Assembly: GCF_900106585.1 (NCBI RefSeq)
Contig: NZ_FNWH01000006.1
Span: 496,001 to 560,000, forward strand
DNA length: 64,000 nucleotides
From: Acidaminococcus timonensis
GTDB taxonomy: Bacteria; Bacillota; Negativicutes; Acidaminococcales; Acidaminococcaceae
Direction: 5' to 3'
Numbering within the stretch: position 1 is the stretch's first letter; each line of letters begins with the position of its first letter. A program made the translations under genes and the position numbers. Positions 1-64,000 of the stretch are shown here, one piece after another. The notes beneath the pieces are model-generated. The model searched no databases and was not told the DNA's origin. It saw nothing but the letters and a program-made list of their open reading frames with translations.

Positions 1-1
1 C

Positions 2-397
2 GATGCCATCGTCACCGACCATGCACCCCATGCACCGGAAGAAAAAGATGTGGAGTTCCGATATGCACCCAACGGCTTCTGCGGCCTGGAAACCTCCGTG
101 GGTGTGGTCCTCACCGAGCTGTACCACACCGGTGCATTCACCCTCAATGAAATCGTGGATAAAATGAGCACCAGCCCGGCACGGATCATGAACCTGCCGG
201 CCGGCAGCCTGAAAGTTGGCAGCAATGCGGATGTGACCATCCTGGACCTGGACAGGGAATGGACGGTGGACTCCAGCAAATTCTATACCCGGGGGAAAGT
301 GACCCCCTTTAACGGCAAGCACTGCAAGGGTATGGCAGTGGCGACCATGGTCGATGGCCAGTTTGTGATGAAAGACGGTGTAGTATGCAAAAAGTAA
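2..397 (+). CDS. pyrC: dihydroorotase, C-terminal part (5' end outside window)
   Basis: Open from the window edge, so only the last ~131 residues are present. Dihydroorotase closes carbamoyl-aspartate to dihydroorotate in pyrimidine synthesis. The first visible residues read DAIVTDHAPHAPEEK, the family's signature around the catalytic Asp (DHAPH). The tail, with its NLPAGSLKVGSNADVTILDLD stretch split over a beta-sandwich, is typical of amidohydrolase C-termini. The stop codon lies inside the start of carA (13-bp overlap), which suggests translational coupling within one pyr operon. Identity is firm; the true start is upstream and unseen. Confidence 0.93.
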   Translation, partial: DAIVTDHAPHAPEEKDVEFRYAPNGFCGLETSVGVVLTELYHTGAFTLNEIVDKMSTSPARIMNLPAGSLKVGSNADVTILDLDREWTVDSSKFYTRGKVTPFNGKHCKGMAVATMVDGQFVMKDGVVCKK

Positions 398-1461
398 AAG
401 GCAAGTTGGTATTGAAAGATGGCAGCGTCTATGAAGGAACGCTGTACAGCACCCATAAAGCCGTAGGGGAAGTGGTCTTCACCACGGGCATGACGGGCTA
501 TCAGGAAACCCTGACGGACCCCTCCTTCTGCGGTCAGATCGTCATTTTCACCTATCCCCTGATCGGCAACTACGGCTGCAATGACCTGTTCTGTCAGAGC
601 GACCGGTGCTGCTACAAGGGATTGATCGTCAGCGAACTGTGCGATGAACCTTCCAGCTGGCGGGATGAAGGCACGGTACTGGATTTCCTGGAAAAGAACG
701 ACATCCCGGTGCTGACTGGGGTGGATACCCGGGCCATCACCCGCCGGATCCGGTCTTACGGTACCCTGCAGGGGGTGCTGGTACCGGCGGATACACCGGA
801 TGAGGAAGTGGAAAAACTGCTGGCCACCCCGGAAGAACATGACCAGGTGCAGCAGGTGACCACGAAGGAAGTCTACACCATGGGACCGGAGGACGCCCAA
901 TATTCGGTGGCCGTGCTGGACTACGGCGTGAAGCGTCACATCCTGGAATGCCTGGTGGAAAAGGGCTGCCGGCTCACCGTATTCCCGGCTGAAACCCCGG
1001 CCGAAGACGTGCTGGCCATCGATCCGGACGGCATCTTTTTGAGCAACGGCCCCGGCGATCCGGCGGACCTGACCATTGAAATCGAGAACATCAAAAAGAT
1101 GATCGGCAAGAAACCCATCTTCGGCATCTGCATGGGCCATCAGGTCATGGCACTGGCCAACGGCGCCAGGACCAAGAAGATGCTGTTCGGCCACCGGGGC
1201 ATCAACCAGCCGGTGCGGGACCTGGTGGATCACAAGATCTGCATCACCTCCCAGAACCACGGGTTCATGGTGGATGAGGATTCCCTGAAGGGCCTGCCCG
1301 TCGAAGTGATCAATCGTTCCCTGAACGACAATACCATCGAAGGGCTGCGCTACCTGAAGCATCCCACCTTTACCGTGCAGTACCATCCGGAAGCATCTCC
1401 GGGCCCCAGTGGCAACGGATACCTGTTTGACCGGTTCATCAAGATGATGGGAGGACACTGA
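385..1461 (+). CDS. carA: carbamoyl-phosphate synthase, small (glutaminase) subunit
   Basis: 358 residues, normal family length. It hydrolyses glutamine and channels ammonia to CarB for carbamoyl phosphate. The N-terminal CPSase domain carries [13 protein letters not shown] near residues 35-48. The C-terminal class I amidotransferase domain holds the nucleophile Cys249 in GICMGHQ and the catalytic His and Glu in YHPEASPGP near the C-terminus. The ATG overlaps the pyrC end, and carB begins 2 bp after the stop. Its position inside the pyr operon suggests that it serves pyrimidine synthesis; whether a second arginine-linked copy exists cannot be seen here. Confidence 0.97.
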
Positions 1462-1463
1462 TT

Positions 1464-4400
1464 ATGCCAAAGAAGGAAAATGTAAAGAAAGTCATGGTCA
1501 TTGGTTCCGGCCCGATCATCATCGGTCAGGCTGCGGAATTCGACTACAGCGGTACCCAGGCCTGCCGCGCCCTGAAGGAAGAAGGGCTGGAAGTGGTGCT
1601 GGTGAACTCCAACCCGGCCACCATCATGACCGATGTGCACATTGCTGACCGGGTCTATGTGGAACCCCTGGATGTGGAATTCCTGGAAGCCATCATCGCC
1701 AAGGAACGGCCGGATTCCCTGCTGGCCACCCTGGGCGGCCAGATCGGCCTGAACCTGGCCATCGAACTGGATAAAAAAGGCATCCTGAAGAAATACAACG
1801 TCCAGCTCCTGGGCACCCAGATCCCCAGCATCATGAAGGCGGAAGACCGGGAACTGTTCAAGGAAACCATGGAAAAACTCCATCAGCCCATTCCCCAGAG
1901 CACCATTGTGGAAAGTGTGGATGCGGCCAAGGAATTCGCCCAAAAGGTGGGCTTCCCCCTGATCGTGCGTCCGGCCTATACCCTGGGTGGTACCGGCGGC
2001 GGCATCGCCCACAACATGGATCAGCTGGATGACATCACCACCAAGGGGCTGATGTACTCCCTGATCGGTCAGGCCCTGATCGAACGGTCTGTGGCCGGCT
2101 GGAAAGAAATCGAATACGAAGTGGTGCGGGACCATGAGGACAACTGCATCACCGTCTGCAACATGGAAAACATCGACCCGGTGGGGGTACATACCGGTGA
2201 CTCCATCGTGGTGGCACCCTGCCAGACCCTGACGGACAGGGAAGTGCAGATGCTGCGTACCGCTGCCATCGACATCGTACGGGAACTGGGCGTGGAAGGC
2301 GCCTGCAACGTGCAGTATGCCCTGAACCCGGACAGCGAGGAATACATCGTCATCGAAGTGAACCCCCGTGTGAGCCGTTCTTCTGCCCTGGCTTCCAAAG
2401 CCACCGGTTACCCCATCGCCAAGGTGGCTGCCAAGATCGCTGCCGGTTATACCCTGGATGAAATCGAAAACGCCGTGACCCGGAAGACCTCCGCCTGCTT
2501 CGAACCCACCCTGGACTACTGCGTCATCAAGATCCCCCGCTGGCCCTTCGACAAATTCGTCAACGCCGACCATACCCTGGGTACCCAGATGAAGGCCACC
2601 GGCGAAGTGATGGCCATCGAACGGAACATCGAAGCCGGGCTGCTGAAGGCTGTCCGCTGCCTGGAAATCGGTCTGATCCATATGGATCTGCCGGAACTGC
2701 ATAAACTGACCGACCAGGAAGTGTTCGACAAAGTCCGCAAGGTGGACGACGAACGGCTCTTCACCATTGCCGAAGCCTTCCGGAGAGGCATGACGGTGGA
2801 CCAGGCCCACGCCATCACCAAGATCGATGAATTCTTCCTGCGGAAGATCCGGCACATCGTGGAACTGGAAACCCGGCTGAAGAGCGAAGAATTGACGCCG
2901 GAACTGATGGGTGAAGTGAAGAAGCGCGGGTTCGCCGACGAGACCATCGGCCGTCTGGTGGGGAAGACCGGCCTGGAAATCCGGGCCATCCGGAAAGAAA
3001 TGGGTATTACCCCGGTGTACAAGATGGTGGATACCTGTGCCGCCGAATTCGATGCGGAAACTCCGTACTACTATTCCACCTATGGTGTGGAAGACGAAGT
3101 GGAGGACACCGACAGGAAAAAGGTCATGGTGCTGGGTTCCGGCCCCATCCGGATCGGCCAGGGCGTGGAGTTCGACTACTGCTCCGTACACTCTGTATGG
3201 GCCCTGAAGGATCTGGGATACGAAACCATCATCGTGAACAACAACCCGGAAACCGTTTCCACTGACTTCGATACGGCTGACCGTCTGTACTTCGAACCCC
3301 TGACCCTGGAAGATGTGCTGAACGTGATCGACCGGGAAAAACCGGAAGGGGTCATCGTGCAGTTCGGCGGCCAGACTGCCATCAACCTGGCAGGCCCGCT
3401 CCATGCCTGCGGTGTGAAGATCCTGGGCAGCTCCGTGGACAGCATCGACCGGGCAGAAGACCGGGAGCGGTTCGATGAACTGCTGACCCAGGTGGGCATC
3501 CCCCGTCCCAAAGGCCATACGGTATTCGACATCGACGGCGCCCTGAAAGCTGCCAACGATGTGGGCTACCCTGTAATGGTACGTCCTTCCTATGTACTGG
3601 GCGGACGGGCCATGGAAATCGTCTACAACGATGAAGAATTGAAATATTATATGAACAATGCCGTGAAGGCTTCCCACGAACACCCTGTCCTGGTGGACCA
3701 TTATCTGATGGGCACCGAAGTGGAAGTGGATGCCATCTGCGACGGCAAAGAGGTGCTGATGCCGGGCATCATGGAACACATCGAACGGGCCGGGGTCCAC
3801 TCCGGCGACTCCATCGCCGTGTATCCGCCCCGCACCCTCAGCGAAAATGTGATCGAACAGATCGTGGATTACACCAACAAGCTGGCCCTGGGCCTGGAAG
3901 TCCACGGCATGATCAACATCCAGTACATCGTTCGGGACGAAAAACTGTATGTGATCGAAGTGAACCCCCGGAGCAGCCGTACAGTACCGTTCCTGAGCAA
4001 GGTCACCGGCGTTTCCATGGTGGATGTGGCCACCAAGTGTGCCATGGGCGTTTCCCTGAAGGAACAGGGCTTCGAACCGGGCCTGAAACTGTTCCCGGAT
4101 TACTACGCCGTCAAGGCACCGGTGTTCAGCTTCAACAAGATGACCGATGTGGATATCACCCTGGGGCCGGAAATGAAATCCACCGGCGAAGTGATGTGCA
4201 TCGACCCGCAATTCCCCAGAGCGCTGTATAAGGCCTTCATCGCTGCCGGTACCCATATCCCCAAGAGCGGCGCCATCCTGATCACCGTGGCGGACCAGGA
4301 CAAGGAAGAAGTGGTGCCCATCGCCGAAGGGTTCGAAGACCTGGGCTATGAACTGGTGGCCACTGCGGGAACCGCCAAATTCCTGGAAAGCAAGGGCATC

Positions 4401-4670
4401 CATGTGGGCCGGGTGGAAAAGGCCAGTGCCGGTACCCCCAACCTGCTGGACGACATCAAGGAAGGCCGGATCTGCATGGTGATCAATACCCTGACCCACG
4501 GCAGCGATGCCACCAGAGACGGGTTTAAGATCCGCCGTTCTACGGTGGAACACGCCATCCCCTGCCTGACCAGCCTGGATACGGCCCGGGCCCTGGGAAA
4601 GGCCATCGGGGCCATGCGGCGTCGTCACGTGGTGAGCGTGGTGGCTCTGCAGGATCTGAAATCGGAGTAA
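1464..4670 (+). CDS. carB: carbamoyl-phosphate synthase, large subunit
   Basis: 1068 residues, full length. It makes carbamoyl phosphate from bicarbonate, ammonia and two ATP. Two homologous halves are visible: each begins with a VMV(I/L)GSGPI(I/R)IGQ type segment (residues ~10 and ~553) and contains an ATP-grasp domain with an (E)VNPR(V/S)SR motif (residues ~299 and ~834). The last ~130 residues form the MGS-like allosteric domain ([18 protein letters not shown]). ATG follows carA by 2 bp and pyrK starts 3 bp after the stop. No frameshift or missing motif was seen. Confidence 0.98.
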
Positions 4671-4673
4671 ATT

Positions 4674-5444
4674 ATGACTGCTGTATTTGAAAGCGGCACC
4701 GTGGTGGCCCAGGAAACCCTGAGCCATGACATCCGCCGCATGGAAATCCACCTGCCGAAAGTGGCGCAGACGGCCCAGCCGGGCCAGTTCGTCACCGTGC
4801 GGGTGAACCACCTCCACGAACCCCTGCTGCGCCGGCCTTTTGGTGTGGCAGGCGTGGACGTGGAAAAGGGGAATTTTTCCCTGATTTACCGGGTGGTGGG
4901 GGAAACCACCCAACTGATGGAAAACCTGGAACCGGGTGCGGAAATCAGTGTGGTGGGGCCTCTGGGCCACGGCTTCGACCTGAGTGCCAGACACGGCCTC
5001 CTGGTGGGAGGCGGCGTGGGCCTGGCTCCCCTGCACTTCCTGGCTCAGGCAGACCCGGGCCACAACATGGAAGTGATCGTGGGCGGCCGGACGAAAGCCG
5101 AAGTTTTCTGGTCCGAGCTGTTCAGGGACAAGACGGCCCGCCAGTATGAAACCACCGATGATGGTTCCTATGGAGTGAAAGGCACCGTGAACGCCGTGCT
5201 GCCGGACCTGTTGAAAACCGGTCAGTACGACTGTGTGTACGTGTGCGGTCCTTCTCCCATGATGAAGGCCGTGGTGGAAGTGGTGAAAACCTACGGGGTA
5301 CCCTGCCAGGTTTCCCTGGAAAAATACATGGGCTGCGGCCTGGGCGCCTGCCTGTCCTGTTCCTGTGAAGGCCGGGGCGGCAAGCGGATGAAGATCTGCA
5401 AGGACGGCCCGGTATTCTGGAGTCAGGAGGTCGTAGAATGGTAA
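4674..5444 (+). CDS. pyrK: dihydroorotate dehydrogenase electron-transfer subunit
   Basis: 256 residues. The FAD and [2Fe-2S] subunit passes electrons from class 1B dihydroorotate dehydrogenase (PyrD) to NAD+. The N-terminal ferredoxin-reductase-like FAD-binding barrel contains RRPFGVAG; a nucleotide-binding GGGVGLAPL segment follows near residue 105. The C-terminal cysteine cluster [11 protein letters not shown] plus a later Cys in [10 protein letters not shown] is the iron-sulfur site typical of PyrK. The gene overlaps pyrD by 7 bp, as expected for a heteromeric enzyme made from one transcript. Confidence 0.96.
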
Positions 5445-6376
5445 AACCCTATGAAGATCCGCGTCTGGCGGTGAATCTGGCCGGGATCCCCATGAAGACC
5501 CCGGTGACCACTGCCTCCGGTACCTTCGGATTCGGACTGGAGTTCACCGATTTCCTGGATCTGGACCATATCGGCGCCATCACCGTCAAGGGGACCACCC
5601 TGAAGCCCCGGCCCGGCAACAAGGGCCAGCGGCTGGTGGAGACTCCGGCCGGAGTATTGAACTGCGTGGGCCTGGAGAATCCCGGGGTGGAATTCTTCCT
5701 GAAGGAAACCCTGCCCCATCTGCGGAAAGTGACCCGCACCCCGGTGATCGTCAACATCGACGGAGACAGCGCCGAGGAATACGGCAAACTCGCCGAGCTG
5801 CTGGACGTGGACGGCGTGGACGCCATCGAGCTGAACATTTCCTGTCCCAACGTGGCCCAGGGCGGCCTGGCCTTTGGGACGGACTGCCACGAAGCCGGCA
5901 AGGTGGTGCAGGCGGCCAGGGCCCATACCCACAAGCCGGTGATCACCAAACTGTCCCCCAATGTGACGGACATTACGGAGATCGCCCGGGCCGTGGAAGC
6001 AGCCGGTACCGATGCCATCAGCCTGATCAACACCCTGGTGGGCATGAAGATCGATATCCAGAAACGGCGTCCGGTACTGGGCAATGTGGTGGGTGGTCTT
6101 TCGGGCCCTGCCGTGCGGCCGGTGGCCGTGCGCATGGTGTACCAGGTGGCCCAGGCCGTAAAGGTGCCCCTGGTGGGCATGGGCGGCATCAGCTGCTGGC
6201 AGGATGCCATCGAGTTCATCCTGGCCGGGGCTACGGCTGTGGCTGTGGGGACCTGCAACTTTACCCGGCCCGACCTGGCCGAGCAGATCAGCTTCGGCAT
6301 CCAGCAGTATCTGGACGAAAATGGCGTAAAGAGCCTGGACGAACTGCGGGGGCAGGCCCTGCCCCGGAAAGCCTGA
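5438..6376 (+). CDS. pyrD: dihydroorotate dehydrogenase, class 1B catalytic subunit
   Basis: 312 residues, a flavin (FMN) TIM-barrel enzyme that oxidises dihydroorotate to orotate with PyrK. The catalytic-loop cysteine typical of class 1 enzymes is in [13 protein letters not shown]; late phosphate-binding glycine motifs are [11 protein letters not shown] and the GATAVAVGT segment. The pairing with pyrK directly upstream supports class 1B (NAD-linked, cytosolic) rather than a membrane class 2 enzyme. An AGGAGG-like site just before the next gene (6377-6382) serves pyrF, 9 bp downstream. Confidence 0.97.
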
Positions 6377-6385
6377 GGAGGCAGC

Positions 6386-7111
6386 ATGGACGTAAGAGAC
6401 AGACTGATCACGGCCCTGGATTACCCCACCTTTGACCAGGCAAAAGCCCTGGTGGAGGAACTGGGAGATGCCGTGACCTTTTATAAGGTAGGGATGGAAC
6501 TGTTCTACGGCGCAGGCCCGGACATCATCCGCTATCTGAAAGACAGAAATAAAAAAGTGTTCCTGGATCTGAAACTCCAGGACATCCCCAATACGGTGGC
6601 CCACAGCCTGGCAGTACTGACCCGGCTGGGCGCCGACATCATGAACGTGCACGCCGTTGGCGGGCCCCGGATGATGGCTGAAGGGATGAAAGCCGTGAAG
6701 GAAGCAGCCGGGGAACTGGGCAGACCTGCTCCCAAACTGATTGCCGTCACGGTGCTCACCAGCATGGATGAGGCCCAGTGGAAACCCCTGAACTATGCCA
6801 AAACCATCGGGGAAGAGGTGCTGGATCTGGCAGCCCTGACGAAGGAAAGCGGCCTGGACGGGGTGGTTGCCTCTCCCAGAGAAGCGGCCGGCATCCGGCA
6901 GCGCTGCGGGAAAGACTTCCTGATCGTGACGCCGGGGGTGCGTCCAGCCTGGGCGGCCACCAATGACCAGAGCCGGATCGCCACTCCGGCTGCGGCCATT
7001 GCCAGCGGTTCCACCCATCTGGTGGTGGGCCGGCCCATTACCAAAGCCGAGGATAAACAGGAAGCCGTACGGAAGATCCTGGAAGAAATGGAAGGAGCCT
7101 GGAAAGAATGA
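6386..7111 (+). CDS. pyrF: orotidine 5'-phosphate decarboxylase
   Basis: 241 residues; converts OMP to UMP, the last step of the pathway. The N-terminal RLITALDYPTF strand and the catalytic FLDLKLQDIPNTV segment (Lys and Asp residues of the active site) near residue 58 are diagnostic. TPGVRP near residue 180 and VVGRPIT near residue 215 bind the phosphate. The start has a strong GAGGAGG site 5 to 10 bp upstream. It overlaps pyrE by 4 bp (ATGA), indicating coupled translation. Confidence 0.97.
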   Translation: MDVRDRLITALDYPTFDQAKALVEELGDAVTFYKVGMELFYGAGPDIIRYLKDRNKKVFLDLKLQDIPNTVAHSLAVLTRLGADIMNVHAVGGPRMMAEGMKAVKEAAGELGRPAPKLIAVTVLTSMDEAQWKPLNYAKTIGEEVLDLAALTKESGLDGVVASPREAAGIRQRCGKDFLIVTPGVRPAWAATNDQSRIATPAAAIASGSTHLVVGRPITKAEDKQEAVRKILEEMEGAWKE

Positions 7112-7680
7112 ACGAAAATACCGTTTTGCATATGCTGGAAGAAACCAACGCCGTGATGCACGGCCATTTTCTGCTGACCAGCGGCCTGCACAGCCCGCTG
7201 TATGTGGAAAAATTCAATGTGCTGCAGCATCCCCGCTACACGGAAGCCCTGTGCAAGGAAATCGCTGCCCGGTTCATCAACGACAACGTGGAACTGGTGG
7301 TAGGGCCCATGACCGGCGGCATCCTGCTGGCCTATGAAGTGGCCAAGAACCTGGGGACCAGATTCTTCTTCACCGAACGGGTGAACGGGAAGATGACCTT
7401 CAAACGTGGTTTTGCCATCAAACCGGGCACCCGGGTCCTGGTGGTGGAAGACATCGTGACCACCGGCGGCAGTGTACGGGAAGTGCTGGACGTGGTGAAG
7501 AGCGAAGGTGGCGTGCCTGTGGGCGTAGGCTATCTGGTGGACCGGAGCGGCGGCAAAGTGGACTTCGGTGTGCGGATGGAACCGCTGCTGCGCCTGGACG
7601 TGGAAGCCTACAAACCGGAAGAGTGCCCCCTGTGCCAAAAAGGCGAACCTTTGACCCAGCGCGGCCGGACCGGGAAATAA
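7108..7680 (+). CDS. pyrE: orotate phosphoribosyltransferase
   Basis: 190 residues; joins orotate and PRPP to make OMP. The PRPP-binding motif VLVVEDIVTTGGSV lies around residues 111-124, and the substrate hood region has TSGLHSPLYVEKFNVL. The short C-terminal tail with CPLCQKGEP contains a CxxC pair, as seen in some orotate phosphoribosyltransferases of the thermus-like branch; its role is unknown to me. It is the last gene of the operon and is followed by a terminator. Confidence 0.96.
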   Translation: MNENTVLHMLEETNAVMHGHFLLTSGLHSPLYVEKFNVLQHPRYTEALCKEIAARFINDNVELVVGPMTGGILLAYEVAKNLGTRFFFTERVNGKMTFKRGFAIKPGTRVLVVEDIVTTGGSVREVLDVVKSEGGVPVGVGYLVDRSGGKVDFGVRMEPLLRLDVEAYKPEECPLCQKGEPLTQRGRTGK

Positions 7681-7687
7681 AAAATGA

Positions 7688-7734
7688 GGTGTGAAAAATA
7701 CGTTTCACACCCCGTCACTAGTCACTAGTCACTA
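7688..7734. repeat. hairpin plus three tandem GTCACTA heptamers
   Basis: A perfect 9-bp stem (GGTGTGAAA, 7688-7696, with TTTCACACC, 7703-7711) follows pyrE without a T-run. It is followed at once by GTCACTA three times in a row (7714-7734). Related CACTGG/CTAGT motifs also occur in the gap before murD. The function is unknown; this may be an inactive terminator plus intergenic repeat material. Confidence 0.6.
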
Positions 7735-7764
7735 GCCGATGGAAGCCAGCTGACGCTAGCGAAA

Positions 7765-7802
7765 AAAAGACGCTGTGAAAAATTTCCCACAGCGTCTTTT
7801 TT
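7765..7802. terminator. bidirectional terminator between pyrE and the DUF1858 gene
   Basis: Stem GACGCTGTG (7769-7777) pairs with CACAGCGTC (7788-7796). It is flanked by an A-run on the left and a T-run on the right, so it can end transcription from both sides. It sits between two convergent genes. Confidence 0.9.
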
Positions 7803-7807
7803 ATGCC

Positions 7808-8038
7808 TTATTTTGCTTCTTTTTTGTCGTCGCCTTCCACTTCAGCGATGCAGTCGTTGATGTCGGCGATCAGGGCATCCACGTCGATCCCATGAGCAGC
7901 GGCACCCTGGCCGATGGTTTCGAAGTTGGCAGCCATGCAGCCGATGCAGCCCAGGCCGTATTGCATGAAGATGTTGACGATTTCAGGGTGCATCTGCACC
8001 GTACCGATAATGCTGGAATCAGCAGTAACCTTTTCCAT
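7808..8038 (-). CDS. small DUF1858 / disulfide redox domain protein
   Basis: 76 residues. The protein matches the pattern of the DUF1858 or hybrid-cluster-protein-associated redox disulfide domain: an N-terminal VTADSSI...TVQMHPEIVNIFMQYG segment followed by GLGCIGCMAA with a CxxC pair (residues 30-33), then a helical acidic tail. The exact biochemical role of this family is not established; a thiol redox or metal-related function is usually proposed. The start has a strong AGGAGG site on the minus strand (8043-8048). An extended -10 (TGCTATAAT) reads on the minus strand at 8077-8085. It is convergent with the pyr operon and probably monocistronic. Confidence 0.85.
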   Translation of the reverse strand: MEKVTADSSIIGTVQMHPEIVNIFMQYGLGCIGCMAANFETIGQGAAAHGIDVDALIADINDCIAEVEGDDKKEAK

Positions 8039-8217
8039 CTGAATCCTCCTCGATTACATTTAAGTTTGTATGATTCATTATAGCATAGGTTGTCAAGGAT
8101 AGAAAGGGAAAAATCGCTGGGCCCAGGGGAACGGGTGTCTCTCAGGAGAGGCGAGTCCCAGGGGCTGACAGGGGGGTGTCCCCACTGTGTCTTTACTCTG
8201 ACATGACCGGTTTTGTA

Positions 8218-8291
8218 TTGCTTTTTCCCTTAAAACATTCTATAATGTTGAAAAGTGGGGAAAAGTGGTGGATTTTTGCGCGAAAGTGGGG
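8218..8291 (+). promoter_or_regulatory. mraZ promoter with three MraZ-box-like repeats
   Basis: TTGCTT (8218-8223), a 17-bp spacer and TATAAT (8241-8246) form a near-consensus promoter. Directly after it lie AAAGTGGGG (8252-8260), AAAGTGGTG (8262-8270) and AAAGTGGGG (8283-8291). MraZ proteins are known to bind tandem AAAGTG(G/T) or TGGG-type repeats at their own promoter, with ~10-bp phasing; the first two boxes here are 10 bp apart and the third is 21 bp further on. Autoregulation of the dcw cluster by MraZ is therefore inferred. Confidence 0.85.
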
Positions 8292-8299
8292 TGACGGTC

Positions 8300-8725
8300 A
8301 TGTTGATGGGAGAATTCGAACATGCTCTGGACAGCAAGGGCCGTCTGTTCGTCCCGGCCAAAATGAGGGAGAACCTGGGCGCATCTTTTGTTGTGACCAA
8401 AGGTGTGGACGGGTGCCTGGACGTATATCCCATGGAAGCCTGGGAGAAGCTGAAGAACAGCTTCGCCGAAAAAATGATGCCCAAACACAAAATGCGGGAC
8501 GTTTCCCGGTTCATTTTCGGGGGCGCCTGCGAAGTGGAGCCCGACAAGCAGGGCCGCATCCTGCTGCCGGCCAACCTGCGTACCTATGCCCAGATCAAAG
8601 AGACCGCTCTGATCGTGGGAGTGGGGAACAAAGCCGAAATCTGGGATGCAAAACGCTATGCGGAATACACCAAGGCGGTGGAAGCCGATGTGGCGGATAT
8701 GATCGAAGAACTGGAATTTGAGTGA
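8300..8725 (+). CDS. mraZ: transcriptional regulator MraZ
   Basis: 141 residues from the ATG at 8300. MraZ is an AbrB-fold, ring-forming DNA-binding regulator at the head of the dcw cluster. Two SpoVT/AbrB repeats are visible: [20 protein letters not shown] near the N-terminus and [18 protein letters not shown] near residue 78, each with the DxKGR(L/I) signature. An in-frame ATG at 8255 exists but lies at the expected transcription start and within the MraZ boxes, so the ATG after GTGGGG (8286-8291) is preferred. rsmH follows. Confidence 0.95.
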
Positions 8726-8763
8726 GGGCATGGCTCTCCTGTCTCATAGAACGGGGAATTACC

Positions 8764-9693
8764 ATGGAATTTGTCCATAAAAGTGTATTATTAGAAGAAA
8801 GTGTCCAGTGGGTGGTCACGGATCCAAAGGGGATCTATGTGGACTGCACCCTGGGGGGAGCCGGTCATTCCCATCGGATCACCCAGCTGCTGGATCCGGA
8901 AGGCATGCTCATCGGGATCGATCAGGATGAGGATGCCATTTGTGCTGCCACGGAACGGCTGAAAGACGCCCGGTGCCAGGTGAAGATCGTCCACAACAAC
9001 TTCCGGAACCTGGAAACCATTCTCCGGGACCTGGGCATCGACCAGGTGGACGGGATCCTGTTCGACCTGGGGGTCTCTTCCTACCAGCTGGATACTCCGG
9101 AACGGGGGTTCTCCTATATGCATGACGGGCCCCTGGACATGCGGATGGACCAGGAGGCTGCCTTCACGGCGGCCGATGTGGTGAACCGGTATAAAGAAGA
9201 GGACCTGGCCAGTTTGATCTACAAGTATGGCGAAGAGCGCTGGAGCAAACGGATCGCCCAGTTCATCGTGGCAGCCCGGAAGGAACATCCCATTGCCACC
9301 ACTGGAGAACTGGTCCACATCATCAAGGCGGCCATCCCCAAAGGGGCCCGTCAGGACGGACCCCATCCGGCCAAGCGGACGTTCCAGGCCATCCGCATCG
9401 AAGTGAACGACGAGCTGAAGATCCTGGACGCCACTATGGAAACGGCGGTGCACCACCTGAAAAGCGGCGGTCACATCGGCGTGATTACCTTCCACAGCCT
9501 GGAGGACCGGATCATCAAACGGGCTTTCAAACGGCTGCAGCGGGGCTGCATCTGCCCGCCGGAACTGCCCGTGTGTGTGTGCGGACGGAAACCGGAACTG
9601 AAGAAACTGAAGGAATTCACCCCCTCCCCGGCGGAACTGGAAGAAAACCCCCGGGCCCGCAGTGCCAGATTACGGGGTGCCGTGAAGATATAA
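8764..9693 (+). CDS. rsmH: 16S rRNA (cytosine-1402 N4) methyltransferase
   Basis: 309 residues from the ATG at 8764, where [17 protein letters not shown] is the normal N-terminus; an in-frame ATG 42 bp upstream would add an unusual extension. The SAM-binding motif is [11 protein letters not shown] (residues ~23-33). The family motifs [31 protein letters not shown] and the terminal [11 protein letters not shown] are all present. The enzyme modifies C1402 of 16S rRNA in the decoding centre. It is the second gene of the dcw cluster. Confidence 0.97.
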
Positions 9694-9783
9694 TGGCCTT
9701 GCCCGGACGGCTGTGAAAGCAGAAGCCGGGTCCCGTGGAAAAGGGCGGGAACGAAGAAGAAACAATACTGAAGGAGACGCATC

Positions 9784-10197
9784 ATGGTGAACAGAAAAAC
9801 TGGTCGACCGATGGTTTGGCCGTCTCATAGATACTATACAGAAGGTTCTGCCGCCGTGCAGGAAGAGGAAGCTCCGGCTCCCTCCCGGACGCGGCAGCGG
9901 AAGGCGGCACCGAAAAAAGCCGTGGTAAGGAAAAATATTGTGCTGCGACGGGTTGCATTTTTTGCCGGTTTGGTATTATCATTAGTATTCGTAAATGTGG
10001 CCCTGAGCGAATTGTACTTTACCCGTTCCCAGGCCCTGGTAAAGCTGAAGGGCGTGGAAGCCCAGCAGCTGGATGAGAACGAAACTTTGAAAATCGACGT
10101 GGAACGGCTGCGGAGCCCGGAACGGATCACCAGCATCGCCAAGAAAAAACTGGGCATGCAGACAGCCCGGAGCAATATTTACGTAAGAGAGAATTAG
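9784..10197 (+). CDS. ftsL: FtsL-like cell division protein
   Basis: 137 residues. It has a basic, Ala/Pro-rich N-terminal cytoplasmic tail and one transmembrane segment (about residues 58-75, VAFFAGLVLSLVFVNVAL). After that comes a short periplasmic coiled coil (LKGVEAQQLDENETLKID) and the conserved SPERITSIAKKKLGM ending. This matches FtsL/septum-formation-initiator proteins, which work with FtsQ/DivIB and DivIC to recruit septal wall synthases. Position after rsmH is canonical. An AAGGAGA site precedes the start. The usual next gene, ftsI/spoVD, is absent. Confidence 0.85.
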   Translation: MVNRKTGRPMVWPSHRYYTEGSAAVQEEEAPAPSRTRQRKAAPKKAVVRKNIVLRRVAFFAGLVLSLVFVNVALSELYFTRSQALVKLKGVEAQQLDENETLKIDVERLRSPERITSIAKKKLGMQTARSNIYVREN

Positions 10198-10208
10198 AAC
10201 GTCATACG

Positions 10209-10332
10209 TGTCCTTCCCTGAACAGGGAGGGGGAACGGCCCAATGGGCTGGCGGAGGGGTCCGGCATCGGACGCAGGACTTGAATCGGGTGTGGCTCCCT
10301 GCCGGCGGTTCCTTTCCTCTTTCAGAAGGACA
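10209..10332. repeat. MITE-like intergenic element, copy 1
   Basis: About 124 bp bounded by inverted ends: TGTCCTTCCCTG at the left and TCAGAAGGACA at the right. The interior has AGGGAGGGGGA and a C/G-rich palindrome (GCCCAATGGGC). A second copy with the same ends and layout lies at 23661-23790. It has no coding capacity. It fills the gap between ftsL and murE, where ftsI/spoVD is usually found in related dcw clusters. Confidence 0.75.
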
Positions 10333-10363
10333 CAGAAGTATGGTGTGAGAATGGGGGATGGAC

Positions 10364-11857
10364 ATGGAAAGAAAACTGAAGGAAGTGCTTTGCCAGCTGC
10401 CCGGAGCGGTGGTCACGGGGAAGGTGAATGATCAAGTCATCTGCGATTTGACCATCGATTCCCGCACCGTAGCCCCTGGCAGCCTTTTTATTTGTCTGAA
10501 GGGTGTCAATACAGATGGCCATAAATATATAGGAAAAGCTGTGGAACAGGGCGCTGCTGCCATTCTGGTGGAAGAGGATGTGGCTCCCGTGGAGGGGACT
10601 GTCCTGATCAGAGTGCCCAGCACCAACCAGGCCATGACCGGCCTGGCACCCTGGTTCTACGATTATCCGGCCCGGAAGATGCGCATGGTGGGTGTAACTG
10701 GCACCAACGGAAAGACCACCACCACCAACATCCTGCGGACCCTGCTGACCCGTACGGGCCACAAGGTGGGGCTCATCGGCACCATCAATGTGATGATCGG
10801 GGACGATGTGCGCAAGAGCCACAATACCACCCCGGATGTGGTGGACCTGCAGAAGATCCTGTACGAAATGGTGGAGGCCCACTGTGACACCTGTGTCATG
10901 GAAGTGTCCTCCCACGCCCTGGCCCTGCGCCGGGTGGCTGGCATCGAATACGACACCGCCGTACTGACCAACATCACCCAGGACCACCTGGATTTCCACA
11001 AGACCATGGAAAACTACCGGGAGGCCAAGGCCCTGCTGTTCACCCATCTCCACGAAGGGGTGAAACCCAACAAGACGGCTATCTTCAATGCGGATGACCC
11101 CAGCTCGGCCCTCATCATGCCCCGGGTGAAGACGAAGATCATGACCTACGGCAAGGGAAAGGACAACGATGTGTATCCGCTGACCTTCCACGTGGCCGCC
11201 ACCCATATGGAACTGAACCTCCATACGCCGGTGGGTGAAATGGATCTGAAACTACACATCACCGGAGAATTCAATGTATACAATGTGATGGGCACCATCT
11301 GTGCAGCCGTGGCCGAAGGCCTGTCGAAGGATGAAATCATCCGGGGACTGGACGATTTCGGCGGCGTGCCCGGCCGGTTCCAGCTGATTCATGCAGGCCA
11401 GCCTTTTACGGTGGTGGTGGACTATGCCCATACCCCGGACGGCCTGGAAAACGTGCTGAAGACGGCCCGCCAGATCACCAGGGGAAAATTGTGGGTGATT
11501 TTCGGCGCCGGCGGGGACCGGGACCGGACCAAACGGCCCATCATGGGCAAGATTGCCCTGGACCTGGCTGACAAGCTCATCGTGACCAGCGACAATCCCC
11601 GGTCGGAAGATCCGGAAGCCATCATCAAAGACATCGAGGAAGGCCTGGTGGATCCCCCTGCCGATAAGGAAATCCACAAGATCAGCGACCGGCGGGAAGC
11701 CATTGAATTCGCCATGGCCCATGCCAGACCTGACGATGTGGTGATGATTGCCGGCAAAGGCCATGAAGACTATCAGATTTTGAAAGACCGCACCATCCAT
11801 TTTTCTGATGCAGAAGTGGTACGGGACTATTTTCAGAAGGGGAAGACCCATGCTTAA
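10364..11857 (+). CDS. murE: UDP-MurNAc-tripeptide synthetase (meso-DAP adding)
   Basis: About 497 residues. It adds the third stem-peptide residue to UDP-MurNAc-L-Ala-D-Glu in the cytoplasm. GVTGTNGKTTTTN near residue 109 is the Mur ligase P-loop. The DNPR motif (SDNPRSEDPEAI) near residue 410 is the signature for meso-diaminopimelate specificity, as opposed to lysine. Two in-frame ATGs exist at 10358 and 10364; the GGGGG site ending at 10357 gives proper spacing only to the second. It overlaps murF by 8 bp. Confidence 0.95.
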   Translation: MERKLKEVLCQLPGAVVTGKVNDQVICDLTIDSRTVAPGSLFICLKGVNTDGHKYIGKAVEQGAAAILVEEDVAPVEGTVLIRVPSTNQAMTGLAPWFYDYPARKMRMVGVTGTNGKTTTTNILRTLLTRTGHKVGLIGTINVMIGDDVRKSHNTTPDVVDLQKILYEMVEAHCDTCVMEVSSHALALRRVAGIEYDTAVLTNITQDHLDFHKTMENYREAKALLFTHLHEGVKPNKTAIFNADDPSSALIMPRVKTKIMTYGKGKDNDVYPLTFHVAATHMELNLHTPVGEMDLKLHITGEFNVYNVMGTICAAVAEGLSKDEIIRGLDDFGGVPGRFQLIHAGQPFTVVVDYAHTPDGLENVLKTARQITRGKLWVIFGAGGDRDRTKRPIMGKIALDLADKLIVTSDNPRSEDPEAIIKDIEEGLVDPPADKEIHKISDRREAIEFAMAHARPDDVVMIAGKGHEDYQILKDRTIHFSDAEVVRDYFQKGKTHA

Positions 11858-13232
11858 GCTTTCTATGATTTGCAAGGCACTGTCGGTGGAATCCGCCCTG
11901 CCCCAAGATACTGGATTCACGGACGTGATCACGGACTCCCGGGCCCTGGTGCCCGGCTGTCTGTTCCTGGCCCTGGTGGGCGAAAAATTCGACGGCCATG
12001 GATTTGTGGCCAGAGCCCTGGCGGAGGGGGCCGCAGCTGCGGTGGTTTCCCGGGTGCCGGAAGGGGTGGATCCGGACAAGTGCCTGGTGGTACCCGATAC
12101 CCTGAAGGCCTACCAGCAGATTGCCACGGCCTGGCGGCTGGCCCAGAAGGACCTGACCGTCATTGCCATCACCGGCAGCAACGGCAAGACCTCCACCAAG
12201 GACTGCATTGCCGCCGTGCTGGGGGAAAAGTACCGGGTCATCAAGACCCAGGCCAACTTCAACAACGAAATCGGCCTGCCCAAGACCCTGCTGACCATCC
12301 GTCCGGATACAGAAATGGCCGTGGTGGAAATGGGCATGCGGGGCCTGGGGCAGATCCGGGCCATGAAGCACATTGCCTATCCCGATGGGGCGGTGATCAC
12401 CAATGTGGGGGATACCCATCTGGAACTGCTGGGCAGCCTGGAGAACATCGCCAAAGCCAAAAGTGAGATCCTGGAAGATTTCACCCCGAAGAACCATGCC
12501 TTTCTGAACGGGGATGATCCCCGGGTTTCGGTGATGAAGACCGGTGCCACGGTCCACTTCTATGGAATCGACAGCGATGCGGATGTAAAAGCCATCCAGA
12601 TCAAAGCCGACGGCCTCAGCACCACCTTTACCTACCGGAGCCGGATTACCGGCAATACACAGACGGTGAAACTGCCGCTCCTGGGCCGGCACAATGTGAT
12701 GAACGCCCTGGCGGCCGTGGCGGTGGGCGAAGTATACGGCGTTTCCGACCAGGCCATCGCCCATGGGCTGGAGAACCTGAAGATGACCGGTATGCGCCAG
12801 GAAATCCTGCATTTCGGCGATGTGACCGTAATCAACGACGCTTATAACGCCAGCCCGGCTTCCATGGAAGTGGGACTCCGGACCCTGGCCGATGTGGTGA
12901 AGAACCAGGGACGGGGCCGGGCCATTGCCGTCCTGGCAGATATGCTGGAACTGGGGGCCCACTCTCAGAGCGGCCATGCCCAGGTGGGTCGCTGGTGCGG
13001 CGAAGACGGGGTGGATGCCCTGATCTGTTACGGACCGGAAAGCCGCTATACGGCAGAAGAAGCGAAAAAAGCGGGCGTGCCCGTGGAATATGTGGAAAAT
13101 AAAGAGGCGGCGGCCCGGGCCCTGGAAGCCCTGGTCCAGCCCGGTGACGTGGTGCTGCTGAAGGGCTCCCACGGCATGGAAGTATTCAAACTGATCGACC
13201 TGGTGTTCCGGAAAGAAGGGAAAGCACAATGA
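11850..13232 (+). CDS. murF: UDP-MurNAc-tripeptide-D-alanyl-D-alanine ligase
   Basis: 460 residues from the ATG at 11850, which is preceded by AAGGGGAAG. It attaches D-Ala-D-Ala to the stem peptide. The Mur ligase P-loop is AITGSNGKTSTKD near residue 105, followed by TQANFNNEIGLPKTLL, a MurF-typical segment. The third domain contains INDAYNASPASMEVGL. The start overlaps the murE stop and the end overlaps mraY by 4 bp, so these genes form one translationally coupled block. Confidence 0.96.
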   Translation: MLKLSMICKALSVESALPQDTGFTDVITDSRALVPGCLFLALVGEKFDGHGFVARALAEGAAAAVVSRVPEGVDPDKCLVVPDTLKAYQQIATAWRLAQKDLTVIAITGSNGKTSTKDCIAAVLGEKYRVIKTQANFNNEIGLPKTLLTIRPDTEMAVVEMGMRGLGQIRAMKHIAYPDGAVITNVGDTHLELLGSLENIAKAKSEILEDFTPKNHAFLNGDDPRVSVMKTGATVHFYGIDSDADVKAIQIKADGLSTTFTYRSRITGNTQTVKLPLLGRHNVMNALAAVAVGEVYGVSDQAIAHGLENLKMTGMRQEILHFGDVTVINDAYNASPASMEVGLRTLADVVKNQGRGRAIAVLADMLELGAHSQSGHAQVGRWCGEDGVDALICYGPESRYTAEEAKKAGVPVEYVENKEAAARALEALVQPGDVVLLKGSHGMEVFKLIDLVFRKEGKAQ

Positions 13233-14191
13233 GCGGATTCGGTATCCTGCTGACTTCCTTCGTGCTGACGGCCGTGATCGGACGGTTCCTGCTGCCCCTG
13301 CTGCACAAATGGCATTTCGGCCAGAGCATCCGGGAATGCGGTCCCAAGGAACACCTGAAAAAGAACGGGACGCCCACCATGGGAGGCCTGATGATGATCG
13401 GAGCGGCCATCCTTTCCAGTCTGCTGTGGATCCCTCTGGATTCCCGGATCGTGGTGGCCCTGTGGCTGTTCGTGGGCTACGGGATCATCGGTTTCATCGA
13501 TGACGGTCTGAAGATCTTCTTCAAACGGAACCTGGGGCTCACCTCCAAACAGAAGATGGCCCTGCAGATCCTGGTGGCGGCGGTCTATCTGCTGTACCCG
13601 GGGGATGTGACTGTATACAGCACCAATATCTGGGTGCCGTTCTTCAATGTGACCATCCATATGAGCCATGCCGTGTACGCGGTGTTCATCCTGCTGCTGC
13701 TGGTGGGCACCACCAATGCAGTGAATCTGACGGACGGACTGGACGGCCTGGCTGCCACGGTGACCCTGCCGGTGATGCTGGCCTTTGCCTATATCGGCTA
13801 CCAGAGCCATCTGCAGCCGGAAGCCCTGTTCGCCCTGTCCATCGCAGGGTGCTGCCTGGGCTTTCTGATCTACAACCACCATCCGGCCAAATGCTTCATG
13901 GGGGACACCGGTTCCCTGGCTCTGGGGGGTGCTGTGGCCGCTGTGGCCATCGGAACCCATACGGAGCTGCTCCTGGTGATCATCGGGGGCATCTACGTGC
14001 TGGAGGCTCTGTCCGTGATGCTGCAGGTGGGATATTTCAAACTCACCCACGGCAAGCGGATCTTCCGCATGGCACCCCTGCACCATCATTTTGAACTGGG
14101 GGGCCTGAAAGAGGTGGAAGTGGTGAAGCGCTTCGCTCTGGCCAGCTGTGTGTTCAGCCTGGTGGGTGTGGGGCTGTATTTGATGAGATAA
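13229..14191 (+). CDS. mraY: phospho-MurNAc-pentapeptide transferase
   Basis: 320 residues, polytopic membrane protein. It moves phospho-MurNAc-pentapeptide from UDP to undecaprenyl phosphate, making lipid I. Motifs include KKNGTPTMGGLMM near residue 47, FIDDGLK (catalytic acidic pair region), NAVNLTDGLDGLA near residue 165, FMGDTGSLALGG and MAPLHHHFELGG near the C-terminus. About ten hydrophobic segments are visible. It overlaps murF and is followed by a 108-bp gap before murD. Confidence 0.97.
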   Translation: MSGFGILLTSFVLTAVIGRFLLPLLHKWHFGQSIRECGPKEHLKKNGTPTMGGLMMIGAAILSSLLWIPLDSRIVVALWLFVGYGIIGFIDDGLKIFFKRNLGLTSKQKMALQILVAAVYLLYPGDVTVYSTNIWVPFFNVTIHMSHAVYAVFILLLLVGTTNAVNLTDGLDGLAATVTLPVMLAFAYIGYQSHLQPEALFALSIAGCCLGFLIYNHHPAKCFMGDTGSLALGGAVAAVAIGTHTELLLVIIGGIYVLEALSVMLQVGYFKLTHGKRIFRMAPLHHHFELGGLKEVEVVKRFALASCVFSLVGVGLYLMR

Positions 14192-14299
14192 AAGATAGTG
14201 ACCAGTGGGCAGTGGGTGGTGGATCGTGGAAAAACTACTACGGATCACCAGCCACTGGCCACTTAAAAAGTTGGAATAACCAAATGGGGGGCAGATACC
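14192..14299. other. gap between mraY and murD with imperfect inverted repeat
   Basis: AGTGACCAGTGGGCAGTGG near 14198 and GATCACCAGCCACTGGCCACTT near 14245-14266 form a long imperfect inverted repeat without a T-run. ftsW is often near this place in related clusters but is not here. I see no gene. GGGGGGCAG just before 14300 is the murD ribosome-binding site region. Confidence 0.5.
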
Positions 14300-15670
14300 A
14301 TGAGTGACAAAAAAATTTTTGTGTATGGCGCCGGTATCAGTGGCCAGGGGGTTTCTGAAGTCCTGGCAGAACGCGGCGACAAGGTGATCTTATACAACGA
14401 CGACAAAAAGGAGCTGGACCCGGCCTGGCTGAAAGGCTTTGCAACCCGGGGCGGCCAGTACGTGTGCGGGGAAGATCCGGAACCGTATCTGGAGCAATGC
14501 CACCTGTTCATCATTTCTCCGGGCATTCCCTTCACCACGGAAACGGTGAAGAAGGCCCGGGCCCTGGATATGGAAATCATTGCGGAAGCGGAACAGGCCA
14601 GCCGGATGTACAAGGGCCACTGGTGCGCTGTAACCGGCAGCAACGGCAAGACCACCACCACCACCCTGCTGGGTGAGATGCTGGCCACCCTGCCGGTGAA
14701 GACCACGGTGGCCGGGAACATCGGCTTTGCCCTGAGCAAGGAACTGCAGGACCTGGACGAAAATTCCTGGGTGGCGGCGGAGCTGTCCAGCTTCCAGCTG
14801 GAAGGCACCACCAGCCTGGCCCCTGATGTGGCCTGCATCGTGAACATCACGCCGGACCATTTCGAACGGCACGGTGACATGGCCGGCTACGTCGCCGCCA
14901 AATCCAAGATCTTTGCCTTCCAGACTCCCGATGATATCCTGATCCTGAATGCGGATGATCCTGTGTCCAGCGGTCTGGGCAAAAATGCCAGAAGCCGGGT
15001 GATCTACTTCAGCACGAAAAAGGTCCTGCCGGAAGGCGGGTACATCGAAGACGGCTGGTTCGTACTGAACGTGGACGGCAAAAAGGAACAGATCTGCAGG
15101 GTATCCGATCTGCAGATCTTCGGCGCCCACAACGAACAGGACGTGCTGGCTGCCTGCCTGAGTGCCTTCTTCGCCGGGGTCACTCCCGAGAACATGGCCC
15201 GGGTGCTGAAAGCCTTCAAGGGCGTGGAACACCGGCTGGAATACGTGACCACCATCCATGGAGTAAAGTATTACAACGATTCCAAGGCCACCAATACCGA
15301 CTCTGCCATCAAGGCCCTGGAAGCCTTCAAGGACGGCCATGTGATCCTGCTGGCCGGGGGCCACGACAAGATGACCGGGCTGGATGACCTGATGGAGACC
15401 ATCAAAGCCAAAACCGATGCCCTGATCCTTCTGGGAGAAGCCCGGCACCGGTTCTATGAAGCAGCCAGAGCCCACGGGGTGCAGAACATCATCATGATCG
15501 ACGGCAGCTTCGAGGATGCGGTCCGCAGGGCCTACAACATTGCCAAGGCTCCCCAGGTGGTGCTGCTCTCTCCGGCCTGCTCCTCTTATGACATGTTCGC
15601 CAACTTCCCGGAACGGGGCCGGGTATTCAAACAGATCGTGAACGATCTGGCTAAGGAGGCAGAAGCGTGA
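14300..15670 (+). CDS. murD: UDP-MurNAc-L-alanine:D-glutamate ligase
   Basis: 456 residues. It adds D-glutamate to UDP-MurNAc-L-Ala. The N-terminal Rossmann-like domain starts IFVYGAGISGQGVSEVL. The P-loop is AVTGSNGKTTTTTLLGEML near residue 113, followed by AAELSSFQLEGT. The later DSKATNTDSAIKALEAF and LLSPACSSYDMFANFPERG segments are MurD-specific. The stop overlaps the murG start by 4 bp. Confidence 0.97.
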   Translation: MSDKKIFVYGAGISGQGVSEVLAERGDKVILYNDDKKELDPAWLKGFATRGGQYVCGEDPEPYLEQCHLFIISPGIPFTTETVKKARALDMEIIAEAEQASRMYKGHWCAVTGSNGKTTTTTLLGEMLATLPVKTTVAGNIGFALSKELQDLDENSWVAAELSSFQLEGTTSLAPDVACIVNITPDHFERHGDMAGYVAAKSKIFAFQTPDDILILNADDPVSSGLGKNARSRVIYFSTKKVLPEGGYIEDGWFVLNVDGKKEQICRVSDLQIFGAHNEQDVLAACLSAFFAGVTPENMARVLKAFKGVEHRLEYVTTIHGVKYYNDSKATNTDSAIKALEAFKDGHVILLAGGHDKMTGLDDLMETIKAKTDALILLGEARHRFYEAARAHGVQNIIMIDGSFEDAVRRAYNIAKAPQVVLLSPACSSYDMFANFPERGRVFKQIVNDLAKEAEA

Positions 15671-16785
15671 AAGTCGTATTGTCCGGCGGGGGCACCGGCG
15701 GCCACATCTATCCGGCACTGACCATTGCCGGGGCACTGCGGCAGCTGGACCCTGACTGTGAAATCACATTTGTGGGAACCCGGAAGGGACTGGAAAAGGA
15801 CATCATCCCCCGGTATGGGTATCCCCTGGAATTCATCGATGTAGCCGGGTTCGAACGGCACCTGGGCCTGGGTACCCTGAAAAGTGCCGGCAAACTGCTG
15901 CTGGGGATGAAAGAAGCCTACAGCCTGCTGAACCGGCTGGATCCCGACCTGGTGATCGGCACCGGCGGCTACGTGTGCGGTCCGATCCTGTTCTGGGCGG
16001 CCATGAAACGGGTGCCCTGCTGCATCCAGGAACAGAACGCCATGCCCGGCGTGACCAACAAGATCTTGTCCCGCTTTGTGGATGAGGTATTCCTGGGCTA
16101 CCAGGAAGGGGCCAGATATTTTGCGTCCCATGCCAGGAAGATCTACACCGGCAACCCGGTCCGCCGGGAAATCCTGGAAGCCACCCGGCAGCAGGGAATC
16201 CAGAAATTCAACCTGAATCCCAACCTGACCACCCTGCTGGTGTTCGGGGGCAGCCGAGGAGCCCGGACCATCAACCAGGCCATGATCCCGGTGGAACAGA
16301 AACTGGCGGGCCATCCCAACATCCAGATTCTCCATGCCACCGGTACGGTGGGCTATGAAAAGCATGTGGAAGCCCTGGGAGAGGATGCCCTCCATGCACC
16401 CAACATCCATGTGGTGCCATACCTGCATGATATGCCTCTGGCCCTGGCGGCGGCCGACATCGCCGTTTCCCGGGCCGGGGCCATCGGACTGGCGGAACTG
16501 ATGGTCAAGGGAATCCCGTCCATCCTGGTGCCCTATCCCTATGCGACGGCCAACCATCAGGAATACAATGCACGGGCCCTGGCCGCCAAAGGGGCGTCCA
16601 TCGTGGTGCTGGACAGGGAACTGACCGGTGACTGGCTGCTCAATGAAGTGGAAAAGCTGATGAAGGAGCCGGAACGGCTGGAGACCATGCACCGCAGCGC
16701 TCTGCGGGCCGCCATGCCCCAGGCAGCCGATACCATCGCCCGGGAGGCCATGGCACTGGTAGAACGGAACAAACAGGAGGATTAG
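15667..16785 (+). CDS. murG: UDP-GlcNAc:lipid I N-acetylglucosaminyltransferase
   Basis: 372 residues, GTG start overlapping murD. It is a membrane-associated GT-B enzyme that converts lipid I to lipid II. The N-terminal glycine-rich loop is LSGGGTGGHIYPALTIA; FGGSRGARTINQAM near residue 197 and SRAGAIGLAELMVKGIPSIL near residue 272 are the second G-loop and UDP-GlcNAc site. GGAAGTAG-type Shine-Dalgarno is replaced by CTAAGGAGGCAG just upstream. It is in the usual order before murC. Confidence 0.97.
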   Translation: MKVVLSGGGTGGHIYPALTIAGALRQLDPDCEITFVGTRKGLEKDIIPRYGYPLEFIDVAGFERHLGLGTLKSAGKLLLGMKEAYSLLNRLDPDLVIGTGGYVCGPILFWAAMKRVPCCIQEQNAMPGVTNKILSRFVDEVFLGYQEGARYFASHARKIYTGNPVRREILEATRQQGIQKFNLNPNLTTLLVFGGSRGARTINQAMIPVEQKLAGHPNIQILHATGTVGYEKHVEALGEDALHAPNIHVVPYLHDMPLALAAADIAVSRAGAIGLAELMVKGIPSILVPYPYATANHQEYNARALAAKGASIVVLDRELTGDWLLNEVEKLMKEPERLETMHRSALRAAMPQAADTIAREAMALVERNKQED

Positions 16786-16789
16786 AACA

Positions 16790-18175
16790 TTGGTTGATTT
16801 GGATCAAATCAAGAATATACATTTCATCGGCATCGGCGGGGCCGGCATGAGCGCCCTGGCCTACGTGCTGATCAAGCGGGGCTACCATGTGTCCGGCAGC
16901 GATGCCAAACCCGGCTACATGGCCACCAAGCTGGCCAAGGAAGGGGCCCTGGTTTTCATCGGCCACGCTGCCTGTCAGATCGAACGGGCTGAAGTGGTGG
17001 TGATCTCCACCGCCATCCATCCCGACAATCCGGAACTGGTGGAAGCCAAGCGGCGTCAGGTGCCTGTCATCCACCGCAGCGATGTGCTGGCATATCTGAT
17101 GAACAAACACAAGGGCATTGCCGTAGCCGGGGCTCACGGCAAGACCACCACCAGCTCCATGCTCAGCTGCATCACCTATGACTGCGGCATGGATCCCACC
17201 ATCGTGGTGGGGGGCATCGTGAACAACCTGGGCTCCAACGCCCGCAACGGGAAAAGCGACTATGTGGTGGCAGAAGCCGATGAAAGCGATGGCTCCTTCC
17301 TGAAATTCCATCCCTATATCGCTGTGGTGACCAACGTGGAAGACGATCACCTGGACCATTACGGCAGCCAGGAGAACATCCAGAAGGCTTTTGCCCAGTT
17401 CGTTTCCCAGATCAAGGACCAGGGCTGTGCCGTACTGTGCTACGACAACGCCCGGGTGCGCACCATCGGGGAACATACGGACAAACGGGTGATCAGCTAC
17501 GGTATCGACAGCAGGGATGCGGACTATCGGGCGGAAAACATCGTATACGGAACCGACGGTACCCATTTCGACGTGCTGTACAAGGGGGAGAACCTTGGCC
17601 GGGGCCATCTGATCGTACCGGGCCGTCACAATGTGCTCAATGCCCTGGGCGCCATCGCCGCCAGCCGTGAACTGGGCCTGGAAACCAAAGACATCCTGGC
17701 CTCCCTGGAAAAATTCAGCGGAGCCAAGCGCCGGTTCGAGACCAAGGGCAAGGTGAACGGTGTCTGGGTGGTGGACGACTACGCCCATCATCCCACGGAA
17801 ATCGAAGCGACCTTGAAGGCTGCCCGGCAGACCAGCCCCCAGCGGCTGATCGTGGTGTTCCAGCCCCATCGCTACACCCGCACCCAGCTGCTGCTGGACG
17901 AATTCGCCGTGGCTTTCAAGGATGCGGACCAGCTGATCGTCACCGATATCTATGCCGCCAGCGAGGATCCCATCCCCGGTGTCACCGGCAAGCTGCTGGC
18001 GGACAAAGTCCGGGAAACCACCGGCCAGCAGGTGGAATACCTGCCCGACCAGCCCACCATCCTGGACAAACTGGAACATGAAGCCCAGTCCGGTGATCTG
18101 ATCATGACCATCGGGGCCGGGGATATCGTCAAACTGGGTGAGCACCTGGTACAGGCTTTGGAACGGAGGAATTGA
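16790..18175 (+). CDS. murC: UDP-N-acetylmuramate:L-alanine ligase
   Basis: 461 residues with a TTG start; AGGAGG (16775-16780) lies 9 bp upstream, and no ATG gives a better fit. It adds the first stem residue, L-Ala. HFIGIGGAGMSALAYVL is the N-terminal nucleotide-binding loop; AVAGAHGKTTTSSML near residue 108 is the P-loop; the DDYAHHPTEIEATL segment near residue 329 is MurC-specific. murB, often next to murC, is not found in the window. Confidence 0.96.
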   Translation: MVDLDQIKNIHFIGIGGAGMSALAYVLIKRGYHVSGSDAKPGYMATKLAKEGALVFIGHAACQIERAEVVVISTAIHPDNPELVEAKRRQVPVIHRSDVLAYLMNKHKGIAVAGAHGKTTTSSMLSCITYDCGMDPTIVVGGIVNNLGSNARNGKSDYVVAEADESDGSFLKFHPYIAVVTNVEDDHLDHYGSQENIQKAFAQFVSQIKDQGCAVLCYDNARVRTIGEHTDKRVISYGIDSRDADYRAENIVYGTDGTHFDVLYKGENLGRGHLIVPGRHNVLNALGAIAASRELGLETKDILASLEKFSGAKRRFETKGKVNGVWVVDDYAHHPTEIEATLKAARQTSPQRLIVVFQPHRYTRTQLLLDEFAVAFKDADQLIVTDIYAASEDPIPGVTGKLLADKVRETTGQQVEYLPDQPTILDKLEHEAQSGDLIMTIGAGDIVKLGEHLVQALERRN

Positions 18176-18177
18176 GA

Positions 18178-19110
18178 ATGGATAAGAACGATCGTATTGC
18201 AGTGGTGATGGGGGGCCCCTCCAAAGAACGGGAAGTTTCCCTCAATACCGGGAACGCCATCTTGAATGCCCTGAAAGAAAAGGGCTATGATGCCGTAGCC
18301 ATCGACCTGGATCCGGAACACATCATGGAGCAGCTGAAAGCCTCCGGCGCCAAAGTGGTCTTCAACGCCGTCCACGGCCTGTACGGAGAAGACGGCCGGC
18401 TGCAGAGCGTGCTGGAAATGCTGCACATCCCCTATACGGGCAGCGGCGTCCTGGCCAGCGCCCTGGCCATGGACAAGTTCTATACCAAGCACCTGTTCCA
18501 GAACAACCATGTGCCCACCGCCAAATGTACCTTCATCGACAGGAACCTGGACAAAGATCCCAAAGCCAAAATCCTGAAGGAAATCGGCATTCCCTGCGTG
18601 GTGAAACCGGCCACCCAGGGCTCCAGCATCGGCGTGGTGATCGTCAAAGACGAAAAACAACTGGATGATGCCCTGAAGGAATCCTTCAAATACGGTGACC
18701 GGGTGCTGTGTGAAGCCTTCTTCACCGGTAAGGAAGTGGCTGCCGGGGTGATGTCCGATGAAGAGGGACGGGCTGTGCCCATGCCTCTGGTGCTCATCGA
18801 ACCCCATGTGAACTTCTACGATTTCCACAACAAGTACACCAAGGGTGCCACCACCTACACCTGTCCGGCTCCTTTCGATGCAGAGACCACAGAGCGGCTG
18901 CAGAAGATTGCCGTGGCCGCCTACACGGCTCTGGGCTGCAGCGGTGTGGCCCGTACGGATTTGATGCTGGCAGAGGACGGCGAATGCATCGCTCTGGAAG
19001 TGAATACCATCCCGGGCATGACGGCCACCAGCCTGATCCCCAAAGCAGCAGCTGCCATGGGCATTTCCTTCCCGGATCTGTGCGAAAAGATCCTGAAGAC
19101 GGCTCACTGA
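18178..19110 (+). CDS. ddl: D-alanine-D-alanine ligase
   Basis: 310 residues from the ATG at 18178. An in-frame TTG lies 6 bp upstream but would touch the GGAGGA ribosome-binding site (18165-18170). ATP-grasp enzyme that makes D-Ala-D-Ala for MurF. MGGPSKEREVSLNTG at the N-terminus, PCVVKPATQGSSIGV near residue 140 and LEVNTIPGMTATSLIP near residue 272 are the substrate and ATP/Mg sites. The gene overlaps nothing but sits 2 bp from the murC stop. Confidence 0.97.
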   Translation: MDKNDRIAVVMGGPSKEREVSLNTGNAILNALKEKGYDAVAIDLDPEHIMEQLKASGAKVVFNAVHGLYGEDGRLQSVLEMLHIPYTGSGVLASALAMDKFYTKHLFQNNHVPTAKCTFIDRNLDKDPKAKILKEIGIPCVVKPATQGSSIGVVIVKDEKQLDDALKESFKYGDRVLCEAFFTGKEVAAGVMSDEEGRAVPMPLVLIEPHVNFYDFHNKYTKGATTYTCPAPFDAETTERLQKIAVAAYTALGCSGVARTDLMLAEDGECIALEVNTIPGMTATSLIPKAAAAMGISFPDLCEKILKTAH

Positions 19111-19111
19111 G

Positions 19112-20266
19112 ATGAACAGGCCCAAATGGCTCCGGCCCCGGGTCGGGCAGAACCGGCGCCGGCCGGCCAGTAAGGACGCAGAGATCCGCCGGGAGGAAGA
19201 ACTGCGCCAGGCACAGCGGGAAAGCGCGGCTCTGGAGCCCGGCGGCCGCCGCAGCTTCCGGCAGGACCGCAGCTTCCGGCAGGAAATGCGGGCGGCCCGG
19301 CTGCGCCAGGAAGAGGCCCGGAAAAGGGCAGAAGAAGAAGCCAGTGCCCGGCGCAAGGTCCGTCTGGAAGCCCAGGCCTACATCAACGGCCAGGCGGACA
19401 GCCCGGAACCGGGAACGGAAACGGACAGTCCGCTGGAAGAGGCCCGTAGGGCCCGGCTCCAGCGGCAGCGGAACCGCCGGCTGGGACGGAAGAGGACCCC
19501 GGAACCGGAACAGGGGACTCCGGAGGGTGGACGGAGCCGCCGCCGGAAACCGAAGCGCCGGCTGAACAGGGCGAAAGTGGCCCTCCTGGTGGCCAGCGCC
19601 GCTCTGCTCATTGCTTCCTACGTGCTGCTGCACCAGCCCTGGCTGGCCTTCGGGCAGCTGCAGGTGGTGGGCGACACCGCCGTGACCCTGGACGAAGTGA
19701 AGGAGATGGGGGATGCGTCCGAGCCCCTCAATATCTTCAACCTGAACCGGAAAAAACTGCTCAGCAGCCTGCGCAGCGATTACCGGGTGGAAAAAGCTGA
19801 GCTGTCCCTGGGATGGCCCAACATCCTGAAAGTGGTGATCACGGACCGGAAGCCGGCCCTGTACGTGGCCATGGAAGGCGGCCAGTATGCCAAAGTGGAT
19901 CCCACCGGCCACATCATCGGGCTGGCGGACGGCATCACCGGCGGGGATGCGCCATTTGTGTCCGGCTGGCACATCAGCCAGGCGGAACTGGGGGATGTCA
20001 CCGAAGATGAGGAAATCCAGGGCATCCTGAAGTTCCTGGGCCAGCTGGATGGGGACCTGAAGCAGCGGATCAACGAGATCCATGTGGACGACAGCCAGAG
20101 CATCCGCATCTACCTGTACAACGGCATCCCGGTGATCCTGGGCACGCCTGACAATGCCCTGGCCAAGCTGAAGACCTTCAAGGCCATCTGCCAGGAGCTG
20201 GAAACGAAAAAGATCAAAGCCCAGTATATCGACCTGACCTACGAGAAACCCTATATCAAACTGTAA
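19112..20266 (+). CDS. ftsQ: FtsQ/DivIB-type division protein
   Basis: 384 residues. A very long, Arg/Glu-rich cytoplasmic region (about residues 1-155) precedes one transmembrane segment (about 157-173, VALLVASAALLIASYVLL). A POTRA-like domain (FGQLQVVGDTAVTLDEV) and the FtsQ domain (RKPALYVAMEGGQYAKVDPTG) follow. It is a bitopic scaffold for FtsL/DivIC and septal synthases. The cytoplasmic part is longer than in typical FtsQ and contains a near-direct repeat (RSFRQDRSFRQEM). Its location between ddl and the DUF881 gene fits the dcw order. Confidence 0.88.
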   Translation: MNRPKWLRPRVGQNRRRPASKDAEIRREEELRQAQRESAALEPGGRRSFRQDRSFRQEMRAARLRQEEARKRAEEEASARRKVRLEAQAYINGQADSPEPGTETDSPLEEARRARLQRQRNRRLGRKRTPEPEQGTPEGGRSRRRKPKRRLNRAKVALLVASAALLIASYVLLHQPWLAFGQLQVVGDTAVTLDEVKEMGDASEPLNIFNLNRKKLLSSLRSDYRVEKAELSLGWPNILKVVITDRKPALYVAMEGGQYAKVDPTGHIIGLADGITGGDAPFVSGWHISQAELGDVTEDEEIQGILKFLGQLDGDLKQRINEIHVDDSQSIRIYLYNGIPVILGTPDNALAKLKTFKAICQELETKKIKAQYIDLTYEKPYIKL

Positions 20267-20279
20267 TAAGGAGAGGACC

Positions 20280-20972
20280 ATGGTCTGTCACAGCACGAAA
20301 GAGAAGTTCTTCATGTTCCTGGTGTGCCTGATTGTGGGAACCATGATTTCCAGCCAGTTCCGCAGTGCAGAACACGCCCGGCAGAGCGTGAACCAGCAGC
20401 GGGCGGAAGATCTGGCGGAAAAACTGAAGAACGCACAGAAAGAGAACAAGGAGCTGTCCAATAAACTGGAAGAGCTGGAAGTCCAGGGGGCGGGCGGGGA
20501 TTCCAAGGTCCTGAACGATCTGAAGATCAAGGCCGGTGAAGTTCCCCTGACCGGGCCCGGCGTGATTGTCACGGTGGACGACAGCCAGGTGAAACCCAAG
20601 AACGGGGAGAACCCCAATCTGTATGTGATCCACGACGATGATCTGCTGCGGCTGCTCAATGAACTGCGGGCCGCCGGGGCGGAAGCCATCGCCCTGAACA
20701 GGGAGCGGCTGCTGGATGTTTCTGAAGTCCGCTGTGCCGGACCCACTGTTTCCGTGAATAACACCCGGTTCACCCCGCCCTACGAAATCCGGGCCATCGG
20801 TGATCCCAAAACCCTGGAAAGTGCCCTCCGGCTGCGGGGCGGCGTGGTGGAAACCCTGAAGTTCTGGGGCATCACGGTGAACGTGAAACGCAGCGACAAG
20901 GTGAAGGTGCCTGCCTTCAAGGGCACCCGGCATTTTGAATATGCCAGACCGGAAGAAGGGGGCCAGCAATGA
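20280..20972 (+). CDS. DUF881 family membrane-anchored protein
   Basis: 230 residues. One N-terminal transmembrane segment (about residues 10-25), then a coiled coil rich in Glu/Lys (RAEDLAEKLKNAQKENKELS), then the DUF881 domain with LTGPGVIVTVDDSQV and YVIHDDDLLRLLNELRAAGAEAIALN. This family (YlxX/YlxW-like in Bacillus) regularly sits between ftsQ and ftsZ in Firmicutes, but its function is not defined. A TAAGGAGAGG site precedes the ATG and the end overlaps the next gene by 4 bp. Confidence 0.88.
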   Translation: MVCHSTKEKFFMFLVCLIVGTMISSQFRSAEHARQSVNQQRAEDLAEKLKNAQKENKELSNKLEELEVQGAGGDSKVLNDLKIKAGEVPLTGPGVIVTVDDSQVKPKNGENPNLYVIHDDDLLRLLNELRAAGAEAIALNRERLLDVSEVRCAGPTVSVNNTRFTPPYEIRAIGDPKTLESALRLRGGVVETLKFWGITVNVKRSDKVKVPAFKGTRHFEYARPEEGGQQ

Positions 20973-21295
20973 TTTATGCACTCATTGGATTGGCGGCCGG
21001 CATCGCACTGGGAGCGTATCTGCCGGTGGTGCCGCCCGGATACAGCAAGCTGGTGGCCGTGGCCTTCATGGCCTGCCTGGATTCCGCCTTCGGGGGATAC
21101 CGGTCCAGCCTGGAAAAGCACTTCAACTACAAGATCTTCGTCAGCGGCTTCTTTGCCAATGGGATCTTTGCCGCGGTGCTGTGCTATTTCGGGCTGAAAC
21201 TGGGCATCGACCTGTATTACGTGGCCCTGATCGCCTTCGGACTCAGGATCTTCAACAACATCGCCATCATCCGGCGGCTGCTCATGAGGATGTAG
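20969..21295 (+). CDS. sbp: small basic membrane protein (Sbp, DUF1290)
   Basis: 108 residues with three hydrophobic segments (about 2-20, 28-41 and 56-88). It matches the small basic protein family: AAGIALGAYLPVVPPGYSKLV, ACLDSAFGGYRSSLEK, FVSGFFANG and LRIFNNIAIIRRLL. It commonly accompanies DUF881 upstream of ftsZ; the molecular role is unknown. It overlaps the DUF881 gene by 4 bp, so the two are probably co-translated. Confidence 0.88.
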   Translation: MIYALIGLAAGIALGAYLPVVPPGYSKLVAVAFMACLDSAFGGYRSSLEKHFNYKIFVSGFFANGIFAAVLCYFGLKLGIDLYYVALIAFGLRIFNNIAIIRRLLMRM

Positions 21296-21395
21296 GGGAT
21301 CCTGCCGGTCACTGGCCACAGGCCGCCGGCAGGGGATTCCCTGGAGAAAAGTTGTAAAAATTTCCGTAAAATAGGATGAAATATTCGCGGTGAAA

Positions 21396-21404
21396 TGGTA
21401 TACT
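21396..21404 (+). promoter_or_regulatory. probable ftsZ promoter (extended -10)
   Basis: TGGTATACT (21396-21404) is an extended -10 (TGn-TATACT) in the 175-bp gap between sbp and ftsZ, ~66 bp before the ftsZ start. No convincing -35 is present, as is usual for extended -10 promoters. Read-through from the upstream cluster is also possible. Confidence 0.6.
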
Positions 21405-21470
21405 AAGTTATACGAGTGTAAATAAGAGGTTTTTGATCTTATCACACAATAGATGAGGAGGACCAGCAAT

Positions 21471-22595
21471 ATGTTCGAGGCAGACAACAAAGATACGACG
21501 TTGGAACAGCCCCTGGAAAAAATCAAAGTCATTGGCGTCGGTGGCGGCGGTAACAATGCAGTTGACCGCATGATCGAAGCCGGACTGCAGGGTGTTGAAT
21601 TCATCGCCGTGAACTGCGATGCGCAGCAACTGAAAAAATCCAGCGCCCCCACCAAGATCCAGATCGGTGAGGACGAAACCAGAGGCCTGGGTGCAGGGGC
21701 CAACCCTGAAGTGGGTGAAAAATCTGCAGAAGAATCCAAGGATGTCCTGGCTGAAGCCGTCAAGGGCGCAGACATGGTGTTCATTACCGCTGGTATGGGT
21801 GGTGGTACCGGTACCGGTGCTGCCCATGTGGTGGCCGAAATGGCCAAACAGGCTGGCGCTCTGACGGTGGGCGTTGTGACGAAACCCTTCTCCTTCGAAG
21901 GCCGTCGCCGTTTCAATGTGGCCGAACAGGGCATTGCGAACCTGAAAGCCAAGGTGGATGCGCTGATCACCATCCCCAATGACCGTCTGCTGCAGGTTGT
22001 GGACAAACGGACTTCCATGAAGGACGCTTTCAAACTGGCCGACGAAGTGCTGCGTCAGGGCGTGCAGGGTATCTCTGATCTGATCAGTGTGCCCGGCCTG
22101 ATCAATGTGGACTTCAACGACGTGAAGGCGGTTATGACCAACGCCGGTTCTGCCATGATGGGTATCGGCACTGCCAAAGGGGACGAAGGCGCTGCGGCCG
22201 CTGCCGAAAATGCTGTAAAGAGCCCGCTGCTGGATTCCACCATCGAAGGTGCCAAGGGCGTGCTGCTGAACATCACCGGCGGCCCCAACCTGAGCCTGAT
22301 GGATGTGAACGAAGCCAGCAAGATCATCACCGATGTGGTGGACCCCGATGCCATCATCATCTTCGGTGCCAACATCGACGAAAACATGGAAGACGAAATC
22401 CGTGTCACCGTAATCGCTACCGGTGTGGATGACGGCAAGACCCAGGCCAACCCGGGCCCCAAACCGTCTTCCTTTGTGAAGCCTGAAACCAGCACCAGCC
22501 GTCTGACCAAGGCCGCTGAAACCGCTGCCAGCTCCAAGGTGAGCAGCTTCACCAATCCCACTTCGGAGATTCCGCCCTGGATCCGCAACAAATAA
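21471..22595 (+). CDS. ftsZ: cell division GTPase FtsZ
   Basis: 374 residues from the ATG at 21471, which has GAGGAGGA upstream (21455-21462); an in-frame ATG at 21453 would lie in the ribosome-binding site. FtsZ polymerises into the Z-ring. The tubulin signature [18 protein letters not shown] is at about residues 105-122, with [15 protein letters not shown] at the N-terminal nucleotide site. The C-terminal peptide [10 protein letters not shown] is the partner-binding tail. ftsA, often directly upstream, is absent; SepF or another anchor may act instead (inference). Confidence 0.98.
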
Positions 22596-22614
22596 GGAAC
22601 TGGGGGTGTAGGTT

Positions 22615-23079
22615 ATGAAATGTCCATTTTGTGGCAGCGAAGATAGCCGAGTCATCGATTCCCGTTCCGTTGAAGAGGGGGCGTCCATCCGGCGTCGAAG
22701 AGAATGTCCCCATTGTGGACGGCGTTTCACGACTTACGAAAAATATGAACAGATTCCGCTCCTGGTCATCAAACGGGATGGCCGGCGGGAAATGTTCGAC
22801 AGCAAGAAAATCCTGGCTGGACTGCTGCGGGCCTTTGAAAAACGGCCCTTCACCTACGAACAGATCCAGAGCCTGACCAACCAGATCGAAAACGAGATCA
22901 GGGCCTCCGGTGAAAACGAAGTGAAAAGTACCCGGATCGGCGAGGTGGTCATGGCCCATCTGGAAAAGATCGACCAGATCGCCTATGTGCGGTTCGCCTC
23001 GGTGTACCGCCAGTTCGCTGATGTGAACAGCTTCATGCAGGAAATCCAGAATATGCTGGACAAAGGAAAACAAAAATAA
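22615..23079 (+). CDS. nrdR: ribonucleotide reductase repressor NrdR
   Basis: 154 residues. N-terminal zinc ribbon with CPFCGS and ECPHCGRRF, followed by an ATP-cone domain (LVIKRDGRREMFDSKKILAGL). NrdR senses ATP/dATP and represses ribonucleotide reductase genes. NrdR often follows ftsZ in Negativicutes and Clostridia. GGGGGTGTAGG precedes the start. The gene ends at a strong bidirectional terminator. Confidence 0.97.
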   Translation: MKCPFCGSEDSRVIDSRSVEEGASIRRRRECPHCGRRFTTYEKYEQIPLLVIKRDGRREMFDSKKILAGLLRAFEKRPFTYEQIQSLTNQIENEIRASGENEVKSTRIGEVVMAHLEKIDQIAYVRFASVYRQFADVNSFMQEIQNMLDKGKQK

Positions 23080-23123
23080 GCAAAAAAATAAGACTGTCGT
23101 ACGACAGCCTTATTTTTTTGCTT
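23078..23123. terminator. bidirectional terminator after nrdR
   Basis: A long perfect inverted repeat: AAGCAAAAAAATAAG (23078-23092) with CTTATTTTTTTGCTT (23109-23123), enclosing a CTGTCGTACGACAG core. It works for nrdR on + and for the convergent secreted-protein gene on -. Confidence 0.92.
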
Positions 23124-23607
23124 ATTTCTTTGTCTCCACCAGCCTTGCCATCCGGCTCTGTAACAGGTCGCCGGCGCTCAGGGTTTCCGGGGTCTTCCAC
23201 CAGGCCAGGGAGTATCTGGGATTGTGCAGGAACCCGCTGCCCGCAGGCGAACCGATATCCACGGGCGTTACCCAGCTGAACAGGGTCAGATTGGGCTTGA
23301 ACACAGGCAGGTTCGCGGGCAGTGTGGAAACGGTGCCCGTCATGGGCTGCACAATGGGACGCAGGGGAATGGGGTTCATCCGTACCGGGCGCATGCTCTG
23401 TACGGGGGCGTGTACGGGGGCCGTCATGGGAGTGGGAATGGTGCCCGGCTTTTGATAGTCGCCGATGGGCACTGTAGGACGGGGTACCGTCGCACCGATC
23501 CGTCCCGGTTTTGGCACATGGATGGCGCCTGCCGCCAGAGCCGATCCGCAGAAGGAAGCGACCGCCATCAGCGTCAGCAAAACTCGTGACCAGAAAGAAT
23601 GTTTCAT
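23122..23607 (-). CDS. predicted exported proline-rich protein, unknown function
   Basis: 161 residues from the minus-strand ATG at 23607 (AGAGGTG upstream; a GTG 9 bp earlier would overlap that site). A signal peptide is evident: MKHSFWSRVLLTLMAVASF, then CGSALAAGA with an AxA-type cleavage site near residue 28. The mature part is rich in Pro, Val and Ile with repeated PxP and RPxP motifs (GRIGATVPRPTVPIGDYQ, PVHAPVQSMRPVRMNPIPLR). I do not recognise a domain. It stands alone, convergent to nrdR. It could be an envelope-associated linker protein. Confidence 0.7.
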   Translation of the reverse strand: MKHSFWSRVLLTLMAVASFCGSALAAGAIHVPKPGRIGATVPRPTVPIGDYQKPGTIPTPMTAPVHAPVQSMRPVRMNPIPLRPIVQPMTGTVSTLPANLPVFKPNLTLFSWVTPVDIGSPAGSGFLHNPRYSLAWWKTPETLSAGDLLQSRMARLVETKK

Positions 23608-23660
23608 GGGTATCACCTCTTTTCTTTATTATAGCATAATTATTTAGTGAAGAGATACTT

Positions 23661-23790
23661 TGTCCTTCCCTGAAAGGGAAGGGGGACCAGCCAAGTGGCT
23701 GGTGGATGGGTCATAAACTGAGTGTATGATGTAAATTGGGGGTGAGACCCCCTACCCGCAAGCGGGGCCTTTCCCCCTTTCAGGGGGACA
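23661..23790. repeat. MITE-like intergenic element, copy 2
   Basis: About 130 bp with inverted ends: TGTCCTTCCCTGAAAGGGAA on the left and CCCCCTTTCAGGGGGACA on the right. Inside are GGTCCC-type and CCAGCCAAGTGGCTGG palindromes. It shares ends and layout with 10209-10332. It has no coding capacity and lies in the divergent gap before the purine operon. Confidence 0.8.
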
Positions 23791-23822
23791 CATCTTCCTA
23801 CCGGCTGTCACATTCTCTGCGG

Positions 23823-23896
23823 TATCGAACAATAGTGTAACTTCTGTTATAAAAGTTCGATAAAACATTGACAGCGCACCGGTCCGTTGATAGAAT
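23823..23896 (+). promoter_or_regulatory. PurBox pair and promoter of the purine operon
   Basis: TATCGAAC (23823-23830) and its exact inverse GTTCGATA (23855-23862) are separated by 24 bp. This equals two 14-bp PurBoxes (core CGAAC) with the 16-bp spacing known for Bacillus-type PurR sites. Immediately downstream are TTGACA (23868-23873), a 17-bp spacer and TAGAAT (23891-23896). Repression of purE-D by a PurR-like, PRPP-sensing regulator is inferred; the regulator gene is not in this window. Confidence 0.8.
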
Positions 23897-23962
23897 AAAG
23901 GTATAACGATTATCGTGGTGATTTGGCTCTTCGGAGCTTGCAATTCTTGGAGGTGCGCACTT

Positions 23963-24466
23963 ATGAAAGTAGCAATGATCATGGGAAGCAATTCGGATTG
24001 GCCGGTACTGGAACCTGCAGAAAAGGTGCTGAAAGAATTCGGCATTGAGGTGGAAGTTGTGGTGGCCAGCGCCCATCGTACGCCGGAACTGGTGAAGGAA
24101 TTCGCCAGCGGTGCCCGGGACCGGGGTGTGGAAGCCATCATTGCAGCTGCCGGTGCTGCGGCTCATCTGGGCGGTGTGATCGCTGCCTATACCACCCTGC
24201 CGGTCATCGGTATTCCCATCAATGCTACTCCGCTGAACGGCATGGATTCCCTGCTGAGTTTCGTCCAGATGCCCTCCGGGATCCCTGTGGCCACCATGGC
24301 CATCAACGGAGCCAAGAACGCTGCCATCTTCGCTGTGGAAATCCTGGCCGGCAAGTATCCGGAACTGGTGACCAAACTGGCAGACTACAGAAAGAAGATG
24401 CAGGAAGAAGTCAAGGCAAAAGGAGAAAAGCTGGCCCAGGCCAGAGCTGCTGCTGCCAAAGCCTGA
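23963..24466 (+). CDS. purE: N5-carboxyaminoimidazole ribonucleotide mutase (PurE)
   Basis: 167 residues from the ATG at 23963 (TTGGAGGTG upstream); an earlier in-frame ATG at 23915 would add an atypical 16-residue leader. The class I motif [13 protein letters not shown] is at the N-terminus; the [13 protein letters not shown] segment and [22 protein letters not shown] complete the active site. It isomerises N5-CAIR to CAIR. No purK is adjacent. First gene of the operon. Confidence 0.96.
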
Positions 24467-24481
24467 GAAACGGGAGGAACT

Positions 24482-25924
24482 ATGGGGGACAACTTTTTCG
24501 CGGAAGACAAGCTGCATGAAGAATGCGGCGTCTTCGGGATCTATTCCAAGAACGATGATGTGGCTCTGAACACCTACTGGGGCCTGTTCGCACTGCAGCA
24601 CCGGGGCCAGGAAAGCGCCGGCATCGCTGTGACTGACGGCAAGCACATGCATATCAAGAAGGGCATGGGCCTGGTGAACGATGTGTTCAAGGATGGGCTG
24701 AAAGGCCTGGACGGATACATTGCCTGCGGCCACGTCCGCTATTCCACCACAGGTGCCAGCATGAGCTACAATGTGCAGCCCCTGAAGGTGTATTATGACG
24801 GGGGCAATCTGGCCATGGCCCACAACGGCAATCTGACCAATGCCGCCCAGCTGCGGAAGGAACTGGCCGCAGACGGGGTGGTGTTCCAGACCACCATTGA
24901 CAGTGAAGTGGTACCGACCCTGATCGCCCGCAGTCGCAAGAAGACCCTGCCCGAACGGGTGGCCGAAGCGGCGGATACCATTGAGGGTGCCTTTGCCATC
25001 CTGGTGATGAATGACAGCCAGCTGATCGCTTTCCGGGATCGGTACGGGTTCCGGCCCCTGTGCCTGGGACGCCTGGATCACGGCTGGGTGGTGGCCAGTG
25101 AAACCTGCGCCCTGGATCTGGTGGGGGCCCACTATGTACGGGATGTGAAACCCGGCGAAATGATCGTCATCGACGATCCGGATGCGGAACCCAGGAGCAT
25201 CATGTACAGCACCCATACGCCGGTCCACCGTGCCCACTGCATCTTCGAATATGTCTATTTCGCCCGTCCCGATTCTATCATCGACGGAGAAAGTGTATAC
25301 CAGGCCCGTCTGAACATGGGCCGCATCCTGGCCCGGGAAACCCGGGACATCAAGGCGGACATCGTGATCTCCGTGCCTGATTCCGGGACCCCGGCCGCCA
25401 TCGGCTATGGCCTGGAAGCCGGCATCCCCTTTGTGGAAGGGCTGACCAAAAACAAATACATCGGCCGTACCTTCATCCAGCCTACCCAGAAACAGCGGCT
25501 GAATGCAGTGAAGCTGAAGCTGAACGTGAACCGCAGCCTGGTGGAAGGCAAATCAGTGGTCATGGTGGATGACTCTATTGTACGGGGCACCACCAGCGGA
25601 AAGATCGTCCAGCTGCTGCGGGATAACGGAGCCAGGGCGGTGCACGTGTGCATCAGCTCGCCTCCTGTGATGGATTCCTGCTATTACGGCATCGACACGT
25701 CCGAACGGAAGGAACTGATCGCCGCCAGCAGGACGGAAGAAGAAATCCGGCAGTACATCAAGGCCGACAGCCTCCATTACATCACCATGGAAGGCCTGCG
25801 CCAGAGCCTGTCCGTATTGAAACCTGACGATATGTGCTATGCCTGCTTCAATTCCAGATATCCGGATGGAGCAGATGAACTGATGAAAAAAGGGTCCAAG
25901 TTACAATTTGAAATGGGTTGCTAA
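24482..25924 (+). CDS. purF: amidophosphoribosyltransferase
   Basis: 480 residues. It commits PRPP to purine synthesis. A 14-residue propeptide precedes the N-terminal nucleophile Cys15 in EECGVFGIY, as in the Bacillus-type, iron-sulfur enzyme. Glutaminase motifs LQHRGQESAGIAV and HNGNLTNA follow, and the PRPP site VVMVDDSIVRGTTSG is near residue 360. CIFEYVYFARPDS and the late DMCYACFNSRYP cysteines fit the [4Fe-4S] ligand set. GGGAGGAAC precedes the ATG. Confidence 0.97.
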   Translation: MGDNFFAEDKLHEECGVFGIYSKNDDVALNTYWGLFALQHRGQESAGIAVTDGKHMHIKKGMGLVNDVFKDGLKGLDGYIACGHVRYSTTGASMSYNVQPLKVYYDGGNLAMAHNGNLTNAAQLRKELAADGVVFQTTIDSEVVPTLIARSRKKTLPERVAEAADTIEGAFAILVMNDSQLIAFRDRYGFRPLCLGRLDHGWVVASETCALDLVGAHYVRDVKPGEMIVIDDPDAEPRSIMYSTHTPVHRAHCIFEYVYFARPDSIIDGESVYQARLNMGRILARETRDIKADIVISVPDSGTPAAIGYGLEAGIPFVEGLTKNKYIGRTFIQPTQKQRLNAVKLKLNVNRSLVEGKSVVMVDDSIVRGTTSGKIVQLLRDNGARAVHVCISSPPVMDSCYYGIDTSERKELIAASRTEEEIRQYIKADSLHYITMEGLRQSLSVLKPDDMCYACFNSRYPDGADELMKKGSKLQFEMGC

Positions 25925-25936
25925 GGAGGAAACAGC

Positions 25937-26992
25937 GTGAGCGAGAAAAAGGTCATTACGTATGCAGATGCAGGGGTTAACATCGATGCAGGCAACAAAG
26001 CCGTTGAACTGATGAAGGACAGTGTCCGGGCTACCTATCGTCCGGAAGTCATCGGGGATCTGGGGGGCTTCGGCGGCCTGTTCGCCCTGGGCAGCAAATA
26101 CCAGGATCCGGTGCTGGTTTCCGGCACGGACGGTGTGGGCACCAAACTGAAGATTGCCTTTATGATGAACCGTCATGATACCATCGGCCAGGATGCAGTG
26201 GCCATGTGCGTAAACGATATCCTGGTACAGGGCGCGGAACCTCTGTTCTTCCTGGACTACATCGCCACTGCCAAGGTGGAATCCCAGAAGATTGCTGACA
26301 TCGTCAAGGGCGTGGCAAATGCCTGCAAGGAAAGCGGGTGCGCCCTGATCGGCGGTGAAACGGCTGAAATGGCCGGCTTCTATGCGAAAGACGAATACGA
26401 TATCGCCGGCTTCAGCGTGGGCGTGGTGGAACGGAGCAAGATGATCACCGGTGACAAGGTGAAGGCCGGCGACGTGCTGATCGGCCTGCCCTCCACAGGC
26501 GTACACTCTAACGGCTATTCCCTGGTGCGGAAGATCTGCTTCGAAGCACAGGGTATGACCGTGGACACCTATGTGCCGGAATTCGGCAAGACCCTGGGCG
26601 AAGAACTGCTGACACCCACCCGTCTGTATCCGAAGACCGTGCTGCCCATGATCCGCAACTTCGACCTCCACGGTCTGGTGCACATCACCGGCGGCGGTTT
26701 CTATGACAACATCCCCCGCATCCTGCCTGAAGACTGCGATGCTGAAGTGCATGCAGATGCCTGGGAAGTGCCTGTGGTCTTCAGAAAACTGCAGGAATGG
26801 GGCAATGTTCCCGATAAGGAAATGTACCGTACCTTCAACATGGGTGTAGGCATGGTGCTGGTGGTGGACGCCGGCGAAGCCGATGCCGTCCGCGCCTACC
26901 TGAAGGAACAGAACGAAACCTTCTACGAACTGGGTACTGTAATCCCCGGCACGAAGAAGACCGTAATGAAAGGCGGCGTGTTCGGTGACTAA
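25937..26992 (+). CDS. purM: phosphoribosylformylglycinamidine cyclo-ligase
   Basis: 351 residues, GTG start after AAGGAGGAAACAGC. It closes the imidazole ring to AIR with ATP. VSGTDGVGTKLKIAF near residue 63, GETAEMAGFY near residue 134 and LPSTGVHSNGYSLVR near residue 184 are the PurM fold signatures. It overlaps purN by 8 bp. Confidence 0.97.
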   Translation: MSEKKVITYADAGVNIDAGNKAVELMKDSVRATYRPEVIGDLGGFGGLFALGSKYQDPVLVSGTDGVGTKLKIAFMMNRHDTIGQDAVAMCVNDILVQGAEPLFFLDYIATAKVESQKIADIVKGVANACKESGCALIGGETAEMAGFYAKDEYDIAGFSVGVVERSKMITGDKVKAGDVLIGLPSTGVHSNGYSLVRKICFEAQGMTVDTYVPEFGKTLGEELLTPTRLYPKTVLPMIRNFDLHGLVHITGGGFYDNIPRILPEDCDAEVHADAWEVPVVFRKLQEWGNVPDKEMYRTFNMGVGMVLVVDAGEADAVRAYLKEQNETFYELGTVIPGTKKTVMKGGVFGD

Positions 26993-27596
26993 GCGGAAAA
27001 TCGGTGTACTGGTCAGCGGCCGGGGGAGCAATTTCCAGGCCGTGGCCGACAAGATCCAAAACGAAAATCTGCCCATCCAGATTGCCGTGGTGATTTCCGA
27101 CAGCCTCGAGGCCTATGCCCTGGAGCGGGCAGAAAAAATGGGGATTCCCCATGTGGCCATCGCCCGGCAGGATTATCCCGACAAGGCATCCTTCGAAGCC
27201 GCTATCGACAAGCGGCTGCGGGACGCAGAAGTGGAACTGGTGGTACTGGCCGGCTTCATGCGCATCCTGAGCGCTGATTTCGTCAACAGCTGGTACCATA
27301 AGATCATTAACATCCATCCGGCCCTGCTGCCTTCTTTCACCGGGCTGGACGCCCAGGGCCAGGCCCTGAACTACGGCGTGAAAATCGCCGGCTGCACCGT
27401 TCACTTTGTGGATGCCGGGATGGATACGGGGCCCATCATCATGCAGGCGGCAGTACCCGTACTGGATGAAGATACCCACGATACCCTGGCTGCCCGGATC
27501 CTGGTGCAGGAACATACCATCCTGCCGGAAGTGGTGAAACTGTGGTCTGAAGACCGGCTGACCGTCAACGGCCGGAAAGTGAAAATCCGGAAATAA
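26985..27596 (+). CDS. purN: phosphoribosylglycinamide formyltransferase
   Basis: 203 residues, GTG start inside purM. It transfers a formyl group from 10-formyl-THF to GAR. GVLVSGRGSNFQAV at the N-terminus binds GAR, and the catalytic Asn/His/Asp set is seen in INIHPALLPSF and VDAGMDTGPIIMQ. The RIS-type LAGFMRILSADFV segment is typical. purH begins 23 bp later. Confidence 0.96.
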   Translation: MTKRKIGVLVSGRGSNFQAVADKIQNENLPIQIAVVISDSLEAYALERAEKMGIPHVAIARQDYPDKASFEAAIDKRLRDAEVELVVLAGFMRILSADFVNSWYHKIINIHPALLPSFTGLDAQGQALNYGVKIAGCTVHFVDAGMDTGPIIMQAAVPVLDEDTHDTLAARILVQEHTILPEVVKLWSEDRLTVNGRKVKIRK

Positions 27597-27619
27597 TCCG
27601 GAATAAAGGAGAAAATCCC

Positions 27620-28222
27620 ATGTTCAAAAATATCCGTAGAGCATTACTGAGTGTTTCCGATAAGACCGGCATTGTGAAGCTGGGCTATTTCCTGAACAAC
27701 AACGGGGTGGAGATCATCTCCACCGGCGGCACCATGAAAGTGCTGCAGCAGGCCGGCGTGCCCTGCACCTACGTCAGTGACGTGACCGGGACCCCCGAAA
27801 TGATGGACGGCCGGGTCAAGACCCTGAACCCGAAGATCCACGGCGGCATCCTGGCTGTACGCAGCAACCCCCAGCACATGGAAGACATGAAGAAGAACGG
27901 CATTGAGCCCATCGACCTGGTGGTGGTGAACCTGTACCCCTTCGAACAGACCATCGCCAAACCTGACGTGACCGAAGCCGAAGCCATCGAAAACATCGAT
28001 ATCGGCGGTCCTGCCATGGTACGTGCCTCTGCCAAGAATTTCCATGATGTGGTGATTATCACCAACCCGGATCGGTATGAAGACCTGATCCATATGCTGA
28101 AGGAAAAAGGCGATGTGGACCAGAAGACCCGGAAGATGCTGGCCCAGGAAGCCTTTGACCATACGGCCAAATACGATACGGCCATTGCAGCGTATCTGAA
28201 AAAACAGCTGGACGCAGAATAA
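27620..28222 (+). CDS. purH: stand-alone IMP cyclohydrolase (N-terminal half of PurH)
   Basis: 200 residues. Usual bifunctional PurH is ~510 residues (MGS-like IMP cyclohydrolase plus AICAR transformylase). Here only the first domain exists: RALLSVSDKTGIVKLG, EIISTGGTMKVLQQAGV, DGRVKTLNPKIHGGIL, VNLYPFEQTI and ENIDIGGPAMVRASAKN. The protein ends cleanly with a stop, and purD follows 12 bp later with its own ribosome-binding site, so this is not an obvious truncation. A separate AICAR transformylase elsewhere in the genome is inferred. Confidence 0.9.
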   Translation: MFKNIRRALLSVSDKTGIVKLGYFLNNNGVEIISTGGTMKVLQQAGVPCTYVSDVTGTPEMMDGRVKTLNPKIHGGILAVRSNPQHMEDMKKNGIEPIDLVVVNLYPFEQTIAKPDVTEAEAIENIDIGGPAMVRASAKNFHDVVIITNPDRYEDLIHMLKEKGDVDQKTRKMLAQEAFDHTAKYDTAIAAYLKKQLDAE

Positions 28223-28234
28223 GGGAGTGAGACC

Positions 28235-29518
28235 ATGCAGGTACTGGTAATTGGCGGCGGCGGCCGGGAACATACCCTGGTATGGAAACTGGCCCAAAGC
28301 AAAAAGGTGACGAAACTGTACGCAGCCCCCGGCAATCCGGGGATGAAGGATCTGGCTGAATGCGTGGATCTGGACATCACCGATCTGAACGGCCTGGCCG
28401 ACTGGGCGGAAAAGCACGCCATCGATCTGACGGTGGTGGGTCCGGAAGCGCCTCTGGTGGCCGGCATCGTGGATGTGTTCAAGGCCCGGGGCCTGACCAT
28501 TTTCGGACCCTCTGCGAAAGCAGCGGAAATCGAAGGCTCCAAGATCTTCTCCAAGGAACTGATGCAGAAGTACGGGGTTCCCACTGCCTTCTTCAAGGTG
28601 TGTGACAACCTGGCCGATGCCCGGGCCTTCGTGGAAGAAAAAGGCGCTCCCATTGTGATCAAGGCCGACGGCCTGGCTGCCGGTAAAGGCGTAGTCGTGG
28701 CTATGACGAAGGACGAAGCCCTGGAAGCCCTGGATGAAATGATGGGGGATCACAAATTCGGGGCCGCCGGCAACCGGGTGGTCATCGAAGAGTTCATGGA
28801 CGGGGAGGAAGCCTCCCTGCTGGCCTTCACCGATGGCAAGACCATCGTTCCCATGCTGGCCGCCCAGGATCACAAACGGGTGGACGATGGGGACCAGGGG
28901 CCCAACACCGGTGGCATGGGTGCATACTGCCCGGCTCCGGTGATGACCGATGCCCTGAAGGAAAAGACCGTCAAGACCGTACTGCGCCCCATCGTGGATG
29001 CCCTGGCGAAGGAGGGACGCCCCTACAGCGGGTGTCTGTATGCCGGACTCATGATCAAAGGCGACAGCGTGAAAGTGGTGGAATTCAACGCCCGGTTCGG
29101 GGATCCCGAAACCCAGGTGGTCCTGCCTCTTTTGAAGAGCGACCTGGCCGAGATCATGCTGGCCTGTGCCAACGGTACCCTGCGCCCTGATATGGTGGAA
29201 TGGAGCCAAAAGGCTGCCGTGTGCGTGGTCATGGCCAGCGGCGGTTATCCGGCTTCCTATAAGAAGGGCCTGCCCATTACGGGCCTGAAAGCTGCCGGTG
29301 AAATGGAAGATGTTGTGGTGTTCCATGCCGGTACCCGGGAAGAAGATGGGAAGATCCTGACCAACGGAGGCCGCGTCCTGGGCGTGACCGCTGTGGCTGA
29401 CGACATTCCGGCCGCCCAGCAGAAAGCCTATGACGCCGTGGAAAAGATCCACTTCGACGGGGCCCATTATCGCCAGGATATTGCCTGGAGAGCCCTGCGC
29501 CGACTGAAAGCAAAATAA
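28235..29518 (+). CDS. purD: phosphoribosylamine-glycine ligase
   Basis: 427 residues. ATP-grasp enzyme joining phosphoribosylamine and glycine. VIGGGGREHTLVWKLAQS at the N-terminus, GPSAKAAEIEGSK near residue 89, IKADGLAAGKGVVVA near residue 146 and EFNARFGDPETQ near residue 284 are diagnostic. GGGAGTGAG precedes the ATG. It is the last gene before a terminator. Confidence 0.97.
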   Translation: MQVLVIGGGGREHTLVWKLAQSKKVTKLYAAPGNPGMKDLAECVDLDITDLNGLADWAEKHAIDLTVVGPEAPLVAGIVDVFKARGLTIFGPSAKAAEIEGSKIFSKELMQKYGVPTAFFKVCDNLADARAFVEEKGAPIVIKADGLAAGKGVVVAMTKDEALEALDEMMGDHKFGAAGNRVVIEEFMDGEEASLLAFTDGKTIVPMLAAQDHKRVDDGDQGPNTGGMGAYCPAPVMTDALKEKTVKTVLRPIVDALAKEGRPYSGCLYAGLMIKGDSVKVVEFNARFGDPETQVVLPLLKSDLAEIMLACANGTLRPDMVEWSQKAAVCVVMASGGYPASYKKGLPITGLKAAGEMEDVVVFHAGTREEDGKILTNGGRVLGVTAVADDIPAAQQKAYDAVEKIHFDGAHYRQDIAWRALRRLKAK

Positions 29519-29529
29519 GATCCTGTAAC

Positions 29530-29566
29530 AACCGCAGCCCTTTTCCAGTCGCTGCGGTTTGTTTTT
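29530..29566 (+). terminator. terminator of the purine operon
   Basis: Stem AACCGCAGC (29530-29538) pairs with GCTGCGGTT (29551-29559), followed by TGTTTTT. Confidence 0.88.
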
Positions 29567-29598
29567 CATAAAGTTTTCCGTTTTCCAGAAAAAAGGTG

Positions 29599-29627
29599 TT
29601 GCTTTTGTGACAGACTGGTGCTAAAAT
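29599..29627 (+). promoter_or_regulatory. promoter of the IMP dehydrogenase gene
   Basis: TTGCTT (29599-29604), a 17-bp spacer and TAAAAT (29622-29627) lie between the purD terminator and the gene. No CGAAC PurBox core is seen here, so control seems separate from the purE-D operon. Confidence 0.75.
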
Positions 29628-29656
29628 GGAAAAAATATTTTAAAGGGGGATATACA

Positions 29657-31168
29657 ATGGCTTTTATCTATGATGAACCTGCTCATACTTTCAGTGAGTA
29701 TCTTTTAGTTCCTGGATATTCTTCCAGCGAATGCATTCCGGCAAACGTGAGTCTGAAGACTCCGCTGGTGAAATTCAAAAAGGGTGAAGAACCGGCCCTG
29801 ACCTTGAATATTCCCCTGGTTTCCGCCATCATGCAATCCGTATCCGATGATAATATGGCCATTGCCCTGTCCCGGGAAGGCGGCATTTCCTTCATCTATG
29901 GTTCCCAGACCATCGAAAGCGAAGCTGCCATGGTGGCCCGCGTCAAGAGCTTCAAGGCAGGCTTTGTGGTCAGCGACTCCAACCTGCGTCCGGACAGCAC
30001 CCTGGCCGATGTCCTGGCTCTGAAGGAAAAGACGGGCCACAGCACCATGGCTGTTACCAGCGATGGCAGCAAGAACGGCCATCTGGAAGGGATCGTTACC
30101 AGCCGTGACTACCGGATCAGCCGGATGAACATGGAAGACCAGGTCAAGAACTTTATGACCCCGGTTTCCGAAATGGTGGTGGGTACCAGCGATATCACCC
30201 TGAAACAAGCCAACGATATCATTTGGGACCACAAGCTGAACACCCTGCCCATCGTGGACAAGGACGGCAACCTGATGTACATGGTATTCCGGAAGGACTA
30301 CTCCTCTCATAAACAGTATCCCCTGGAACTGCTGGACAACAAGAAACGCCACGTGGTAGGCGCCGGCATCAACACCCGTGACTATGAACAGCGGGTACCG
30401 GCTCTGGTGGAAGCCGGTGCCGATGTACTGTGCATCGACTCCTCCGAAGGCTACAGTGAATGGCAGAAACGGACCCTGAAATGGATCCGGGACAAATACG
30501 GTGATACCGTAAAAGTGGGCGCCGGCAACGTGGTTGACGCCGAAGGCTTCCGCTTCCTGGCTGAATGTGGTGCTGACTTCGTAAAGATCGGTATCGGCGG
30601 CGGCTCCATCTGCATCACCCGTGAACAGAAAGGAATCGGCCGCGGCCAGGCTACTGCTGTGATCGAAGTGGCCAAAGCCCGTGACGAATACTACAAGGAA
30701 ACCGGTATCTATGTGCCCATCTGCTCCGACGGTGGTATCGTATATGACTACCATATGACCCTGGCACTGGCCATGGGCGCAGATTTCATGATGCTGGGCC
30801 GTTACTTCGCCCGGTTCGATGAATCCCCCACCAACAAGGTGAACATTAACGGCACCTACATGAAGGAATACTGGGGTGAAGGTTCTGCTCGTGCCCGTAA
30901 CTGGCAGCGGTATGACCTGGGCGGCGACAAGAAACTGTCCTTTGAAGAAGGGGTGGATTCTTACGTGCCCTACGCCGGCAGCCTGAAAGACAACGTGAAC
31001 CTGACCATTTCCAAGATCCGGTCCACCATGTGCAACTGCGGTGCCCTGACCATTCCGGAACTGCAGAAGAAAGCCAAACTGACCCTGGTATCTGCTACCA
31101 GCCTGGTAGAAGGCGGGGCTCACGACGTGGTGCTGAAAGAAAATACTTCTTCCAACTACCCGAAATAA
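29657..31168 (+). CDS. guaB: IMP dehydrogenase
   Basis: 503 residues from the ATG at 29657 (AAAGGGGGA upstream). It oxidises IMP to XMP at the guanine branch. A TIM barrel ([19 protein letters not shown]) is interrupted by two CBS domains (about residues 95-215; [19 protein letters not shown] and [17 protein letters not shown]). The catalytic loop is [19 protein letters not shown], with the active Cys, and the [20 protein letters not shown] segment binds phosphate. The sequence belongs to a divergent IMPDH branch rather than the E. coli type. It is monocistronic with its own promoter and terminator. Confidence 0.93.
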
Positions 31169-31184
31169 TGTTTGTTTAACACGA

Positions 31185-31212
31185 AACCCCGCAGAAATGC
31201 GGGGTTTTTGTT
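31185..31212 (+). terminator. terminator after guaB
   Basis: AAACCCCGC (31185-31193) pairs with GCGGGGTTT (31199-31207), followed by T residues. Confidence 0.92.
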
Positions 31213-31249
31213 ATAACGGCAGAAATGCGGAAATGACAGTCAATTTATT

Positions 31250-31278
31250 TTGAAATACTTCGAAGAATATCGTAAAAT
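31250..31278 (+). promoter_or_regulatory. promoter of a 63-residue hypothetical gene
   Basis: TTGAAA (31250-31255), a 17-bp spacer, TAAAAT (31273-31278). The gene starts at 31300. Confidence 0.7.
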
Positions 31279-31299
31279 TATTAAAAAGGGGGTGTGAGT

Positions 31300-31491
31300 A
31301 TGAACGGAATGTCTGCACGATACCATACTTGTATGGACTGGATGGATGACGACAATTGGTATGTCATTGATAAAAAACATGATCGATTCATTCTCACGGA
31401 TAAAGCTCCTGAACATGCACGCGAGAGCTTCGAATTGTATAAAAAGATCAATGATTTTGATTGGAATGATCCGCCTGTACATGTTGAATAA
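31300..31491 (+). CDS. hypothetical 63-residue protein
   Basis: It has its own promoter, a strong AAGGGGGTG ribosome-binding site and a terminator just after the stop, so it is probably a real monocistronic gene. The protein is acidic and Trp/Asp-rich (CMDWMDDDNWYVIDKKHDRF, YKKINDFDWNDPPVHVE) with no transmembrane segment. I do not recognise a family. It lies at the border between the core region and a small accessory block. Confidence 0.65.
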   Translation: MNGMSARYHTCMDWMDDDNWYVIDKKHDRFILTDKAPEHARESFELYKKINDFDWNDPPVHVE

Positions 31492-31496
31492 CTGAT

Positions 31497-31527
31497 AGCA
31501 CCTAGCAGAAATGCCTGGTGCTTTTTT
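31497..31527 (+). terminator. terminator after the 63-residue gene
   Basis: AGCACC (31497-31502) pairs with GGTGCT (31516-31521) in an imperfect hairpin, followed by TTTTTT. Confidence 0.75.
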
Positions 31528-31551
31528 CATGCCCGAAACGAGGTGATGAAT

Positions 31552-31891
31552 ATGGCTACTACTTATCTAGAACCTGCCGCAGTCATTGCGGAAATCCAGA
31601 GTAACGTGACAACCATCCGGGGGAAACCTGCGGATGACAAGCTGGCCCTGTATGCCAAGTATTTCGTGGCTGAGGTGCTGGACTACTGCAACCGGGACGA
31701 CTTTCCCCCAGGCCCTGTGCATGACCGGGGCTGACGTGGTGGGCCGATGGCTGGACGACATGGAGAACGGTGGCCGCAGGGCTCTTACTTGCCTGGGCCG
31801 CAAAATGAAGAAAACCCGTAGAGTCAGGAAATACCTGGCTTTACGGGCTATTTTTTGCTTAACTTTATACCGTATATACGGTATAACATAA
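31552..31891 (+). pseudogene. frameshifted small phage-like gene fragment
   Basis: The ATG at 31552 follows GAGGTGA. The first frame reads ATTYLEPAAVIAEIQSNV... to NRDDFPP and then leaves the conserved frame at a CCCCC run (~31708). The next frame continues as ALCMTGADVVGRWLDDMENG and then decays. The style (short helical N-terminus, DYCNRDDFP) resembles small phage DNA-packaging or head-tail connector proteins, but that is a guess. The frameshift makes it a likely remnant. A hairpin ending in T-run (CCCGTAGAGTCAGG/CCTGGCTTTACGGG, 31815-31857) overlaps its end. Confidence 0.5.
31867..31884. promoter_or_regulatory. 18-bp perfect palindrome, likely operator
   Basis: ATACCGTATATACGGTAT is a perfect palindrome. 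Its right end overlaps a -10-like TATAAC (31882-31887), and a small-peptide gene starts at 31913. Its position suggests an operator for a dimeric repressor; the small HTH protein encoded at 32192 is the nearest candidate (inference). Confidence 0.65.
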
Positions 31892-31912
31892 CCATAGAAA
31901 GGAGATGAGAGG

Positions 31913-32008
31913 ATGGACTTATTAAAAAAGGCCGCAGTGGTTTTTACAGGAATTGGATTGATTTTGACAGGTCTCTACCAAATCCTGAAAAACATCTTCG
32001 GCCAGTAG
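31913..32008 (+). CDS. 31-residue single-span membrane peptide
   Basis: Preceded by AAAGGAGATGAGAGG, a strong ribosome-binding site. The peptide is MDLLKKAAVVFTGIGLILTG then LYQILKNIFGQ: two basic residues, one hydrophobic span (about 7-24) and a basic tail. It resembles small hydrophobic peptides such as type I toxin or other stress peptides, but no family is recognised. An 18-bp palindrome lies just upstream and a GC-rich hairpin (GAGGGGGGGGAGG/CTCCCCTC, ~32010-32040) just downstream. Confidence 0.55.
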   Translation: MDLLKKAAVVFTGIGLILTGLYQILKNIFGQ

Positions 32009-32063
32009 CTGAGGGGGGGGAGGCAACTCCTCCCCTCACTTACTATAAGTCTATCAAAACATC

Positions 32064-32192
32064 ATGAAAAAATCAATTTGGCACTGTGCTTTACTTGGCT
32101 TGGGCTGTTTGGCACTGGTTAACGGTCAACCGATTGTGGGCGTCGTTTTAGTAGCCGCTGGTAGCCTTCTGCTTTTTAAGGAGGGGAGATAA
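32064..32192 (+). CDS. 42-residue two-span membrane peptide
   Basis: The sequence begins MKKSIWHCALLGLGCLALVN and continues GQPIVGVVLVAAGSLLLFKE: two hydrophobic spans with a short NGQP turn. Its stop (TAA) shares an A with the ATG of the next gene, which argues for coupling and for a real gene, although the ribosome-binding site is weak (CTATCAAAACATC). The function is unknown. Confidence 0.5.
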   Translation: MKKSIWHCALLGLGCLALVNGQPIVGVVLVAAGSLLLFKEGR

Positions 32193-32407
32193 TGCTGCAT
32201 GATGTGATGACATTGGAAGAGGCGGCTGAGCGGTGGAACAAGTTGACGGATTCACTTCGTCAGGCCTGCATCAGCCGCCAGGGGCGGCCTCCACGTTTCC
32301 AAATCGGTGTCGAAGCGGCTCAGTCAAAAAGGATTTGGCTGGTAACAAAATCCGGCATGGAGCGTCTTTACGGACCGGCAGACGGCAAAAAAACGGCAAA
32401 AATTTAA
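32192..32407 (+). CDS. small helix-turn-helix protein
   Basis: 71 residues preceded by AAGGAGGGGAG. MTLEEAAERWNKLTDSLRQA is a helix-turn-helix of the excisionase/MerR-like type, and RFQIGVEAAQSKRIWLVTKSGMERLYG is the typical wing and C-terminal strand of small HTH proteins found on phages, plasmids and next to small toxins in Firmicutes. It is translationally coupled to the 42-residue membrane peptide. It may bind the palindrome at 31867 and control the block. Confidence 0.65.
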   Translation: MLHDVMTLEEAAERWNKLTDSLRQACISRQGRPPRFQIGVEAAQSKRIWLVTKSGMERLYGPADGKKTAKI

Positions 32408-32780
32408 TGGAAACGCTGATAAACAACGGAAAATTTTCCGTTCGTTGAAGAGTGGCCACCAAGAAATAAAGCCGTTTCCGGAAAATATAGGAAAATCCTT
32501 CCTGGAGAAAAGGAGGCCGGCTATGCCGGCCTCTGGTGAACCCCTGCAGGGAGAACATACAAACAAATCAGATTAATCAAAAACATGTGCTTATTTTATA
32601 ATACGCAAAGGTGCTGCGACGTACGGTAGGCAGGATGTTTTGAAAAAGCAAGATGGGTGCATTGGTATATGGAACTGGTGGCCTGGAATCCTCAAATCCG
32701 TTCTAATTGTCCATTTTTTTACCCTGTCGATTTGCTATAATGAAAACTGAGAGAAAAAGTTTTGAACAGGAGCTGATGAT
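32408..32780. other. 373-bp gap, no supported gene
   Basis: Contains a strong hairpin (GAGGCCGGC at 32513-32521 with GCCGGCCTC at 32525-32533) without a T-run. An extended -10 (TGCTATAAT, 32733-32741) precedes the next small gene. I see no convincing coding region; open frames lack ribosome-binding sites. Confidence 0.5.
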
Positions 32781-32912
32781 GTGAAACGGGAAATCTTGCT
32801 TGGCATTCTGATGGTTTCGTGTATTGTCGGAAACTGGGGGCGCTGGAGTCCTTTGGGGATCGTTGCGACGGGTTGCAGCATTGTGGCTTTTTGTATGGAG
32901 CTGAAGAAGTAA
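32781..32912 (+). CDS. 43-residue small membrane protein
   Basis: GTG start after CAGGAGCTGATGAT, ~40 bp downstream of an extended -10 (32733-32741). The peptide MKREILLGILMVSCIVGNWG continues RWSPLGIVATGCSIVAFCME: two hydrophobic spans joined by a Trp/Gly/Arg turn, with a basic end. No family is recognised. Its promoter and ribosome-binding site make it plausible, but it could be spurious. Confidence 0.45.
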   Translation: MKREILLGILMVSCIVGNWGRWSPLGIVATGCSIVAFCMELKK

Positions 32913-33002
32913 AACACGATAAACCTTATCCTGGAGATCATGGCATCCAGTATGAGCCGGCTCAATCAGAACATCATATACCTGGGGGGGAGGTAAACTG
33001 TC

Positions 33003-33215
33003 ATGATGGAGAAGACCTATAAAATCATAGATGATTTTCCCGTCAAAACTATGAGAGCCCTTGTGCTGGATAGGGAGTATGAATTTGGTGATTGTGAATA
33101 TGCGGAAATCGACGGTAAAAAATACCATTTTACGCTGAATTATGGCTTTCGCACGATTCTCCTGCCCGATATGGCAAACGTGAGCTTCAAGGGTAAAATC
33201 GTTTCATTTGTTTAA
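33003..33215 (+). CDS. hypothetical 70-residue protein
   Basis: The start follows GGGGGGGAGGTAAACTGTC. The protein is MEKTYKIIDDFPVKTMRALV followed by LDREYEFGDCEYAEIDGKKY, a beta-rich, charged small protein with no membrane segment. I do not recognise it. A degenerate copy of its middle (about 52 bp, 33075-33126) appears at 34169-34221, so the gene belongs to a repeated accessory cassette. Confidence 0.55.
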   Translation: MMEKTYKIIDDFPVKTMRALVLDREYEFGDCEYAEIDGKKYHFTLNYGFRTILLPDMANVSFKGKIVSFV

Positions 33216-33412
33216 CGATGGGATGATTGATAAGTGCAGGCGGGTCGATCATGGCAATCGGCTCCCTACGGATTGCAGTCGAACATCCGATTTCAGTCGT
33301 CCAAACTACTTTGTTTGCGTAGGGGCGTGCCAGCGGCGCGCCCGCCCTCGAACACCGATAGTGCGGACCGTAACGTCGTGAGAGTGCGACCGAATGTGAC
33401 TTTGCTCCTTCT

Positions 33413-33757
33413 CTATTTCGCCTTTTTATCCAAATAGGCATCGATGGCTTCAGCCACAAACTGATTCATGGTAACTCCCTCGGCAGCGGCTGCAAAGGCG
33501 GCCTTGCGATGGGTTTCCGGCCGGATCCGCACATTGAATACTCCTTTATATTCTTTTTCCGGCGCCTTGCCGCACTGCTTGCAATACTCCAGGTAATTTT
33601 CGATGCAATCATGGAAAGCCTGGATCAATTCTTTTACGGAAGCTCCGTGAAAGTTCAGAGAATCATTGATACCCAGCACATGACCTACAAAAATTTCATC
33701 TTCCGGGTCGAATTCGATTTTCGCCCGATACCCTTTATACGACATCAGAGAATTCAT
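33413..33757 (-). CDS. hicB: HicB-type antitoxin
   Basis: 114 residues. The N-terminal half is the HicB RNase-H-like fold (YRAKIEFDPEDEIFVGHVLG, IQAFHDCIENYLEYC). The C-terminal half is a ribbon-helix-helix DNA-binding domain (FNVRIRPETHRKAAFAAAA, MNQFVAEAIDAYL). It neutralises HicA and represses the operon. A GGGAGGTGG site lies ahead of the start at 33757, which overlaps the hicA stop by 4 bp; toxin-first order is typical for hicAB. Confidence 0.88.
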   Translation of the reverse strand: MNSLMSYKGYRAKIEFDPEDEIFVGHVLGINDSLNFHGASVKELIQAFHDCIENYLEYCKQCGKAPEKEYKGVFNVRIRPETHRKAAFAAAAEGVTMNQFVAEAIDAYLDKKAK

Positions 33758-34017
33758 TTTTCCACCTCCCCAATAGAAATCAGGAATTTCACGACCATTT
33801 TAACCTGATAGCGATACAGTTCATTTCCCGGATGGGGTCCATCGAACTGGAGAATCCGCTTGGTCTTTTCATGATAGTAGCCGATTCCTGAACCTCGCCC
33901 TCCTGTAAATTTCTTGCAACCGCACTGGCCCATTAAGGTGTCCAGTTCTCGAGTTGTAAATGCAGTGGGTGTGGGTTTGGCCATCAATTTCCGTAGCAAA
34001 ACAGCTTTCTTTGTCAC
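33754..34017 (-). CDS. hicA: HicA-type mRNA interferase toxin
   Basis: 87 residues from the GTG at 34017 (minus strand), which has GCAGGTGATC upstream. HicA toxins are small double-stranded-RNA-binding-fold nucleases. The sequence LLRKLMAKPTPTAFTTRELD, GCKKFTGGRGSGIGYYH and PHPGNELYRYQVKMVVKFL matches the family, with His in GYYH at the catalytic region. A longer open frame to 34278 would cross the promoter and operator and is not used. Its partner hicB follows with a 4-bp overlap. Confidence 0.87.
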   Translation of the reverse strand: MTKKAVLLRKLMAKPTPTAFTTRELDTLMGQCGCKKFTGGRGSGIGYYHEKTKRILQFDGPHPGNELYRYQVKMVVKFLISIGEVEK

Positions 34018-34036
34018 AAGATCACCTGCCTGTTTT

Positions 34037-34084
34037 GTAACTATTTTATAGTTACAGTATATCAAAAAGAAGGGATAAAGGCAA
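34037..34084 (-). promoter_or_regulatory. hicAB promoter and operator
   Basis: On the minus strand TTGCCT (34084-34079), a 17-bp spacer and TATACT (34061-34056) form a promoter. Directly downstream is a perfect inverted repeat, GTAACTA-N5-TAGTTAC (34037-34055), ~20 bp before the hicA start. It is very likely the operator bound by the HicB ribbon-helix-helix domain. Confidence 0.8.
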
Positions 34085-34168
34085 ATGGAGAATAGCGTAG
34101 GGGCTTCCCGCAGGGAATGTCCTTCTGTGGCCGAGAAACCGCTCCTTATCCCGGTGATCATGGAATCC

Positions 34169-34221
34169 AGTATGAATTCGGTGATTGTGAATAGGCGGAA
34201 ATCGACGGTAAAAAATACCAT
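34169..34221 (+). repeat. degenerate copy of part of the 33003 gene
   Basis: AGTATGAATTCGGTGATTGT and the following GAATAGGCGGAAATCGACGG, AAAAAATACCAT match 33075-33126 nearly base for base, with one T deleted that breaks the frame. Only this segment is duplicated, so it is a dead fragment between hicAB and the pheS leader. Confidence 0.7.
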
Positions 34222-34297
34222 CGGCCCGTGGCTCGTGGCTCCAGGCTCGTGGCCCCTGTCATCGCTGTTTTCCGACAAGCAGTGTAAAACCCGGCCC

Positions 34298-34557
34298 TTG
34301 CAGGCTTCCGTTCGTTATGCTATACTAAATACATTAATTCCATACCTTGCGATGAGCAGGAGAGTAGTCTTTTCTCGTAGGCCCAGAGAACCGGGGACAG
34401 GTGGGAGCCCGGCGCGAAAGGAAGAGATGAAGTTCACCTGGGAGCAATCGGACTGAACGGAGTAGGTCCGGCGCTGGCTGCGTTATCGGCTGCAAGAGTA
34501 GAAAATAGGGTGGTACCGCGAACCTTCGCCCCTTGTGGGGCGGAGGTTTTATTTTTT
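34298..34557 (+). promoter_or_regulatory. T-box riboswitch (Phe) with promoter, controlling pheST
   Basis: TTGCAG (34298-34303), 17 bp and TATACT (34321-34326) form the promoter. The leader contains an AGTA S-turn element (34363-34366), a candidate specifier TTC (Phe) at 34433-34435, the conserved T-box AGGGTGGTACCGCG (34507-34520) and a terminator stem AACCTTCGCCCC/GGGGCGGAGGTT (34521-34548) with a T-run. Uncharged tRNA-Phe is expected to allow read-through into pheS-pheT. Folding of stem I was not computed. Confidence 0.92.
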
Positions 34558-34570
34558 AGGAGGCGTGAAC

Positions 34571-35593
34571 ATGAGCGACAAACTGCAGGAACTGCGGGAA
34601 AAGATCCAGAAGGATCTCAGCGAAGTCAAAAGTGTAGACGATTTGAAGAATATCCGGGTACAATACCTGGGCAAGAAGGGGGCCCTGACTGCCATCCTGC
34701 GCAGCCTGGGCGATGTGGCTGCGGAAGAACGGCCCAAAATCGGCAAAATGGTCAACGAAGTGCGGGCCAAAGTGGAGGCCCGGATCAACGACCAGATGAA
34801 GCTGCTGGAAGCCCGCCAGATGGAAGAGAAACTGGCCAGCGAAACGGTAGACTTCACCCTGCCCGGCCGCAAACCGGCCCTGGGCCATCTGCATCCTGTG
34901 ACCCAGACCCTGCGGGACATCAAGAAAGTGTTCATGCGCATGGGATTCGAAGTGGAAGAAGGACCTGAAATCGAAACGGATTACTTCAACTTTGAAGCCC
35001 TGAACCTGCCGAAGGACCATCCGGCCCGTGACATGCAGGATACGTTCTACATCACTGACGACATCCTGCTACGGACCCAGACTTCCGGCGTACAGGCCCG
35101 GACCATGCAGAGCCGGCTCCCCAATACCCCCATCCGCATGATCTGCCCGGGGACCGTATACCGGAACGACTATGATGCAACCCACTCTCCCATGTTCCAT
35201 CAGGTGGAAGGCCTGGTAGTGGACAAGGACATCTCCCTGGCTGACCTGAAAGGCACCCTGGAACTGTTCTGCAAGGAGATGTTCGGGGACAGCGTGAAGA
35301 TCCGCCTGCGCCCCAGTTTCTTCCCCTTCACGGAACCTTCCTGCGAAGTGGATATCAGCTGCGTCATGTGCGGCGGCAAGGGCTGCCGGGTATGCAAGAA
35401 TTCCGGCTGGCTGGAAATCCTGGGCGCCGGTATGGTGCATCCCAACGTGCTGCGCATGAGCGGCTATGATCCCGACAAGATGAAGGGCTTTGCCTTCGGG
35501 ATGGGCGTGGAACGGATCGCCATGCTGCGCTACGGCATCGACGACCTGCGTCTGTTCTTCGAAAACGATCTGCGGTTCATCCGTCAATTCTGA
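34571..35593 (+). CDS. pheS: phenylalanyl-tRNA synthetase, alpha subunit
   Basis: 340 residues from the ATG at 34571 (TAGGAGGCG upstream). Class II catalytic subunit of the alpha2beta2 enzyme. The N-terminal coiled coil ([15 protein letters not shown]) is followed by motif 2 ([20 protein letters not shown] near residue 195) and motif 3 ([18 protein letters not shown] near residue 305). [16 protein letters not shown] is the usual Cys-containing insertion. pheT follows 17 bp downstream. Confidence 0.97.
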
Positions 35594-35610
35594 GTGGGAG
35601 GCAAGGAACA

Positions 35611-38049
35611 ATGTTAGCATCGATCAATTGGTTGAAACAATATGTAGATATCCCGGTCACTCCGGAAGTGTTGGCGGACAAGCTGACCCGGGTGGGCCTG
35701 GAAGTGGAACAGGTGATCCATCTGGGCGAAGGCCTGGAAGGGGTCATCACCGGCAAGGTGGCTTCCATTGAACGCCATCCGGATTCCGATCATCTGTGGG
35801 TCTGCCAGATGGACCTGGGGAAGGGTGAACTGACCCAGATCCTCACTGGGGCCCAGAACGTGCACCAGGGGGATAAGGTCCCTGTAGCTGTGGTGGGTTC
35901 CCACCTGCCCAATGGCATGACCCTGAAGGCGGCCAAGATGCGGGGCCTGGATTCCAACGGCATGCTGTGCAGCGCCGGGGAACTGGGCATCGATTCCAAA
36001 CTGCTGCTGCCCGAACAGCGGGACGGCATCTTCATCCTGCCGCCGGATACCTCCATCGGCGTGGATGTGAAGGACCTGCTGGGGTTGAATGATGTGGTGC
36101 TGGATATCGATTTGACCGCCAACCGCAGCGACTGCTTCAACATGCTGGGCCTGGCCCGGGAAACGGCTGCCGTATTGAACCAGGAATTGCGTCTGCCCGC
36201 TCTGGACACGAAAGATGCCGCCGGCGGCAACGTGGCTGAAAACGCCAAGGTGGAAATCCAGTGCAAAGACCTGTGCACCCGGTTTGCCCTGCGCATGGTG
36301 AAGAACATCCAGGTCACCGAATCTCCGGAATGGATGCAGAAACTGCTGCGGGCCGTGAACATCCGTCCCATCAACAACGTGGTGGACGTAACCAACTATG
36401 TGATGATGGAACTGGGCCAGCCCATGCATGCCTATGATTACGATACCGTCAAGGACCACACCTGGATCGTCCGCCGGGCTGAAGAAGGGGAGACCCTGGT
36501 GACCCTGGACGGCCAGAAACGGGATCTGACTCCCAACATGATCGTCATTGCCGATCCGGAAAAAGCCATCGGTCTGGGCGGTGTCATGGGCGGCCTGGCC
36601 ACCGAAGTCACCGGTAAGACCGTGAACGTTATGCTGGAAGCCGCCACCTTCTACGGACCCAGCATCCGTCACACCTCCAAGGACCTGGGGCTGCGCAGTG
36701 AAGCTTCCCAGCGGTTCGAACGGGGGGTGGATACCATCCGTGACCACGATGCCCTGAACCGGGCCGTCCATCTGCTGGAAGAAATGGGCGCCTGCGAAGC
36801 CGTTTCCGGCGTGGTGGAAGATTACCCGGTTCCCCAGGAACCGGTCCAGATCAAGGCTGTGCCGGAAGCCCTGCGCCGCCGTATCGGCACCGAAGAAATC
36901 ACCGACCAGCAGATGCGGACCATCCTGGAGAGATTGAACTTCACCGTGGCCGACCAGGCTGACGGCAGCTGGCTGGTGACCGTTCCCACCTGGCGGAATG
37001 ACTGCTCCTGCGATGCGGACCTTTCCGAAGAAGTGGCCCGGATGTACGGCTATGACAAGATTCCGTCCACCCTGCCCCAGCTGGATATGGCCCGGGGCGG
37101 ACAGGCTCCCATTGAAGATGTGAAGGACAAGGTGCGGGATACCTTGACCGGCATCGGCCTGGACGAAGTGATGACCTATACCTTCATCAACGCCAATGAT
37201 TTCGACAAACTGGGGCTGCCTGCAGAAGACAGCCGCCGGCAGGCCATCCAGGTGATCAATCCCATCAGCGACGACTTCAAGACCATGCGCACCACCCTGG
37301 TGCCCAGCCTGCTGAACACCGCTGCCTATAACCAGGCCCGGCAGACCGAACGGATCGCCCTGTTCGAACTGGGACGGGTGTTCCTGCCCAAAGCACTGCC
37401 TCTGACCGAACAACCGGCGGAAAAGACCCGGCTGTGCATCGTGCTCTCCGGCAAACGGAACGAACTGAACTGGACCGAAAGCAAGGACGCAGTGGACTTC
37501 TTTGACCTGAAGGGTGCCCTGGAACAGGTGCTGGAAGCCCTGCAGGCCACAGATGTCACCTATGCCGCACCGAAGGAAGTATTCCTGCACCCCGGCAAGA
37601 GCTGCACCGTGCTCCATCATGGCAGGGAAGTGGGTTTCATGGGAGCCCTGCATCCCCAGGTCCAGGAACGGTTCAGCCTGAGCGCCGAAACCTACGTACT
37701 GGAAGTGGATCTGAGCAGCTTCGTGGAAGGAGCCGAGAAAGTGCCGCAATTCACCCACATTCCCCAGTTCCCCAGCACCAGCCGGGATATCGCCGTGGTG
37801 GTGCCCAAGAGCGTCAGCGCCGTGGACCTGATGGCCGAGATCCGTACCCAGGCCGGCCCGTTGCTGAAAGACGTGCGCCTGTTCGATGTCTATGCCGGCA
37901 AACAGGTAAAACACGGCTGCAAGAGCGTGGCCTTCAGTCTGACTTTCCAGGATCTGGAACGGACATTGAAGGACAAGGAAATCAACGACATCATCAATCA
38001 GGTGGTGAAGAAAGTCCAGGAAAAATTCGAAGCAGAGCTGAGAGAGTAA
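35611..38049 (+). CDS. pheT: phenylalanyl-tRNA synthetase, beta subunit
   Basis: 812 residues, full-length. It contains the EMAP/tRNA-binding domain (HLWVCQMDLGKGELTQILTG, residues ~55-75), B3/B4 editing domains (RPINNVVDVTNYVMMELGQP near residue 250), the B5 domain and a catalytic-like core (MRTTLVPSLLN). The C-terminal ferredoxin-fold anticodon-binding domain begins near FPSTSRDIAVVVP. GGGAGG precedes the ATG. Confidence 0.97.
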   Translation: MLASINWLKQYVDIPVTPEVLADKLTRVGLEVEQVIHLGEGLEGVITGKVASIERHPDSDHLWVCQMDLGKGELTQILTGAQNVHQGDKVPVAVVGSHLPNGMTLKAAKMRGLDSNGMLCSAGELGIDSKLLLPEQRDGIFILPPDTSIGVDVKDLLGLNDVVLDIDLTANRSDCFNMLGLARETAAVLNQELRLPALDTKDAAGGNVAENAKVEIQCKDLCTRFALRMVKNIQVTESPEWMQKLLRAVNIRPINNVVDVTNYVMMELGQPMHAYDYDTVKDHTWIVRRAEEGETLVTLDGQKRDLTPNMIVIADPEKAIGLGGVMGGLATEVTGKTVNVMLEAATFYGPSIRHTSKDLGLRSEASQRFERGVDTIRDHDALNRAVHLLEEMGACEAVSGVVEDYPVPQEPVQIKAVPEALRRRIGTEEITDQQMRTILERLNFTVADQADGSWLVTVPTWRNDCSCDADLSEEVARMYGYDKIPSTLPQLDMARGGQAPIEDVKDKVRDTLTGIGLDEVMTYTFINANDFDKLGLPAEDSRRQAIQVINPISDDFKTMRTTLVPSLLNTAAYNQARQTERIALFELGRVFLPKALPLTEQPAEKTRLCIVLSGKRNELNWTESKDAVDFFDLKGALEQVLEALQATDVTYAAPKEVFLHPGKSCTVLHHGREVGFMGALHPQVQERFSLSAETYVLEVDLSSFVEGAEKVPQFTHIPQFPSTSRDIAVVVPKSVSAVDLMAEIRTQAGPLLKDVRLFDVYAGKQVKHGCKSVAFSLTFQDLERTLKDKEINDIINQVVKKVQEKFEAELRE

Positions 38050-38053
38050 AGGA

Positions 38054-38092
38054 AGAAGGGGATGTTGCACGTTCTGTGCAACATCCCCTTCT
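38054..38092 (+). terminator. strong hairpin after pheT
   Basis: A perfect 17-bp stem (AGAAGGGGATGTTGCAC, 38054-38070, with GTGCAACATCCCCTTCT, 38076-38092). It is followed by TGGTTCTTTT and a second hairpin (AACCACGCC/GGCGTGGTT, ~38105-38128). Confidence 0.85.
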
Positions 38093-38348
38093 TGGTTCTT
38101 TTGAAAACCACGCCATAGTGGCGTGGTTCCGGAAAGCTTATAGCCATGAAAAAGACTCCTAATGTAGTACGATGCAATTGACCTGTCAGTCATGCAAAGT
38201 AAAACATAGTGACTGAATGAATTTTTTGCAGAATGTTGTCATACCAACTGTCTGCATTTCCCCTTTGCCCTATACTGGAGCCAGAAAGAGCAAGAGAGAC
38301 GGTCAACGAGACCGGCTCCTGGCTCCAGTAAAAAGGGGAGTGGGAAAT

Positions 38349-38540
38349 ATGAAATTCAAAGTCAATGAAACTTGTATCGGTTGTGGTTTGTGTGAAGGGA
38401 CTTGCCCGGCAGTGTTCCATATGACGGATGCTGGCCAGGCAGAAGCCATTCCGGATGCTGTGCCTGCAGAGGAAGAAGCCAATGCAGTGGCTGCCATGGA
38501 AGGCTGCCCAGTAGGTGCCATTGAAAAGGTAGAAGATTAA
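38349..38540 (+). CDS. single-cluster [4Fe-4S] ferredoxin
   Basis: 63 residues from the ATG at 38349 (AAAAGGGGAG upstream). CIGCGLCEGTCPAVF (Cys9, 12, 15, 19) plus the late EGCPVGAI cysteine match monocluster ferredoxins of the Thermotoga type, in which Cys9/12/15 and the late Cys hold the [4Fe-4S] cluster. It is a soluble low-potential electron carrier; partner unknown. An inverted repeat (ACTGGAGCCAG, 38274-38284, with CTGGCTCCAGT, 38319-38329) precedes the start and could be a leader structure. Confidence 0.88.
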   Translation: MKFKVNETCIGCGLCEGTCPAVFHMTDAGQAEAIPDAVPAEEEANAVAAMEGCPVGAIEKVED

Positions 38541-38548
38541 AAATCCCC

Positions 38549-38577
38549 TTGACAATCTGGCAGATGTATCGTATACT
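38549..38577 (+). promoter_or_regulatory. promoter of the tRNA operon
   Basis: TTGACA (38549-38554), 17-bp spacer, TATACT (38572-38577), ~37 bp before the first tRNA. A consensus -35 fits strong stable-RNA transcription. Confidence 0.85.
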
Positions 38578-38613
38578 AAACAAGTCGACAGCGCTGGAAG
38601 GCGTTGAGGCAAT

Positions 38614-38690
38614 GGCCCAGTAGTTCAGTTGGTTAGAATGCCGCCCTGTCACGGCGGAGATCGTCGGTTCGAGTCCGTCCTGGGTCGCCA
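38614..38690 (+). tRNA. tRNA-Asp (GTC)
   Basis: 77 nt with encoded CCA. The acceptor GGCCCAG pairs with CTGGGTC; the anticodon loop CTGTCAC, between CCGCC and GGCGG stems, gives GTC. The T-loop GGTTCGAGTCC is standard. Confidence 0.96.
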
Positions 38691-38692
38691 AT

Positions 38693-38767
38693 GCGGAAGT
38701 AGCTCAGTGGTAGAGCATCACCTTGCCAAGGTGGGGGTCGCGAGTTCGAATCTCGTTTTCCGCTCCA
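38693..38767 (+). tRNA. tRNA-Gly (GCC)
   Basis: 75 nt with encoded CCA. The acceptor GCGGAAG pairs with TTTCCGC in a near-perfect stem; anticodon GCC lies between CACCT and AGGTG. T-loop GAGTTCGAATCTC. Confidence 0.96.
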
Positions 38768-38768
38768 T

Positions 38769-38842
38769 AGGAGTATAGTTCAATGGTAGAGCAACGGTCT
38801 CCAAAACCGTCGATCTGGGTTCGAATCCTAGTACTCCTGCCA
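38769..38842 (+). tRNA. tRNA-Trp (CCA)
   Basis: 74 nt with encoded GCCA end. The acceptor AGGAGTA pairs with TACTCCT; anticodon CCA lies between CGGTT-type stem arms (ACGGT/ACCGT). T-loop GGGTTCGAATCCT. It is the last core gene before the mobile region. Confidence 0.96.
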
Positions 38843-38851
38843 TAGACTTGT

Positions 38852-38881
38852 AAGGGAATCCTGTAGAGGATTCCCTTTTTA
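38852..38881 (+). terminator. terminator after the tRNA operon
   Basis: AAGGGAATCCT (38852-38862) pairs with AGGATTCCCTT (38867-38877), followed by TTT. A second hairpin with T-run (AGCAGAACC/GGTTCTGCT, 38902-38932) follows just before the ISL3 left end. Confidence 0.9.
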
Positions 38882-40271
38882 GTATGTTCGAGCGGGGATT
38901 CAGCAGAACCATTTTATGGTTCTGCTTTTTTATTGCCAGAATAGGTTCTATAATAAATGTTGGGGTCTTGTGGACACTCCTGTTCACAAGACCCCTTGTC
39001 TTACGATAAAATAAAGACATATCTAAGCTACATTTCACCTCAACCACCACGAAGAACTGAAAGGAGAATAGATATGTCTTTCTTTCATTTTATCGAAAAA
39101 AGCTTCCATTGGGAAGAGGGTTCCATAAAAGAATTTGAAAAATTGGGATCCAGCCTCCTCCTTTACGTGGAATTCACTTCTACAGCTTCTCGTTGCCCCT
39201 ACTGTCATCATAAAATTCTTCATATTAAGGACTATCGGGACCAAAAAGTCCTCTTAGGGCACTGGAACACCCATCCTGTTTCTGCTATTGTTCATAAAAG
39301 AAGATTTTTTTGCCCTTGCTGCCATAAGACATTTTATGAAAAAATTCCTGGCGTCGAGCATTACCAGCGGCGTTCTAACGATGTAAAGAACAGCATCATC
39401 CAAGCCTGTTCTGAACTGGCGAGCTTTAAAGCCATTGCCAGAAGCCATGGTGTCTCTGTTTCCACCGTAATCCGGTATTTTGATGGACTTACTTTTAAAC
39501 GGCCTCTCCATCTGCCTGAAGTTCTTTCTTTAGACGAATTTCGTGGGAACGCTCATGGGCAAAGATACCAGGTCGCTGTGAATGACCCTCAGCGTCATGA
39601 AACTCTCGATATTTTGCCAAAGAGGACAGCGCTGGAATTGATTCGTTATTTTAGCCAATTTTCAAGAGCAGAGCGATTGAAAGTAAAATTTGTCGTAATG
39701 GACCTTTCGTCACTTTTCCGCAAGGTCATCAGAGCGATGTTTCCTGGTGCAACAATTATTGGTGACCGATTCCACATACAGAGACTGGTCATTTGGGCGC
39801 TTGAACGGGTTAGGAAAAATGTACAAAAGTTATTCGACGAAAAAAGAATTTATTTCAAGAGAAACAAACATATCTTGAACAAGAGGGGTGATCGTCTGAC
39901 AGAAGAAGAACTGGCCAGCCTTCGGGAAATCTTGAAGCAGTCTTCAGAATTACAGAGAGCCTATGCCTTAAAAGAGGCATTCTTTAAGGTATTTTCTATG
40001 AAAGAACGGTCTGCTATTGCTTCATTCTTATCTCGTTGGTTATCATTAGTCGAAGAAAGTGGGGTTGAAGAATTCAAGAGTGTTATAAAGACGTTCACTG
40101 ATTGGAAGACAGAGATTTTGGAAGGATTGAGTCAAGCGTATTCGAATGGTTTTACGGAAGTGTTAAGGCCGGACTATAATTGACCTAAAGGGCCGGAAAA
40201 AAATGACCCACCTCATACCAAAGTGGATTACCATAATAATAAGCGACCAAACTTGTTAGGAGGTAGTCCAA

Positions 40272-41489
40272 ATGATAGGAAGTGGGCTTATTATGATAAT
40301 ACGCGATAGTGCAAGAAAAGGCAAGAGCGCATATGCTATCGGTAAAGAGCAGAATATTTCCAAGAATACGGCCAAGAAGTATATGCAAGTGGCTACTCTG
40401 CCGGAGCAACCTCATAAGCGCGGTTCCATTCTGGATCCCTTTAAGCCGCAGGTCAACCAGATGATGCACGATGGCATATTCAACTGCGTCGTCATCCTGG
40501 AGACCTTGCAACAGATGGGTTACACCGGTGGGAAGACCATCATCAAGGATTATGTCCACGTTTTTCGTCCGCCAAAGACCATCCCGGCTGTGCCACGGTA
40601 TGAAACCGAGCCCGGCAGACAAGCCCAGATGGATTGGGGAATCTGCCAATATTTGGGCACAGATGGCGAATTCCATAAAGTTCCGGCTTTCGTCATGACC
40701 CTGGGATACTCCAGGGCCAGGTACGTGGAATTCACAAAGCGGTGTGACCTCAAAAGCCTGGAACGCTGCATCCTGAACGCTTTCGAATATTTCGGCGGAG
40801 TTCCTGATGTTGTGCTGACAGACAACATGAAGACAGTTGTCCTGAAACACGAGGCCGGTAAGACCATCTTCCTTCCCGCTTTCGAAAGTTTCTGTGCCGA
40901 TATGGGCTTCAAGCCTTCCACCTGTAAGGTACGCCGGCCTCAGACGAAAGGGAAGGTGGAACGTTCTGTCCGTTATCTCAAGGAGAATTTCCTGCCTGGA
41001 AGACGTTTCACCAATCTGTACGACCTGAACCGTCAGGCTCTTCAATGGTGCCAGCATGTGAACGGCAAGAAGCATGGGACTACAGGGAAAATCCCTCTGC
41101 AGGAATTGGCGGCCGAGCATTTGAACCCGCTCCCGCCTCAGGAACTGCGTAACCGTTACCGCTGGGAAGATCGGCGGATTTCCAAAGATGGATTCGTCAG
41201 TTTCGATGGTCATCTCTATGGTATAGATTGGCATTACAGCGGCAGAGAAGCCCGGGTCCGGCTGTACCAGAACCATGTACAGGTATTCGTAGATAACCTT
41301 CCTGTGGCAGATATACCGCTCTCTGAAGTAAAGGGATATTATGTTCCGCAGCAGGCGCAATACAGCGGATTGGAGGCAAAGGAAGGCATTGCTTACCCTC
41401 GAACGGCAGGAATCCAGATGAAAGAGGATGTGGTGAAACGACCTCTAGCCCTTTACGACAGGCTGATGGAGGTGGTATCCAATGCTTGA
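40272..41489 (+). CDS. istA: IS21-family transposase IstA
   Basis: 405 residues; start follows TTAGGAGGTAGTCCAA. An N-terminal HTH (KSAYAIGKEQNISKNTAKKY) is followed by a DDE integrase core: Asp in QMDWGICQYLG, Asp in VVLTDNMKTVV and Glu in KGKVERSVRYLKENF. A C-terminal beta domain (DGHLYGIDWHYSGREARVRL) completes it. It overlaps istB by 8 bp. The gene looks intact, so the element may be active. Confidence 0.93.
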   Translation: MIGSGLIMIIRDSARKGKSAYAIGKEQNISKNTAKKYMQVATLPEQPHKRGSILDPFKPQVNQMMHDGIFNCVVILETLQQMGYTGGKTIIKDYVHVFRPPKTIPAVPRYETEPGRQAQMDWGICQYLGTDGEFHKVPAFVMTLGYSRARYVEFTKRCDLKSLERCILNAFEYFGGVPDVVLTDNMKTVVLKHEAGKTIFLPAFESFCADMGFKPSTCKVRRPQTKGKVERSVRYLKENFLPGRRFTNLYDLNRQALQWCQHVNGKKHGTTGKIPLQELAAEHLNPLPPQELRNRYRWEDRRISKDGFVSFDGHLYGIDWHYSGREARVRLYQNHVQVFVDNLPVADIPLSEVKGYYVPQQAQYSGLEAKEGIAYPRTAGIQMKEDVVKRPLALYDRLMEVVSNA

Positions 41490-42285
41490 AGTGGAGCATG
41501 CCAGGCAGCTCCTGGCTGAATTCAATATGCCGGAGGCAGCCTGCCAGCTGGATGCCCTTCTGGAAACGGCCGCTGCAAAAGACTCGACTTTTATTTCGTT
41601 TCTCGACCAGCTCCTGAGCTTTCAACAGAAGGAACGAACTGAGAAAGCCATCCGGAAAAGGATGAAAGCTGCGCGGATCCCGGCCGTGAAGACCCTGGAG
41701 GAATTCGATTTTTCGTTCCAGCCCAGCCTGAATCCGAAACAGCTCCAGGAACTGCGTACACTTGCTTTTGTGGAACGAGGTGAAAATCTGATCCTGCTGG
41801 GCCCGCCGGGGGTCGGCAAGACGCACCTGGCCACCGCGTTTGCGGTAGAAACCCTGCACCACGGCAAAACCGCATACTTCATTACGCTAGCCCATCTTAT
41901 TGAAGATCTGGAAAAGCGTCGGGAAAAAAGGCTGTTGTCCAGGCGCTGCAAATTTTACGCCCGGCCAGATGTCCTGGTGATAGATGAAGTTGGCTATATG
42001 CAGCTGAGCCGGCAGCAGGCAGAATTGCTGTTCCAGATTGTCTGTGCCCGCTACGAGCGGGGCACCATAATTATGACCAGCAACAAGTATTTCAGTGACT
42101 GGGGTGAACTCATGAGCGATTCAGTGATTGCGACTGCTATCCTGGACCGATTGCTGTACCATGCTCATGTGATAAATATTAGAGGTGAGAGTTACCGGCT
42201 GAAAGATCGTCTGCGTGCAGGTTTGAATCCGGCCGTCCCCCAGCCCGGCCTTGGGAAAACCGGCTTTAAGGACTTCCGGCCCTAA
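41482..42285 (+). CDS. istB: IS21-family helper ATPase IstB
   Basis: 267 residues, AAA+ ATPase of the DnaC/IstB type that targets IstA. Walker A is LGPPGVGKTHLATAFA near residue 110; Walker B is DVLVIDEVGYM near residue 168; sensor-like MTSNKYFSDWGELM near residue 200. The N-terminal helical domain (ARQLLAEFNMPEAACQLDAL) is typical. It is coupled to istA by an 8-bp overlap and followed directly by the IS21 right end. Confidence 0.94.
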   Translation: MLEVEHARQLLAEFNMPEAACQLDALLETAAAKDSTFISFLDQLLSFQQKERTEKAIRKRMKAARIPAVKTLEEFDFSFQPSLNPKQLQELRTLAFVERGENLILLGPPGVGKTHLATAFAVETLHHGKTAYFITLAHLIEDLEKRREKRLLSRRCKFYARPDVLVIDEVGYMQLSRQQAELLFQIVCARYERGTIIMTSNKYFSDWGELMSDSVIATAILDRLLYHAHVINIRGESYRLKDRLRAGLNPAVPQPGLGKTGFKDFRP

Positions 42286-42557
42286 GGCAGAAAAAGCATT
42301 GAATTTACCGTTTTATTGGGTCACTTTTAACCGGCCAAATGGGTCAAATTGAACCCGGCCTTGACAGGAAGGAATGAACAATAAGATTAAGGTGTTAAAG
42401 AGAGTAGCATTTGGTTTTCGCAACTTTGAACGATTCCGTTCTCGGATTTTACTGCTTTCGATGGTGAAATTAAAATAAAAACAGACGTGAGCAAAAATCG
42501 CTCACGTCCGTGTGTGGTAGATGAATTGGATCTTACCCCAACATTTGACAAAGAACC

Positions 42558-42728
42558 GGAAAAGATCCCTATGGAGACCATTGCCCGCATCACGAAAGTA
42601 TCGGTGGAGCAGATCCGGGAACTGGGAAAATTGAATGGAGTGTTGTAAAGAAAGCAGGGCTGCGGCCCTGCTTTCTTTATGCAGCTTGCGATTGCGGGCC
42701 GACCAGAAGGACGGCTCCTACGGCGTTG
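42558..42728 (+). repeat. 171-bp 3' fragment of an Rpn-type gene with terminator
   Basis: Begins exactly at the ISL3 right end. It encodes the terminal KIPMETIARITKVSVEQIRE and LGKLNGVL stop of an Rpn/PD-(D/E)XK-type protein, then a terminator (AAGAAAGCAGGGC/GCCCTGCTTTCTT, 42648-42677) and flanking sequence. The same 171 bp, with few changes, ends the broken gene at 48163-48333. Confidence 0.85.
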
Positions 42729-42845
42729 AAGGTCACCAAGTAAGATAACAGTCGTACAGTAGATCTTATCCTTTCCTTTTCTTAGGCTGCACTAAATTAT
42801 TTTATTTAATCTCTTTATCCTATCCTTACCTGCGTCACCCAAAGC

Positions 42846-42938
42846 GACATACCAGAAAGCCGCCCAAGTGGCATACCCATTGACACCCTGCCTGCCATCC
42901 CGTTTGGCATACCGTTTTGTCATCCGGAATGACATACC
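42846..42938. repeat. four iteron-like GRCATACC repeats
   Basis: GACATACC (42846-42853), GGCATACC (42870-42877), GGCATACC (42906-42913) and GACATACC (42931-42938) lie in the same orientation within 93 bp, start-to-start 24, 36 and 25 bp. They lie just downstream of the minus-strand replisome-organizer-like gene. Phage and plasmid origins often have such repeats next to the initiator gene. The surrounding 42729-42963 has no other gene. Confidence 0.6.
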
Positions 42939-42963
42939 AGCCTGTCAGCCAGTCATTCGCCGA

Positions 42964-43410
42964 TCAGAAAGGGATTTCTTCCTCCTCCCACTGGTTCCTT
43001 ATCTGTGCTTCCATTTTCCTTTCCAATGGTTTTTTCGGTGGGCGGTCCGGCAGCTCATATTCCTCGATGAGTTCCCAGGTTTTGGCATCCGACTCGTACA
43101 CCTGGTTCTTTTCCGTGTATATCGTCGCCCGGTAGCGGTCAGCCCGGATGTGATTGTGCAGTTTCCAGTGCCGGATCAGTCCCACACCGCTGGAGAATAT
43201 ATAAAGGTATCGCTGCTTCACCAGTTCATTCAGATCCCGTTTGGAGGTCCGGGTAATCATGGCCACGGCCTGGGGATTGGCAATGAAGCCATCGTCATCT
43301 GCATCCATCACCAGGTGGATGTACAGGAACTGGGACTTGATGGGCAGCTTCATGAAATGGGAACTGCAGATGATGTCTCTGGTCAGCATACGGCGTTGTG
43401 TCATAATCAA
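42964..43410 (-). CDS. phage replisome-organizer-like protein
   Basis: 148 residues. RRMLTRDIICSSHFMKLPIK, SQFLYIHLVMDADDDGFI and LIRHWKLHNHIRADRYRATI match the N-terminal winged-helix region of phage replisome organizer (DnaD-like initiator) proteins. These bind the phage origin and load helicase. The C-terminal DnaD-like domain seen in longer relatives is missing; the protein ends with an acidic EEEEIPF tail. AAAGGAGTATTTG precedes the start at 43410. Iteron-like repeats lie just past its end. It may be a remnant of a prophage or plasmid. Confidence 0.65.
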   Translation of the reverse strand: MIMTQRRMLTRDIICSSHFMKLPIKSQFLYIHLVMDADDDGFIANPQAVAMITRTSKRDLNELVKQRYLYIFSSGVGLIRHWKLHNHIRADRYRATIYTEKNQVYESDAKTWELIEEYELPDRPPKKPLERKMEAQIRNQWEEEEIPF

Positions 43411-44153
43411 ATACTCCTTTCGTTGATAGGGAATACCCCAAAAAGGGCATAAAAAAGCCAGGGGCTGCGGCTCCTGGTTTTCATTGAAACAGTTTCAGAG
43501 AATAAAAAACAGGATCCCAATCGCGCTGATACCCAAAAGGGTACAGAAACAGTCTGTGCACAGGGAAGCGTTCAACTTCCTTACACAGGTTACAGTGGGC
43601 GATAGGAATCCTCGAAATGGTTGTACTTGAAGCGGGTAAAGGTGGAATGCAGAATGGAAGCAGCCACACGGGAAACATGCAGCCAGGGACGATGGTCCCG
43701 GGAGTTGATGGGCAACAAGGGTATCACTCCAATGCTAGGAATTTTTCAGTAGTTTGTAATAAGAAATATCCGATAAGAAAATTATATCAAAAAAATTAGA
43801 AAAGTCAACAGAAATTGTAATAAAGGAAACAGTTCATACTATGGTAAATGGAAATTACTATGACTGGCAACAAAATATAAGACAGCAACCAAGTTCTCCC
43901 ACTGTGGGGAGGAAGTATCCATGCTACAGCATGGATGGAGGGGTTATCGGCGATAGCCGATACCACAGGTTGGAAAATTCTTATGTAACTCACAATATCT
44001 GTTATACTAAACAATCTTCTTGCAAACAACCAGAAAATCGTATACCATAAAAACAAGAGTTCGTTTTATAATAATCGGCATCTTTATTTCAGCCATACAT
44101 CTCAAACCAAATTGGTTACGAAACATCATTGCACAATTTGCTGGAGGTAGAAA
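43411..44153. other. 743-bp gap with palindromes and degraded coding fragments
   Basis: Contains a hairpin CCAGGGGCTGCGGCTCCTGG (43452-43471) with T-run on + and A-run upstream, so it can terminate in either direction. Fragments on the minus strand around 43490-43750 read like broken phage genes (for example SRDHRPWLHVSRVAASILHS) but carry stops. A perfect stem ATCCATGCT/AGCATGGAT (43917-43936) and a TATCGGC/GCCGATA palindrome follow. A possible -10 (TATACT, 44003-44008) precedes the large gene at 44154. No intact gene is supported. Confidence 0.5.
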
Positions 44154-47100
44154 ATGGAAAATTACGATAATATGCTCACATTGGAAAATCATTTGGCCTC
44201 TTTTCGTGATAGAGGAGAAATCTATAGAGAACTTTACAACAATTGGCTGGTCGAAAAACGGGATATTGCCAATGTGCTTAAAAATATCGTACTTTGTTTT
44301 CCCCATTATAGCCTTCATGATGCTTCCCATTCGGATACAGTCTTGATGCGCATGGAACAGCTTCTGGGAGAAAAGAGAATTGCCCAAATTGGTGCCACTG
44401 AAACTTGGCTGCTGCTCATGAGTGCATATACGCATGATTTGGGGATGCTGATTCAAGAGGACGAATTGGTAAAAATATGGGATTCTGAACCGTTCCAATC
44501 TTATTTAAAGAAAATCGACGACTCTTCTGATTTAAAAGAATATGCACGAATCGTCCGGAAGAAAGATTTTGAGAAGCGTTCTAAAAACTGGCCTGTGCAA
44601 GTGAAATGGGCTGTCACTGTTCTTTCAGCAGATTATTTCCGGAGAAGTCATGCCCAAAGAAGCTCTGATTTAATCAGAAACCAGCTAGAAGGGATTTCCC
44701 CTTTTAAACTGAATCTAAGCGCAAATGGATTCATTCAAGAACGGTTTATTTATTTGCTGAGCAAATTTGCAGAACTTCATGGCGCACCTTTCGATGATGT
44801 TTTAAAGTTGGATAAAGTTGCTTCAGGTATGGGCGGTTCAGACGATTTGATCTATCCTCGTCGAGTTGCTGCTTTATTACGGTTGGCCGATTTGTTGGAT
44901 ATGGATAATGGCCGGTTTGATGAAAATGCATATCCCATCAATGGAAAGGTTCCAGAGACCACACGTGCACACCAAAGAAAGCACAGCTCTCTCAGACATT
45001 TTCTGGTCATACCAGAACGAATCGAAATTGAATTGGACTGTCCAGATGAAAATTCCTTCCAGGCAGCTAGCTCCTGGGTTGGATGGATCAAAGATGAAAT
45101 TAGGGAAATATCTGAGCATTGGACAAATATCATGCCTGATAATTATGGTTCTGCTCCAATCTTGGAAAATCCGAGAATTTTCTTGAATGGTCAAAAATTG
45201 GAAGGGGATACCCTTGCCAGCTTTAAAGTCGATAACGACTCAATTTTCGAGGTTTTTGAAGGCGCCAATATTTATAAAAATAGGTTCTCATGCATTCGTG
45301 AACTGATTCAAAATGCTCTGGATGCAACGAAACTCAGATTCTGGAATTTACTCCAGCATCATGACATTTGTGATTCTTTGGAATTAGAAAATATTGATAA
45401 GATTACACCTTACGATATTCCTTTCGCTGACTATAATCGTTTTCCAATTACTGTTGAAGTTATTTATAATCAGGAAAAAGAGGAAAGAAATTCCTATATT
45501 GAGATTTTCGTAAAGGATCATGGGACAGGAATTACTGATAAACGATTGAAACAAATGATGAAAATTGGGCAGAGTGAGCATATTCTAAAAAGTAACCTTA
45601 CCGTTGATACCATGCCTAAATGGTTACAGCCTACTGGAGCATTTGGATTAGGACTTCAATCAGTTTTTCAGGTAACGGATAAATTAGAGTGTGAAACCCA
45701 ACCGGAAAGAGAAAACGGGAAAAAAGTAACATTTAGGTCCCATCGCGATAGCGGGAGAATATCTTATATCAATCTGGAAGATGATAGTAAACTTCCTGTT
45801 GGTACGACGTTTCATTTTTGTATATCATCAGAGAATATGCAAATCCAAAAATTCAATTTGGGTGGGAATTTTGACTCTCATTATATGGAATTGGATCCGT
45901 TTTCAACTGATTTTAAAAATGAGAAAGAAGCTCTGGTCCTGTTCTATATTATTGATTGCCTGGACGATGAAATCGGTAATCCTATATTTCCCATCCAAGT
46001 GTCATATTATTTTAAGACGGAAAAGGGAAGACGGAAGATTTGTGAAAGAAATTATGGCATTTTAAATAACTCCGCTTTACAGAAGGAACAGGAGGAATCT
46101 GATATCGTTTATTACCGGGGAAAAGATAAATCTTGGTTTAATGCGTATGATATTACGAATAATATAAGTTTCACAATTAGAGACGATCTAAGTGGAAAAC
46201 GTCGAAAAGGGATAGCTCTAACTTTTAAGGGGATGTCTGTAGATTCCCATTACTTGACTGCTAGTAATTTTTACTTAGATAAATTGTATGGATGCATCGA
46301 CTTTTTAGGATTTCCAACGAGGGAATATCTTTCTCTAAATCGAGCTGAAATACGTAGAAATAAGAAACAAGAAACCTTTAATATAGTTTATAAAGATATA
46401 AAGTGTATTTTGGAATATAAAATAAAAGAGATTATCGAAAATAAAAGATCAGAGTTGTCTTCAGGTGAGGCAAGCTTTTATGCACTGTTTTTACCATTAA
46501 TTGAAGACTTTAAAGCAGAGAAGGGGAAAATGATTTCTTCTCTTGAGAAAATCTTACTCCCGTTGATTAAAACAGAGCAAATACTATTTACAAGAGAGAA
46601 TGAACGTTGGAATGAAAAAGCAGAACTGCTAAGTAAGAGTTTAAAAATGATTTGGAACAAAGATGTTTTTTATGTCTATTCGGCTGAACGAACGTGGAAT
46701 GGCAGTATGGTAAAACCTCCTTTGAAAATAATTGATAAACTTTATAATCAAATGAATCAAGACTCGGAGCCAAAAAGGATATGCATTTATCCTCAAAATG
46801 CAATTCAATCTTGGTTGAACGTGGGAGATGTAAAAGTCCTTGAAATTGCTTCAGATGGAAAAGAACCCAATGAGGTGAAATTACAACGATGTGTCTTCGA
46901 GGGAAATGAAAAGATACTTCCGGAATTGGACACCCATACAACAGAAGAAATCTTGCAGATTTCTTTGCAGCAGTCTCGAATTGTAACCATTGCGTGTAAT
47001 GCATATCCACATCTAGCATTGGATAGAGAAAAAGATCTGACAACTTTATATTATATTCACAGATACTTTAATTCCTGGTTTGATGTGGGGCGTAATACCT

Positions 47101-47339
47101 TTGCGTGGGTCGTATCCCCTTTTAGCAAGGAAGACATTGAGAAATTGAAACAAGAAACAGTAGATTTTGGTAAGTTCTGGAATCAAATCAAGGAAAGGGA
47201 AGATTTTCAAAATCTTGTGGATTATGTATATGAGCATCGACTTGATGATAAGGGAACTAAGGAAGATATAATCAAAGATTACAAAAAATGGGTTCAGGAA
47301 GCGGTTTGTATGAGCAATAAGGGACATGAGAATAAGTAG
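44154..47339 (+). CDS. large HD-domain + HSP90/GHKL-type ATPase fusion, candidate defence protein
   Basis: 1061 residues; GGAGGTAGAAA precedes the ATG. An N-terminal HD phosphohydrolase-like domain shows H55-D56, H59/D61 (SLHDASHSD), H94-D95 (AYTHDLGML), and D246/D249 (LLRLADLLDMD). A GHKL (HSP90/MORC-like) ATPase follows: N-box RELIQNALDA (E383, N387), G1 DHGTGI (D455) and G2 GAFGLGLQSVF (495-505). About 450 further residues lack a fold I recognise, apart from helical repeats. HD plus HSP90-like ATPase combinations are known to me as predicted conflict-system proteins. It stands alone in AT-rich DNA between phage-like debris and an RT gene and has its own terminator. The substrate is unknown. 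Confidence 0.8.
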   Translation: MENYDNMLTLENHLASFRDRGEIYRELYNNWLVEKRDIANVLKNIVLCFPHYSLHDASHSDTVLMRMEQLLGEKRIAQIGATETWLLLMSAYTHDLGMLIQEDELVKIWDSEPFQSYLKKIDDSSDLKEYARIVRKKDFEKRSKNWPVQVKWAVTVLSADYFRRSHAQRSSDLIRNQLEGISPFKLNLSANGFIQERFIYLLSKFAELHGAPFDDVLKLDKVASGMGGSDDLIYPRRVAALLRLADLLDMDNGRFDENAYPINGKVPETTRAHQRKHSSLRHFLVIPERIEIELDCPDENSFQAASSWVGWIKDEIREISEHWTNIMPDNYGSAPILENPRIFLNGQKLEGDTLASFKVDNDSIFEVFEGANIYKNRFSCIRELIQNALDATKLRFWNLLQHHDICDSLELENIDKITPYDIPFADYNRFPITVEVIYNQEKEERNSYIEIFVKDHGTGITDKRLKQMMKIGQSEHILKSNLTVDTMPKWLQPTGAFGLGLQSVFQVTDKLECETQPERENGKKVTFRSHRDSGRISYINLEDDSKLPVGTTFHFCISSENMQIQKFNLGGNFDSHYMELDPFSTDFKNEKEALVLFYIIDCLDDEIGNPIFPIQVSYYFKTEKGRRKICERNYGILNNSALQKEQEESDIVYYRGKDKSWFNAYDITNNISFTIRDDLSGKRRKGIALTFKGMSVDSHYLTASNFYLDKLYGCIDFLGFPTREYLSLNRAEIRRNKKQETFNIVYKDIKCILEYKIKEIIENKRSELSSGEASFYALFLPLIEDFKAEKGKMISSLEKILLPLIKTEQILFTRENERWNEKAELLSKSLKMIWNKDVFYVYSAERTWNGSMVKPPLKIIDKLYNQMNQDSEPKRICIYPQNAIQSWLNVGDVKVLEIASDGKEPNEVKLQRCVFEGNEKILPELDTHTTEEILQISLQQSRIVTIACNAYPHLALDREKDLTTLYYIHRYFNSWFDVGRNTFAWVVSPFSKEDIEKLKQETVDFGKFWNQIKEREDFQNLVDYVYEHRLDDKGTKEDIIKDYKKWVQEAVCMSNKGHENK

Positions 47340-47363
47340 CTTTTGACAGAAAATGACCTATTC

Positions 47364-47400
47364 GGGGATGTGAAAATCATTTCTTCACATCCCCTTTTTT
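47364..47400 (+). terminator. terminator after the HD-ATPase gene
   Basis: GGGGATGTGAA (47364-47374) pairs with TTCACATCCCC (47384-47394), followed by TTTTTT. Confidence 0.9.
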
Positions 47401-47655
47401 CTGTCTGATGGGAATGTTGAAAAAGCCTGGTTATCGCCAATGCGGCGTTGGGGTCATACGGCAGCATAGCAGTCGTACGGTTATCGCCGACCCTGCAGGG
47501 ATCGCTTGCCGTGATCGACCCGCCCCCTTTTTCACGAAGTTGCGGGAATTTTGCAGATAATGACGGCCGGCGTTTTTGACGGGAGGGACTTTCATTTGGC
47601 TGTCGAATAGGGACTATAGGTCTTTTTGATCAATCCAAATGAAAGGTGTGATGAA
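47401..47655. other. gap with palindromic intergenic repeats
   Basis: GC-rich palindromic material (GGTTATCGCC twice, near 47428 and 47479, GGGATCGCTTGCCGTGATCG) resembles sequences at 33240-33400 and 48340-48400. No gene is supported. GAAAGGTGTGATGAA at 47641-47654 is the ribosome-binding region of the Rpn-type pseudogene. Confidence 0.4.
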
Positions 47656-48253
47656 ATGCAACAAAATACCACACTTGCACAGGATCTCAGCAATTATTCC
47701 AAGGTGGAACGGCTAGATCGTGCCTGCTGCCGATTGCTGGCCAACAAACCCATCCTGGCCTGGCTATTGAAGGCCATTGTACCGGAGTTTGGGGCATGTT
47801 CCGTCCAGACCGTTATGGAAAAATATCTGGAAGGAACCCCAGCCATTCGTTCCATACCGGTTGGTAGGCGACACAGAGTATGATAAAATAGAATACGACT
47901 TGGAGACCATTGCAATATTGGGATTGGGAAACCCAGAACGAAGACAGAAGGATGTCTTGAAACTCTTCAGTGTACTGATGGAGCCGAAAATGGAAACGGA
48001 GATAAAAAAGCAGATTTTGGAAACGGAATTTGCTATTCTCATGACAGTAGATATGGAAAGAGAGGCGAGCGAAATGTGTACGTTGGGAGAATCTATTGCA
48101 AGAGAAAATTTGGAAAAAGGCATCCAGCAGGAACGCAACAGCAACATCCTGGGCATGCTGCGGGAAAAGATCCCTATGGAGACCATCGCCCGCATCACGA
48201 AAGTATCGGTGGAGCAGATCCGGGAACTGGGAAAATTGAATGGAGTGTTGTAA
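47656..48253 (+). pseudogene. broken Rpn/PD-(D/E)XK nuclease-family gene
   Basis: The start region MQQNTTLAQDLSNYSKVERL, DRACCRLLANKPILAWLLKA is typical of Rpn-type recombination-promoting nuclease/putative transposase proteins. Near 47868 the frame shifts, and the continuation (VGDTEYDKIEYDLETIAIL) jumps into the C-terminal part (LKLFSVLMEPKMETEIKKQI, MCTLGESIARENLEKGIQQE). Together only ~195 codons remain of a family usually about 300 residues, so the catalytic core is largely deleted. It ends with the AAGAAAGCAGGGC/GCCCTGCTTTCTT terminator (48253-48282). Its last 171 bp are duplicated at 42558. Confidence 0.75.
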
Positions 48254-48333
48254 AGAAAGCAGGGCTGCGGCCCTGCTTTCTTTATGCAGATTGCGATTGC
48301 GGGCCAACCAGAAGGACGGCCCCTACGGCGTTG
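48163..48333 (+). repeat. 171-bp repeat, partner of 42558-42728
   Basis: Near-identical to 42558-42728, including the last 30 codons, stop, terminator and ~45 bp downstream. Differences are single bases (for example ACCATC/ACCATT). Confidence 0.85.
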
Positions 48334-48456
48334 GAGTTATCGGTTCACCCAGCCACCGTAGGGTCGATCGTCCTGATTGATTCGCCTGTACGGTCTACTG
48401 ATCTGCATCGATACTATGAGTGATTGTATGATACACATATGGTATATGTCTATATA

Positions 48457-48845
48457 TTGACATTATCATCATAAACCTTTATGATGTACGTAAGGAATTT
48501 TCATCAATCTTGATGAACGATTCCAGGACGGTATTCTATAGGGGTGCCGGAGGATTTTATCAAAGTCAAGACCTCCTTCACGATAGCGATGGTTTGGTTT
48601 GACGCAGACAAAGAATCACGTGATTCTTTGTCTGCTGGTTCATTGCCAAGACAGAACTGAATGATGAGCGGTACGACTTGCATCAGCATCTGAAGGATGC
48701 CGGTGGATGATGTCCAGCCTGTGTGTGATTCTATCATACCACAGGAACTCATGCTTCATTAGGGTAGGGGCCTTAAGGCTCAGTTAAATTGTATAGACCC
48801 GCCAATCGTTGACAAATCTACCCGTTGAGATTGGCGGGCTTTTCA
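48457..48845 (+). ncRNA. candidate structured noncoding RNA upstream of the reverse transcriptase
   Basis: A strong promoter stands in noncoding DNA: TTGACA (48457-48462), 17 bp, TATGAT (48480-48485), so transcription should begin near 48492. The unit contains a 32-bp perfect palindrome (48604-48635) and ends in a stem CCCGCCAATC (48798-48807)/GATTGGCGGG (48829-48838) followed by CTTTTC. The RT gene starts 18 bp later with its own ribosome-binding site. Defence RTs of the DRT2 and DRT9 types and retrons carry an ncRNA upstream of the RT. The ~350-nt RNA is inferred, not observed. Confidence 0.6.
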
Positions 48846-48862
48846 TATATAGGGAGTATTTC

Positions 48863-50275
48863 ATGGATTCAGGAAGCAAAGAAGCGATAAGAAAACGAAT
48901 CGAAGATAAAGCAAGCATGTATGTCCATTTTGATTATCGAAGCTGTCTCACAGATTCTGTCCTGAAATATATCACAAATCCTGAGAAGGTTAGGACACAT
49001 GGCTTCTATCCTTTTCTTCACTTTATTATTGAAGAAAATAAAATAAAGAAAGTTGCAGGTGGATTTTCTCCCAAAAATAAAAAACGGGATATCATGTATG
49101 CGGATCATTTGGATTCCTGGATTTATCGCTATTATGGTGAAAAGCTGAATACTGCGTATAATGAGTTTGTGGCGAGTTGTGGAATTTCCAAGATCTCCAT
49201 TGCTTACAGGAATTGTATGAGAGGTCAGTCGAATATTGAGTTTGCAGAAGAAGCGTTTGCCTTTTTGATTCATCATGCTCCTTGTTACGTCATTATCGGT
49301 GATTTTACCCATTTTTTTGATTATATTGATCATACCTATTTAAAAAAGCAGCTGTGTCAAGTCCTTAAAGAAAAACGACTATCAGATGATTTTTTCAAGG
49401 TGTACCAGGCTGTTACCCAATATAGTTATGTGGAATATGACGCTATTCTAAAATACAAAGGTATGACCAGAAGGCAGCTTTCTCATGCACCAATTATTCT
49501 GACAAAAGACGAATTTCGTATCCTGAGCCGTAGAAAAAGGGGAGATAAAAATGACGAGTTCATTATCAAGAAAAATCACAGACCATATGGTATCCCACAG
49601 GGGTCACCCTTAAGTGGAGTCCTGGCCAATATTTATATGGTTGAATACGACCAGCAGATTGCTCAACAAGTCGCCAAATACGGTGGCTATTATCGCAGAT
49701 ATTCTGATGATTTTATGATTCTTCTTCCCTGTAAAGATATGTCAGAAGGTCAATGGAATCAATTCTTAAACAATCTAAAAGAAATTTTTGTACAGAAAAG
49801 CAACTGCAGTAATAAAAATCTTGTAAAACTCTCTCCTGAAAAGACGCAAAAATATCTTTTAACTGAGCAACGTCAAATCCAAAACTTATCAGACCCAGAA
49901 AAGAAGAACAATGTCATTAATTTCCTGGGCTTTTCTTATGACGGACATAGGATTACCGTGAGAGATAAGACTGTTGCAAGGTATTACCGTCGTCTTTACC
50001 AAAAAATCGGTACTATAGAGAGAAACGGGGGATACATTAACGGTAAACGGATCAGCTGTCGTAACCTGTATCAAAATTATACAAATAAGGGCATTTTAAA
50101 AAAGGGGAAAAACGGGAAAAAACACGGCAACTTTATCCATTATGCTTTCCGTGCTGAACGGATTTTTAATCGAAGACTCAAAGATTTGAATCATACGGGT
50201 ATCTTGCGTCAAAGACATTTGAGAAAAATTCGGAGAAAGTTAGATAAAATTTTTAGACGGTTAGTTGTAAAATGA
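48863..50275 (+). CDS. reverse transcriptase, candidate antiviral (UG/DRT-like) RT
   Basis: 470 residues from the ATG at 48863 (AGGGAG at 48851-48856); the earlier TTG at 48809 lies inside the hairpin. RT motifs: motif A IIGDFTHFFDYIDH (D147, residues 144-157), RPYGIPQGSPLSGVLANIYM (240-259), the YSDD catalytic box (280-283) and FLGF (354-357). N-terminal RDIMYADHLDSWIYRYYG and AYRNCMRGQSNIEFAEEAF precede motif A. A basic thumb-like C-terminus (FRAERIFNRRLKDLN, RQRHLRKIRRKLDKIF) follows. No maturase or endonuclease domain and no diversity-generating-retroelement parts are seen. The last five codons and stop lie in an IS30-type end, so the native C-terminus may be altered. The exact class is undetermined. 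Confidence 0.82.
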   Translation: MDSGSKEAIRKRIEDKASMYVHFDYRSCLTDSVLKYITNPEKVRTHGFYPFLHFIIEENKIKKVAGGFSPKNKKRDIMYADHLDSWIYRYYGEKLNTAYNEFVASCGISKISIAYRNCMRGQSNIEFAEEAFAFLIHHAPCYVIIGDFTHFFDYIDHTYLKKQLCQVLKEKRLSDDFFKVYQAVTQYSYVEYDAILKYKGMTRRQLSHAPIILTKDEFRILSRRKRGDKNDEFIIKKNHRPYGIPQGSPLSGVLANIYMVEYDQQIAQQVAKYGGYYRRYSDDFMILLPCKDMSEGQWNQFLNNLKEIFVQKSNCSNKNLVKLSPEKTQKYLLTEQRQIQNLSDPEKKNNVINFLGFSYDGHRITVRDKTVARYYRRLYQKIGTIERNGGYINGKRISCRNLYQNYTNKGILKKGKNGKKHGNFIHYAFRAERIFNRRLKDLNHTGILRQRHLRKIRRKLDKIFRRLVVK

Positions 50276-50722
50276 ATTTGAACAGTTAATCAAAAAACAA
50301 AAATCCATAGTGAAGCTTCATGTTAAAATGGTTTTGCGAGAAATCATCAACAAAGGAGCAATCACTATGGATCACATCCATTCTAACACAATTGAGGACG
50401 TACGTATACCCGGCCGCCATCTTTCTTAGGAGGAACGTGGCATAATTCAGGCTCTGTACCGTTAGGGGATTTCCCTTCGCACACGACTCAAACGCCACAA
50501 TGGCTTTTGCTGAGGGCTTTCACCCATCCAAAGGGTATGCCCATAGAGCGGTTCTCTGATGAGGATATCCTGAAAAATATGGCAGATGCGCTGAACCAGC
50601 GCCCACGTCGTGTTTTGGGCTACCATACGCCGTCAGAGCTATTTGATGCATTCCTCGATGAAGTTTATGCTATTGAGTGTGTTTCTTGACTATAGTTGTT
50701 CAAATTTAACTTGCAATTTACC
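50259..50722 (+). mobile_element. internally deleted IS30-type element, copy 1
   Basis: 464 bp between related ends GGTTAGTTGTAAAATGAATT (50259) and ...AACTTGCAATTTACC (50722). The N-terminal transposase remnant begins at 50367 (MDHIHSNTIEDVRIPGRHLS, stop, EERGIIQALYR); the C-terminal remnant reads PKGMPIERFSDEDILKNMAD and LNQRPRRVLGYHTPSELF, the IS30 family ending. The middle (DDE core) is gone. The same deletion joint is present in the inverted copy at 59605, so this is a non-autonomous derivative that moved as such. Confidence 0.82.
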
Positions 50723-50866
50723 TGGTAAAAATATTAATATATTTAGCATATGGAAGATTGTTGAACTTATTCTTTGTGTTGCTGCCATTGATATTTTGTC
50801 TTGGCTAATTAATTTACCACTTTTGCGAGATTATTTAATAAATATGAAACTTTTATGGTATATGTA
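50723..50866 (+). pseudogene. 3' fragment of a membrane-protein gene cut by the IS30 derivative
   Basis: Open frame directly from the IS end: KNINIFSIWKIVELILCVAA then IDILSWLINLPLLRDYLI to a stop at 50866. It contains one to two hydrophobic spans and the AT-rich codon use of the following glycan genes. It is probably the tail of an acyltransferase or other membrane protein of the same locus, truncated by the insertion. The identity is not determinable. Confidence 0.4.
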
Positions 50867-50894
50867 AAAATATAATGTAAAAAAGGTAATAAAA

Positions 50895-51716
50895 ATGGAT
50901 AAATTTTCAGCTTTAATTTCTATCTATAAAAACGAAAATCCAACTTTTCTCAGAGAGTCTTTGGATAGTATATTAAATAATACTATTCAACCTGATGAGA
51001 TTGTTATGGTAAAAGATGGTCCGCTTACACCGGAACTTGAAAATGTTTTGAGAGAATACCAAGAGACAACGGGATTATTTCATTTTGTAATTCACAAAAA
51101 AAATCAAGGGTTAGGCATTGCATTAAGAGATGGACTTTTAGAATGTAGAAATGAAATAGTGGCAAGAATGGATACCGATGATATATGTCATCCAGAACGT
51201 TTTCAAAAACAGTTGGAATTTTTACGGACTCATCCCGATATTGCTGTAATCGGTACCAATGTAGAAGAATTCAGCTCTGATTTTCATCATCCTGATCAAT
51301 TAGTTATATATCCCACTGGAAGCAGAAATATTATAGAGTTTGCGAAAAAAAGAAATCCTATGCGACACCCTTCGGTTATGTTTAGAAAATCTGCGGTCAT
51401 GGCTAGTGGTAATTATAGACACTTTTTGTGGTTTGAAGATTATGATTTATGTATAAGGATGCTTTTACATGGTTACAAAATGCAAAATTTACAGGAAGCA
51501 TTATTGTATTGCAGGGCAGATAAAGATTTATTTAAAAGACGTGGAGGAATGCAATATTTAAAACAAGATATTTCATTCCAAAAATTTATGTTAAGTGCTG
51601 GATTTATTAATAATATACAATTTGCTTTAAATTGTACGACAAGAAGTATTGTAAGGATTATGCCAAATCATATGCGAGAATGGTTTTATAAAATTTTCCT
51701 AAGATCAAAGGTGTAG
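50895..51716 (+). CDS. family 2 glycosyltransferase (AmsE-like)
   Basis: 273 residues. FSALISIYKNENPTFLRESL is the GT2 N-terminal strand; ARMDTDDICHPERFQKQLEF carries the DxD metal site near residue 95; HPSVMFRKSAVM and LWFEDYDLCIRML are the acceptor-side motifs with ED. It likely adds one sugar to a lipid-linked repeat unit at the cytoplasmic membrane. The sequence is AT-rich and the first intact gene of the surface glycan locus. GT2 membership is firm; sugar and linkage are unknown. Confidence 0.88.
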   Translation: MDKFSALISIYKNENPTFLRESLDSILNNTIQPDEIVMVKDGPLTPELENVLREYQETTGLFHFVIHKKNQGLGIALRDGLLECRNEIVARMDTDDICHPERFQKQLEFLRTHPDIAVIGTNVEEFSSDFHHPDQLVIYPTGSRNIIEFAKKRNPMRHPSVMFRKSAVMASGNYRHFLWFEDYDLCIRMLLHGYKMQNLQEALLYCRADKDLFKRRGGMQYLKQDISFQKFMLSAGFINNIQFALNCTTRSIVRIMPNHMREWFYKIFLRSKV

Positions 51717-51722
51717 AAAACT

Positions 51723-52697
51723 ATGTTATTATCAGTTATCATTCCAGTGTATAATGTTGAAAAGTATATACGGCGTTGCCTCGATTCTTTGGTTGGTCAG
51801 ATGGATTCTAACATGGAAATTATTTGTATCGATGATGGATCAACAGATAATAGTTATATAATTTGTCAAGAATACGCAACAAATAATCAAAATTTCTATG
51901 TTTACAGCAAGGAGAATGGTGGAGTTGCATCTGCAAGAAATTTAGGCCTAACTAAAGCAAAGGGTAAATATGTTGCATGGGTAGATTCGGATGATTATGT
52001 GGCTAACGACTGGGAAAAAACTATTGTAGAATTATTAAAAAAAGAACAACCTGATTGCCTTTTGTTTGATTATTATAATGATCATTATGGAAAAATTGAA
52101 GAAGTTCACACAGGATTTCCTTATACAATTTCTCAAGAAAAATTTATTTTTGAATTATCTTTAGATGTACGTTTGAAAAGTATATTGATGTTTAAAGTTA
52201 TAAAAAGAAATTTGTATCAGGGACTAAAATTTGACGAAAAGGCAATTGTATTAGAAGATTACAAATTACTAACATATTTAGCATTAAAGGTAAAAAAAAT
52301 TATATCAACTTCTAATTGTCTATATTACTATGTACGTAGAGCAAATAGTCTAACAAATAATGCCAATATGGCAAAAAGCTTATTATCTGCTGATATTGCT
52401 AAAGAACGTTATGAACTTTATCAAAGAAAAGGACTGAGAATTAGTAAAGCAAGTCTTTGGAAAATGGCAGTATTGGCTTGTATTTCTAAGAAAAATGGAA
52501 GTGGATTATCAAAGCAACAGAAAGATGCTATAAAAGTATATGAAAAACTGTTGCACAAGGATCTGATTAAAATTCTGGGTGACTCTAATGTTGAAAAGAA
52601 AGTAAAAGTAGCAATATTGTTTAATCAGTTCATTCCAAATTATATTAGCGCTGCTATCTGGGATTTTATTAGGAAAATCAGATATGAAGAGGAATGA
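51723..52697 (+). CDS. family 2 glycosyltransferase
   Basis: 324 residues. LLSVIIPVYNVEKYIRRCLD and EIICIDDGSTDNSYIICQEY are the canonical GT2 start, then NGGVASARNLGL and WVDSDDYVANDW with the DxD site near residue 92. A C-terminal helical part (LYYYVRRANSLTNNANMAKS) is typical of capsule or exopolysaccharide transferases. It starts 6 bp after the previous gene. Strong AT bias suggests recent acquisition. The specific sugar is unknown. Confidence 0.9.
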   Translation: MLLSVIIPVYNVEKYIRRCLDSLVGQMDSNMEIICIDDGSTDNSYIICQEYATNNQNFYVYSKENGGVASARNLGLTKAKGKYVAWVDSDDYVANDWEKTIVELLKKEQPDCLLFDYYNDHYGKIEEVHTGFPYTISQEKFIFELSLDVRLKSILMFKVIKRNLYQGLKFDEKAIVLEDYKLLTYLALKVKKIISTSNCLYYYVRRANSLTNNANMAKSLLSADIAKERYELYQRKGLRISKASLWKMAVLACISKKNGSGLSKQQKDAIKVYEKLLHKDLIKILGDSNVEKKVKVAILFNQFIPNYISAAIWDFIRKIRYEEE

Positions 52698-52740
52698 TGG
52701 ATTTTAAAATATATTGTGCTCGAGTGAGGGTGTATAATTT

Positions 52741-53559
52741 ATGGATAAAAAATCGACAATCCTTTTAAAAGAAAAAGAAATAAAAAGCAGAGAATTAAAT
52801 ATTCTACTTTCTTTTCAGGAGTTTTGCCAAAAAAAACATTTGCGTTTTTATTTAAGTGGCGGAACTCTTTTAGGAGCTGTTCGTCATCATGGATTTATTC
52901 CTTGGGATGACGACATAGATGTATGTATGCCCCGAAAAGATTTTGAAAAACTAATCGATGTTTATCCTAAAATATCACAAGGATATCAACTCAGAGCTGA
53001 ACGATTGGGGAATTTTTCGGCCCCTTTTGCTAAAATTGTTGATACTAAAACCGTAGTGGAAACACAATATTCAACAGATAATATAAACGCTCAATTATGG
53101 ATTGATATTTTTCCTGTTGATGGATTACCTGAATCTTTACAACAAGTTCGTCATATCTATAAGCTATGTGGTTTTTATCGCAAGTTATTTACTTTAGCTG
53201 ATGTAAAGCTTGGGGAAGGAAAAACAACTTTTCATAAATATGCTAAATATATTTTAAAACCCTTGGCAAGAATTTATGGAAAAAAACGTTGTACAAAAAA
53301 AATTAATGAACTGGCTCAGCAATATCCTTATAATACCTGCCAATACGTAGGTGCTATCACTTGGGGCCTTTATGGTGTAGGTGAGCGCATGTTGAAAAGT
53401 GAGTTTGAAGAGCAAGTTATGGTAGAGTTTGAAGGTCATAAGTTCCCAACTTTTTCTTGTTGGGATTCTTACCTTCATGGGCTTTATGGCGATTATATGG
53501 AGCTTCCGCCTGTGGAAAAAAGACAAACCCACGATATGAAAGTCTATGTAAAGGAATGA
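52741..53559 (+). CDS. licD: LicD-family phosphotransferase
   Basis: 272 residues. FYLSGGTLLGAVRHHGFIPW followed by DDDIDVCMPRKDFEKL is the LicD signature (nucleotidyltransferase-like fold with DDDID metal site, residues ~37-65). LWIDIFPVDGLPE and a C-terminal GLYGDYMELPP motif confirm it. LicD proteins transfer phosphocholine or similar phospho-groups from CDP-linked donors to glycans. The following cytidylyltransferase suggests a CDP-activated donor made locally. Confidence 0.9.
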   Translation: MDKKSTILLKEKEIKSRELNILLSFQEFCQKKHLRFYLSGGTLLGAVRHHGFIPWDDDIDVCMPRKDFEKLIDVYPKISQGYQLRAERLGNFSAPFAKIVDTKTVVETQYSTDNINAQLWIDIFPVDGLPESLQQVRHIYKLCGFYRKLFTLADVKLGEGKTTFHKYAKYILKPLARIYGKKRCTKKINELAQQYPYNTCQYVGAITWGLYGVGERMLKSEFEEQVMVEFEGHKFPTFSCWDSYLHGLYGDYMELPPVEKRQTHDMKVYVKE

Positions 53560-53563
53560 GCTT

Positions 53564-54286
53564 ATGAACATAGCCGTTATTTTTGCCGGTGGTACCGGAA
53601 AACGTATGAATACCAAATCAAAACCAAAGCAATTTCTGGAAATGCATGGAAAACCGGTATTGATTTATACGTTGGAGAATTTTGAGAACCATCCCATGAT
53701 TGACCATATCATTCTGGTTTGCCTGGAAGACTGGATTGGTTATGCAGCAGCTCTATTAAAAAAGTTCAGGATTACTAAAGTTAGGAAGATTGTCCCAGGT
53801 GGCTCTACTGGTCAGGAATCAATCTACCATGGAATAAAAGCTGCAGAAGAACTGTATGGAGGAAACCATACTGTTTTGATCCATGATGGGGTGCGGCCTT
53901 TAATCAATGAAGATACCATAACACGATGCATTTCCAGCGTAAAGGAAAATGGCAATGGGATTACAGTGTCTCCTGCAATTGAAACCATTTTTTTAAAGGA
54001 GAAACAGAACAATCGAGTGGGTCAAATCTTCGACCGTTCCCGCTGTGAAATGGCCAAAGCACCTCAATGCTTTAAACTGCAGGAAATCTATGAAGCCCAT
54101 CAGAAAGCGCAGGCGGAAGGGCTGAATGATTTTATTGATTCGGCCAGCCTGATGCAGTATTTTGGACATGAACTTTTTACGGTAGAAGGCCCGGCAGAAA
54201 ATATAAAGATTACTACGCCGTCTGACTTTTACGTATTCCGGGCCATCATGGATGCCCGGGAAAACTTGCAGATTCTTGGATTGTGA
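53564..54286 (+). CDS. IspD/TarI-like cytidylyltransferase
   Basis: 240 residues. IAVIFAGGTGKRMNTKSKPK is the CTP-binding loop; GGSTGQESIYHGIKAAEEL and VLIHDGVRPLINEDTI are family motifs. Enzymes of this fold make CDP-methylerythritol (IspD) or CDP-ribitol (TarI). The locus context (LicD before, SDR after) favours a CDP-polyol donor for the surface glycan over isoprenoid synthesis. It is 4 bp after licD and overlaps the next gene region. Its base composition is less AT-rich than the flanking transferases. Confidence 0.85.
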   Translation: MNIAVIFAGGTGKRMNTKSKPKQFLEMHGKPVLIYTLENFENHPMIDHIILVCLEDWIGYAAALLKKFRITKVRKIVPGGSTGQESIYHGIKAAEELYGGNHTVLIHDGVRPLINEDTITRCISSVKENGNGITVSPAIETIFLKEKQNNRVGQIFDRSRCEMAKAPQCFKLQEIYEAHQKAQAEGLNDFIDSASLMQYFGHELFTVEGPAENIKITTPSDFYVFRAIMDARENLQILGL

Positions 54287-54294
54287 GGATTATT

Positions 54295-55359
54295 ATGGGT
54301 GCAATGGAAGATGTTTTACAAGAAGACCTGGCTGCCGTCAGCCAGGCTGATTATATTCCCTGGAATCAATTGCAGGGGCAGAGTGTCCTGGTAACTGGCG
54401 GCACAGGACTCATTGGATCAACTGTAATCAAGGCCCTTTGTTACGCCAATACGGCAAAAAAATTACGTTTGAAGATATTTGCCTTGGTTCGGAATCTGGA
54501 AAAAGCAGAGCAGATGCTGGGCCATGAAAATGAAGTGCTACATTTTCTCCAGGGATCCGTTGAACAGCTTCCTGAAATCAATGAGTCAGTAGATTATATC
54601 ATCCATGGGGCCAGTCCGACTGCCAGTTTGTTTTTTGTGGAGCATCCTGTGGAAACCATCCAGATTGCAGTTCAGGGAACGTCCAATTTGTTGAAGCTGG
54701 CAAAAGAAAAGGCGGTAAAAAGCTTTATTTATTTGTCCAGTATGGAAGTTTATGGCGCTCCCCAGGCTGATACATTAATCCCGGAATCTCAGGGATGTAC
54801 GTTGGATTCCATGACGGTACGCAGCTGTTATCCCCTTTCCAAACGGCTTTGTGAGAATTTATGTGCCAGCTATGCGCAGGAATATCATGTACCAGCTAAG
54901 GTGATTCGTTTGGCGCAGACATTTGGGCCCGGCGTTTTGAAAGATGACAAACGGGTTTTTGCCGAATTTGCCCGAGATGCCATGGACGGGAAAGATATAG
55001 TTCTACAAACCAGCGGGACTAGTAAGAGAGAATATCTCTATACAGCAGATGCGGTGACTGCTATTTTAACAGTGCTTTTAGAAGGCGCGAATGGAGAATC
55101 CTATAATGCAGGGAATCCAGAAACCTATTGCAGTATTGTCGAGATGGCACAGTTGGTAGCACAACAAATTGCGGAAGATAAAATTCAAGTTCAATTCCCT
55201 TATAATGAAACAGAAATAAGTTTTAAATTTCCGCCTTCCCATCATCTTCATTTAGATATCAGTAAATTGGAAAATCTCGGATGGAAAGCAACTAAGAATT
55301 TAAAGGATATGTACTTAAGAATGATGGCTGTAATGGAAGGAAAAACTAAGAACGATTAA
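54295..55359 (+). CDS. extended SDR, NAD(P)-dependent sugar epimerase/dehydratase family
   Basis: 354 residues from the ATG at 54295 (GTGAGGA upstream; a GTG at 54283 would overlap the previous stop). VLVTGGTGLIGSTVIKALCY is the Rossmann GxxGxxG motif near residue 33; the catalytic Ser and YxxxK appear as FIYLSSMEVYG and SCYPLSKRLCENL. RLAQTFGPGV and YLYTADAVTAILTVL are typical of extended SDRs. It may act on the CDP-linked precursor or on a nucleotide sugar. Substrate unknown. Confidence 0.82.
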   Translation: MGAMEDVLQEDLAAVSQADYIPWNQLQGQSVLVTGGTGLIGSTVIKALCYANTAKKLRLKIFALVRNLEKAEQMLGHENEVLHFLQGSVEQLPEINESVDYIIHGASPTASLFFVEHPVETIQIAVQGTSNLLKLAKEKAVKSFIYLSSMEVYGAPQADTLIPESQGCTLDSMTVRSCYPLSKRLCENLCASYAQEYHVPAKVIRLAQTFGPGVLKDDKRVFAEFARDAMDGKDIVLQTSGTSKREYLYTADAVTAILTVLLEGANGESYNAGNPETYCSIVEMAQLVAQQIAEDKIQVQFPYNETEISFKFPPSHHLHLDISKLENLGWKATKNLKDMYLRMMAVMEGKTKND

Positions 55360-55378
55360 GTTTTCAAAGGAATAATCA

Positions 55379-56479
55379 ATGGATGATAAAATATTAGTAT
55401 CAAAACCATTAGTGTCTATTATTATACCCGTATATAAAGTCCAAGATTATTTAGCTAAATGCTTGGATAGTTTAGTGTTACAAACCTATAAAAATATTGA
55501 AATTATTGTAATAGATGATGGAAGTCCAGATAACAGTGTGTCTATTTGCAAACAATATGCAGAGAGAGACTCGCGGATATACTTTATTGCGCAAGAGAAT
55601 ACTGGAGTTACTGCAGCTAGATTGAACGGCTTTTTCCACTCCCACGGAGAATTTATTATGTTTGTTGATGCAGATGATTACGTTTCGCTGCAAATTGTAG
55701 AACGTATGCTGCGATTTCAACAAAAATACCAGGTTGATTTGGTTTCCTGTCAATATTATGATGTAGTAGATGGACGAGAAATGCCTGCTACAGTCCGTCC
55801 TGCACCTGGTTATTATGATAAAAAAAATATATATCAGCTTTTATCAAGTAATTTTCTGTATGATAAATCTACAGGATTGGCAGGAATGTCCGGATTCCTC
55901 TGTACTAGGCTTTTTAAACGCAACTTTGTACATGCTGCATTGGAGGCCGGAAAGGATCTTATCCATAGTGAAGATCAGGTCGGTATCTTTAAGGTGTTGT
56001 GTAACATAAACAATATGTATATAATGCAAGAACCTCTGTATTATTACGTTGTACGGAAAGGACAGGCAACAAAGAGCTACAATGCATCATATTGGAAAAA
56101 TTTTGAACTATTATTTAAAAGATTGCAGGAAATTGATCAAGAGAATTACTTAAAGGCACAATTGCCTGAAAGAGCTATCATGATTTTAAAAGACTTGATT
56201 AAAATGGAGTTTCAAAATGAGAATGCTTCTATTTTACAGAGATATCTTTCTGCTAAGAAAAATTTTTCAAATACATTATGGTACTTGGGAAAAAATGCAG
56301 ATACTTCTGCTATGAGATGGAAAGGGAGATTGCAGTATAGATTGATAATGCATCAAAATATTTTATTGTATGGAGGATGTCTTTTGTTAAGCAATATTTT
56401 AAAAAAAATATTGCAAAAAATAAAAATCGAGAATTTATGGAAAAAGAAGCTTAATTTATATAAAAAACAAAGTCCTTAG
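55379..56479 (+). CDS. family 2 glycosyltransferase
   Basis: 366 residues. LVSIIIPVYKVQDYLAKCLD, IEIIVIDDGSPDNSVSICKQ and MFVDADDYVSLQIVERML (DxD near residue 102) define GT2. GYYDKKNIYQLLSSNFLYDK and HSEDQVGIFKVL follow; the C-terminus is basic and hydrophobic, probably membrane associated. It lies 19 bp after the SDR gene. AT-rich codon use again. Confidence 0.9.
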   Translation: MDDKILVSKPLVSIIIPVYKVQDYLAKCLDSLVLQTYKNIEIIVIDDGSPDNSVSICKQYAERDSRIYFIAQENTGVTAARLNGFFHSHGEFIMFVDADDYVSLQIVERMLRFQQKYQVDLVSCQYYDVVDGREMPATVRPAPGYYDKKNIYQLLSSNFLYDKSTGLAGMSGFLCTRLFKRNFVHAALEAGKDLIHSEDQVGIFKVLCNINNMYIMQEPLYYYVVRKGQATKSYNASYWKNFELLFKRLQEIDQENYLKAQLPERAIMILKDLIKMEFQNENASILQRYLSAKKNFSNTLWYLGKNADTSAMRWKGRLQYRLIMHQNILLYGGCLLLSNILKKILQKIKIENLWKKKLNLYKKQSP

Positions 56480-56539
56480 CTTTCTCATGTTTTAAAGATA
56501 TCGTCCGGAAGACGTTATGTTGTATATGAAAGGAGACTT

Positions 56540-58069
56540 ATGGATAGATATAGTATTCTTATTGGTATTTCTATAGTTTCATTGATCTTTGATAATATAC
56601 CTAAAATGTTGCAATTGAATACCATTAGCAGTGGGTTTGCTAATAAATTAACATGGTACTCTCTAAGCTTATTATTTTTATTAAAGCTAATAGAATTGTA
56701 TACGGGAAAAATAAAATTTGAAATTCAAGAAAGACAGAAGCTGAAATATTTAGCTTTTTTATTATGTGTTTTTTTGATTAGCAGTATTCATGGATTATTG
56801 ATTTATCCGTATTATGACGCAATATTATCCGGACCTATCTCTCAAATTGAAAAACTACCACGGTTACTTCAATTTTTTCAGCAGCATAATATTACTATAT
56901 CGGCACAAAACCTCTTAGTTGGCTGGATTGGAATCAGAGCAGTTAAGGGGACAATTTCCTATGTCCTTTATACCTTTGGTTTCTCTTTTATTTTGTACAT
57001 AATCTTAAAAAAAAAGTATCCGGTGTATTTAAGCTTATTATATAAATGCGTCACTGTGACTGTTTGTATTCTCTCAGTTTATTCCTGCATTGAATTACTT
57101 TATTTAGCAGGTAATCCTTTTGCCAAGTTTATTTTGATGAAAATCAATCCACTGTTGCATACAACAGCAATACAACATGGCTGGTGGCCTCCACTTCTTT
57201 GGAAAAATCAACTTCGTTCTGTATTTTCAGAACCATCTCAAATGGGCAATTATGCAGGATTTGCGTTGCCTTTTTTATGGTTGCAAATTTTGAAAGCAAA
57301 AAAAATATTGACACCTGAACTGATTTTAACTGTTTTCTATACTTTCTTAATTTTTATGACTAAAGCACGCACTCCTGTGGCAATGTATTGGGGCCTTTTT
57401 ATTCTATTTGTTTTTATGTCGATTTTCTTAACAAGAAAAATATATTTAAAGCGAGTCATAATTATATTTGGAATTTCTGTGTTTTCACTTTTATTATCAG
57501 TAGGGTTTATTAAAAATTTTATGCAGCAACAGCATCAAAAATCTGTTACTGTAGAAAGTTATTTAAGTGATAATGTTGGATCTTTAACGAAAAAAAATGT
57601 CAGGAGCAATGGCGCACGGTATGCTCGAATTCGTTCTAATTTAAAGACAGGAATTGAACATCCGTTATTTGGCGTGGGGAATCAGCTTACATCTTCCTAT
57701 ACGGTTCATAATTTTAATGAATACGACTTGCAAAATCAAGAAGTTCAATTATGGGTCCAGAGTTTTAATGAACAAGGTCCGCTAAAATATAGCTTAGATG
57801 CGTTGAATGAGTATGTATCTAAATTTGCACAGTATGGTATCATTGGTCTGATAACATTTTTATTACCCTTATTTTATATTTTCTTGAAGCTTTTGAGAAA
57901 GCTCAAACAGACAACTGGGTATGATCAATTGGATACATTAGCTATTACGTTGTCATTGATTGGCAGTGCTGTAGCTGGATGCAATGGATCTTTAATATGG
58001 CTTTATACATATTGGATAATCTTAGCTTACGCATATGCAGACATTTATCAAGAAACTACAGAAATATAA
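56540..58069 (+). CDS. wzy: Wzy-like O-antigen/capsule polymerase
   Basis: 509 residues, highly hydrophobic with about ten to twelve membrane spans. A large extracytoplasmic loop near residues 345-430 contains RSNGARYARIRSNLKTGIEH and PLFGVGNQL, the O-antigen ligase/polymerase-type GxGxx and R/H pattern. It likely joins repeat units on the outer face of the inner membrane. The gene sits just before the flippase. AAAGGAGACTT precedes the ATG. Assignment rests on topology and place; sequence in this family is poorly conserved. Confidence 0.75.
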   Translation: MDRYSILIGISIVSLIFDNIPKMLQLNTISSGFANKLTWYSLSLLFLLKLIELYTGKIKFEIQERQKLKYLAFLLCVFLISSIHGLLIYPYYDAILSGPISQIEKLPRLLQFFQQHNITISAQNLLVGWIGIRAVKGTISYVLYTFGFSFILYIILKKKYPVYLSLLYKCVTVTVCILSVYSCIELLYLAGNPFAKFILMKINPLLHTTAIQHGWWPPLLWKNQLRSVFSEPSQMGNYAGFALPFLWLQILKAKKILTPELILTVFYTFLIFMTKARTPVAMYWGLFILFVFMSIFLTRKIYLKRVIIIFGISVFSLLLSVGFIKNFMQQQHQKSVTVESYLSDNVGSLTKKNVRSNGARYARIRSNLKTGIEHPLFGVGNQLTSSYTVHNFNEYDLQNQEVQLWVQSFNEQGPLKYSLDALNEYVSKFAQYGIIGLITFLLPLFYIFLKLLRKLKQTTGYDQLDTLAITLSLIGSAVAGCNGSLIWLYTYWIILAYAYADIYQETTEI

Positions 58070-58083
58070 AGATTGGATGAATA

Positions 58084-59586
58084 ATGAACGAACGTAAAGT
58101 AGGTATCTTACTCAGCTATCTGAATATAGCCCTTCACGCTATCGTCGGTTTCCTTTACGTCCCCATTCTCCTGCACTATATTGGAAAATCGGAATATGGC
58201 CTGTACCAACTGATTGGATCCCTGATTGCCTATTTCAGCATCATGGATTTTGGCCTGACGGCGGCGGTTACCCGGTTTTATACCAAGTACAAAGCGTTAA
58301 AGGACAAGGTGGGGATGGAAAATATTCTGGCCATTTCTCTGTATGGGTATGGGGGTGCCACGGCTCTTTCTCTGCTGGTGGGGATTGTCTGTTACTGGAA
58401 TCTGGATGGGATTTTCGGGGCCAGTATGACGGCGGGGGAGTTACAGGAAGCTCGGCAGATGTTCCTGCTGCTGCTGTTCAACATTGCGGTGAGCCTTTCC
58501 ACCATGGTGTTCCGGTCGGTGATCAATGCCCATGAAAAATTCCTGTTCCTGAAAGGGCTGGAAACGGTACAGCTGATTCTGCAGCCGGCATTGGTCATCC
58601 TGATTCTCCAGAAGTATCCTACGGCCATGGCAGTGGCGGTGGCCCAGACGGCGCTGAATGTGGGGCTGATCCTGGCACGGATCTACTACTGTTTTGTCAG
58701 GCTGCACATTACCATCCGATTCCATTACTGGAATCAGGACCTGTTCCGTGATTTCAAGAAGCTGGCATTGAGTGTTTTCTGTGTCAGCCTCATTGACCAG
58801 GTGTTCTGGAAGACCAATCAGATCATCCTGGGGATTGTGCAGGGGACGGCGGCAGTGGCTGTGTATTCCATCGCTTCCCTGATCTATATGAATTATATGG
58901 CTTTATCCACAGCAATCTCCGGTGTCTATCTGCCCCATATCACAGAAATGGTGGCCCAGAGAAAACCGATGAGGGAGCTGTCTGCTTTATTTATCCAGAT
59001 CGGCCGCTGGCAGTATTATCTGCTGGCGCTGGTGGCCACCGGCTTTATGATTTTCGGCCGGCAGTTTATCCAGCTGTGGGCGGGAACCGGTTTTGAAGAG
59101 TCCTATTGGATCACCATCCTGATCATCCTGCCCTTTACCATTGATCTGATCCAGAATATTGGTCTGGCCATTCTACAGGCCATGAACCGATATGACTTCC
59201 GGGCGAAGATTTATTTTCTCACCGGAGTGCTGAACCTGGTGCTGGCCATCCCTTTGGGAATGAAATACGGCGGCATAGGTTGTGCGGTGGCCACTGGTTT
59301 TTCCATGTTGATGGGGAATGGGGTGGTCATGAACTATTTCTACAAGAAATATATCGGGCTGGATATTCCGGAATTCTGGAAAGAAATTGGTAAAATTACC
59401 CTGCGTGTAGGGATTTGCCTAGTTATTGGGTATGGTGTGGATCATGTGGTTCCCGGTTCTGGGAAAGTTGTATTCCTCCTTAAAGTGCTAGGGTATACGC
59501 TGCTTTATGGGGTAACGGTGTATGTTACGGCCATGAGCCCGGAGGAGAAGGAAAAAGTGCGGGGGATTGGGAGAAAGTTTGGGTAA
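58084..59586 (+). CDS. wzx: Wzx-like polysaccharide flippase
   Basis: 500 residues, about 12-14 membrane spans of the MOP (MATE/PST) exporter type: VGILLSYLNIALHAIVGFLY, ILLHYIGKSEYGLYQLIGSL and FGLTAAVTRFYTKYKAL are conserved near the N-terminus. It flips lipid-linked repeat units across the membrane. It starts 14 bp after wzy but is far richer in G/C than its AT-rich neighbours, so the locus is mosaic. The stop lies 18 bp before an inverted IS30 derivative. Confidence 0.85.
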   Translation: MNERKVGILLSYLNIALHAIVGFLYVPILLHYIGKSEYGLYQLIGSLIAYFSIMDFGLTAAVTRFYTKYKALKDKVGMENILAISLYGYGGATALSLLVGIVCYWNLDGIFGASMTAGELQEARQMFLLLLFNIAVSLSTMVFRSVINAHEKFLFLKGLETVQLILQPALVILILQKYPTAMAVAVAQTALNVGLILARIYYCFVRLHITIRFHYWNQDLFRDFKKLALSVFCVSLIDQVFWKTNQIILGIVQGTAAVAVYSIASLIYMNYMALSTAISGVYLPHITEMVAQRKPMRELSALFIQIGRWQYYLLALVATGFMIFGRQFIQLWAGTGFEESYWITILIILPFTIDLIQNIGLAILQAMNRYDFRAKIYFLTGVLNLVLAIPLGMKYGGIGCAVATGFSMLMGNGVVMNYFYKKYIGLDIPEFWKEIGKITLRVGICLVIGYGVDHVVPGSGKVVFLLKVLGYTLLYGVTVYVTAMSPEEKEKVRGIGRKFG

Positions 59587-59604
59587 CTTCCTTTAAAACT
59601 TATT

Positions 59605-60066
59605 GGTAAATTGCAAGTTGAATTTGAACAACTATAATCAAGAAATACACTCAATAGCATAAACTTCATCGAGGAATGCATCAAATAGCTCTGACGGCGT
59701 ATGGTAGCCCAAAATACGCCGTGGGAGCTGTTTCTGCATATCTGTCCATGTTTTCAGAATATTCTCATCAGAGAACCGCTCTCTGGACATGCCCTTTGGG
59801 ATGAAATCCCTCAGCAAAATCCATTGTGGCGTTTGAGTCGTGTGCGAAGGGAAATCCCCTAGCGGTACAGAGCTTGAATCATGTCACGTTCTTCCAAAGA
59901 AAGATGACGGCCGGGTATACGTACGTCTTCAATTGTGTTAGAATGGATGTGATCCATAGAGATTGCTCCTTTGTTGATGATTTTTCGCAAAACCATTTTA
60001 ACATGAAGCTTCGCTATGGATTTTTGCTTTTTGATTACCTGTTCAAATTCATTTTACAACTAACTA
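59605..60066 (-). mobile_element. internally deleted IS30-type element, copy 2 (inverted)
   Basis: About 462 bp, reverse orientation relative to 50259-50722. Ends GGTAAATTGCAAGTTGAATT (59605) and ...TTTTACAACTAAC (~60066). On the minus strand it carries the same two transposase remnants with the same internal deletion joint. It diverges from copy 1 by many single-base changes, so the copies are not from a very recent duplication. It lies between wzx and the KAP-like NTPase. Confidence 0.8.
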
Positions 60067-60101
60067 TTTTCTCAAATATGGTTAAAAAGAGGAACCTTAA
60101 A

Positions 60102-62621
60102 ATGAAATGGCAGACGATACAAAGAACCTTGATAATTGCAATCTTTGCTTGTGTTATTTTCATCTTGTTCAGTGAACAAATCGTAAAGCAGCAGATTGCC
60201 ATTTCCCTGTTGAATGCGCTCTTTGCCTTTTTCTGGTTATGGTATGGTAGGTCCAGGAATGCTGATAAGATCCTAAAGAATATTTACTTGGGGTTGGGAG
60301 AATGCTTTATCATTTGGCATTCTTTGGAACCTGCCAGAATGAAATTCTTATATTTCATAATAAATTTAGTAGTCCTATTGATTTGTTATTGCATATGGAA
60401 ATATAAGAATCGTAATAATGCACGGACTTTGGAAGAAAACGAGAAACACCTGCTCTTTCCAGAACATCAGGCTGATTTGGAAAGAATTAGGATTTTGATT
60501 AAAGATGACAACATATTGGGAGTTCAGTCTCCTTATGGAGAAGGAAAATCTTTTGTGGTTGATCGGTTGTGTACTGATCTCATGGAAAATGAAAAGTGGG
60601 ATGTGATTCATATTGAATCGTTGGCGTACAGTTATAAAGATTTTGATAAAGTACTCATCCAAAAAATTTCCCAGGTCTTGAAAGAAAACCATATTTACTC
60701 TTTTTATGCAACAGAATTGCTTCAGTGTATCAAAGAAACTTTGTGGGGCAAGTTGTCATTGCCACAACTGTTCCATTCTTCTGTTGAAGCGTCTTCTACT
60801 ATTGTAGGACTCAGAGAGGACCTGCTCCAATTGGAAAAGCCGGTTCTGATTGTTTTTGAAGATATTGAGCGGGTACATGACTCTGAATATGTGAAAAGAT
60901 TGTTTGCCATTGCAGAAAGATTATGCAGTAACAAGGCAAAATTTATATTGGAATATGATGCATCTGTGTTGAATGGACAAGGAATTGATTTTCAGTTCAG
61001 AGAAAAGTATCTTCCTTTTGAAGTGAATATAAGTGATATCCCTTACAGAAAACTGATTTGCTATTTATGGGATGAGACCGAAAAAGCAGAATATACGGAT
61101 TTGAAGAGATGGGAGATTGAAGATTATCGAAAAGCAGCATTACTTAGTAGTTATGGTCCTCTTTTTCTTGCATTGCAGCAAAGCTATGAAGAAATAGAGC
61201 TGGAAAAGATAAAAGCTGGTAATTTTTCTGTACGAAGGGTTCGGAATTATTTAATAGAGTCCAAGTTATATTTATCTAAAAAGGAAGGGCTGTCTGAGGA
61301 AGCAAAGAGAATCATTTTGAAAGTTCTCTATTTGAAATTTTTCCATCATAACATGTTTGAAAAATTAAAGCCTGGAAAGTCGTTGGAAGAAGTTTATCTG
61401 TTTAAAAATAAAGGTGATGATAAGACCCTGTTTGAATTTTATTCTCATGTTTTAAACAGCAAAAATCCGAAAGCTACATTTAAAGAATTAATGAAGAATG
61501 GGCAAAATCATGATTCGTATTATTTATTCTGCTTTCTTGGATATGAAGGATATGATTACGTCAAAAAAATAGAAAATGAGAAAAAAAGTACAGAACCATC
61601 AAAATTAGATTATACGCAGCATCTGCAGAATCAGGAGAAGAGGGAACGAATCAATCGCATTATTTGGAACTTACTCATGAACGGAGAATCAGAGTACAGC
61701 GATCAGCAACTGTTCATGAAGCGATTTGTGAATGAAGTACTTGAGGCTGGAAACGAAGAAATGCAACTGACAGCATGGGGAAGATTGCAAAATCAGTCAC
61801 TGAATGAAAAAATATATAAAAACAATAATGGTATTTTCTATTTTGGAATCAATTATTTTGTGTCGCTGGCACAAGGAATGTATGTTTGTGGTTATCAAGA
61901 AAAATGGCCAGACTTTTTTCAGTTTTACAAGAGAATCCAAAAAGAGATTGTTGTTGATGTGGATTTTGTTAAGATGCTTTCATTTGTAGACATAAAGAGT
62001 AAAGATACCTTGCTTATTTCTGCAATGGATTTTTTTAATCAAGGGAAGCTTATTGGAAACCTAAACCAGAAACAAGAGTATTATCATTTTCTATATGAAT
62101 ATATTGATTGCATCGGACGTTGGGAGTTTATTCATTCTCTGGCACCATTGGAACTTGAGAATTGGAGAGTAATCAGCGGGTTTACTTTAACGAATGAACG
62201 GTTGGTTAAAATATTAAAACAACTATGGGAGGATACAAACGATGAATTGAGAAAGAAAAATAATAAAAGGTTGATTAAAGAATTACAGATCATTCAGAAG
62301 TTTATTCAAAAAAATATTGAGCTAATAGAAATGCAGAATCCATATTCAATAGATAGACCAAGCGTTGAGATGAAGGCAAAAACAATTCATACCCATCAAA
62401 AAGAAGTGGATATGATTTATGAAATGTTGAACCAGTATCCTGATAACCCACAAGCACTGGTTGAATGTGAGAAAATGATGGATGAATTTTATGAAGAGGG
62501 AAAGCTAACCATTTACGAACTGCGCTCTGCGCAACGTTCGGTGGCAAGAAAAAAGAAAATTACAATTAGGAATGTGAATGCTAATATAAAAGTGAGCCAT
62601 TTAAGATCTAAATGCTCATGA
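60102..62621 (+). CDS. membrane-anchored KAP-like P-loop NTPase, candidate defence protein
   Basis: 839 residues from the ATG at 60102 (AGAGGA at 60089-60094); longer in-frame starts fall inside the IS30 derivative. Three to four membrane spans lie in residues 8-99. The P-loop SPYGEGKSF is at about 143-151; Walker B LIVFEDIERVHD at about 249-260; AKFILEYDASVL follows as a sensor-like strand. The remainder (~550 residues) is helical and charged. This layout matches KAP/YobI-type NTPases, some linked to phage defence. The last ~14 codons lie in IS21-end repeats, so the native 3' end may be lost. Confidence 0.72.
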   Translation: MKWQTIQRTLIIAIFACVIFILFSEQIVKQQIAISLLNALFAFFWLWYGRSRNADKILKNIYLGLGECFIIWHSLEPARMKFLYFIINLVVLLICYCIWKYKNRNNARTLEENEKHLLFPEHQADLERIRILIKDDNILGVQSPYGEGKSFVVDRLCTDLMENEKWDVIHIESLAYSYKDFDKVLIQKISQVLKENHIYSFYATELLQCIKETLWGKLSLPQLFHSSVEASSTIVGLREDLLQLEKPVLIVFEDIERVHDSEYVKRLFAIAERLCSNKAKFILEYDASVLNGQGIDFQFREKYLPFEVNISDIPYRKLICYLWDETEKAEYTDLKRWEIEDYRKAALLSSYGPLFLALQQSYEEIELEKIKAGNFSVRRVRNYLIESKLYLSKKEGLSEEAKRIILKVLYLKFFHHNMFEKLKPGKSLEEVYLFKNKGDDKTLFEFYSHVLNSKNPKATFKELMKNGQNHDSYYLFCFLGYEGYDYVKKIENEKKSTEPSKLDYTQHLQNQEKRERINRIIWNLLMNGESEYSDQQLFMKRFVNEVLEAGNEEMQLTAWGRLQNQSLNEKIYKNNNGIFYFGINYFVSLAQGMYVCGYQEKWPDFFQFYKRIQKEIVVDVDFVKMLSFVDIKSKDTLLISAMDFFNQGKLIGNLNQKQEYYHFLYEYIDCIGRWEFIHSLAPLELENWRVISGFTLTNERLVKILKQLWEDTNDELRKKNNKRLIKELQIIQKFIQKNIELIEMQNPYSIDRPSVEMKAKTIHTHQKEVDMIYEMLNQYPDNPQALVECEKMMDEFYEEGKLTIYELRSAQRSVARKKKITIRNVNANIKVSHLRSKCS

Positions 62622-64000
62622 AAAAGTGAGCCACTCTGAAACAAGTTCCCCTATACTAGAGTCAGTAATTTGATTCTAAGGGGATTGATGTTAGGATGGT
62701 CATCACTATGAAAGATTATGGTCAAATTCGCCAGATGTACATTCGCGATGGAAAATCTATCCGCCAGATTGCCAGAGAAATGCATATCTCCCGTAATACT
62801 GTGGCCAAGTATTGCAAAGGAAATGCACTCCCGGGCATCCGCTGCGAATATCATCGGACATCTGCAGTGATTACAGAGGAGGTGACTCGATTCATCCAGA
62901 GCTGTCTGGATGAAGATGCGAAAGAACCCAATAAGAAGCAGCACCACACAGCCAAGCGGATTTATGACCGCCTGGTAGAAGAAACTGGATTTACAGGAGG
63001 TGCAAGCACAGTCCGGCGCTGCGTTCATCTGTTACGTGGCAATCTTCAGGAAGCCTTCGTCCCTTTGGCTCACCTTCCAGGTGATGCGATGCAGATTGAT
63101 TGGGGTGAAGCTGTGGTTTACCTCAAAGGAGTGCGTACTAAAGTCAATTTCTTTTGTGCCCGCCTTTGCTACAGCTGTGCTCCTTTCGTGGTCTGTTTCC
63201 GCAGGAAGAATACGGAAGCTTTACTTGAAGCATTGAGAAAAGCTCTGGAATTCTTTGGGGGCGTCCCTGCTAAGGTCATTTTTGACAATGACCGGGTAGC
63301 CGTTAAGGAAAAAGGTGGCAAAGAAGCCATTGCCCAGGAAAAGTATGAAGCATTTGCAGCCCATTATTGCTTCCATACCGTTTTCTGCAATGTCCGGAGT
63401 GGAAATGAAAAAGGACTGGTGGAGAATCTCGTAGGCTGGGTCCGCCGGAATGTCTTTGTCCCTGTACCCAGAGTAGATGCGCTGGACGAATTGAACAGAC
63501 TCCTGCTGGATAAATGCAAGGTGTATGCGAATACGCATAAAATCCCTGGACGGGAGAACCCTGTAAAGGATCTGCTCCTGGAAGACCAGAAACGTCTCTG
63601 CCCACTGCCGGGCAGCCCTTTTGATGCAAGCAGAGCAGCAGTCTGCCGAGTAACACCCTTTTCTGTTGTCCGATTCGTCGCTAACGATTATTCTGTGCCC
63701 GTGAAATATGTGGGACAGGAGGTCACGGTGCGAGCCTATGCTGAACAGATTCGGATCTTTGCCAAGGGGGAACTGATTGCTGAACACGCCAGAAACTATG
63801 GGCAAAACCAGCAGATTCTGAAACTTGCGCATTATCTGCCGTTGCTGGAATACAAGCCGCGCAGCATCCTGGAAGCAAAACCGGTACGGCAGAACCTCAG
63901 TGCTGCCCTGCTACAGTTCCTGGAGACCAATGCATTCAGCAGCGAACAGCTGGTTGAGATTCTGCGGCTATGTGCTGCCGACGGAGAGAACGCTTTTTGG
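62579..64000 (+). mobile_element. second IS21-family element, 5' part (runs off window)
   Basis: The left end is near 62579-62619: AAAAGTGAGCCA occurs twice (62588-62599 and 62622-62633), the repeated end boxes expected for IS21, each next to a TG. The exact outer base is uncertain. istA begins at 62708; istB and the right end are outside. It differs in sequence and ends from the IS21 at 40161. Confidence 0.75.
62708..64000 (+). CDS. istA: IS21-family transposase IstA, partial
   Basis: At least 431 codons, open at the window edge. KDYGQIRQMYIRDGKSIRQI is the N-terminal HTH; the DDE core shows Asp in GDAMQIDWGEAVVYLKG, Asp in AKVIFDNDRVAVKE and Glu in SGNEKGLVENLVGWVRRNVF. The C-terminal beta part begins NDYSVPVKYVGQEVTVRAYA. 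ATG 62708 has AGGATGG upstream; an in-frame ATG at 62696 is an alternative. This IstA is of a different subgroup than the one at 40272. Confidence 0.9.
   Translation, partial: MKDYGQIRQMYIRDGKSIRQIAREMHISRNTVAKYCKGNALPGIRCEYHRTSAVITEEVTRFIQSCLDEDAKEPNKKQHHTAKRIYDRLVEETGFTGGASTVRRCVHLLRGNLQEAFVPLAHLPGDAMQIDWGEAVVYLKGVRTKVNFFCARLCYSCAPFVVCFRRKNTEALLEALRKALEFFGGVPAKVIFDNDRVAVKEKGGKEAIAQEKYEAFAAHYCFHTVFCNVRSGNEKGLVENLVGWVRRNVFVPVPRVDALDELNRLLLDKCKVYANTHKIPGRENPVKDLLLEDQKRLCPLPGSPFDASRAAVCRVTPFSVVRFVANDYSVPVKYVGQEVTVRAYAEQIRIFAKGELIAEHARNYGQNQQILKLAHYLPLLEYKPRSILEAKPVRQNLSAALLQFLETNAFSSEQLVEILRLCAADGENAFW

What the first reader, a model, noticed from the sequence alone, without database searches (positions are those of the whole stretch)
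48457..50275. Reverse transcriptase with a promoter-to-terminator noncoding unit directly upstream
Seen: an RT with YSDD and GIPQGSPLSG motifs but no maturase, endonuclease or retroelement partners. It is preceded by ~350 bp of noncoding DNA bounded by TTGACA-17-TATGAT and by a CCCGCCAATC/GATTGGCGGG hairpin with T-run. Known: DRT2, DRT9 and retron systems keep an ncRNA just upstream of a defence RT. The region is a defence-like island beside IS elements. I could not place the RT in a known DRT class, so it may be a new or unassigned type.
Basis: partly seen in the sequence, partly recalled or inferred. Interest (0 to 1): 0.85.

Follow-up and report, generated by a model that had tools for sequence, protein, structure and literature searches.

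The report
Divergent DRT2 phage-defence reverse transcriptase
A bacterial reverse transcriptase and the RNA encoded just in front of it look like a distant relative of the known DRT2 phage-defence system, in which the RNA is copied round and round into DNA to build a repeating toxic gene only during infection; the parts needed for that trick appear to be kept, with a different copying junction and a longer repeat.

Summary
In detail: an intact 470-aa RT (48863-50275, YSDD) follows a structured noncoding unit with its own promoter (48457-48485). The RT is not a new type. It is DRT2 (UG2) by HMM, PDB match, predicted fold and tree, though divergent (below NCBIfam's Drt2 cut-off; nearest relative 46-48% identical). 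The 'terminator' hairpin is the conserved 3' stem of the ncRNA; its loop forms a pseudoknot with 48762-48768, a pairing supported by covariation in 35 homologues. A covariance model built without the window finds the window at the right place. Choosing templates by promoter similarity alone, repeat length is divisible by 3 in 38 of 42 better-scoring deduplicated loci, all 38 open in frame, with a promoter rebuilt across the junction; on two E. coli drt2 loci the rule recovers the published ACA/117-nt arrangement. The window fits, less cleanly: 192-bp (64-codon) repeat, TTGACT-17-TATGAT, open frame, full Shine-Dalgarno. Differences from published systems: junction motif mostly ATT(G), not ACA, in this Bacillota clade (AT or AGGA in the window, unresolved), longer repeat, moved ribosome-binding site, and a perfect 32-nt palindrome in the template. 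RNA, cDNA and defence steps are inferred, not shown.

The parts
48457..48485 (+). promoter TTGACA-17-TATGAT, inferred to serve ncRNA and RT
   Evidence: unique exact match in the window; similar promoter seen upstream of several homologues by eye
48492..48846 (+). predicted ncRNA (ends approximate)
   Evidence: RNA fold z = -5.94; 3' part found by a covariance model built without the window
48494..48549 (+). two predicted 5' hairpins (5' handle region)
   Evidence: minimum-energy fold; a 5' hairpin seen in some homologues by eye
48559..48750 (+). predicted reverse-transcription template, 192 nt (alternative 48551-48742, junction motif AGGA)
   Evidence: (L026); exact junction unresolved
48564..48569 (-). 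-35 half (TTGACT) of the promoter rebuilt across cDNA repeats
   Evidence: aligned with TTGACA of L026
48733..48738 (-). -10 half (TATGAT, extended TGG) of the rebuilt promoter
48571..48578 (-). Shine-Dalgarno AAGGAGGT in cDNA sense, before the -35
   Evidence: 8 of 8 match
48561..48752 (-). one predicted Neo repeat unit (64 codons)
   Evidence: open through the junction
48604..48635 (.). perfect 32-nt palindrome in the template
48762..48768 (+). 5' strand of the pseudoknot
   Evidence: helix covaries in homologues
48817..48823 (+). 3' strand of the pseudoknot, in the loop of the scaffold stem
48863..50275 (+). DRT2-family reverse transcriptase, 470 aa, YSDD

Best explanation
A divergent DRT2 phage-defence system. 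Inferred working: the RT binds the pseudoknotted ncRNA made from the 48457 promoter; on phage infection it copies the 192-nt template antisense, jumps from the template's 5' end back to its 3' end by a short repeated motif, and so makes head-to-tail cDNA repeats. Once double-stranded, each junction joins a -35 (end of one repeat) to a -10 (start of the next) with 17 bp between them, giving an mRNA whose 64-codon frame has no stop. The repetitive, rather hydrophobic protein (Neo) then arrests the infected cell. Supported here by sequence: RT family, conserved RNA fold, template layout, junction promoter, open frame. Inferred from KpnDRT2 work: RNP formation, jumping, phage trigger, translation, toxicity.
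For: RT family and tree. Conserved pseudoknot and stem with changes on both sides; window found by a model built without it, best hit in 64 kb, E = 7.6e-4. Promoter-only choice of template: 38 of 42 lengths divisible by 3 and 38 of 42 open at score >= 11.5; 46 and 44 of 60 at score >= 10 (binomial 1.7e-14 and 7.9e-12 for length). Positive control on two E. coli drt2 loci gives ACA and 117 nt, the published type. Window: 192 bp, TTGACT-17-TATGAT, open frame, same frame and repeat ends as homologues; nearest relative L026 also 192 and open. Hydrophobic frame. Shine-Dalgarno either after the -10 or before the -35 in 45 of 48 units.
Against: NCBIfam Drt2 score 336.5 is under the cut-off of 390. 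In the window the -35 / -10 pair ties with six others, two of the seven being divisible by 3 and open (192 and 198); homology to L026 chooses 192. Its junction identity is only AT, or AGGA at another place. The covariance match is weak (29.3 bits; other left-out loci reach 83.7). The window's frame is open in 6.5% of shuffles on its own. Substitutions between related templates show no clear third-position bias. 4 of 42 (score >= 11.5) and 14 of 60 (score >= 10) loci do not fit the length rule. No expression, cDNA or defence data.
Confidence: 0.78

Rival explanations
1. DRT2 RT and ncRNA, but this copy is decaying or works without a Neo protein: the junction motif has eroded so that precise repeats no longer form, or the cDNA itself is the effector.
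For: Weak junction motif and one-off -35 in the window; lower covariance score than most relatives that matched; no codon-position signal. Tang et al. suggest other mechanisms in divergent clades.
Against: RT frame and YSDD intact. Repeat length 192, open frame and full Shine-Dalgarno are kept, and L026, 46-48% identical in the RT, has the same length and an open frame with a different template sequence.
Confidence: 0.15
2. The minus-strand frame is an ordinary small antisense gene and the RT uses the RNA in some other way.
For: An 82-aa ORF with ATG exists on the minus strand, 48504-48752.
Against: What the homologues share is a frame open through the repeat junction with fixed ends (LNYxII ... 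LTT) and lengths divisible by 3. Ordinary start and stop codons in homologues were not compared systematically.
Confidence: 0.03
3. A new, unassigned DRT or retron-like type.
For: NCBIfam cut-off not reached; RT only 29% identical to the solved DRT2 in the fold alignment.
Against: PADLOC Drt2 412 bits with the next family at 65; fold match DRT2 17 orders of magnitude ahead of DRT9; ncRNA and template layout of the DRT2 kind.
Confidence: 0.03

Closest known systems
Klebsiella pneumoniae DRT2 (KpnDRT2; Wilkinson et al. PMC12039810, Tang et al. PMC11100668; PDB 9c0i) and its E. coli relatives (L118, L119)
   Same: RT family and fold; lone RT with upstream ncRNA; pseudoknotted 3' scaffold; template read antisense; promoter rebuilt across repeats at 17 bp; repeat divisible by 3 and open.
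   Different: Repeat 192 bp against the published 111-129; junction AT or AGGA (ATT(G) in most of the clade) instead of ACA; Shine-Dalgarno before the -35 and not after the -10; YSDD instead of YCDD; perfect 32-nt palindrome in the template.
DRT2-like loci of Bacillota (L026-L105; nearest L026, Dialister succinatiphilus)
   Same: 46-48% RT identity to L026, same 192-bp repeat, relocated Shine-Dalgarno, long perfect palindrome in the template.
   Different: Most others have ATT(G) junctions, repeats of 126-168 bp and no such palindrome.
DRT9
   Same: Defence RT with an ncRNA; next-best fold family.
   Different: RT score 65 against 412 bits; DRT9 makes protein-primed poly-dA from its RNA (PMC12483538, seen as title and abstract start in the search listing).

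Membership tests
DRT2 (UG2) | RT of the Drt2 sequence family | tested here: met
   PADLOC Drt2 E = 1e-123; PDB DRT2 E = 4.4e-49; fold E = 3.2e-28; but NCBIfam Drt2 336.5 bits is under its cut-off of 390
DRT2 (UG2) | single RT gene without added effector domain | tested here: met
   only RVT_1 found in the RT; neighbours scanned are not known partners
DRT2 (UG2) | structured ncRNA directly upstream with a pseudoknotted 3' scaffold | tested here: met
   transcription itself not testable here
DRT2 (UG2) | concatenated antisense repeat divisible by 3 with an open frame | tested here: met
   192 bp, open; choice among seven tied promoter pairs rests on homology to L026
DRT2 (UG2) | -35 and -10 joined across the repeat junction at 17 bp | tested here: met
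   TTGACT-17-TATGAT
DRT2 (UG2) | rolling-circle cDNA, phage-triggered double strand, toxic Neo, phage defence | not testable with these tools
   needs experiments
KpnDRT2-like subgroup (ACA type) | ACA at both template ends | tested here: not met
   AT or AGGA in the window; ACA recovered in E. coli L118 and L119 by the same rule
KpnDRT2-like subgroup (ACA type) | ribosome-binding site just after the -10 | tested here: not met
   none after the -10; AAGGAGGT before the -35
Group II intron RT / DGR RT | RT closest to group II maturases or DGR RTs | tested here: not met
   group II maturase model 59.5 bits, cut-off 300; a DGR RT structure ranks 19th in the fold search, E = 8.7e-8
Retron | retron RT with msr/msd | tested here: not met
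   best retron model 45.1 bits, cut-off 235; msr/msd layout itself not tested
DRT9 | RT of the Drt9 family | tested here: not met
   65.3 bits against 412 for Drt2

The most novel reading that the evidence does not exclude
The window and its Dialister relative are a mechanistic variant of DRT2: repeats are joined with hardly any junction identity (no ACA or ATTG), the repeat is half as long again, and a perfect 32-38-nt palindrome in the template makes the nascent cDNA fold back and prime its own second strand, a built-in route to the double-stranded toxic gene.
Probability: 0.12. Interest if true: 0.65.

Novelty: new variant of a known kind. Interest (0 to 1): 0.5.

Why it matters
Tang et al. 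(PMC11100668) could predict ncRNAs in divergent DRT2 clades but found Neo hard to annotate there and suggested other mechanisms. Here a large Bacillota clade seems to keep the same gene-building logic with another junction motif. If true, the junction motif is free to change, which bears on how template jumping is specified, and promoter halves plus reading frame give a simple rule for finding hidden neo genes where ACA fails.

Tried and rejected
Intrinsic terminator for the 48798-48838 hairpin: rejected. Rfam: 4 matches in the window at gathering scores, none near the locus. Selection on Neo by codon position: no clear third-position excess. The first motif scan stopped at 190 bp and so missed the window's 192. 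Viral contigs: none by the single protein; 4 loci by the alignment, 31%, 28%, 25% and 44% identical, the last two over short stretches. Closer relatives in the window's own family: 2 of 59 genomes have such an RT, the window's included. Phylum sample: 4 of 398, own included. Alignment A3 was cut too short at its 3' end and not used further. Canonical plasmid drt2 loci under the rule: L113 fits (AGAT, 111, open); L114 gives 138 with motif TATGT, open with that motif but not at the fixed offset; L116 gives 145, not divisible by 3; L115 and L117 gave nothing clear. The covariance model did not find any of L113-L117, L111 or L112 at E <= 1.

Literature: searches. Read: PMC12039810 parts 1-3 of 10 plus passages; PMC11100668 parts 1-4 of 8 plus passages; PMC12596737 and PMC13213688 passages only; other papers only as search listings. 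I met no description of an ATT(G)-type DRT2 junction in these. The supplement of Tang et al. (fig. S6) and its journal version were not seen, so it may be in print there.

Full report
What is there. The window carries an intact 470-aa reverse transcriptase gene at 48863-50275 with IPQGSPLSG and YSDD, preceded by a single exact TTGACA-17-TATGAT promoter at 48457-48485 and about 355 noncoding bases that fold better than 100 of 100 shuffles (z = -5.94). No Rfam family matches near it. The genome has one copy. The host is probably of the family Acidaminococcaceae: G026, listed as same family, has a contig of the same length (50,109 bases) as the Phascolarctobacterium contig of L063; this is an inference. 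In that family 2 of 59 genomes, the window's included, hold such an RT; in a phylum sample 4 of 398, own included. Such patchy spread is usual for defence genes.

Which RT. PADLOC Drt2 412 bits, then Drt9 65. NCBIfam Drt2 336.5 bits, under its cut-off of 390; group II maturase 59.5. PDB DRT2 E = 4.4e-49. An AlphaFold2 model (7-row alignment, mean pLDDT 75) matches DRT2 9c0i at E = 3.2e-28, DRT9 next at 1.1e-11. A tree of 74 RTs (quick search, SH-aLRT only) puts the window with Dialister succinatiphilus L026 (support 99) in an 8-row clade (99) with L031, L033, L051, L060, L086 and L110; the annotated drt2 rows L113, L114 and L116 form another group. The program warned of long branches in the outgroup, so deep joins are unsure; no DRT9 or retron rows were in the tree.

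The RNA. I compared upstream regions of 79 of the 80 loci (L082 has too little upstream DNA), three phage-record loci and the window, 83 in all. The 3' part is conserved. In 48 regions with a template candidate (window included) a script looked for a stem and a loop pairing and found a candidate in each; in L056 and L059 it picked a wrong stem. In the window the loop pairing beats 94% of loop shuffles, so it is weak on its own. On alignment A2 (35 loci with a clear promoter pair, window left out, L031's pair chosen by hand between two ties) the pseudoknot pairs in 99.5% of cells with both-side changes in 7 of 7 pairs (4 of 35 rows have gaps there), the scaffold stem in 95.2% with both-side changes in 10 of 12, the middle hairpin in 74.4%. 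All five structure measures exceed all 500 shuffles; slid versions pair at 32-48% of cells; the structure was drawn from one of the rows, which favours it on cells paired. A covariance model from A2 finds the window at 48733-48868 as best hit in 64 kb, 29.3 bits, E = 7.6e-4 (rough), next hit 0.79. Of 37 other sources not in A2, 11 matched just upstream of the RT at E below 0.01, some of them close kin of A2 rows; L113-L117, L111 and L112 did not match.

The template. In KpnDRT2 the template lies between two ACA motifs, repeats are divisible by 3, and -10 and -35 meet over the junction at 17 bp (PMC12039810; PMC11100668). I took the best -35 / -10 pair at 17-bp spacing, without asking for motif, length or frame. 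Of 83 regions 61 were kept (18 dropped as similar, 4 as too short). At score >= 11.5, 38 of 42 lengths are divisible by 3 and all 38 have an open frame; at >= 10, 46 of 60 and 44 of 60; one scored lower. Binomial against one third: 1.7e-14 and 7.9e-12; the rows are related, so these overstate. At one fixed offset 28 of the 42 have at least three identical bases at both template ends, mostly ATT(G). The same rule on two E. coli drt2 loci returns ACA and 117 nt with an open frame, as published. Other annotated drt2 loci vary: L113 AGAT and 111, open; L114 138, open only with its own motif; L116 145; L115 and L117 unclear. So ACA is not universal and the rule does not solve every group.

The window. 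Its pair TTGACT / TATGAT gives 192 bp and an open frame in the phase of the homologues, but ties with six other pairs; one of these (TTGATA, 198) is also open. L026 has a single best pair, TTGACA / TATACT, 192, open, and by-eye alignment of the two regions selects 192. Junction: AT at the place where homologues have ATTG, or AGGA eight bases earlier; both give the same promoter and length. The predicted repeat reads SSCGMIES...KEVLTLM, in the frame of the homologues' LNYVII...LTTI. This frame is open in 6.5% of shuffles of the window's unit. Mean GRAVY over the 48 units is 0.86 in this frame and -0.47 in the other two cDNA frames; for the window 0.27 against -0.77 and -0.42. A Shine-Dalgarno of 5 or more bases stands after the -10 in 36 of 48 units; of the 12 without it 9, the window among them with 8 of 8, have one before the -35, against 1 of the 36 (Fisher 1.2e-6, rows not independent; background 6% and 1%). 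These 48 units were chosen as open, so they do not test openness; one search does. Against: substitutions between related templates fall on the three codon positions without a clear third-position excess, so Neo is not visibly constrained beyond frame and hydrophobicity.

Palindrome. The template holds a perfect 32-nt palindrome (48604-48635). L026 has a perfect 38-nt one of different sequence; in the other 37 units examined the longest is 20; in 100 shuffles of the window's unit the longest is 14. A role in second-strand priming is a guess.

Verdict. A DRT2 system, distant from those studied, with the neo logic apparently kept and its junction motif, ribosome-binding site and repeat length changed. 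The steps from RNP to toxicity are inferred from KpnDRT2.

Noticed in passing
44154-47339 (+): 1061-aa protein with an HD-CE domain and a weaker HATPase/Hsp90-like match; no PADLOC family below E = 0.05. Could be an undescribed defence gene.
   Followed up: partly
59826-62621 (+): 931-aa protein with a weak KAP-family NTPase match, no PADLOC match, downstream of the polysaccharide-type gene cluster.
   Followed up: partly
38614-38842 (+): Three tRNA genes in a row (Asp, Gly, Trp) directly before ISL3 and IS21 transposase genes: a possible island edge.
   Followed up: no
50335-50690 (+): Broken frames after the RT that look like an IS30-type transposase remnant (recalled; Pfam found nothing in the 48-aa piece tested).
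   Followed up: partly
L113, L114, L116 (upstream of drt2): Annotated drt2 loci outside the Klebsiella/E. coli type show other junction motifs (AGAT, TATGT, unclear), so the junction motif seems to vary across DRT2.
   Followed up: partly
L110, L111, L112: DRT2-type RTs with template-like upstream regions lie in three phage records, one of a Clostridioides phage.
   Followed up: partly
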